Source of the DNA: Chrysochromulina tobinii
Lineage: Eukaryota; Haptophyta; Prymnesiales; Chrysochromulinaceae
DNA length: 36,574 nt
Assembly: GCA_001275005.1 (NCBI GenBank)
Contig: JWZX01002989.1
Location: forward strand, 1-36,574
Reading direction: 5' to 3'
Part shown: piece by piece, positions 1 to 36,574 of the stretch
Layout: every line of letters starts with the position of its first letter
Position numbering within the stretch: position 1 is the stretch's first letter
Made by a program: the position numbers and the translations under genes
The notes under the pieces: model-generated
Told to the model about the DNA's origin: nothing
Databases searched by the model: none
Seen by the model: only the letters and a program-made list of their open reading frames with translations

Positions 1-86
1 TCCCCCCTGGCCGGGCTCCTGATGGCTCCGCTGTCTGTCTCTTCACGCGGTGGTTCACGGCCGCTTAACCGTTGGGGTCAAGCGGC

Positions 87-1880
87 ATGATTTCACACTC
101 GACACCTTCACAGAAGGCCCCTACACTTTCCCTGCCCCTGGGGTTCGGAAACAAAAGATGGGGGTCTGGGCTTGAGATGCAGCTCGCAGCTTCGGCGGCG
201 TCTGCTCGTAATGAGATGCAGCAGCTGCAGGCGCAGCATTACCAGCAGTACCAGCAGTACCCGCAGGGCCAGCAGTATCAGCAGTACCAGTACCAGCAGT
301 ACCCGCAGCAGTACCAGCAGTACCAACAGTACCAGCAGTACGCACCGCCGATGTCTTCCATTGCGCCATTTCCAAATGGCGCGCTGCCGCCGCCTGTGTC
401 TGCGTTCGCCTCCCTTAGCCATGGTGCAGCGCCACCGCCCGCGTTCGCCTTCGCCCCACAATTCAGCAATGCCGTGGGGCCACCCCTCCCCTTCGTCACC
501 ACCACCGTCGCCGCCACCTCCATCGCCACCACCGCCATTACCGCCCCCGCCATCACCTCCAACACCGTCGTCGCCTCCTCCTTCTCCGCCCACATCGCCA
601 CCGCACCCAAGCCCGCCTCCTTTTCCCCCGCCCCCATCGCCGCCGCCTTAACCTCCACCGCCATCGCCACCGCCCTCGCCAGCGCCCTCGAGGCCAGGGC
701 GACCGCGGCGACGGCCGAGGGGCTCGCGCTGGTGCCATCGTCGAGCAGTGAGACGGGCTTCAAACGCGTGATCAAGAATCGTGGCAAGTTTGAGACGCGG
801 ATCTTAGAGAACGGCAAGCTGCGCCGCCTTGGCCGCTTTGAGACGCCTGAGGAAGCGGCCATGTGCTACGCGATACACGTTGGGGCGGAGCGAGCGGCGG
901 CAGAGGCGGCGTTGGCGAGGAAAGAAGCTGAGGAAGCGGCCTTGTGCTACACCATGCACGTTGGGGCGCAGCGAGCGGCGGCGGAGGCGGCGGAGTCGCC
1001 AGCGGCGGCGGAGGCGAGGGTCAGAAAGGCTCAGCCGATGACGTCCGAAGAGGCCAGGGCGATCGCGGCGGCCGAGGGGCTCGAGCTGGTGCCGTTCTCG
1101 AGCGGTGAGACGGGCTTCAAGTGCGTGAGCAAGACTTATGGCAAGCTCGGAAACATAAAGTACGCGACGCGCATCAGCGCCAATGGCAAGCTGCGCCATC
1201 TCGGCGTGTTCTCGACTCCGGAGGAGGCGGCCTTGTGCTACGCGAGGTACATCGGGGCGGAGCGAGCAGCGGCGGAGGCGGCGGCGGCGGAGCTGGCGGC
1301 GGCCAAGGCCGCAGCATCGCCGCCGCTCACAGCGGACGAGGCCTGGGCGATCGCGGCGGCCGAGGGGCTCGAGCTGGTGCCGTCGTCGAGCAATGAGACG
1401 GGCTTTAAGTGCGTGAGCAAGAATTGGGGCAAGTACAAGGTGCAGACGAGCGAGAATGGCAAGCTGCGCCACCTCGGCAACTTTTCGACTCCGGAGGAGG
1501 CGGCCTTGGAGTACGCGAGGCACGTTGGGGCGGAGCGAGCGGCGGCGGAGGCGGCGGAGGCGAGGGGCGAAGGGTCGCAGCCGCTCACGGCGGACAATGC
1601 CAGGGCGGCCCTGGCGGCCGAGGCGAAGAGCGAGGCCGAGGCTCAGGCACGACTGTGTGAGCTCGAGGATGAGCTCGACGAAGAGGAGATACTTGTGCTC
1701 GAGACGGCGCTGGGGGTCAAGAGGGTTCCCTCGGCCGCTGCCTTTGTGGCAGCGCTGCAGGCGTGTGATCAGCAAGGCACGTTGGGGCGGAGCGATCGGT
1801 GGAAGAGGCAGCGGAGGCCAGGCACTCCGACCCTCGCGCCGCCAGGTCCCATTTGCGTGATACAGGTCCCTCTTCGCTGA
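87..1880 (+). CDS. Protein with three AP2-like DNA-binding domains
   Basis: 597 codons from the first ATG; the frame is open a little further upstream, so an upstream exon cannot be excluded. Residues about 50-90 are a Gln/Tyr run (QQY repeats), followed by an Ala/Pro/Thr-rich stretch to about residue 205. Three AP2-like units follow at about 212-266, 330-391 and 427-482. Each has an ETGFK start, a basic beta region (GKF.TRI or GKYKVQT), then ENGKLRHLG.F.TPEEAAL.YA, the usual strand-strand-helix pattern of AP2/ERF. A degenerate half unit with only the EEAALCY helix lies at about 282-300. The C-terminus has an acidic helix (ELEDELDEEE). AP2 repeats of this style are common in haptophyte and other algal genomes. 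The role is probably DNA binding; targets are unknown. The Ala-rich linkers are codon-repetitive, suggesting expansion by slippage and unequal exchange. Confidence 0.75.
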   Translation: MISHSTPSQKAPTLSLPLGFGNKRWGSGLEMQLAASAASARNEMQQLQAQHYQQYQQYPQGQQYQQYQYQQYPQQYQQYQQYQQYAPPMSSIAPFPNGALPPPVSAFASLSHGAAPPPAFAFAPQFSNAVGPPLPFVTTTVAATSIATTAITAPAITSNTVVASSFSAHIATAPKPASFSPAPIAAALTSTAIATALASALEARATAATAEGLALVPSSSSETGFKRVIKNRGKFETRILENGKLRRLGRFETPEEAAMCYAIHVGAERAAAEAALARKEAEEAALCYTMHVGAQRAAAEAAESPAAAEARVRKAQPMTSEEARAIAAAEGLELVPFSSGETGFKCVSKTYGKLGNIKYATRISANGKLRHLGVFSTPEEAALCYARYIGAERAAAEAAAAELAAAKAAASPPLTADEAWAIAAAEGLELVPSSSNETGFKCVSKNWGKYKVQTSENGKLRHLGNFSTPEEAALEYARHVGAERAAAEAAEARGEGSQPLTADNARAALAAEAKSEAEAQARLCELEDELDEEEILVLETALGVKRVPSAAAFVAALQACDQQGTLGRSDRWKRQRRPGTPTLAPPGPICVIQVPLR

Positions 1881-1921
1881 CGGGACGAGGCAGGCGAATC
1901 GACGCCGAAAGGTGAACATGC

Positions 1922-2280
1922 ATGCGAATCCATCGTGATGCCCCGAGGCCAATGGATCGTCGGCAAATGATGAACATCCGGGTTACAGGAAACTATGAGA
2001 AGACACAAGAAGGCGCAGCTCATCTATTGCGAGAGCGACTTCCAGGAAACTAAGAGAACACAGAAGAAGGCGCAGCTCGTCTATTGCGAGAGCGACTTCC
2101 AGGAAACTAAGAGAATACACAAGAAGGCGCAGCTCGTCTATTGCGAGAGCGACTTCCAACGCAAATGGTGAACATGCGAAGCCGTCGTGATGCCCCGAGG
2201 CCGATGGATCGACGGAAAATAGCACGAGGCGGACGGATAGACATGCGAAGCCATCGTGATGCCCACGAGGCCAATGGAGC
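1922..2280 (+). repeat. Three dispersed copies of a ~38-bp unit
   Basis: Copies at about 1922-1959, 2174-2211 and 2242-2280 share ATGCGAA, then TCGTGATGCCC, CGAGGCC and ATGGA. The unit has ATCCAT near one end and ATGGAT near the other, so it can fold back. The 57-bp tandem array lies between copies one and two. Function unknown. Confidence 0.65.
1988..2158 (+). repeat. 57-bp tandem repeat, three copies
   Basis: Units start at 1988, 2045 and 2102 with GGAAACTA and end with TTGCGAGAGCGACTTCC. They differ at only a few positions. No open frame of interest spans the array. Confidence 0.9.
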
Positions 2281-2584
2281 GCATAACGAGCTGCCGGAGC
2301 CGACGATGCCTGAGGCAGGCGGGTGCTGGGGGAGGTGCTGAGGAAGACATGCGAATCCACGGGAGCCGCCGGTGCCTATTTGCTATGAGGCCGGCGACCG
2401 CACTGTGCTTGCACAGAGACGACCTGTCCTCATATTGAATTGCGAAGCGGCACGGCAGGTGCTACAGTACATCTACATGTAGAGGAGTAGAGCGGCAGGA
2501 AGGTGCTGGTGTGGTCATGTCTCATGAGTGTGGTGTGTCGTTCCCATGGTCGTTCCGTGTGCGTGGACTCGTGAATTCTTATCG

Positions 2585-2657
2585 TATATAAAGCTCCCTG
2601 CCCAACCCCATTCGACGTCATAGCTAACCTCGGTAATCCTGGGCTCTATAAAAGCCC
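2585..2657 (+). promoter_or_regulatory. Two TATA-like motifs, one inside an inverted repeat
   Basis: TATATAAAG occurs at 2585-2593 and TATAAAA at 2647-2653. The second is framed by GGGCT (2641-2645) and AGCCC (2653-2657). Downstream are CAATAACGAATC and a GC-rich stretch, but no gene starts nearby, so this may be the promoter part of a decayed element such as a solo LTR rather than a gene promoter. Confidence 0.3.
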
Positions 2658-3344
2658 TGGGCGCTCGGCCGTCTTACTTTCCTCAATAACGAATCAGGAG
2701 CCTGGAGGCCGGTGCGCGGTGCCAGCCGCCTTCAGCTTCACGCTTGACTCAACGGTCCCTTCTGCTTCTCGGACGTGAGCTCGTTTGTCGTGTTAAGGCT
2801 TTAGGGATTGAATGTTTAGAATGCCCAATGACGCGGGAGCTCGCCATGGCGCGAGTCCCCAGATGGTCCCATATGGACGTTTCCTAATATCTTCTACTTC
2901 TTCGCTTGAGGAGCCGACTCCAAGACAGATTCAGGGACGCACTCTAATCCTACTCTCTATCCGATCATGATGAGGACGACGCAGGGGCGGAATGAGAAGG
3001 ACATAGTTACTCTTCTTCCTGATCGGCTCAACCGATGGCTCCTTGGAGGTGGACACCAATGTGCGATGAGCTGGGCCTCATGGGCTCATGAACGAGTTTG
3101 CGCTTACATGTGGAACCTACGTTGGATCAACCTCAAGGACTCCTTTCCACTTGAATTCCAATTCTCTACGTTGATTTCAACCAGACAGCGGAGCACAAAA
3201 TGTGCATCCCACATGAAGCCACGTGAAGCCACATGATGCATTCACTTTGAGCAGTATTCTACACGTCAGGCATCCGCTCTCGTGAATCCTCTCGTCACCT
3301 GTCTATCACCTGTCACATGAGGTGCCCACGGGCCCAAGTTACCT

Positions 3345-3359
3345 CGCGCGCGCGCGCGC
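3345..3359. repeat. CG dinucleotide run
   Basis: Alternating CG for about 15 nt, a low-complexity tract able to adopt Z-DNA. No gene context. Confidence 0.85.
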
Positions 3360-3822
3360 CTCACGAATGATTCAGCATTCACAATCAGAAGAAATTCCGA
3401 ACAGGGGGTGTGGGGGGCACGACCCGATGGCATACCGATGGCCATCGGATGCCGTCGAGAACCTGTTTCCGATACCCGACCGATCCATTGCGCGATTTCG
3501 GTTCGCGTAACTGCCTAACCGCGTGTCTCGTGCACAACGTGTCGACCCCGTCTTGGATAACCTTACACGGGTTACGCAGAACGGGATTACCGGGGTGACG
3601 GTGTCGGGAACGGGATGATTCATTACAGCCGAGCTGCACGGCTGTCAGTTTAGCGCTGGGCCGCACCGACCGGACCGCTGCGCTGCGCTCGAACGCTCGT
3701 CGCTTTGCTCGCTGCGACTGCTCGCGTCACTTAGCGTCACTGCTCTCTGTGCACTCGCCACCTCACTCGCCCCCCCTCCACCTTCTGGCGCACTGCCCCC
3801 GTACTGCCGTGTTGCGACTCGC

Positions 3823-3862
3823 GAGGGCACCTACATGAGGGCACCTACATGAGGGCACCTAC
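3823..3862 (+). repeat. 14-bp tandem repeat, about 2.9 copies
   Basis: GAGGGCACCTACAT begins at 3823, 3837 and 3851; the third copy lacks its last two bases. It lies next to the duplicated segment at 3880-3979. Confidence 0.9.
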
Positions 3863-3879
3863 GCGTACGCCACAGCGTC

Positions 3880-3979
3880 CGTCTTCGCCTCGGCCCTAGC
3901 CCGACGCCGCTCCCTGATGACGTCTGATTGCCTCCGTCATCAGGTACAAGCGTCTTCGCGCCCTAGCCCAACGCCGCTC
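3880..3979. repeat. Hairpin module bracketed by a ~30-bp direct duplication
   Basis: 3880-3912 and 3951-3979 are near-identical (CGTCTTCGC, then CCCTAGCCC, then ACGCCGCTC; the second copy lacks CTCGG). Between them 3914-3943 begins with CTGATGACG and ends with CGTCATCAG, a perfect 9-bp inverted repeat around TCTGATTGCCTC, followed by GTACAAG. The same module forms the 3' ends of several introns in this window. It overlaps the stop region of the minus-strand 832-aa gene, so it sits in or beside that gene's 3' UTR. Confidence 0.7.
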
Positions 3980-6476
3980 ACAACAGCGCGTTCGTCTGCA
4001 CGTTCGCCTGCGCGTTTGCCTGCGCGTTCGCCGCCGCCCCCGCCTCCGAGTTTGACTCCGAAACCGAGTTCGCCTCCTCAGTAGCAGCATCGCTGCCGTG
4101 CGATCGGTTGGCACCGGCGAGCGTTCCGAATCCCACAGGAAGGATCACCGGAATCAGCGACCACGCAGCGAGCATCGGGCGAGGGCGCTCCGCCGCCGAC
4201 ATCTCCGTCTCGGCTGGCACTGGCGACTCTTGCTGCGGCACCGGCGCAGACTTCGGCGCTGTCGCCTGTGGCAGCGCCGCCGTCGCCTCTGCGACAGCCG
4301 CCATTGCCTCTCGCACCGCCGCAGGCACGGCTGGCGTCGCCGTTGGCGCCGCTTCATCCGTCGCCTCTGCCATCGCTTCATCCGTCGCCGGCTTGTGTTC
4401 GGCTGCTGCGTCCAGCAGAGGCTCTGTAAGCGTCGGAGCCGCGGCCGCGATGTCCTCTGCATGGTCCTCAGCTGCCGCATCTGCCGCCGATGCTGCCTCG
4501 CCCAGCGTCACCTCCTCCGCCGTCGGTGCCACGCCTTGCTCCGCCGCCTCCGTCGGTAGGAACACCACCTCACCCACCTGCTCCGCATGCATTGGTTCCA
4601 GCGGTACCGGCGCCTCTGAAAGGGCCAGCGCCTCCGCCGCCACTGGAAACGCTGCGGGCTTGGCCACATCCACATGAGCCAGTACTGCCGCCTCAGCAGC
4701 TGCCGTCGGCTCTGTTGCCGCCACAGCCGTAGCCGCCGCCTCGGCTAGCGACGGAGCCATCGGCAACGCCTTGCAATTCCACTCCTCTGCAGGCTTCGGC
4801 TCGTCCATCTGCTCGTCCTGCAGCTTGTCCTCGAGCTCTGCACCTGGCTCCTCGGGCGCGTCCTCCGGCTCGATCTCGGGTTCAATCTCGGGCATCTCCT
4901 CATCCTCGAGCTCCATCTGGACCTCCGCGAGGGGCTTGATCTCGGGTTCAATCTCGGGTATCTCATCCTCGAGCTCCATCTTGGCCTCCGCGTGGGGCTT
5001 GATCTCAGGCATGATCTCGGGTTTCTCATCCTCATCGAGCTCCTTCTTGTCCTCCGCGAAGGACTCTAGCGATCCAAACTGTCTTGCGTCTGGTGCCGCC
5101 TCGGGTGGCGTGGATGACAGCTCCAGGGCTGGTGCGGTTGCCATGGGCGCCGTTTTGGGCGCCGTCATCGGCGCCATCATCGGCTGCGTCGCCTCCGCCG
5201 CGCCACTTGGCTGCGCGGCAGCTGGCGAGCAGGTCGCCTCGATCACACCATCGGTGCCAGCACCGTCGTAGCCGCTGATGCCGAGACGGAAGGCGCCGTC
5301 GTCGTCGCAACGGCTGCCGAGACGGCGCGCCCGCGCCCAGTCAGTCCATGAAGGGCTCGCATGCAGGCTTGTATGCAAGTTCACGCCACTCGCCGTATTG
5401 CCGTTACGCTCCAACAGCGGCGCTGCCTTGTTGGGCGTCGGGGCAAACCCTGCTTGTGCCTCTGGCGGGGCTGCCGGCGTGGACGCCGTCGCGGTCGTCG
5501 GCGTGGTCGTCGTCGCAGGCGTCGTCGCGGGCGTCGGCATCAGCACATGCGCGGCGGCGGCGGCGGCTGGAATGTGCCCTGCAGCAGCCACCGCCGCCAT
5601 AGTGCTGGCCGCCGGCACCTTCACCGGCGCCTCCTGCGCCTCGGCCGCCGCCGGCACCTCCTCGGCCGCCGGCGGCACCGCCTCGGCCGCCGGCGGCACC
5701 GCCTCGGCCGCCATTGGCACGCGCAGCGGCAGCCCGAAGAGAGGACGCTCCTCATCGATCTTGACGCGGCCGACGAGCGTCGCGAGGGACGGACGGAAGA
5801 TCGGGTCGACGTCGCCGAGGTGGTAGATGGTGCCCGAGATGGTGGTGGCCTCGCGCCCACGCACGCTCACGAGCACGCTCGAGCTCGCGAGCGAGCCGTC
5901 CGCGAGCGTGGGGTGGTTGAACACGCGCCCGCACAGGCAGTAGCCCATCTGACGAAGCTCGGGCTGCACGAGCTGCTCGAGTCGCCACTCGAGGAGAAGA
6001 GACAGGCCGGCCTCCACGCAGTGACGGAGTGCGGGCGGCGCGCGCGTGGGCACGCGAGGGAGCGATCGCCGTGGCTGCTGCTTGGTAGGCGCTGCCGCTC
6101 CGCGCCCCGCTGCACTCGCATGTGCGGGCGGCGGCGGCGGTGCAGAGTCCTGCTCGTCATCGGTCGCGTGGCGGCGCTTGAGGCCGCGCGTACCCGGCTC
6201 GCCCAGCTCGCCCGCCTGCTCTTGCAGGAAGAAGTGCACGCGCGGCGCGATCTTGAGGCAGCCACCAACCTCAACGGCGAGACCGGCGGAGATGAGGTCT
6301 CGGGTTGCTCCACGCAGTGCGGCGAAGGGAGGATCGCCGCGCTCCACGGCCGCACGGCGGAGGGTGATGCCGAGTGAGTGGTCGACGTCGCCGGAAGTCG
6401 TCAGCCACGCGCGGAGCGAGGCGACCAACAAATCGCGTAAATCGATGGCCTCATCCGGAGTCGGAGCACCAGACAT
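3978..6476 (-). CDS. 832-aa protein with a conserved N-terminal part and an acidic low-complexity tail
   Basis: The start is the first ATG of the frame (6474-6476, MSGAPTPDEAIDLRDLL); the open frame runs 28 codons further without another ATG. Residues about 1-90 look globular and helical (RDLLVASLRAWL). Residues about 150-270 contain a compact segment with VFNHPTLADGS, a VRGREATTISGTIYHLG strand pair, then DVDPIFRPSLATLVGRV, resembling short beta domains seen in other algal proteins; I cannot name the family. The rest is Ala/Pro-rich with PPAAEAV repeats and an acidic EIPEIEPEIKP repeat block, ending in QANAQANVQTN repeats. No catalytic motif or membrane segment is evident. It is divergent from the SerRS-like gene. 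Function unknown; disordered scaffold or chromatin-type roles are guesses. Confidence 0.65.
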   Translation of the reverse strand: MSGAPTPDEAIDLRDLLVASLRAWLTTSGDVDHSLGITLRRAAVERGDPPFAALRGATRDLISAGLAVEVGGCLKIAPRVHFFLQEQAGELGEPGTRGLKRRHATDDEQDSAPPPPPAHASAAGRGAAAPTKQQPRRSLPRVPTRAPPALRHCVEAGLSLLLEWRLEQLVQPELRQMGYCLCGRVFNHPTLADGSLASSSVLVSVRGREATTISGTIYHLGDVDPIFRPSLATLVGRVKIDEERPLFGLPLRVPMAAEAVPPAAEAVPPAAEEVPAAAEAQEAPVKVPAASTMAAVAAAGHIPAAAAAAHVLMPTPATTPATTTTPTTATASTPAAPPEAQAGFAPTPNKAAPLLERNGNTASGVNLHTSLHASPSWTDWARARRLGSRCDDDGAFRLGISGYDGAGTDGVIEATCSPAAAQPSGAAEATQPMMAPMTAPKTAPMATAPALELSSTPPEAAPDARQFGSLESFAEDKKELDEDEKPEIMPEIKPHAEAKMELEDEIPEIEPEIKPLAEVQMELEDEEMPEIEPEIEPEDAPEEPGAELEDKLQDEQMDEPKPAEEWNCKALPMAPSLAEAAATAVAATEPTAAAEAAVLAHVDVAKPAAFPVAAEALALSEAPVPLEPMHAEQVGEVVFLPTEAAEQGVAPTAEEVTLGEAASAADAAAEDHAEDIAAAAPTLTEPLLDAAAEHKPATDEAMAEATDEAAPTATPAVPAAVREAMAAVAEATAALPQATAPKSAPVPQQESPVPAETEMSAAERPRPMLAAWSLIPVILPVGFGTLAGANRSHGSDAATEEANSVSESNSEAGAAANAQANAQANVQTNALL
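4905..5045 (-). repeat. 63-66-bp in-frame repeat coding acidic E/P motifs
   Basis: On the plus strand, (C)TCGAGCTCC blocks recur at 4905, 4968 and about 5034. Each is followed by the CTTGATCTC and TCTCATC segments that encode the EIxPEIKPxAExxMELEDE units of the 832-aa protein. Confidence 0.75.
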
Positions 6477-7058
6477 CGCGTCTTCGCGTGTGCAAGAGTG
6501 ACTCGCGGCAGTGCAAGTATCGACTCTCTCCGCGCATGCAAACGGAACCGAAAGAAACAAGTTTTCCGCACCGTTGAATTGTCAAGCGTCAAGTGGTGGT
6601 GTAGAGTGGTTCGAGGGAGACAGGGAGTAGGGTAGTGTAGGCGCTTACATATTGGTGGAAGCTTCAATGCACCACGCAGGGAGTCAGGGACACCGACAGC
6701 TAGTAGCTACAACATCCACAAGCACATGTTCCACGTATCTGATACGTATCTGAGTTACGTTAGTCCGCCGAGGCCGATGTGTCATATTCCGCAACATCTC
6801 GTTAACATCAAGTGCAAGAACGGTCTCGTCGTGCTGCTCGTCCTTGACGTTTCATGTAAGCTCCGATTCGCGGCGAAACCGCGGTTGGTATACCCTAAGT
6901 TGATCTGTAGGGCGTCGGGTAGGCGTCGGGCCCACTTGCACCAGCCGAAGCGCACGAGGATGATAGTCAGTTGACGAGCTCGGCCATGCGGCGGGCGGGC
7001 ACCATTTGCGTCACTGCATGCGCACGACCGAAACAGCGCGCCAAGTTTTGAAGTCAAC
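6477..7058. promoter_or_regulatory. Divergent intergenic region
   Basis: 582 bp between the start codons of the 832-aa gene (-) and the SerRS-like gene (+), presumably holding both promoters. It is less GC-rich than the flanks. A GTATCTGA repeat occurs around 6735-6752. I see no TATA or CCAAT box in a convincing place. Confidence 0.4.
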
Positions 7059-8025
7059 ATGTTGGACATCGACCTTTTTCGCGTCGACCGGGGCGGCAAC
7101 CCGGACATCGTGCGTGAGTCACAGCGGCGGCGCCACAAGGATGTCTCGCTGGTCGACAAGGTGATCGAGCTTGACACCGAGTGGCGCTCGACCCGCGGCG
7201 GGCTCGACAATGCCAAAAAGGTGTTGAACCAGGTCCAGAAGAAGATTGGCGAGTTCATGAAGAAGAAGGAGAGCCCGCCTCCCGAGCTGATGAAGGAGAA
7301 GCAGGATGCCGATGCCGAAATCACGAAGCTCGAGGCGAAGGAGAAGGAGCTCATCGAGGCGCGCGACAACACGCGCGTGGGCAATCTCGTGCACGAAGAC
7401 GCGCCTCTCGTGGCCGCGCCACCTGCGCAGCGCGGGCTGCCAGCAGACACGCTGCGCCGCTGCCTCATGGCCTCAGGCCTCGCCGAGCCCGTCGCCAGCG
7501 GCACCGTGCCGAGCCGCTCGTGGCGTGCGGTGGGCGACGGCTTGCTGCTCCAGCAGCAGTGGCTCTCTCACGCGCTCGCATTCGTGTCGGCGCGAGGCTT
7601 CGAGTTGCTCCACGCGCCGCTTCAGCCGTGCGCGGACCGGCTCGACAAGCTCGACAAGCTGCGCCGCGGTCGCGGCGAGCAGGGGACTGGTGTCGCTGTG
7701 CTGGCCACACGGCTCGCGACCGATCCGCTCGGCGCGTTGCATGCATGCAGGTGCGCGGATGGCCCATTGCCACTGATGGCGTGGATTGCCTCTGATTGCC
7801 CCTGATTGCCCCTGATTGCCCCTGATTGCAACTGATTGCAACTGATTGCAACTGATGGCGTGGATTGCCCCTCTACTTACCACACTGAGCGCGATGGCTC
7901 GTCTCCTTGCATGCAATGCAGCTGCCTACCGCCCACCGAGCTGCCACGTAGCTATGCCCTTCTGCGACCATATTTGGATAACTCTTCGTCGTCCTCCGCA
8001 GCCCTCGTGAACGGCGGTGGCGGCA

Positions 8026-8063
<38 letters not shown>

Positions 8064-8723
8064 TTGTCACTGCTCATCGACGCGTGCCAGGCGCCGCAGC
8101 TGAGCGCGTCTGTCATCTGTGAAGATGACGGCTCGTGCTGGGAGACTCTTGATGAGTTGATTACGATGGCCGAGCACTTGCATGCGGATCTCATCGGGCG
8201 AGATCGGCTCCAGATCGTCGAGCTCGCAACCACCGAGCTCCGCGCAGTCGAGGCGCGTGCCTATCTGCTGTGTGCCGCGCCACCGCCTAGCACGGCGCCA
8301 CCGCCCAGCACGGCGCCTCCGACCAGCACGGCGCCACCGCCCAGCACGGCGCCACCGCCCAGCACGATACCAGATGCGCCGGTCGCAGCGGCGGGCGGGC
8401 CGCCGCCCAGTACCGGTACTGGTCGTTACGGCATCGAGCTCGCTCGCATCTGGTGTGAACACGAGTACTGTGCGCGTGAACTCGGTGTGAGGTGCGGCTA
8501 CCCGTCGCTGGGCGACACAAGCCGCCGGCACGTGCACACGCTGGGCGCGGACTTGTTCTCACCCGCCGCCTGCCTGCTCGCGCTCGCGGCCGCGGCGCCC
8601 GGTACGGCGCTCGATCACGAGGAGGCGGGTCGCGCCGTGCCGAGCGCTGACCCGCGAGATGCGCTGCCGAGCACCCATCGCGCCACGTGGCTGCCAGAGA
8701 AGCATCGCCAGGGAGCGAGGTAG
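7059..8723 (+). CDS. Seryl-tRNA synthetase-like protein with eroded catalytic motifs
   Basis: CDS join(7059..7750,7922..8723), 497 aa. The first 115 residues match the cytosolic SerRS N-terminal arm: MLDIDLFRVDRGGNPDIV, RESQRRRHKDVSLVDKVIEL, then a charged coiled coil that in SerRS binds the tRNA(Ser) long arm. The core remains alignable: LLLQQQWLSHALAFVSARGF, SCWETLDELITMAEHL (SerRS WExxDExIxxAEExY), then CARELGVRCG and HVHTLGADLF near the C-terminus. The motif 2 FRxE signature is absent (the region reads YALLRPYLDN, then a Ser/Gly insert), and the motif 3 Arg with ENYQ is replaced by SPAACLLALAAAA. A Gly run at about residue 262 and PPPSTA repeats at about 351-380 are inserted. The frame stays open across both exons, so it may be an expressed pseudoenzyme; serine activation is unlikely. 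A true SerRS should exist elsewhere. Confidence 0.75.
7751..7921 (+). other. Intron of SerRS-like gene, decamer-repeat type
   Basis: GTGCGCGGATGG donor and GCAG acceptor, phase 2. The interior is mainly CTGATTGCCN/CTGATTGCAA decamers (about 7788-7867). The last exon bases TTGCATGCATGCAG (7737-7750) recur as TTGCATGCAATGCAG (7907-7921) at the 3' end of the intron. Splicing joins ALHAC to SCLPPTEL in frame and preserves SerRS alignment; reading through ends the frame at 7805. Confidence 0.8.
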
Positions 8724-9203
8724 AGAGAGATCGCTCCCGCGTCTGCGGAGCTGGCAGCTGCCTCCGAAGTTCCGTCAGTCTTTTCCGAACTGGAACTCCC
8801 CGGGCCGCTCCACCGTCCACGCTACCCGTCTCGCGTCCGTGTGGTCCCGTTAAACACGGGCAACTCACCTGTGCTCGCACAAGAACATCAAACAAGAGAA
8901 ATAGGAATAGAGCAAGCTAACCCGGATACGACGCTGCTCACACCATCACAGTCCGTGCTCTGACGAGTCAACGAGATACACAACTGAGAAGGAGCGCTGT
9001 ACTGAGCACTGGACCCACGTGCGGCTGTGCGGCTCAGCAGGGGCGCGGAGTGCGGTGGGGTGGCCAGCCGGCCACACGCAGCGTGTGCGCCGATCCCGGG
9101 GGCCTCGTAGCAACGTCTTCGGCTCGTGCTCTATCGTAGTAACGTCTTCGGCTCGTTCTCTGTGTCGCTCTGCCGCTCTCTGCCGCTCTCTGCCGCGTCT
9201 CGC
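8724..9203. other. Convergent intergenic region with short repeats
   Basis: 480 bp between the 3' ends of the SerRS-like gene and Rpt6, so mostly 3' UTRs. (G)TA(G)(C/T)AACGTCTTCGGCTCGT occurs twice (about 9108-9126 and 9136-9157), followed by CTCTGCCG repeats to 9200. No gene seen. Confidence 0.5.
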
Positions 9204-10406
9204 TCACTTCCACAGCTTCTTGAGCGACGTGTTCTTCTCCGAGTCCTTCTTCATCACCTTGGCGACCGCCATCTCGAAGTCGTCCTGCGTCACGTGCACG
9301 CGCCGCTCGCGCAGCGCGAACATGCCCGCCTCCGTGCAAACGGCCTTGGTCTCGGCCCCGGAGGCCTCGTGCATCGACTTTGCAATCTTGCGAAGGTCGA
9401 TGCCGCGGGTCAGGTTCATCTTGCGACTGTGGATGGTGAGAATGTCGAGGCGCGCGTCCTCGTTCGGGTTCGGGAACTCGATCTTGCGATCGATTCGGCC
9501 CGGCCGCAGCAGCGCTTGGTCGAGGATGTCAATGCGATTCGTGGCCATGACCACTTTAATTTGGTTGGTGGCCTCGAAGCCATCCAGCTGGTTGAGGAGC
9601 TCGAGCATCGTGCGCTGGACCTCCGAGTCGCCGCCGGACTCGCCGTCCTGGCGCGCGCCGCCGATCGAGTCGATCTCGTCCATGAAGATGATCGAGGGCG
9701 CATGCTCGCGCGCCATCACGAAGAGCTCCCGTACCATGCGGGAGCCCTCGCCAATGTACTTTTGGACCAGCTCGCCGCCCGAGACACGGATGAAGGTGCA
9801 ATCCGTGTGGTGGGCGACCGCGCGCGCGAGCAGCGTCTTGCCTGTGCCTGGCGGGCCGTACATGAGCACTCCCTTGGGCTGCGCGATCCCTAGAGACTCG
9901 AAGAGCTCAGGATGCTTGATCGGCAGCTCGATCACCTCCTTGATCTCCTTGATCTGCTTGTCGCAGCCGCCAACCATGTCGTAGGTGGAGTCGGGCACCT
10001 TCTCGACCTTCATGAGCGACACGAGCGGGTCCACCTTGGATGGCAACACCAGGTGCAGCGCGTACGAGTCGTTGCGCAGTGCGACGCGGTCATTGACGTT
10101 GAGCTTGCCGATGTCGATCGACTTGTCGATGTCGACGACGTACTTGCCCTCCGGGTGAACCTTGACGAGCACCTTCTTACGCCCCATGATCGCCACGAGC
10201 TCGCCCACGTACGAGCCCGGCTCCTGCAGCAGCGACAGCTCCTCGCGCAGGTGGCGCACCATGGAGTTCAGCTCATTGCGCTGGGCCTCGAGACGACGTA
10301 GGTTTTGTGTGCGCTCGCGCACGATGACCTCGAGCTCCTCGATCTTGGCGGCGTAGTAGTTCTGGATGCCGCCCGAGGCGGACGTTGGCGCCGCCACCTT
10401 GGCCAT
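9204..10406 (-). CDS. RPT6: 26S proteasome regulatory ATPase subunit Rpt6 (PSMC5)
   Basis: 400 aa, intronless, start at ATG 10404-10406 ([13 protein letters not shown]). Rpt6 is one of six AAA+ ATPases in the base of the 19S particle; it unfolds ubiquitinated substrates into the 20S core. N-terminal coiled coil about 15-62 ([20 protein letters not shown]), OB region about 65-125, AAA module from about 145. Walker A GPPGTGKT is at 184-191, Walker [10 protein letters not shown] follows, and the arginine-finger segment [14 protein letters not shown] is intact. The C-terminus [10 protein letters not shown] is typical of Rpt6 rather than other Rpt subunits. The frame continues in phase to another ATG at 10646, adding 80 residues that lack homology to Rpt6; the shorter start fits the family. 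Confidence 0.96.
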
Positions 10407-10936
10407 GGTCTTGAAGGGAAAGGGGTCGCGGCGCGGCGGGGAGAGGACGTGTGCCTCTTCACGTGTGCGTCGTGTGAAGTGCGAAAGCGAGGGCGCGTGG
10501 CCAGAGGCACAGTGGATGGGGGTGCAGAGCGAGGGGGAGTAGCTGTTCAACACAACGCGATCGGTCAGCCCACATGATGATGGAGGCAAAAAGACGGCCA
10601 GGGCTCGTTCGACACGACCTGGTGCTCCGCTGCCACCCTCGCTCATGTCTTTATTCTATACTTTTTAGCGATACCTTTAGAGCCCGCACCCGAGTTTCAG
10701 ATTGCGCGCCGCTCGGAAAAGCTGACGGCAATTTTACGCGGCGCGACGTATCAACGTACACGAAATTTTTTCAAATTACTGGACTGAGGACTGAGATCGA
10801 TCTCATGACACTCGTGAATACGATTCGACACGACACTTCACTTTGGGCTGGCGCTCACTGGTAGCCTGCAGCAGCAGTCTCGGCTGCAGCCAGGCTCGGT
10901 TCCGGCTCGCCCGCCGGACCGGCGCAGCAGCTCGCG
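10407..10936. promoter_or_regulatory. Divergent promoter region, Rpt6 and NLR-like gene
   Basis: 530 bp between the start codons. An AT-richer island around 10645-10675 (TTTATTCTATACTTTTTAGC) is the best core-promoter candidate. No clear CCAAT or operator motif was seen. Confidence 0.35.
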
Positions 10937-13900
10937 ATGCGCTTAGTACTCGGGAGTGCTCGGGCGGTCGCCGTGGTGGCCCCGTCGTCGCAGCAGCGCT
11001 CGCTTCAGCGTCTGACGGCGGCCGCGTTGCACAAGACGGCGACGACCAGCATCTTGCGCCACGGCCAGTGGATAGTCGTGGGGGCCACGCGCCCGGAGCG
11101 CGAGGCGGCGGCGCGGGAGGCTGTTCAGGTCGTGAGGCCTTGGCTGCTCTCGGGCGTCGACGCCTCTGCGACCAGCAGCAGCAGCGGCGGCGGCGCCGTC
11201 GACGGCGGGGGTGGCGGCGGCCTTGGCCTCGACCGCCCCCCGTTGTTGAGCTTGCGCGAGGAGCAGAAGCAGGTGATGCTCAACGGCGCCCACGTGATGG
11301 CCAGCGCGATGGGTGCCGTGGCACTCACGGCGACGAGCGCGGCGGAGGCTGCGCGCACGGCGCTGCTCCTGGCCGCCGTCGTTGCACGCCTTGCGCTGGG
11401 CGCAGGCCCGTCCGGTTTGCATGCAACGCTCGAGACGACGCGCGGCCTCCAGTTTGGCGTGGCCAAGGCGAGCGGCAGCTCGTCCGACGAGAGTCGCCAC
11501 GCGCCCAAGCCGCCCAAGCTCGCCATCTCCGCCAAGGACAAGGAGAGTTCGAAGCTCCCAAGCCCACCCCGACCTCCATCGGAGAAGGAGGACAAGACGA
11601 CCAGGAGTGCACCGAAGCTCAACAGCGCGCGCGGCGCGAGGAAGGCGGCGGACAACAACCCTCTAGGCGGCGGCTCCAGTAGCGCGCGCGGAAAGCCTGC
11701 GGAGAAGAAGAAAGAAGGGGGCGTCTCCGAGAAAGGGACCCCCCGCTCCGCCGCCACGTCGAAGCCGTCGGTGTCGCTGCCACCACCCCAAGACGGAAAG
11801 CCGAGCTCCGCTGCGCCGCCGTCGGGGGCCGGCGGAGGCGCCTCTGCTGCGGCCCCAGCGCCGAGCGCGCGTGCCATGTCGGCGCCAAGTGCCAAATCCA
11901 AGGGACCTACGGCTTCCAAGGGCGCGCCTGAGACGAAGAAGCTCGAATTGTATCTCGAGCCGGAGGTGCCCAAGCCGGCGGGGTTGGTGTACCAACCCAT
12001 CCCGCCCTTGCCCGCAAGCATCAAGAAGCCCCCGGGCGTGCCGATCATCTCGCCGGCGGGCACGCGTCCTCGTGGGCGACAGGACGGCGCGCCATCTCGG
12101 CACGATCTCGCACCCACCGATCGGATCGGGTGGGCGCTCCTCTTCAACTGCTTCAAGGCAAAGTTTGAGGTGCGTCCGAGTGCTCCTTTCTGATGGCCCT
12201 ATCCGAGGACCCTTTCTGATGGCCTCCTCTGATGACGAGCACCGATTGGCTCCCTCATCAGGTGATTTCGGGCGACGCGACGCTGCTCTCGGACCACGAC
12301 CCTTTCGATCTCAAGGGACCCAGATCGGGCACGTCGATCGGTCGTATCAAGATCGCCCCTGCGAAGGGGACCCCTCTGGTCGAGCGCGTCGAGTTTTCGA
12401 ACGACTGGCTCCTGGCCGATCTGCATGGCGTTCAGCATGACTACTACCAAGGCGAGGGCACCATTGATCTCAAGGTGGAGTGGCGCAAGGAGACTGGCGG
12501 TGTCGAGTCGATCATGATTCGCGTGACGCCCTGGCTCGCGTACGCGTGCTCGGTTGGGTGCCGCATGCAGCTGCGCAAGCCGGGTGAGGCCGAAGGTCGC
12601 ACGTGCACGGTGCAGCGCGTGCTGCCGGACGATCGATGCGTGGTGCGGGTCGACGGCCTCTCCGGCACCGACCCTAAAAAGGCAGTCGGTTCGGCCGAAG
12701 ACGTGGTCGATGCCTCGCCCTCCACTTGTGTGCCCACATCGAATCGTCGCTACCCGGCGGGCGCGCGCCTGCTCGTGCTGCACGAGGCAGCGTGCTCTGA
12801 CGCGGTCGTCGAAGATTGGGGAGGCCCAATAGGTGTGCTTGGCACGGCGCTCGGCCCCATCCCTCGCAACTGCCCAAGCATGCATGTGCTCACCACGGCA
12901 CCACGTCCCGGCTGGACAGATCCCAAAGAGTGCCCAAGCATGCATGTGCTCACCACGGCGCCACGTCCCGGCTTGACAGATCCCAAGGAGGGCTCGCGGC
13001 ATCGACTCTGGCTCGCCCAGGGCGGCGCCGTCTTTGGCTGGGTCACTTGCAAGACGACAAGCAACATCAACAACCTGATCCCCTCGGGAATGGAACTACC
13101 CGAAACCCTCCCTTCGGAGCTCAACCCGCTCAGCCCGACAGAGGTCACAGTTCCGGCAATTCAGGCCGAGATTGAGTTCACTGTGGGCAGCCTGATGCAG
13201 GTGCGCGCGCCCACCGGCCACGCATGAAGCGCCGTCCCGAGCGTGCGCGCACTCGAAGCGCCGTTCCGAGCGCCCGCATGATGCACTGCTGCTCACCGAT
13301 CCCTCCCCCGCCCTGATTCGGCAGGTGGTCACCCCCCAACCGCTTGTGATGCGTGCGGGCTGCCATCTCTCGACCGCGCGCGTGGGCGTCCTTCCACTCA
13401 AGACGGAGGTCCGTCTGCTTGAGATCCGGATGCACGACGGCGGGCTGCGTGCCCGGGTCGAGAGGGTCGCTGCCGAAGAAGACGCCGTCGTGATCACCGC
13501 CGACCTGAATGATGTGAATCACAGTGTGCAGCGGTTCACCTCTGCCGCAGAGTACGAGTCCGCACGCTGTTCGTACTGTGACGAGGCTCGGAAGCAGCTT
13601 GAGTATGTAGAGGATGCGATCACGGGATCCGACCTGCCCATCGCCGAACAAGTGATCTACGTCAACACGAGCGAGTACGTCGATGCGGCCAAGAACATGC
13701 GTCCCGAATGGAAGGCCATCAAGGAGGGCATCGATATGGTCGAGGTGCGTCTCCAGCCCACGCAACGCCGTCCCGAGCGCTCGAAGCGCCGTATCGAGCG
13801 CCCGCAAGCACCTTGGCATCTGCTCAGCTGATCCGTCCCCTCCCCCCCCTGGAATCCCCCCCCCCCCTGGTTCACCCTGGGTTGGCAGGTGCTCCTCAAG

Positions 13901-16900
13901 GCTTCGAAGCGCCGTCCCGAGGGCATGCACCTGGCGCAGCCCGGCCTGGTGGTCGCCGGCCCAGGCACGGGCACCACCTGGATGGTTCGTCAGATCGTGC
14001 ACTCGTGCGCGACGAAACTCACCGATTCGGATGCGCTGGGTGAGGGCGGCGTGCGCCTCGTTCCCGTGATCGTCTTCGTGCAGCGCATCGTCCGCCTGCT
14101 GCGCGACACGGGCACTGACCCATGGAACGTCGTCAAGAAGCGGCGCATGATGATCTGGTACATTGAGAATGAGTTCCCTGGCAAGTCCATGAAGCTCTTC
14201 CGCGACTGCCTGTGCCAAGCTTACGACATGCGCGCGCTGGTCATCCTAGTGGACGGTGTGGATGAGGCCGCCTCGCTCAGGCTGCATGTCGAGGAGTTCA
14301 TCCACTACGAGCTCGTGCCCAGTGGGAATCGGTTACTGGTCACCTCGCGTCCGGAGGGCATTACCATGCCCTTGTACCTGACCAACTTCGCCGTGGTCTC
14401 GCTCCGTCCGCTGACGGAGAGCCAGCAGCGTCGGGTGGCGCAATCGCAGATGCGCGGATCGGCGTTCTATGAGCACCTGGTCGCCATCACCGCCGCGCGC
14501 AAGCGGCAGGACGAGCTCTGGCAGGAGCACTACCCCACCGAGGCGGTGCGCACGAAGCTCGAGTCAGTCGAATTCACACCGAGCGCGGCCGATTCTACCG
14601 GTCCCTCGCTCTTGATGCGCACAAGCCCGACGCCCAACAGCGACTCGACGCCACCACTCTCCCCCGTGACGCCTGAGCGCAAGAAGATGCAGATCATGAT
14701 GGCCAAGGGCTCCGAAATCGAGGAGCAGACTGCCATTGATACCCTCGATCAAATCATTCGGTCGGTCGCGACCGAGTCGGGCATGGCGCCCGACGACGTC
14801 GAGAATGCGCTGTCGTGGCTTGACGAATCTTCGGCTGACCGCATGCCGCGGAAGATGGAGATGGAGGAGGACATTGCGGCCTTTGCGCGGCTCGAGCTGC
14901 GCGGCGAGGAGATCTACACTGCCGTGCTGATGAAGCTCATCGACGGCGTCGAGGTCGAGATCGTGTATGGGCCCGACCTCGACGAGAAGGAGAAGCAGCG
15001 CCTTGCGGTCTTCGCGCCCGAACGGCTCGCCGCCATGCTCGACAACAAGGCGAAGCTCACGCTGCTGTACCTCGAGAATCGGTTCGCCAAGTTCGACCCA
15101 ACGCACACGCGCGACATTCTGACGTACCTCAAGATGCGTTACAAGGGGCAGACGCTCTCGTGCGAGTTGCAGCTCATCCACACCGAGATCTTGCAGGTGA
15201 CGGAGCGAATGGACACGTACTCGCACCTGCGCTACTTCCGACTGCAGGCCGCTCTCAAGCTCGAGCCAGGTGCCCTCATGCTGCCCCCTGCCGAGCTCGA
15301 CAAGAAGTTCGAAAAGTCGTTGCTCTTTGCCGAGGAGGCGAGTGGCGTGCCCGTGCTGCTCTCCATGTTCGTCCTCATCCTCGTCTCGGGCGCGGATGAT
15401 CTGGCGGCGCTCCCCACCTCGCGCCTCGAGCTGTACCAGACGGCGACGGACTCGGCGCTGCGCCGGCGCATCAAGCGCACGCTGCAGGTGGCGCCTTTGA
15501 TCGCCTCTGATCGCCTTTGATGGCCTCTGAGTGTACTGGGAGGCCATCTGCTTGCATTTCGGCGCACGGTGCAGGGGGGTGCCCTTGATCCTCCTTGATT
15601 GCCATCGATCGCCACTGATGAGCTTCGTCCGTGTGCAGGCGCCCAAGGAGGACCCCGCGGCGCCCAAAATCAAGAAAGATCAGAGCGACCCCGCCAAGCC
15701 CCTGGCGGCGACGGATCCCAAAGTGGCCGAGGCGGCCAAGGCGGCGGAGGAGAAGGCGGCGGCCGAGAAGGCGGCGGCTGAGAAGGCGAAGGCGGAGGCG
15801 CTTCTGGCGCTCGCGGCCCAGGCGGTGGCGACCAAAGCCGACGAGGGGGCCAAAAAAGGCGTCAAGGAGACGCCGAAGGAGAAGGAGAGGAGGGAGAAGG
15901 AGAAGGAGAAGGAGCTGCTGAAAGAGAAGGCGGCCAAGGAGAAAGAGCGAAAGGCGGCTGCCGGCCAGGCAACGCTCAACCTTGCCGGTGCGATTCCGCA
16001 GAAGCTCGAGCCGTTGAAGGGAGAGGAGTCGGTGGTGGCCGTGCATGCCGTCACGATGAAGATCCTCGAGAAGGTGCGCAACGGCGACAACCTTCGCGAC
16101 TCAATCCAGCGCTACGTGCCCGAAGGCAACAAGCTGCGCCCTTGGGTCAAGGCGCTCGTCGAGACGGCCCTCGAGCCGGCCAACTTGTCGGCGCAGCCGT
16201 GCGGTCTGCGGATGCTCCGACGCATTGCCATCGCCAATCAGGAGGCGGGCAGGCGTGAGTTCTCCTCGAAGGACGTGGCGCTCGTGCTCTGCTCACATGG
16301 CGATGAGCTCATCCTGTGGTTGCGGCTCGAGCAGGTGCGTCCACTGATTGCCTCTGATTGCCTCTGATTGCCTCTGATTGCCACCCTAATCTTTGGATGC
16401 GGCACGAGCAGGTGCGCGGATGGCCTCTTGATGGCCTCTTGATGGCCTCTGATGGTCTCTGATGGCCATCTGATTGCCTATAAAGGCGTCTCATCACGCC
16501 TCCTCCTTTGAGCACGGCTCATGAGCAGAACCAAGAGTACGGCGTCGCGCTCATCAAGATGCTCGAGCCACCGACGGACACGCTCCCGGCGGTGTACCAG
16601 TTCAAGCATCTCTCCTTCCAGGAGGGCTTGTTCGCGGAGCATCTGCTCTCCGTCGTCGAGGACCCTTCCTGGACTGGCTGGGATAACGATGTGGTCGCCG
16701 CCGCCTTTTTGAACAACGCGTACATGAACAACACGTGCCGCATCGCGGCCGGCCAGCTGGGCACCTTGCTGGCCAAGCGGCGCAAGGCTTGGAAGTTTTC
16801 GGTCGTTGAAGGCTCAAGTTTGGGCATTGTGGGCCGGCGTGCGCTCTGGTACTTGCTTGAGGGCAACGAGACGCTGCAGATGCTCGACCTGAGCGGCAAC

Positions 16901-19900
16901 GGTGTCGGATTGGAGGACGGCATGGGCATCGTCAACCTGCTCCGCAGCTGCGCGGCGCTCAAATCGCTCGACTTGTCCGACAACAGCCTCGATACCCTCA
17001 AGCGTTCACAGCTCTCGGCTGTGTGCCGCTCGCTCGGTGGGAACGTGAAGCTGACGGAGCTCAACTTGTCGAACAATCGTCTGGGGTCGGACGGCTGCAA
17101 ATCGATCTGCACCGCGCTGCAGGGGTGCATCTCCCTACGCTACCTCGGCCTGAGTCACAACCAACCGATGCGTGAGATGGCGCTCCCGAATCTTCTCCAG
17201 ACTCACAAGTCGCTCACGGACATTTCGATCGTCGAGGCGGACTCGAAGTGGCTCGACAGCCGCGCCAAGGACAACATTGGGCAAGCACTGCTCCAGAACG
17301 AGGGTGGCAAGCTTTCCTTTTGCGAGTGCGACTCGTTTGCGCTCACTCCGGAGACCAAGTCGCTCATCTGGACCTCTTCTCTCCCGGCGGATGCAGTGCT
17401 CCTCGCGGGGGTGCTCAAGACGAACACGACGCTCACCTCGTTCGCGTCGGCGGCGGGCAACAAGCTCAACGACGCGAGCCGCGCCGCTATCGGGCGGGCG
17501 CTGCTCCAGAACAAGAACGGTCGCGTCGGCTTCTGCGACGAGCTCGGACTGCGCGAGGGGGTCAAGTCGACAGAGATCGACCTCTCCACGTCCTTTCACT
17601 CGGTCGAGGCGTTCATGTTGCTCGCGGGCGTGCTGCGCGCCAACCGCACCCTCACGTCGCTCACGATGAACTCGCTCAAGACCGAGCACATCGAGCCGCT
17701 CGCCGAAGGCCTCCGCTCCAACTCGACGCTCGAGATCTTGAGATTGCAATCCTCATCCAACAAGGCCGGCCCGGGCGGCAAGCTCACGGTCGTGACGCTC
17801 CCAATCCAGCTGCTCAACGGTGCGCTCCAGCAGCCGATCATCGACCTCTCCTCCGCGGGCACCCTTTCGCGCGTCTCGTGCGCCGTCGTGGGCGTGCTCC
17901 TCGCCGAGAACAAGACCGTTCAGACCCTCAAGCTTTCCAAGACAGGCCTCGGCTCGGTCGTGCAGGCCGAGGGCGGCAGCATCATCTTCGATCCGCTCTC
18001 GGGCGGGGAGTCGACCCTCTACCAGCTCGACCTGTCGGAGATGGAGCTCGGCGACAACGGCGGGCGCAAGATTTTTGAGGCGCTCCTCACCGGCCGCTGC
18101 CGACGGATCACATCGCTCATCCTCTCGTCCAACGGCCTCTCGGACGAGACCGCGCGCGTGATGCACCAGCTGCTCCAGAATAACGAGGTGTGCACCCTCA
18201 CCTCGCTCGACCTGTCGCACAACATCATCAACGCGGGCATGCTCTCGCGCGCCATCAAGCGCAACACGACGCTCAAGTTCCTCAACGTCAAGGGTTGCGG
18301 GCTGAGCGAAGAGTCGCTCAGCGACATTGGCGACTACCTGCTGGGCGACGACTGCAAGTGCGTGGATGGCCCCTGATGGCCCTTGACGGCCCCTGATGGC
18401 CACTGATGCCCTCTGGTGCCCACTGATGCCCGCTGATGCCCACTGATGCCCACTGATGCCCACTGATGCCCACTGATGATGGCTGATGGCTGATGATGGC
18501 TGATGATGGCCGCTGACGAGCTCTGATTGCGCCCATCATCAGGTGCCGACTGGGCCAGATCCGATGTGATCTGTTCGAGATCGAAGACGGAGCGACGCAT
18601 CTCGAGCTCATCTCACGCAAGCTCTCGGTCGCCACCTCGCGCGTCCTCTTCGGAGTGCTCAAGCACAACACGTCACTCAAATCCGTCTCCATCCTCGGCT
18701 GCGGCATCGACGCCGAGGGCGCCAAGGCGCTCGAGATGGCGCTCTCGACGAACACCTCGATCACGCTCATCGACTTGTCAGGTAACAAGATCCACACGAG
18801 TTCGGAAGGCGTCCAGGCCCTCACGCGCGCCGTCGAGCGCAACAAGCGGCTCGAGAAGATGATCCTCGACGGGCCCGGCTCCGATCTCGTCTTCAAGGAG
18901 CTCCGCGTCGCCGCGCACCTGAACATGAACGGGAAGCGGCTGCGGCTGCTATCGGGGCGCCGTGATGGGCGCCCTCGTCGCCCCGAACCTCAACCTCACC
19001 GATTTGAACCTCGAGAACAACGAATGCCTCGGACCGGTGGGCGCGAACGCCATCGCGGTCGCCCTCACGCAGCGCCAGTCGACGCTCAAGTACCTCAACC
19101 TCGCCGAATGTGGTCTCGCCGGATCCAGCTCTTGGGAGATCACGACGGCGCGCTCGGAGCGCTCAGCTACTGGCGAGGACGACGAGCCGGTCGGCGGCGC
19201 TCGGAAGGAGGACTTCCTTGAGCCCGAGGCGCCCCTTAAGCGTGAGAAGCGCGTCAAGAACGTCACCAACGCCACCAACGCCACCAAAGGGTCGAAGAGC
19301 GATGCCAAGGTGGACGAGAAGCCCCTCGAGTTCGATAAGTTCAAATCGGATCTGGATATCAAGACGCGCGCGCAGCTGACCGAGCTCATGGTCTCCATTG
19401 GCCAAATCTCGACCCTCGAGTCGTTGACGCTCGACAAGAACGCTCTCGCGGACGCCGAGTCGGCGCTCCTCACCCCGATCGGAAAGCTCTACAATCTGCG
19501 CTCGCTCTCGCTCTGTGGGAATCGTCTGACCGAGGTGCCCTCTTCCATCGGCTCCTTGCGCTCTCTGCAGGAGCTGTTGTTGCGCTCGAACCAGCTCAAC
19601 GAGCTTCCGAACGCCTCGATCGGGCTCCTCGGGTCCCTCGAGAATCTCGATCTCAAAGGCAACCAGCTCACGTACCTGCCCGACTCGATCGGGCAGCTGC
19701 GCACTCTCAAGTCGCTCGATGTGTCCGAGAACAAGCTGACCGAGCTACCGGCTTCCTTCGGCCTGCTTCGCGACACGCTCAAGCTGTCCGTCTCGCGCAA
19801 CCCGCTCCAACGCCCGCCCCTCTCGGTCGCGCGCCAGGGCATCGATGCGATCCGTCGCTACTTCAATGAGCTCAAGAAGAGCGGATCGACGACGAGCCGC

Positions 19901-22624
19901 GCGGCGCGCCTCGTGCTGCTTGGCGCGGGGCTCGCCGGCAAGACGTCGCTACAGCGCGGGCTGCGGCATGGGGCGGCGCGCCCAGCCAAGCTCGACGAAC
20001 GGACGATCCAGCTCGACATCCACACGCTACCCCTTGGCTCGGGCGCCGAGCAAGTCGTTCTCTCGATGTGGGATTTGGCCGGCCAGCCCGAGTACGCTGC
20101 CGGGCTGCAGCCGTACATTGTGCCGGGCTCCCTCTACCTGCTTGCCGTGCCCGCGCAGCTGTGCGCGGACGAGCACTACCCCGATGTGCTCGGCCGCTGG
20201 CTCGACTACCTTCAGGCAGGCGCGCCCGAGGCCGTGGTGCAGGCGGTGCTCACGCACTGCGACGAGCTGTTGCCCGAAGGGACTGCAGGCAAGGGGAACA
20301 TGTCAACGTCCGCGCTCGAGGAGGCATGCGAGCTCCAGGTGCGCTGGGTGAAGGAGAGCATGCGGCGGCACCAGGGCAACCTGCCCGCGGGCTCGAAGAG
20401 GCTGCTCATCCAGGACGCCGTGCCGTGCGTGTGCGCCGTCGCGGGCGGCGACGCTTCCCTCGCCAACCTGCGCTCACGCCTCGAGGCGATCGTGCTGGCG
20501 AAGCCGCCGCTGCTCCCTTGCATCGGAATGGCGATCCCGCGAACGTGGATCCTTGCGATGGGCTTCCTTCGCGCGCTTCGGGACGGTCGAGACCCTGTGG
20601 CCGTCGTCACGCAGAACTCGCAGCCGGAGGCATCGGCCGAGCGAGCCGTGCCGTACGTGCCGCTCGCGGATGCGATCCAGCTCTGGGTCGATGTGGTCGC
20701 CCCCAAGCTGCAGGTCGCGGCCGATGGCCAGGCGATCGAGGATACGCTCCAGGTCCTCGTCAATCAAGGCGAGTTCTTCGCGTCGAGCGGCATCATCTTC
20801 TTGCAGCCCGACTACGTGACGCGGCTACTCAAGCCGCTCGTCGACCATCGCGTCAACAAGGTGAACAAGGTGGCGGAGACGAGCCTTGGCGGGACGACGA
20901 TCCTTGGCTTCACTATCAAGGATCCCGTGCGCGTCGCGCTTCTCTCGTCGGCGGTGTCCACGTTTGTGGGCAAGGGCGACCTGCGCGAGGAGCTGTTGCC
21001 GTTGCTCTGGGAGCCTGTCGGCCTGCATGAGGACGACTACGGCTCAGTCCTCATGATGCTGTGCGCGAGCGGCGTCCTCTTCCTCGCCGAGCACACGCAG
21101 CAGGGGCGCAAGTGGATCATGCCGATGCGCTTGCCCGAGACACAGCCAGCAGAGCAGCTCGCCAAGTGGCATCGTCTGCGCACGTCCCCCGGCATCGAGC
21201 AGCTCGGCGTCGTGTACCCGCTCGGCGCCCTCGCCCCCCCGGGCATCGCCGAGCGGCTCATGTCGCACCTGTACGGGTTCGGCAAGTACCACGCGTTCTG
21301 GAAGGGCGGCACCCTCATCGAGACGCGTGTGCACAATGCGCTGCTGCTCGTCGAGCTGCGCACAAGGGACGGTGGCCAGGACTCGAGAGAAAGGCACCAG
21401 GATTTACACGAGCTCGTCCTCGAGCTGCGCGGGCCCAAAGCCCAGCGGAGCGACCTGTTCGCGCTGATCCTCAACGTGCGCAAGCGGACAGAGGTGCTGC
21501 TGCACGACTTTCCTGGGCTGCTCATCGCGGGCAAGCTCTCGTGCCCGGGGTGCGTCTTTGACGCGAAGCACTCGTTCGACCCGTCGCGCTGGGCCCTCGA
21601 TGAGGTCACTAGCCGTCCGCAGACCTGCCGCAAGTGCTCCGAGAACGTCTCCCTCGAAGGCGTCAAGATCAGCCAGATCGACGAGATGGGGGGAGGTGCG
21701 GAGGAGATTTCGCTCGCGCTGCCCTCGCGCGAGGGGATGAGCGTTATGAATGAGAACAAGTACGTGGGGGAGCTGCTCCGGCTCGGAACCCCAATTGAGG
21801 CGAGACAAGGGATCCACCGGTCTCTCAACGTGTCCGGCAAGCTGCTCTGGGAACGCTTCTCTGAGGGCGAGGAAGCCATCCTCAATGAATTCATGCAGAA
21901 CATTTCGCAGGAGCGTGATGCGATGGGCTGGTCGGACGGCGACTGGCTCCACTACGTCCTCTCGCAGACCGCCGACGAGCGCACGCTGCCTGTGGGCTAC
22001 TCGTCGACCAAACTCGATAAGGGGCACAAGGGCATGGCGCTCGACGACTTTTGCAAGCACCCGATCGCGGTGGGCGCGCGCCTCGACCGCGCCCACGTGC
22101 TCGCGCTGCGACTCTACTCCACCTCGGTCTTCCGATCGATCAACCGGCCGCTTCGCGAGGCGCGTAAGCATCCGTACCCCGCGCTCGTCTCACGCCTCGT
22201 CGACGGCATCGTCAGGCTGCGCGCGTACCAGTCTCAGAGTGATGTTCAGCGCACCTACGAGTTCTGGCGCGGGATGCGGGTCGAGGCGAGTGATGAGTTC
22301 TTCGCGCGCGGCACGACCGAGCTCGCCTTCTCGCCCACAATGCGCACTGAGCGCAAGGTGGCCGAGAGCATGGTCACGAAAGATGGCGCGAACGCGTCCG
22401 TGCTCATTCGGCTCCAGCTGACCATGAAGGAGGCGGGTGCCGATATTTCGTGGCTGAGCGTCTTCCCCGGAGAAGGAGAGTTCCTCTTCCCTCCGGGCAC
22501 GTACGTGGAGCCAAAGCCCTCGCGTGGAGCGACGATCCCTGGCGCGGTCCGCGTCATCGACGGCTTGGTGCACGTCAAGGAGCACCGAATCGAGCAGCTC
22601 GCACCGCGCGAGGCCTCCCCATGA
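10937..22624 (+). CDS. NLR-like giant protein: NACHT NTPase, LRR, Roc-COR and ADP-ribosyltransferase domains
   Basis: CDS join(10937..12169,12262..13200,13325..13744,13889..15487,15639..16334,16529..18357,18543..22624), about 3,598 aa if one extra base near 18929-18961 is skipped. Residues 1-411: low complexity, Ser/Pro/Lys-rich. 412-864: beta-rich segments and a conserved YVEDAITGSDLPIAEQ region. From 865: NACHT-type NTPase with PGLVVAGPGTGTTW (Walker A, Lys replaced by Thr at about 893), LVILVDGVDEA (Walker B) and NRLLVTSRPEG (sensor). 1398-1500: A/K/E-rich charged insert, then a winged-helix-like part. About 1740-2500: RNI-type LRRs; 2510-2660: LxxLxLxxNxLxxLP repeats. About 2690: Roc GTPase with GAGLAGKTS, WDLAGQPEY and THCD, then COR. 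CPGC (21542-21553) and CRKC (21626-21637) form a possible zinc site. C-terminal ADP-ribosyltransferase fold: FWRGM, AFSPTM and FPGEGEFLFPP, an R-S-E arrangement ending in E-x-E. Inferred role: immune or self/non-self receptor whose GTPase and LRRs gate NAD-using modification of targets. Start is the first in-frame ATG; the 5' end is the least certain part. Confidence 0.8.
12170..12261 (+). other. NLR-like gene intron 1
   Basis: 92 nt, phase 0, GTGCGT donor. It contains two copies of CCTTTCTGATGGCC and ends with the module CTGATGACG...GATTGGCTCC...CTCATCAG, after which exon 2 starts GTGATT. Confidence 0.85.
12833..12979 (+). other. Possible in-frame cryptic intron in NLR-like exon 2
   Basis: GGTGTGCTTGG at 12832 can act as donor and TTGACAG at 12979 as acceptor. 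Removing 147 nt keeps frame and joins EDWGGPI to DPKEGSRHRL. The segment includes most of a 60-bp tandem repeat and no stop, so it can also be translated. Each repeat carries an acceptor-like GACAG, 60 nt apart. Which form is made cannot be told from sequence. Confidence 0.4.
12871..12990 (+). repeat. 60-bp tandem repeat, two copies, in frame
   Basis: TGCCCAAGCATGCATGTGCT starts copies at 12871 and 12931. They encode two nearly identical 20-residue units beginning CPSMHVLTTAPRPG and differ at about four bases. Confidence 0.95.
13201..13324 (+). other. NLR-like gene intron 2
   Basis: 124 nt, phase 0, GTGCGC donor, GGCAG acceptor. Contains AAGCGCCGTCCCGAGCG and CGAAGCGCCGTTCCGAGCG, closely matching intron 3 and the coding start of exon 4 (SKRRPEG). 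It lacks the CTGAT decamers. Confidence 0.8.
13745..13888 (+). other. NLR-like gene intron 3
   Basis: 144 nt, phase 0, GTGCGT donor and TTGGCAG acceptor after a C-rich tract with two homopolymer-like runs. Contains ACGCCGTCCCGAGCG and TCGAAGCGCCGTATCGAGCG, related to intron 2 and to exon 4 bases 13911-13925. Confidence 0.8.
15488..15638 (+). other. NLR-like gene intron 4, decamer type
   Basis: 151 nt, phase 0. The donor is GTGGCG and the acceptor GTGTGCAG. It holds TTTGATCGCC/TTTGATGGCC units. The exon end GCGCACGCTGCAGG recurs inside the intron as GCGCACGGTGCAGG (about 15560-15573), making two consecutive intron-like units. Confidence 0.8.
16335..16528 (+). other. NLR-like gene intron 5, two tandem intron-like units
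   Basis: Phase 0. Unit one starts GTGCGTCCACTGATTGCC, has four CTGATTGCC decamers and ends GCGGCACGAGCAG at about 16411. Unit two starts GTGCGCGGATGGCC, carries TTGATGGCC/CTGATGG units and ends GGCTCATGAGCAG. Both ends echo the exon end GCGGCTCGAGCAG. The acceptor could also be one codon upstream at 16525. Confidence 0.75.
18358..18542 (+). other. NLR-like gene intron 6, decamer type
   Basis: 185 nt, phase 2, GTGCGTGGATGGCC donor. It consists of CTGATGGCC and CTGATGCCCA decamers, then GGCTGATGAT units, and ends GACGAGCTCTGATTGCGCCC followed by ATCATCAG. Splicing continues the LRR reading frame. Confidence 0.85.
18929..18961 (+). other. Apparent +1 frameshift in NLR-like exon 7
   Basis: LRR coding runs in one frame to about LNMNGKRLRLL (18955) and continues in the +1 frame at GAVMGALVAPNLNLTDLNL (from about 18953). 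The second frame opens after a TGA at 18926-18928. No GT-AG pair in this short stretch would repair it, so one base is extra (or two missing), by mutation, sequencing error or recoding. Confidence 0.75.
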
Positions 22625-23500
22625 ACGGTAAGTGAACGGGGCCATCCTGAAGATCATCCTGACGGGAAGGGGGAGCATGCAGGCCCTCTTCTGTGAAAGA
22701 AGACGCCGAGGGCCTGAGCAGCCGCCACGCGGTGACTGATTCGTACTGTCGAAAGCGTCGTAGGGATCCTACGTACGTACGTCGTGTCATCAACATGTTA
22801 TCATCATGTACGCATGCATGCGCCAACATTGGGGCATATCGGTTGGGGTTGTCGCGCATCGCATGGTGAGGCGCCTCCCCTGCGGAAGAGGAGGGCCGTG
22901 AGAATCGGGCCAGCGCTAGCCGCCGTAAGCCGCCGGGCCTATCGCCGGATAGGGGATCATGTCCCGGAAAACGCGAAATTGGCATGGAAACCGGTGTCGT
23001 ATCGTTTTAAGGGTCCGGATTTTTGTTGGCTCGCGCGATCGGCGGCCGCCCTCTCAGGTCCGTCATAGCGGCATATCATGGGCGTGGACCGCGTGGTGCT
23101 CCGTGCTCGGGAACGTGGTGGCTGGTGCCCCCCCCCCCCCCCAGGTGGGTGATGGCGCTGGGCGGCGCGAGCCAACAATGCTCAATGGTGGCGGTGACAC
23201 GTCGATCACCATCAGCGGCACGAGGCTCTCCGATCTGAACAGCATCGCCGGGCGCCAAAACGCGCGACGAGCTTCGCCGGCACTGCGACGCGATCCTCGA
23301 AAACTACGCGGCATTGGCGCTGGCGCATCCGCATCATAGATTCCTGTGCAGACTAGCAGCTCGAGACTAAGCAGCGCAGCAGCAACCTTCGCCCTGTGCA
23401 GCTCAGCAAAGCGTTGGCAGCTCCCTTGGGAGATTCATGTCCCTCGTGCAGGCCGTCGCCGTCCCCTCCCTGGCCGCCGCTGCCAACGCTGCCGGCGCAT
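22625..23500. other. Intergenic region, no gene seen
   Basis: 876 bp between the convergent NLR-like and GARP genes. It contains ACGTACGTACGT (about 22771-22782), ATCAACATGTTATCATCATG, GCATGCATGCG, and a C homopolymer of about 15 nt at 23130-23144. Small open frames show no domain. Confidence 0.5.
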
Positions 23501-24859
23501 CTAAGGCGAGTCGACCGCCGCGAAGAGCGATTTGGCCTTAGCAGTGTAATGCGCGGCGTCCAGATGCTGCGCGTGCAGCATCCGGCACATGTGCTGCAGC
23601 AAATTGCGCTGGATCACCACGTATTGGGCGAGGCGCGTGACCTGCTCCGTGCTCATGATGGGACCCCGGGTTGCATTTGCCTGAGCTGCGAGTATCTCAG
23701 CCAGTAAGGCCAGGTCTATCCCCTGCCTTTCTAGTTGCTCATCCACTTCCGTGTGCGTCGGTAGCTGCGTGAGAGTCGCCTGATACTGCTCGCTCAGGAT
23801 TGAGCATGCAAAGTTCGGCGACTTCACCACACATGGTGGGGGCGGCTTAGCCGCAGCGCGCAGGTGGAGCGCGGCGACCGGCGTAAGGAAGGCGAGCTCG
23901 GAAGTTGCGGGAAAGGTGATGGTTGTCTTTGGGGCAGGGGAGGAGGCAGATTTTTCCATGTTGGTGCCGGAAGGAGGAGATGTGGGCGAGGCTAGGGACG
24001 CCGTTGCAGCCACGAACGTCCGAATAGGGCTCGCTTGCACACGCTCCAGCTGCCGCCACTCCGACGCAGCCTTGGCCGATGCCTTCAGATCGTGCGTCAC
24101 CTCCGGAAGTTGGCTCATCGGTAGCGGCGGCCCGTCCTTGGCCTCGGTTAAGATCTGTACGCTTGTGGCCTCGGTTGAGGTCTGTACGCGAACAAGCGAC
24201 GAGTCTCCGACAGATCGCCAGCTCGTGCCAAGCAGCTCAATATAAGAGTGCGCAGGCAGATTGTCGACGTCACTGTCGATGTCAGCGGCGTCAGCTTCCC
24301 GCCAGCCGGCGACTTGTGCGAGGTCATTCTTGTCAATGCCGTCTTGTGGGGAGAAAATGGAGGGATGAAGACCATTGGTGGCGGCCGGAGCCTCAAGAGA
24401 TGGCGACGACAGCGACGTCTCGCCGTTCGTCTCGAGAACATCCAGAAAGTCTTCCAGCATCACGAGCTGCTTTTCGGCCGACTGCCCCACTGCCTCACGG
24501 CAACAATGGGCGGCCCGGTACTTTTGCAGGTGCGAATTTATTCTTTTGCGCGTGTGGACGTCGCTCTCCGAATCAACGCCCATGAGCTGCCGGATGGCCT
24601 CTGGCTTTGCTGATTTCAAGCCAAGCCGCTGCACCGCATCTTCGAAGCGCCGGTGCAAGTCAGCGGTCCAAACGAAGCGGCTCGAGCGGCGGCGCTTTTC
24701 GTCCTGCTCGACCTCGTCACTGCTGCTGCCGTTGCCGTTGCCACTTCCATGAGTCCCAAGTTTGGAATGCAGCCCTCGCTTTGGGCGAGAGCTGGTGCGG
24801 CGACGAGCAGGATAACTTAAGCTGTCGCAATGGGCGGCGGCGGAGGACGAGGAGGACAT
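23501..24859 (-). CDS. GARP (Golden2-like) Myb-type transcription factor
   Basis: 452 aa from ATG 24857-24859. Residues about 60-115 are a single GARP Myb-related domain: RFVWTADLHRRFEDAVQRLG, KPEAIRQLMGV and a third helix ending SHLQKYR. This domain binds short DNA sites and is known from plant and algal regulators of phosphate, nitrogen, plastid and clock genes. A basic stretch (DEKRRRSSR) precedes it and probably serves nuclear import. A response-regulator receiver domain is absent, so it is not a type-B ARR. The remainder is Ser/Thr/Pro-rich with a helical C-terminus (AQYVVIQRNLLQHMCRMLHAQ) that may mediate dimerisation. Target genes cannot be inferred. Confidence 0.85.
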   Translation of the reverse strand: MSSSSSAAAHCDSLSYPARRRTSSRPKRGLHSKLGTHGSGNGNGSSSDEVEQDEKRRRSSRFVWTADLHRRFEDAVQRLGLKSAKPEAIRQLMGVDSESDVHTRKRINSHLQKYRAAHCCREAVGQSAEKQLVMLEDFLDVLETNGETSLSSPSLEAPAATNGLHPSIFSPQDGIDKNDLAQVAGWREADAADIDSDVDNLPAHSYIELLGTSWRSVGDSSLVRVQTSTEATSVQILTEAKDGPPLPMSQLPEVTHDLKASAKAASEWRQLERVQASPIRTFVAATASLASPTSPPSGTNMEKSASSPAPKTTITFPATSELAFLTPVAALHLRAAAKPPPPCVVKSPNFACSILSEQYQATLTQLPTHTEVDEQLERQGIDLALLAEILAAQANATRGPIMSTEQVTRLAQYVVIQRNLLQHMCRMLHAQHLDAAHYTAKAKSLFAAVDSP

Positions 24860-25203
24860 CCTCTCCACGTGTAGGAGCTGCGTGCGTCTCCAGATTGATC
24901 TGATAGCGTGCACCCAAGCTACTCCTGCGGCCGCAGCATCGCACTTCGCAACCCCAAAGGGGAACTCGGTCCCGACGGCGACGCTTGGCAGGCATAAGGA
25001 AAGTTATTTATGGATCGTGTTCCGGCAAATTCAGGTGTGGCGGGAACGCGGTAATCATAAAATATTATAATCGGGACTCAGCGTCCTCGATTACCCCGCG
25101 TCCTGATCTTGTGAATCGGAAACGTGCGCCTAGTCCCTAGTTCACTCAGTCTCAAGTCTGACACTCGCGCTGTTCCCGGCCACTGCGCACTGGCGCTGAC
25201 ATT
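24860..25203. promoter_or_regulatory. GARP gene upstream region
   Basis: 344 bp upstream of the GARP start, also the 3' flank of the [2Fe-2S] gene. An AT-rich island lies around 25050-25075 (ATCATAAAATATTATAATC), the likeliest core promoter. No gene seen. Confidence 0.35.
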
Positions 25204-26352
25204 CTACAATATTGCGGCGCTACGCTCGAGCATCGCCAACGCCTCGCGCCGCTCCCGGGCCCGCAGCCGAGCGGTGCGCACCGGCGCGTCCGAGAGCCGG
25301 AGCGCCGCCTCGAGCAGCGCCCGGCCCGCCGCCACGTGCGAGGCTGCCGCCGAGGCCGCGTCGACTGTAGCCTCCAGGGAGGTTTGGCTGGTAGGCACAT
25401 ATCTTGCTGCGATGGCGAGGTGTGTGCGGGCCGCGAGGAGCATGGCGGGAGGCGCGCGCACGGGCGCCGCTACCGCGTGTGCGCGGAGGGGCCCCAGCGC
25501 GTGCGCACGCGCCAGACGCTCGTGCAGCGCCAACGCGTTCGTCGACGCCCTGAGAGCACACGCCTCCCACTGTGCCAAAGCGGCTGGCTCCTTGGCACTC
25601 TGGGACTCTTTAGGAGGCTCCTCGATGAGGCTGGCGGCGGCGTCGGCGAGGAGGAGGCAGATACGGTAGCGAAGCCGGAGCACGGTCACCGAGCCCGAGG
25701 GAAGCGCGTCCAGAGCGACCAACGCTTGCTCCGCCGTCTCCACGCCGCGTATCCTCTCGCCATCGGCCACCAGCTGATTCGCGCGCTCGTGCAGACGTGC
25801 CGCGCGCCCGAGGCTCGCGCTAACGTGCAGGCCGCTCGCTGCGACGAGGCGGCGTGCATCGTTGACGCTCTGAATGCTGCAACGGAGCTTGGTGCCGCTC
25901 GCCGAGCTCACGGCGACATTGGGTCCAGCACCACACATTCCAAAGCACTCGCCGCCATAGACTGCACCCAGCGCTGGCGGGACGAGGTCCTCGATTGCGG
26001 AGAGCACGCGCTCAGCGCCGTTGCGCATGCACGAGAGCGAAGTGCAAACCTTGAACTCGGTGCGCGAGTGAACGCAAAGCTGCTGTCGCGGGCCGCAAAG
26101 CAGTGAGACGAGCCTCCGACGCTGCACAGACTGGATCGTGATGGCGGCGCAATTGCGCGCAGCGACGGATGCGGCTGCCGAGGCAATGCTCAGCTGCCTG
26201 TGCGTGGCCTTCCGATGGACCTTCAGCAGAAGCAAAGCTGCGATGAGCGCCGCGGCGGCGACGGCGACGGTCGCGACACCATGCATGCACAGAAAATGTT
26301 TTTTCTCAGCGCGAATGTGTGAATGCAAATCGCAGACGCCTTCGCTCAGCAT
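25204..26352 (-). CDS. Thioredoxin-like [2Fe-2S] ferredoxin-domain protein, N-terminal hydrophobic anchor
   Basis: 382 aa from ATG 26350-26352; a second ATG at 26284-26286 gives a cleaner N-terminus, MHGVATVAVAAAALIAALLL, a signal-peptide or anchor-like helix. A Ser/Ala/Arg-rich stretch follows, which could be a transit peptide of a complex plastid. The fold domain at about 98-165 has VCTSLSC (Cys103, Cys108) and CFGMC (Cys136, Cys140) followed by GAGPN, the four-cysteine pattern of thioredoxin-like [2Fe-2S] ferredoxins (NuoE-type). The C-terminal 200 residues are Ala/Arg/Leu-rich and helical, perhaps TPR-like. Expected role: electron transfer or Fe-S sensing in plastid or membrane. Partners unknown. 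It shares an 89-bp promoter with the Gemin2 gene. Confidence 0.75.
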   Translation of the reverse strand: MLSEGVCDLHSHIRAEKKHFLCMHGVATVAVAAAALIAALLLLKVHRKATHRQLSIASAAASVAARNCAAITIQSVQRRRLVSLLCGPRQQLCVHSRTEFKVCTSLSCMRNGAERVLSAIEDLVPPALGAVYGGECFGMCGAGPNVAVSSASGTKLRCSIQSVNDARRLVAASGLHVSASLGRAARLHERANQLVADGERIRGVETAEQALVALDALPSGSVTVLRLRYRICLLLADAAASLIEEPPKESQSAKEPAALAQWEACALRASTNALALHERLARAHALGPLRAHAVAAPVRAPPAMLLAARTHLAIAARYVPTSQTSLEATVDAASAAASHVAAGRALLEAALRLSDAPVRTARLRARERREALAMLERSAAIL

Positions 26353-26441
26353 CTGGTGGTTCAATGATTTGATCCACTACCGGTAAAAAGACACCGGGGG
26401 GAGGTAATCTTAATTAATAAGGTGGCGATCGCGGGCGCCAC
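26353..26441. promoter_or_regulatory. 89-bp bidirectional promoter
   Basis: Lies between the divergent [2Fe-2S] and Gemin2 starts. Contains CCGGTAAAAAGACACCGG, an inverted repeat (CCGGT...ACCGG), then TTAATTAATAAGG. Both 5' UTRs must be very short, or the [2Fe-2S] protein starts at 26286, which would widen the space to 155 bp. Confidence 0.5.
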
Positions 26442-27536
26442 ATGCCAATCCTGTTTTGTCGCGCCGACGACGAAGATGCGGACGACGACGACACGCTGCC
26501 GCGGCCGGCGCTGCCAGTGCCGGATGGCCCGGCAGTGGTCGATGAGAGCATTCCTCCCGCTGATGGCCTCGATTATCTCAAGCGCGTCCGCGCGCAGGCC
26601 GGCACGCTGCCAGACGTGATGAGGATCCCGAGCGAGCAGCAACGGCAGTGGAAGCAAGACTCTGGAGCCTCGCGCAACCCGGGCTCGAATTCTTCGCACC
26701 GTCAGTCGCTCATTGCTGCGCTGGAAGCCGCCGCCTCGGCGCCGCTGGCACCACCGCCGCCTTCGCTGCGACCGCGGGCAGCATTCCAGGAGCAGCTCCT
26801 TGCCGATGTTGCGGAGGTGCGCACGCGCTTGCTCCAGCTGCTTCCCGGATACAAGGGCGCCAAACCACCAGCGGCAGCATCGTGTCCTGATGCATCCGAC
26901 ACGGCGGCATGGGTCGCTTGGAGCCTCGGTGCCGCCAGCGCTGGTGCAGGCAGCAAGGGCAGCGGCGGCGGTGGCGATGGGCATGGTGGCCGTGGTGGCG
27001 GAAGTGGGCGAGCTTGGGCGCGCCCAGCGGCATCGGCGTGGCCGGAGGCGCAACTGCCGACACCGCAGCGCCTCGCTGCCCTCAACACGTCGCGAGCCAT
27101 CGGATTGCTTCGTGGTCTCCTTGTCGCACTCGACGCTGAGCGAGCGACGCTGCCGCCGCCGCTGAACAACCCGTCGCCGCCGACCGCCTCGTCGGCGGAG
27201 CCGGCGGTGCCAGCGCCGTGGGCGGCTGCCCTGGTGGAGGCGGAGGTTGCCCCCAGCGAGCCTCTCGCGCGCTGGGCTTTTGCAGCCTTGATGCGCCTCG
27301 AGAACGCCCACCACGATGCGGACACGGGCGCAGCGGTGCGCGCGCTGTACACGAGTTGCAGCGCCGTGCGCGCCGAGCTGGGCGCGGCTCTGCTGGCGAA
27401 TGGAGGAGCAGCGGCTTCTGCGTGGTCGGCGCTGCCGGCGCCGGCGGCGCGGCGTGTGGCGCGCCTCAACGTTCTCATCACGCTCAGCGGCGGCCTCTTC
27501 GGCCAAGCGCCTCGCGACGAGTGGATGGGCGACTGA
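26442..27536 (+). CDS. Gemin2 / SIP1-like SMN-complex protein
   Basis: 364 aa, intronless. Gemin2 binds SMN and the Sm pentamer during assembly of spliceosomal snRNPs in the cytoplasm. The N-terminal segment DGLDYLKRVRAQAGTLPDVM matches the YLxxVRxEAxxxPDV motif of Gemin2. The C-terminal helical region is also recognisable: SRAIGLLRGLL, PLARWAFAALMRLE at about 274-287, VRALYTSCSAVRAEL and RLNVLITLSGGLFGQAPRDEW at the end. The middle has an Ala/Gly-rich insertion, including GSGGGGDGHGGRGGG. Its presence fits a genome with many introns. Identification is by motif order; an independent search would make it firm. Confidence 0.8.
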   Translation: MPILFCRADDEDADDDDTLPRPALPVPDGPAVVDESIPPADGLDYLKRVRAQAGTLPDVMRIPSEQQRQWKQDSGASRNPGSNSSHRQSLIAALEAAASAPLAPPPPSLRPRAAFQEQLLADVAEVRTRLLQLLPGYKGAKPPAAASCPDASDTAAWVAWSLGAASAGAGSKGSGGGGDGHGGRGGGSGRAWARPAASAWPEAQLPTPQRLAALNTSRAIGLLRGLLVALDAERATLPPPLNNPSPPTASSAEPAVPAPWAAALVEAEVAPSEPLARWAFAALMRLENAHHDADTGAAVRALYTSCSAVRAELGAALLANGGAAASAWSALPAPAARRVARLNVLITLSGGLFGQAPRDEWMGD

Positions 27537-27688
27537 TCTCCGTCAATCCGACTAACAGACTCTGATTCGTTCCTTAGTTGTATCCGAATGTGATATGTGT
27601 GATCGGTCGCACATGTAAGTATTGTAGTATTTGAGGTTGTATAATGTAATACATCGTATATTCGCCCTCGGTACGACTACGAGCGCAC
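27537..27688. other. 3' flank of Gemin2 gene up to the transposon
   Basis: 152 bp, AT-richer than the genes, with GTATTGTAGTATTTGAGGTTG near 27615-27640, probably the 3' UTR. The last 8 bp, GAGCGCAC (27681-27688), are the left target duplication of the hAT element. Confidence 0.5.
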
Positions 27689-27760
27689 CAGGGCATGGCT
27701 TGATTCACATGAGTTGAGTTGAGTTAAGAGTTAGTGTGTGATCTTGAGTCGTGAGTTAAG

Positions 27761-27813
27761 AGGTGCTGTGTGATCTTGAGTTTGAGTTACGAGGTCCTTT
27801 GTGATCTTGAGTT
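27761..27813 (+). repeat. Subterminal direct repeat, left copy
   Basis: AGGTGCTGTGTGATCTTGAG and following bases recur at 28795-28848 with only three or so differences. Both copies point the same way although the element's ends are inverted. Confidence 0.9.
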
Positions 27814-28479
27814 TTGAGTCGCAACTCAATTCGCCCCACACAACGAAACGGACCAATTGTTTCGGATGGCATGCCGATTACTTGCGAGGACCCGTAGTCC
27901 AGAGCGTGCGCGCGATCTCAACACATGCCGCCCCGAAAGCTTCCGAAAGCTAATACCCCCCTGAGTCAAAACTTATCCGCAAATTTCCGAAATAGGAACC
28001 TTGAAAAGGGTGTGCACAGTGTCGACGAACGCAATGGCGCATTTTTCTATAGGAAACGCGCACGACATCGCCTGCCCCGGTGCTGACGTAGCGGCCGACT
28101 CAGAAGAGGTCGCCCCCTGCGAATCCTCTCTGGTCGTCTCCCGTTCTCAGACATGGCTTCCCGCGCCTGCTCAAAGGCGGTAGGCGCGATGTACGCACGC
28201 GGCGCTGGTCCATCAACAGAGAGAGGGTCGGCCATTACCGCGAGCAAGCGGTCGCGTCGCCACGCGTACATTCACGCCGATGGTATCAGAGAATCATCAG
28301 GTCAATCATCGACATGCGCCCAGTGAGCACCCTCGCAATCGTTGTTTTACACCAGCATTCACTCCGATGCTCGGCCCGAGTGGCGGCGCACGCTTCGTGG
28401 ATGTTGAACTCGATATCGGCATGATGCGCTCTGTCCGTCGGGCGAAGAGGGACACTCCGGATCTGACCGCTCTTCGTAG

Positions 28480-28743
28480 GCCAACGTGGAGCAGATCTTC
28501 TCACGCGCCGGGGGGCTCACCGACCCGAACATCGACCAGGACTACCTTGCCACCCTCGTCGTGGTCCTGGTCGGCTGCAAGAAGAAGGCATTCAAGCCGA
28601 GCTGTGATGCCATTAATGCCAAGTACTACCAGCTCTTTCGTGGCAAGGGAGGGAAGGGACTTGAGGAGGACTGCGAGGAGGACAAGGAAGAGGCAGACGA
28701 AGCCCCGCGGCCTGGCGGGGGGAGCTCGGTGCAGCTGTCGTGA
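28480..28743 (+). pseudogene. hAT transposase C-terminal fragment
   Basis: The open frame begins just after TAG at 28477-28479 and encodes ANVEQIFSRAGGLTDPN, then YLATLVVVLV, then KYYQLFRGKGGKG with an acidic tail. VExxFSRAGxL is the start of the hAT dimerisation region near the transposase C-terminus. The TAG could be part of a splice acceptor (CTTCGTAG then GCC), but no coherent upstream exon with DDE-type catalytic residues is visible, so I treat this as a remnant. Confidence 0.75.
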
Positions 28744-28794
28744 CTCCACAAGAACGCAAGATCTTGAGTTGAGGATCTTGAGTTTTGAGTCACG

Positions 28795-28848
28795 AGGTGT
28801 TGTGTGATCTTGAGTTTGAGTTACAAGGTCCTTTGTGATCTTTGAGTT
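28795..28848 (+). repeat. Subterminal direct repeat, right copy
   Basis: Right partner of 27761-27813, inside the hAT element. Confidence 0.9.
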
Positions 28849-28915
28849 GAGTAACTCATACATGTGCCTGTGTGATCTTAACTCATGAGTTATTCCTGAA
28901 TCAAGCCATGCCCTG

Positions 28916-29112
28916 GAGCGCACCCCACGCCGGGATAGCCAGGAGGACAACAACGAGACCGCCTCGGTTCAACACGTCAATATCGCTCGACCCACGAGCC
29001 AGCAGCCACGAGGGCCCACTGGCAAGACTTGGCAAGACACTTTGTGCTGAACCTTTGCGGCGTCGGCGTCGTCGGGCGGCAAGCCCCGGTCACGTGTGGC
29101 AGCATCTGGCTC
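28916..29112. other. Flank of hAT element and 3' region of the 417-aa gene
   Basis: Begins with the right target duplication GAGCGCAC (28916-28923). No gene seen in the 197 bp. Confidence 0.5.
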
Positions 29113-30509
29113 TCACTCGAGGTCAGGCCAAGAGCCAGACTTCTTCTTGAAGGTCGCCTCACGCAGTCCGCCCGAGTCGACAGACCATGAGCCCAAGCGC
29201 AGCTGGGCATTGGAGCCGCCCACCCTGGCGCCTCCCTTGCTCATGGCGCCATAACCGCCACGACGCTCGGCGGTGGCGTCCGCATGGGCGGATGCCTGCG
29301 CGGGATCAAGAGCCGGCTGCGGCTCGGCATCGTCATCTGACGAACTCGGCCCGTCGTGGATGGCGAGTCGATCTGCGCGATCTGACGATCTCGGCCTTAA
29401 TCTCGGCCCGTCGTGGATGGCGAGTCGATCTGCGCGATCTGCGCGATCTGCCATGCCCAACACGGAGCCCATCATCATGTTCGAGGACGGTGCGAGAGGC
29501 AGATCCGCGCGCTGTGCAAACCCCTGAGCTTTGGCGAGCGCATCCAAATCGATCGAGAGCCGATGGCTGTCTTCGGCCTGGTCCTCGCACGCCATCCCGA
29601 GAGCACTCAGGCCCCCGGGGTAGCCAAAGCTCATACGATGGTGGCTCACTGCATGGAGCTGATGGCTGCGCTCGACCTGCGAACCGAGAGTAAAGGTGAC
29701 CAAAGGTGAGCAAGGGTGAGCAAAGGTGAGCAAAGGAGGGTTAGAGAGTCAGACGGGAGGGGAGGGCCAGGTGAGTGGCGAGCCAGCATGAAGGGTCAAG
29801 CGGGCGGGTGGCGACTTGCCTGTAGGATGAGTTCCTCCATCAGCAGCGCCACCGCGCCGCCTGTGTCCTCTTCGTCGCCCGCAGGGCCGAGATTATGCCA
29901 TGGTTGATCGGCGGCGGCGAGCACTGTCGCGAACCCTACCGATGATGGTGTTCGACGCCCGCTCTTTTTGCGAAAGGTGGCGTCGCGCATGCCGCCCGAG
30001 TCCGACCACGAGCGCACGGCGGCACGCGCCGACTGCGGCCGCTCGTCCTCGTCGTCATCGACCTCGAGGCCGGTTAGCTGGCGCGCAAAGTTCGCCGACT
30101 TCGGCAACGCCTTCTTCAGCGGCAGCGCCACCAGCAGTCCATTGCTGCTGCTGCTGCCGCCGCCGCCGCCGCCGCCGACGCCGCCGCTACCGAGCTTGCC
30201 GTAGCCACCGCCGCTCTTGACCACCGGTTTGGCTAGGCCGCCGTAGCCACCGCGTGCTGCCACAGGCCGCTCCGTCGCTGGTGCAAGCGCCGCCGCCGAC
30301 GACGGAGCGATTACGTCCATCTGCATAGGTGCACAATCGCCCGCCTTCACGTCCCTCGAGCCAGCGGCTGCGGCCGCGAGAGTGCTGCGGTTGGAGCGCG
30401 GGCTCGCCTCACTGTTGTAGAAACTTTCATGGAAGGAGCACTTGGGCGCCATGTGGGAGTCAACCCGCGCCTTGATGGCTTGCTCGGCAGGAGACTCGTG
30501 CCCGACCAT
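29113..30509 (-). CDS. 417-aa protein with duplicated SDSGG-ATF-KKSG motif, function unknown
   Basis: CDS complement(join(29113..29676,29820..30509)), starting at ATG 30507-30509. Each exon encodes one copy of a motif: RGGYGGLAKPVVK...SWSDSGGMRDATFRKKSG in exon 1 and RGGYGAMSKGGAR...SWSVDSGGLREATFKKKSG in exon 2. The motif ends each domain and in exon 2 is nearly C-terminal. Other parts are low complexity: a Gly/Ser run in exon 1 and two DRADRLAIHDGP repeats in exon 2. The Ser/Thr next to basic residues suggests phosphorylation sites; no enzyme fold or membrane segment is seen. The conserved motif is not one I can name. Divergent from the FAD enzyme across 111 bp. Joining the two frames rests on in-phase splice sites and the shared motif; two separate genes are less likely. 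Confidence 0.65.
29345..29443 (-). repeat. 57-bp near-tandem repeat in the 417-aa gene
   Basis: CTCGGCCCGTCGTGGATGGC starts copies at 29345 and 29402. In the minus frame they encode the two RADRLAIHDGP units. Confidence 0.9.
29677..29819 (-). other. GC-AG intron of the 417-aa gene
   Basis: 143 nt, phase 0. On the minus strand the exon ends CTACAG and the intron begins GCAAGT, a textbook GC donor, ending TTCGCAG. The interior has four GGTGA(G/C)CAA(A/G) units on the plus strand (about 29694-29742). It lacks the CTGAT decamers of other introns here. Confidence 0.75.
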
Positions 30510-30620
30510 TCATCAGCAGCAATCACAAATCCGCACGCGATTTTAGTCCAATGGAGCTCAGAAGGATTGGCTGAATTGTATTCTGTGGTTCATTCAAAAC
30601 TTCCATATTGCAAGCAATCA
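30510..30620. promoter_or_regulatory. 111-bp bidirectional promoter with two CCAAT boxes
   Basis: CCAAT at 30548-30552 and ATTGG (CCAAT on the other strand) at 30566-30570 lie in the middle of the gap between the divergent 417-aa and FAD genes, one box facing each gene. The region is AT-richer than the neighbours. Confidence 0.5.
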
Positions 30621-33214
30621 ATGGTGTTCTCTTTGGTTGCCCTTTGCAGCGCCTTCCTGGCGCCGCAGGCGCCACATCGACTGCCACTCGTTACGCCTCT
30701 AGCCGCGACCGCAGCCATTCGACGTGCTGGCGCCATCGTTCGCATGCGCACGCTCGAATGGCGCTTGTTTGGCGTTGAGGTGCCAGTGCTGGAGTCTGGG
30801 CCTGACAACCTGCTCAACGTGTCGTCGGCGCTGCATCGCGCGGTCGCCCAGCAGCTCAGTCTGGAGCCGGAACGGCTGCCCATCAACAACGTCCACCTCG
30901 TTCGCCAAAGCCTCGACGCGCGGCCGCGTGGAGGGCGTCGCGGCCGCAGCGGCTCAGGGGACAGCGACCGCGACGTGTGCTGGTCGCACGTTGTGGACGT
31001 GACGCTCACGCCCGAGCAGGCGAAGCGCATCAAGGCACAGCCCGGGCGTATCATGCCATCTGCGGAGGAGCGTGTCGCGCCTTTCCTTGTGCCGCCGCCA
31101 CCAAACCAGGCTCTGGACAAGGCGAGCGCGGGTGGCGCAGCAGCCTCCTCGGCGGCATCGCACGTGCTCGTGGTGGGCGCGGGTCCGTGCGGCCTCTTCG
31201 CCGCCCTGACCCTCGCACGCGCGGGCGTGCGCGTCACGCTCCTCGAGAGAGGCAAGCCAGTCGAAGAGCGAGGTCGGAGCATCGGAGCCTTGATCCAGCG
31301 TGGGGTGCTCGACCCAGAGTCCAACTTTTGCTACGGCGAGGGAGGGGCGGGTACGTGCTCCGACGGCTAGCTTGATATGCTCGCGCTTGAGTGCGCCTCG
31401 GAGTGCCCCTCTGAGTGCGCCCGATGGCCTCCACCATCAGGTACGCCATGCCGCCCTAGTTGCCACTGATTGTGATTGATTGCCACTGATGGCCTCCACC
31501 ATCAGGTACGTGGTCCGATGGCAAGCTCACCACACGCATTGGTCGCAACTCGGCGGCCGTGAGGGCGGTCCTGGAGACCTTCGTGCGCTTCGGCGCGCCA
31601 CGTCGCATCCTATACGACGGCAAGCCCCACCTTGGCACCGACGCTCTAGTTAGGTTGCTCAAGCGCTTTCGACAGGAGCTCCTCGGCTTCGGGGCGACAG
31701 TGCGATTTGATTCACGCGTGGATGAGCTCGTGCTCGAGGCGGGTGGGGGCGCGGCGGGGGGGGGAGCTGCGCTCGAGACGGGGAGGGGCGCGGCGGCAGA
31801 GGCACGGGTACGTGGGCGCGTGCTCGGCGTGCGTCTCGCGACCGGCGAGACCATCCTTGCCGATGCCACCCTCCTCGCCGCCGGCCACTCGGCCCGTGAG
31901 CTGTATGAGCAGCTCGTGCAGCTCGGGGCATCGGTGATGCCCAAGGACTTTGCGGTGGGCTTTCGAATCGAGCATCCGCAGACGACGATCAACCGCGCTC
32001 AGTATGGGCCGATGGCAGACTATTGCGAGGACGGTGGCAAGGGAGCTCTACCGCCCGCTTCGTACCGCCTCACAACCACCGTCGCCGAGGACGCCGAGGG
32101 TGGCGACGAGGGCGGCGTCCAGCGCGAGGGTGAGGCCAAGGTCAGTCCCATCAACAAGCTGCGTGGCGGCAAGCCGCGCGGTGGCAAGAGGAGCACCGGC
32201 CGTGCCATTCACACTCCTCTTGCCATTCACACCGGCCGTGCGAAAGCACCCAGTGGCGAGGGCGGTGGCGGTGGCGGCGGTGGCGGTGGCGGCGGTGGCG
32301 GTGGCGGCGAGGCCGATCCCCTAGCACGCGGTGTCTACTCGTTTTGCATGTGCCCGGGCGGTCAGATCGTGCCCACAGCCATTGAGCCTGGACGTCTCTG
32401 TGTCAACGGCATGTCGTATTCGAACCGTGGCTCCAAGTGGGCCAACTCGGCCGTCGTCGTGTCCGTCGGAGCGGCCTTCGGCGACTTTGACGGCTTTGGG
32501 CAGGCTGGCGACGCATCCAAATTAGGGCAGGCTGGCGACGCATCCAAATTAGGGCAGGCTGGCGACGCATCCAAATTAGGAGGTACCCAAGCGGCCGATG
32601 GCGGGGCGACCGCGCCGCCCAAGGCCCTGCCCTCTCATTTGGATGCGACCCCTGTGACCAACGCGCCACCGGCCCCGCTCGCCGGGATGTGGTTTCAGGA
32701 GGAGATGGAACGGCGCGCGGCCCTCATGGGTGGCCCCGGGCTCTTGTGCCCGGTGCAGCGCGTCTCCGACTTTCTGCGTGGCGAGATTTCGTCTGCACCG
32801 CTCCCGCCATCGTCGTACCGGCGTGGCGTCGTGTCGGCGCCGTTGCACGAGCTCTACCCCGCGCCCATCACAGCGGCCATCCGGGTGGCCCTCCGCCGTT
32901 GGGGCCGGTCCATGGAGGGCTTTGACGGCGACGAGGCGCTGCTGCACGGCGTCGAGACCCGCACTTCGGCGCCCGTCCAGATCACGCGCCACGCGCCAAG
33001 CTGCGAGTGCGTCGGGCTGCCCGGTCTCTACCCGGCAGGTGAGGGTGCTGGGTATGCGGGCGGGATCGTCTCCGCGGCGGTCGACGGCATGCGAGTCGCC
33101 GAAGCGTTGCTTGCGAGTGGAGCATTGCGCGCCGAGGATGGCGAGGTGGCCACCGTCGCCGGTGGAGGCACCGTCACCACGAGCGCGACGGGCGGCGACC
33201 GCGACTACGACTAG
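30621..33214 (+). CDS. Plastid-type FAD-dependent oxidoreductase (COG2509-like dehydrogenase)
   Basis: CDS join(30621..31350,31506..33214), 812 aa. The ATG at 30621 gives MVFSLVALCSAFLAPQAPHR, a signal peptide whose cleavage region has AF-AP, the phenylalanine motif of complex-plastid targeting, then a basic transit-like stretch. An N-terminal domain (TLEWRLFGVEVPVLES to SHVVDVTLTP) precedes the Rossmann FAD site VLVVGAGPCGLFAAL at about 182-196. After it come GEGGAGTWSDGKLTTRIG across the splice junction, FGAPRRILYDGKPHLGTD and the closing GLYPAGEGAGYAGGI at about 748-762, the order of FAD-dependent dehydrogenases of the COG2509 group. Low-complexity insertions interrupt the catalytic domain: a Gly run at about 495-513 and three GQAGDASKL repeats at about 574-601. 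Substrate unknown. The upstream in-frame ATG at 30429 overlaps the neighbour's coding region and is unlikely. Confidence 0.85.
31351..31505 (+). other. FAD-oxidoreductase intron with duplicated exon sequence
   Basis: 155 nt, phase 1. Bases 31350-31367 (GGTACGTGCTCCGACGGC) match 31505-31522 (GGTACGTGGTCCGATGGC) at 16 of 18 positions: the left copy now serves as donor, the right as coding DNA. Inside, GATGGCCTCCACCATCAG followed by GTACG occurs at 31423-31445 and 31488-31510, so a second acceptor lies at 31440; using it brings an early stop. Confidence 0.9.
32498..32578 (+). repeat. 27-bp tandem repeat, three exact copies, in frame
   Basis: Units begin at 32498, 32525 and 32552 with GGGCAGGCTGGCGACGCATC and encode GQAGDASKL. 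Identity of the copies implies recent expansion. Confidence 0.97.
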
Positions 33215-33531
33215 CCATACTTGAAGTCTTCGGAACGCTACCGGGTAGGTCGATCCGCGCCGCGACGGAGGGGACGCGATGGAGGGCGCGCGCGAGGCAC
33301 GTGGCGAGTTGCTGCGCGCGTTCGCGCCCTGGACCGACTCGGTCTTCTGTGTACAGTACGACCGTGCCCCGGTATTTGCGCCGGTATCGGGTATGCTATT
33401 CGGTAACTACACCAATCGCAAAGGCGCGCACACGGCAGGGACATGCGTCTTCCGTGACTCTGGCGATTCATTTGCAAATGGCATCGGACATAGGCAGCAC
33501 CGTGCTGCTCTGCCTCGGGCTCGGGCCCGGC
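33215..33531. other. Convergent 3' region, no gene seen
   Basis: 317 bp between the stops of the FAD enzyme (+) and DAW1 (-), presumably 3' UTRs. Contains GCATTTGCAAATG-like sequence near 33470 and a GGGCTCGGGCCCGG tract near 33518-33531. No domain in the small frames. Confidence 0.5.
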
Positions 33532-35072
33532 TCAGCACTTCCAAATGCGGCACGTGTTGTCCTTGGAGCCGGTGATGATGGTATCGCCCTCGTAGTTAAA
33601 GGCGGCCGAGAAGATCTCATCCGTGTGCCCCTCGAGCACTTGCATGCAGTCGCCACTCTCGACATCCCAAACGCGGCAGGTGCGGTCCGACGAGGCGGTG
33701 ATGATTTTGTTGCCCTGCGGGTTGAAGGATACCTTCGAGATCTCTCCCTCGTGTCCGATTAGGATCGCTTGGCACGCGCCCGTGGTCGTATTGTACACAC
33801 GCGCCGTGCCATCGGCCGAAGCAGTGACCAGCCGCGTGCCCGCCGTGTTGAACGCCACATCGAGGATCTCGTCATTGTGGCCGCGCAGCGTGTGCAGACA
33901 CTCGCCCGAGCGAACGTTCCACACCTTGCACGTGCGGTCGATCGAGCCCGAGATGCAGAGCTCGCCTGTGAAATCGAACTGCGTCGACGAGATCTCACCG
34001 CGATGGCCCGCGAGCGTCTGGAGGCACGCGCCCGTGCTGCAGTCCCATACTTTGGTGGAGTGGTCGAAGGAGCCCGTGATGATCATGGTGCCCGCCGTGT
34101 TGAAGTTGAGCGAGACGATCTCGGCCGTGTGCCCGAGGAGTGTACACATCTCCGTGCCATGCGCCACATCCCACAGCTTCGCGGTCGAGTCCATCGAGCC
34201 CGTCGCCACGACCGTGCCCGTCGGGTCGAAGGAGAGGCACACGATCTCGGTCGTGTGCCCTCGCAGCGTCTGCAGCAGCTCGCCGGTCGACGAGTCCCAG
34301 ATCTTGGCCGTCTTGTCAAACGAGCCCGTCACCACCTTGTCACCGAACGGGTTGTTGAACGCGATCGCGTACACCACGTTCTTGTGCCCTTCGAGCGTCA
34401 GGAGCTCCTCGCCTGTCAGCGTGTTCCACACCTTGCACGTGCGGTCGTACGAGCCGGTGATGAAGCGGTCGCCGCTCTTGTTGAATGCACAGTTGGTGAG
34501 CGGCAGGATGTGCGCGCGTAGGATCTTGAACAGGTAAAAGTTCTGCGGCAGCTCCGAGGTGTCGATCTTGTCGATCCTGCGCCCCGCGAGAGAGGAGGGG
34601 GGTGGTGAGGCCGGGAAGGCAGCCGTAGAGGCGAAGCGAGGCCGTGGCGGGCTGCAGCGTCGGCAGCGGTGCGTGGCGGCCACGGCGGGCTAGCGCGTGG
34701 GCGCGGCGGCGTGTAGGCAGAGGAGGCGGTGGAGGCGGTGGAGGCTGCGGGCAGAGGTGGGGAGCGCGCACAGCTTGTAGACGAGCTTGAGGAGCTGCGG
34801 CCGGCGGTTTTCGCTGATGAGCGGTTCGGTCCGGATGATCTGGCTGACGAGGGCGTCGACATCCGTGTTGGGGGCGAGCGTGAGCAAGGGGATGTCCTTT
34901 TGCAGCATCTGCACGAGAGGCGAAGGCGTGGGCTCGTCAGCGCCGGGGCATGCACGAGAGCGCAGGAGTGTGACTCGGCGCGGATCGCGCGCGGCGGCAC
35001 CTCGCCATCCTTTTCGTACTCGAGGATGATGCCTGGGGGGTAATAGCGCAGCAGGAAGCGCTTGAGCTTCAT
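33532..35072 (-). CDS. DAW1: DAW1 / ODA16, dynein-assembly WD-repeat protein
   Basis: CDS complement(join(33532..34576,34772..34908,35001..35072)), 417 aa, the usual length. ODA16/DAW1 links outer-arm dynein to intraflagellar transport, so the organism very likely makes motile flagella. Exon 1 encodes [20 protein letters not shown], the family's conserved N-terminus. Exon 2 encodes [20 protein letters not shown] and the following helices. Exon 3 continues [20 protein letters not shown] and then WD40 repeats (each with GH, a D in the turn and a KxWD-type end, e.g. [11 protein letters not shown]) to the end, [12 protein letters not shown], forming a beta-propeller. Introns are GT-AG. Frames across exons 1-3 only join correctly with these splice sites; upstream in-frame sequence before MKLKR has no homology. 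Confidence 0.93.
34577..34771 (-). other. DAW1 intron 2
   Basis: 195 nt, phase 2. Exon 2 ends TACAAGCT, intron begins GTGCGCGCTCC and ends GGGGCGCAG. Pyrimidine-rich towards the acceptor; no decamer repeats. An in-frame reading through this intron gives the Ala/Pro/Arg-rich leader seen when exon 3 is extended upstream. Confidence 0.8.
34909..35000 (-). other. DAW1 intron 1
   Basis: 92 nt, phase 0. Starts GTGCCGCCGCG after GATGGCGAG and ends CTCTCGTGCAG before ATGCTGCAAAAG. No decamer repeats. Confidence 0.85.
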
Positions 35073-35229
35073 CACGCCAGCGGCGCCGACGATAGAGCGT
35101 TGGCCCGCGTCTCGCGGCGCACGGTCGACTGCGCTCGGTTCGTCACGAGACTTTGCAACGAGTCTTGTAGCTGACGAGCAAACATCTCGTCTTCCCACAG
35201 CTCGCGGAAGCAGAAGTGCGTCCACAGCC

Positions 35230-35691
35230 ATGGTAGACGAGGGACAAGCGGCGGCCGATGCCGCCCCGCCAGCGGCGGCCCCCGCGCCGGATTGGGACGC
35301 CGCCGACGCGACCGATGGCCCGACCGATGCCAACCTGGGCGCGGACAAAACCGCCGGCGGCGATAGCTCAGTCGACTCGCCCCCCATCGGCCTCGGCGCG
35401 CCCCGAGTGGAGGGGGCCGCCAGGGCGCCTCCACCGGTCCGCTCGGGGCGGCAGGGCAAGGCTGACGAGGTGCCCGAGCAGCGCCTGGTCACCCGAACAG
35501 CGCCCGCTGCCGCGCTCCCGCGCGGTTGTGGCGGGCGGCCACGGCCGTTGGCAGTGCACCCGCGGACGCGGCGCGCTAACCCAGGCATCCTCAAATGGCG
35601 TGGTAGGTCAGGCGGCTTGCAAGCTGCCGTACGCCACGACACTGTGGTTACTCGACGCCGTCGCTCGTCACGCGACGGCGGCGTCGAGTGA
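35230..35691 (+). CDS. Possible small Ala/Asp/Pro-rich ORF
   Basis: 153 codons from ATG 35230 (MVDEGQAAADAAPPAAAPAP, then an acidic stretch and basic C-terminus). Its composition changes halfway and no domain is seen. It runs divergently from DAW1 with 157 bp between ATGs. It may be a first exon, or chance in GC-rich DNA. Confidence 0.2.
   Translation: MVDEGQAAADAAPPAAAPAPDWDAADATDGPTDANLGADKTAGGDSSVDSPPIGLGAPRVEGAARAPPPVRSGRQGKADEVPEQRLVTRTAPAAALPRGCGGRPRPLAVHPRTRRANPGILKWRGRSGGLQAAVRHDTVVTRRRRSSRDGGVE
35650..35689. repeat. Hairpin with ~15-bp stem
   Basis: ACTCGACGCCGTCGC pairs with GCGACGGCGGCGTCGAGT across a 7-nt loop, with one small bulge. Lies 40 bp left of the long inverted repeat. 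Confidence 0.85.
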
Positions 35692-35729
35692 CTTATTCTG
35701 CGTTCCCTTTCGGGGGGCGCGCCAACGGG

Positions 35730-35903
35730 CGCGTCTACCGACAGTGCAGACAACGCCCGCAGCGGCCCCGGGAGCCCTGTACAGTGCGTTTGCGCCGCAG
35801 GCTGCTACGCGCACTCCCACTGCCAGCAAGCGCGTGCGGAAGCGTGCGGCTGCCGCCCGCCGCACGCTCGCTGGCTGCGTGTGCGCCGCAGGCTGCCGCA
35901 CGC
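35730..35903 (+). repeat. Long inverted repeat, left arm
   Basis: Starts CGCGTCTACCGACAGTGCAG and pairs with the sequence ending at 36574. About 100 nt (35730-35830) match with only a handful of differences; the rest matches with small indels around GCGTGCGGCTGCCGCCCGCC. Confidence 0.85.
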
Positions 35904-36385
35904 CGCACGCCCGCCTAACACCCGCCTAACCCGACCCGTCTGTCGTGTGTGCAGGCTTCAGCCCGAGTCCGAAGTTGTGCCTTATAGGGCGGGAGCGAGC
36001 CGCGGCGCGGAGAGGCGCGGAGAGGTTACGTTACGTTAGTCCGACGGTCGCGGTTCCGATTGGTCGGGCCCGGTGACCGGTGTACGTTGCAATTTGCATG
36101 GCGCGATGGCGGTTTTAACACGATGCGGTGTATTGGTGAAGGCCGGGCGAAACGCGGGTTCGGTCAGCGTTGCAGTGTTCGGTCCGCAGCGCGCGCCAGC
36201 GGGCAGACCGGCGAAATACGAACCACTAGAGACACACACACAGCCAACCTATCTCTTTGGCGGCGCGACCGCCCCCAGTCTCTAAGGACTAAGCGCGCGC
36301 GACCGGGCCGCGACGCCGCCGCAGGACCGCCGCCGCGCCTCTTCGCGCCACACGCTCGCCCTCGAAGGCAATGCCTTCGACTCCG

Positions 36386-36574
36386 GTGCGGCAGCCTGCG
36401 GCCGCACACGCAGCCGGCAGGCGTTAGGCGGGCGGGCGGCGGGCGGCAGCCGCACGCTTCCCGCACGTGCATTGCTGGCAGTAGGAGTGCGCGTAGCACT
36501 GCCTGCGGCGCAAACGCACTGTATCAGGGCTCCCGGGGCCGCTGGGGGCGTTGTCTGCACTGTCGGTAGACGCG
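36386..36574 (-). repeat. Long inverted repeat, right arm, cut by window end
   Basis: Reverse complement of 35730-35903, ending CACTGTCGGTAGACGCG at the last base. The repeat may extend beyond the window. The arms flank about 480 bp with no visible transposase. Confidence 0.85.

Follow-up and report, generated by a model that had tools for sequence, protein, structure and literature searches.

A haptophyte gene family that joins a NACHT-LRR half to an LRR-Roc-COR-ADP-ribosyltransferase half in a single predicted chain

Little, to our knowledge, has been established about how single-celled algae detect intracellular viruses and parasites. A gene of the haptophyte Chrysochromulina tobinii raises the question in a concrete form: does it encode, as a first-pass annotation had it, one polypeptide with NACHT, LRR, Roc, COR, CxxC and ADP-ribosyltransferase (ART) modules, and could such a chain work as a self-contained sensor, switch and effector? 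The window, that is, the whole stretch of DNA analysed, is a contig of 36,574 nucleotides (C1830) in an assembly of 53.15 Mb and 2253 contigs. A Pfam scan of ten neighbouring frames gave two loci with clear matches, a proteasomal-type AAA ATPase (9207–10655, minus strand) and a FAD-dependent protein (~30237–33211); with these as neighbours of the gene, the window is therefore taken as ordinary nuclear DNA. An Rfam search of the whole window gave no match.

The gene lies on the plus strand, with its ATG at 10937 and a stop codon ending at 22624, and consists of eight exons and seven GT...AG introns of 92–194 bases, giving a protein of ~3549 residues. Exon 1 (10937–12169) carries the start codon, an arginine-rich N-terminus, a hydrophobic stretch (residues 143–161), a low-complexity region and, from SRHDL at residue 387, the beginning of what we call the N-domain; the alignment of the homologue P0036 with the window protein starts at residue 1. 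Exon 2 (12262–12832) holds the remainder of the N-domain (PWLAY...TVQR.L.DD), a part that is conserved across the family; it is followed by exon 3 (12980–13200) and, in exon 4 (13325–13744), by the linker preceding NACHT. Exon 5 (13889–15487) encodes the NACHT NTPase with its helical/winged-helix part, exon 6 (15639–16334) a Lys/Glu-rich insert and the post-NACHT region, and exon 7 (16529–18357) the motif FKHLSFQE (16601–16624) and RNI-type LRRs. The last RNI LRRs, a second LRR block, Roc, a COR-like region, the CxxC pair, ART and the stop all fall in exon 8 (18543–22624).

To assess the junctions, 129 sequences were aligned with the spliced product of the window gene: 116 database proteins and 13 frames read from the assembly DNA, which may partly be the same genes. 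A crossing was counted as gap-free when the alignment of the relative showed no gap up to 10 residues from the junction. Intron 7 (18358–18542, 185 bases) is crossed in this way by 12 of 13 relatives, intron 1 (12170–12261, 92 bases) by 19 of 25, including five assembly-DNA frames, and intron 4 (13745–13888, 144 bases) by 40 of 74. The corresponding figures are 13 of 43 for intron 2 (12833–12979, 147 bases), 7 of 43 for intron 6 (16335–16528, 194 bases) and 5 of 30 for intron 3 (13201–13324, 124 bases), where P0036 and P0106 align best. Assembly-DNA frames are among the gap-free relatives at junctions 1, 2, 4 and 7 and at the frame-change point described below; the support for junctions 3, 5 and 6 comes from database proteins, which may have been predicted with splicing. 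Of the seven, junction 5 (15487/15639), across an intron of 151 bases (15488–15638), is the least supported, and is weak: it is gap-free in just 1 of 14 relatives because a low-complexity insert comes next, and by eye RTLVAPKEEP in P0105 is set against RTLQAPKEDP. Introns 5, 6 and 7 each contain a decamer minisatellite.

Intron 2 is in frame and contains most of a 60-base tandem duplication. When it is skipped the window reads DWGGPIDPKEGSRHR, and P0036 at the same place reads DWQGPIEPKEGSRHR. A seven-exon model, with 12262–13200 as one exon, was replaced, the stretch 12833–12979 being an in-frame intron; the Pfam, NCBIfam, N-domain and PDB searches made with the stretch 12262–13200 included intron 2 read as protein.

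The open reading frames had been expected to join by splicing, which holds for the seven introns but not for a change of frame at about 18945–18956, inside exon 8, where the reading frame shifts without an intron. Fourteen relatives align across this point, 12 of them gap-free in the sense given above for the junctions. The metagenome protein P0001 (1319 aa), which stands for 268 member sequences, reads through it at 99% identity, and the more distant P0017 (80%) does likewise. From these alignments we conclude that the frame change is not a gene end; it is most simply read as an error in the assembly or as a rare allele. The frame 18929–22624 was also considered as a gene of its own, and is ruled out by P0001 and by the contig C523.

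The architecture can be followed well beyond the window. Reading by eye, we found nine contigs on which N-domain, NACHT and Roc follow one another in this order on one strand: the window (C1830), C1000, C1912, C523, C1859, C2149, C684, C2221 and C1720. An ART match lies behind Roc in eight of the nine, C2149 stopping at the contig edge; the match reaches the E-x-E region on C1830, C1000, C1912, C523 and C1859, and on C684, C2221 and C1720 its first part alone is found. C523 carries a stop-free frame of 3355 aa that covers the second half of the N-domain and continues to ART, in the order N-domain part, NACHT, HLSFQE, RNI LRRs, second LRRs, Roc, COR, CxxC pair and ART. On C684 a single frame of 3100 aa extends from the N-domain to the CxxC pair. 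The single-chain architecture is thus read from the DNA itself in the relatives and by its junctions in the window gene, and the fusion is real. The annotation of one polypeptide with NACHT, LRR, Roc, COR-like, CxxC and ART modules in this order is borne out by the C523 frame, the junctions and the repeats in the genome.

These are members of a large family. The NACHT exon has at least 73 matches in the assembly and the Roc-COR-ART part at least 59. Pfam scans of the genome (models at E ≤ 0.001, the match counts being lower bounds) gave at least 34 NACHT, at least 54 Roc-profile and at least 38 ART matches, though many of the Roc-profile matches, in frames of 200–300 aa, are probably small GTPases. 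Among the nine loci, Pfam NACHT is listed for C684 only, ART for the window only, and Roc for all except C1720. Among the homologues that carry an organism name, one is from a haptophyte (Prymnesium parvum), two are from dinoflagellates (Prorocentrum and Effrenium) and one is from a diatom (Cylindrotheca).

The two halves of the chain also occur in other combinations. C1990 and C2119 have the N-domain/NACHT/LRR half up to a sequence resembling the LRR-Roc junction; Roc-COR-ART is then replaced by a second N-domain and a NACHT that lacks the P-loop. As judged from these copies, the C-terminal half is exchangeable between members of the family, an observation that is new here. Among database proteins, P0066 has NACHT and LRRs without Roc or ART, P0015 has LRR-Roc-COR with a trypsin-like domain ahead of ART, and P0009, possibly a fragment, begins in the LRRs and has LRR-Roc-ART without NACHT (ART 21.9 bits, slightly under cut-off). 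In the assembly, C1825 has a Roc-COR match and is not among the NACHT matches, its far end being cut by the contig edge. Since the halves are found apart, the fusion looks like the joining of two modules. P0066 and P0009 might also be taken to mean that two adjacent genes, one NACHT-LRR and one LRR-Roco-ART, merely look joined in the window. This is very improbable, however, given that C523 unites both halves within its frame and that the C684 frame runs from the N-domain to the CxxC pair; for the family, the sequences bring the two-gene reading close to refutation.

The N-domain precedes NACHT, is conserved in the family and has at least 28 matches in the assembly. It had no match in Pfam, and its profile gave three matches against the PDB at E 0.6–1.6, which is chance level and includes no convincing relative. 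This conserved N-terminal domain, with no relative in Pfam and no convincing one in the PDB, is new here. The motifs quoted in the first-pass annotation are present, but this domain and the second LRR block ahead of Roc were missing from its list.

The assignment of the next domain to NACHT rests on its motifs, on the score of the paralogue C684 and on PF05729 in homologues. The window copy has a Walker B motif, LVDGVDEA, at 14246–14269, followed by LLVTSRPEG and FKHLSFQE with LRRs behind; HLSFQE is a winged-helix signature of NACHT. With Pfam, exon 5 scores 20.8 bits against PF05729, under the cut-off of 26.7, and C684 scores 26.9 bits, over the cut-off, in a contig scan that includes frame neighbours. 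Precomputed PF05729 matches are present in 15 of 86 homologues, including one protein of P. parvum. Against the PDB, the NACHT profile gave 29 matches, all weak (best E 0.0045); AAA-type ATPases are among them, but no NLR.

The P-loop of the window copy reads GPGTGTT (13958–13978; GPGTGTTW), lacks the lysine and departs from GxxxxGK[ST]. The pattern PGTGx[ST] was found in 88 of the 129 relatives, with lysine in 85 and threonine in three; among these 88, only P0036, P0104 and P0106 share with the window a threonine at the lysine position. They are 86%, 97% and 78% identical to the window in NACHT, respectively, over the residues aligned, and because of this closeness are taken as orthologues or alleles. 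The pattern indicates that the change from lysine to threonine is old and that the domain has been retained. The window copy probably belongs to a receptor-like family as a pseudo-NACHT member, its own ATP switch probably being disabled. The description of this region as a NACHT-like NTPase is supported by LVILVDGVDEA and LLVTSRPEG, but it has to be qualified by the loss of the P-loop lysine and by the Pfam score under cut-off.

Several LRR families score over cut-off in Pfam on the exons. The second LRR block (19307–19825; LRR_8 and LRR_14) ends in the LRR-Roc junction NPLQRPPLSVARQGIDAIRRYF and leads into Roc (19907–20263). Here the annotated motifs GAGLAGKTS, WDLAGQ and THCD are all present, so that G1, G3 and G4 are kept, and PF08477 scores 36.9 bits on the exons against a cut-off of 27. 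Searched against the PDB, the end of the LRRs together with Roc matched best the entries 'Leucine-rich-repeat protein' and 'Rab family protein', both presumably Roco-type, and then LRRK1 and LRRK2. The region that follows (20264–21535) is called COR-like: Pfam gave no COR match on the exons of the window copy, and COR-B was detected only in relatives, at 25.4 bits in C1000 (cut-off 27) and 28.1 bits in P0003, with COR-A in P0015 only. The CxxC...CxxC pair (21542–21637; CPGC and CRKC) is a probable zinc site. NCBIfam on five exon translations gave only LRR-type matches far under the curated cut-offs, which were rejected.

The annotated ADP-ribosyltransferase-like C-terminus is confirmed as an ART domain (22055–22498), marginally so on the exons, where PF01129 scores 22.5 bits against a cut-off of 22.3, and at 26.3 bits in the genome scan. 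The ART family profile found nine PDB sequences at E ≤ 1, with XopAI (E 3e-4) the best and Vis, an arginine ADP-ribosyltransferase, at E 1e-3. The R in LALRLY and the E-x-E in GEGEFLF, which we take to be the catalytic residues, are kept. The STS motif, whose serine is presumably a functional residue of R-S-E mono-ADP-ribosyltransferases, is changed to SPT in the window and in P0001, and several relatives have STS-like letters at the same place. The identity of P0002, P0003 and P0004 to the window is 78–82% in COR and drops to 64–70% in ART. One E-x-E position is D in C1000 and C1912, and the ART of C523 scores 21.0 bits, slightly under cut-off. From its motifs, the activity of the window ART is probably weakened. 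The weakened P-loop and STS motifs of this copy could also mean decay. In scans that can detect only pattern-sharing relatives, 0 relatives were confirmed for the ART part in viral contigs and for NACHT in viral and in bacterial/archaeal contigs; a viral or recent bacterial origin is not supported by these comparisons.

One could also take this copy for a family member that is decaying into a pseudogene, on account of the frame change in the last exon and the missing P-loop lysine and STS serine. We consider this improbable. P0001, with its cluster of 268 members, passes the frame change at 99% identity, the more distant P0036 and P0106 retain NACHT with the same lysine change, and the third-position GC is 0.75–0.88 in the exons before the last, as the exons were delimited for that computation.

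What the chain does must be argued from likeness. Animal and fungal NLRs (NACHT-LRR, STAND class) share with it a NACHT with Walker B, an SRPEG-type motif, HLSFQE and RNI-type LRRs behind; the window protein differs in the novel N-domain ahead, in the LRR-Roc-COR-ART part behind the LRRs and in the lack of the P-loop lysine. P. parvum AB1Y20_002506 (P0066; 43% over 62% of the query) is related in its NACHT, its HLSFQE and its RNI-like LRRs, but is 1139 aa long, has another N-terminus and is listed with neither a Roc nor an ART domain. The window ART resembles mono-ADP-ribosyltransferases (PF01129; XopAI, Vis) in the R, the E-x-E and the surrounding pattern, and is unlike them in being fused to receptor-like switches and in having lost the STS serine. 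The second half recalls the bacterial LRR-Roc-COR (AP-GTPase) conflict proteins with variable C-terminal effectors, which, in the extracts of their description, likewise have LRR, Roc, COR and then an effector-type domain, with several copies per genome, whereas the algal chain adds a preceding NACHT-LRR half (PMC8195603). Brown algal LRR-ROCO and NB-ARC-TPR proteins are candidate immune receptors; the former are, in the extracts of that work, an algal LRR-Roco family proposed for immunity with shuffled parts, but they are simple LRR-ROCO proteins of 1203–1269 aa on average (PMC11378527). The string 'adp-ribosyl' is absent from the text of the latter paper (PMC11378527). PADLOC gave no match on three exon translations. 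The first-pass annotation knew of no described system with this exact domain order, and none was found among the literature matches listed, judged by titles, beginnings of abstracts and extracts of open-licence papers.

Our preferred reading, to which we give a probability of roughly 55%, is that of an algal receptor-like family joining both halves, an N-domain/NACHT/RNI-LRR receptor-like half and an LRR/Roc-COR/zinc-pair/ART half, as sensor, switch and effector, with biotic-stress signalling or defence as its most likely use; the defence role is proposed by analogy. The LRRs would bind a ligand, the NACHT half would assemble the protein and the Roc-COR pair would act as a GTP-driven dimer switch, so that on release of autoinhibition the C-terminal ART could put ADP-ribose on a target. 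NLRs, and bacterial LRR-Roc-COR proteins with effector domains at the same position, would be the model for this release. The idea of a self-contained sensor-switch-effector suits the order of the modules but not the window copy as it stands, which, having lost the P-loop lysine and the STS serine, hardly qualifies as a complete ATP-gated sensor-effector. C523 and C1859 suit the idea better. The window copy most likely acts as a non-hydrolysing partner or as a scaffold, Roc being the one switch left intact in it.

In a bolder form, which we offer tentatively and hold to be distinctly short of an even chance, these would be single-chain immune receptors of a unicellular alga, in which NACHT and Roc-COR, as two stacked nucleotide switches, connect sensor repeats with an ADP-ribosylating effector. 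The C-terminal half would be exchanged between copies, and intact members would pair with conserved pseudo-NACHT members, the window copy among them, as sensor and helper. The family unites the hallmark NTPase of animal and fungal receptors with a Roco switch and a built-in enzyme; if the proposal is true, nature would here offer a case in which two nucleotide switches are placed in series and in which an NLR-type half is fused to the bacterial LRR-Roc-COR-effector plan. The direct prediction, that infection turns on ADP-ribosylation, is testable in laboratory algae.

Roco proteins have varied signalling roles in other eukaryotes, including non-immune ones, and these, together with the matches to LRRK1 and LRRK2 in the PDB, would also suit a non-immune Roco scaffold in cell cycle, trafficking or stress, with NACHT as an assembly platform and ART as a self-modifying regulator. 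The P-loop change of the window copy would be in keeping with a scaffold, as would the absence of diversifying selection from the part of the family compared. We nevertheless regard it as rather unlikely: a multi-copy family with exchangeable C-terminal halves, and an assembly with NACHT and ART stretches in the numbers given above (at least 34 and 38), are more typical of receptors than of housekeeping scaffolds. The dN/dS comparison concerns paralogues over their N-terminal half, the window gene and its ART lying outside it, and within this tested half no diversifying selection was seen; for the idea of a fast-evolving receptor this is at best neutral and at worst slightly adverse. Between C684 and both C2221 and C1912, dN/dS is 0.17–0.68 in 15 of 16 segments, one being saturated. 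The sister copies C684 and C1225 are under purifying selection in the N-terminal half, with dN/dS of 0.13–0.37 in eight of eight segments and the lowest value in the segment that holds the start of NACHT.

In four of the seven introns of the gene at 10937–22624 (introns 1, 3, 4 and 7, starting at 12170, 13201, 13745 and 18358 on the + strand), the exon following the acceptor opens with GTG, the same letters as are found at the donor. The reading frames of sister copies, read directly from the assembly DNA, continue without an intron across junctions 1, 2, 4 and 7. Together, the GTG repeats and the intronless sister frames resemble what is left when introns have been gained recently and a short target was duplicated in the process. 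The acceptor region of intron 2 is itself repeated by a 60-base tandem duplication (two copies, 12871–12990, mostly within the intron), so that an alternative acceptor would be possible.

Introns 5, 6 and 7 contain stretches of a 10-bp minisatellite, CTGATNGCCN (15497–15617, 16344–16461 and 18363–18515, + strand), which is also present elsewhere in the window at 3914–3936, 7782–7854 and 31466–31498 (+). When up to 3 mismatches are allowed, the window holds 27 matches, all on the + strand, against an expectation of 0.00 from 100 shuffles, and the assembly holds 2142 exact matches versus 0 for the reversed-pattern control. The minisatellite is a repeat spread genome-wide, seen in this gene within introns.

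In the N-terminal part of the protein (coding region 10937–11420), the first 60 residues include 9 R/K and 2 D/E, and those of the close relative P0036 10 and 2, respectively; a hydrophobic stretch follows, an arrangement that we take to be as in organelle-targeted or membrane-tethered proteins. The Prymnesium parvum NACHT protein P0066 starts with MGCGASS, presumably like a lipid-anchored protein.

The loci on contigs C1990 (14740–24516) and C2119 (52653–61520), in which LRRs are followed by a second N-domain and a NACHT without P-loop, represent a sister architecture of the family. P0015, a metagenome protein of 1553 residues in which LRR–Roc–COR–CxxC precedes a trypsin-like domain and then an ART, is a further Roco carrying built-in enzymes. 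A Pfam profile scan of the assembly gave at least 38 ART family matches, a large repertoire given the small genome, some of which sit in long frames of up to 6180 residues (contig C2239).
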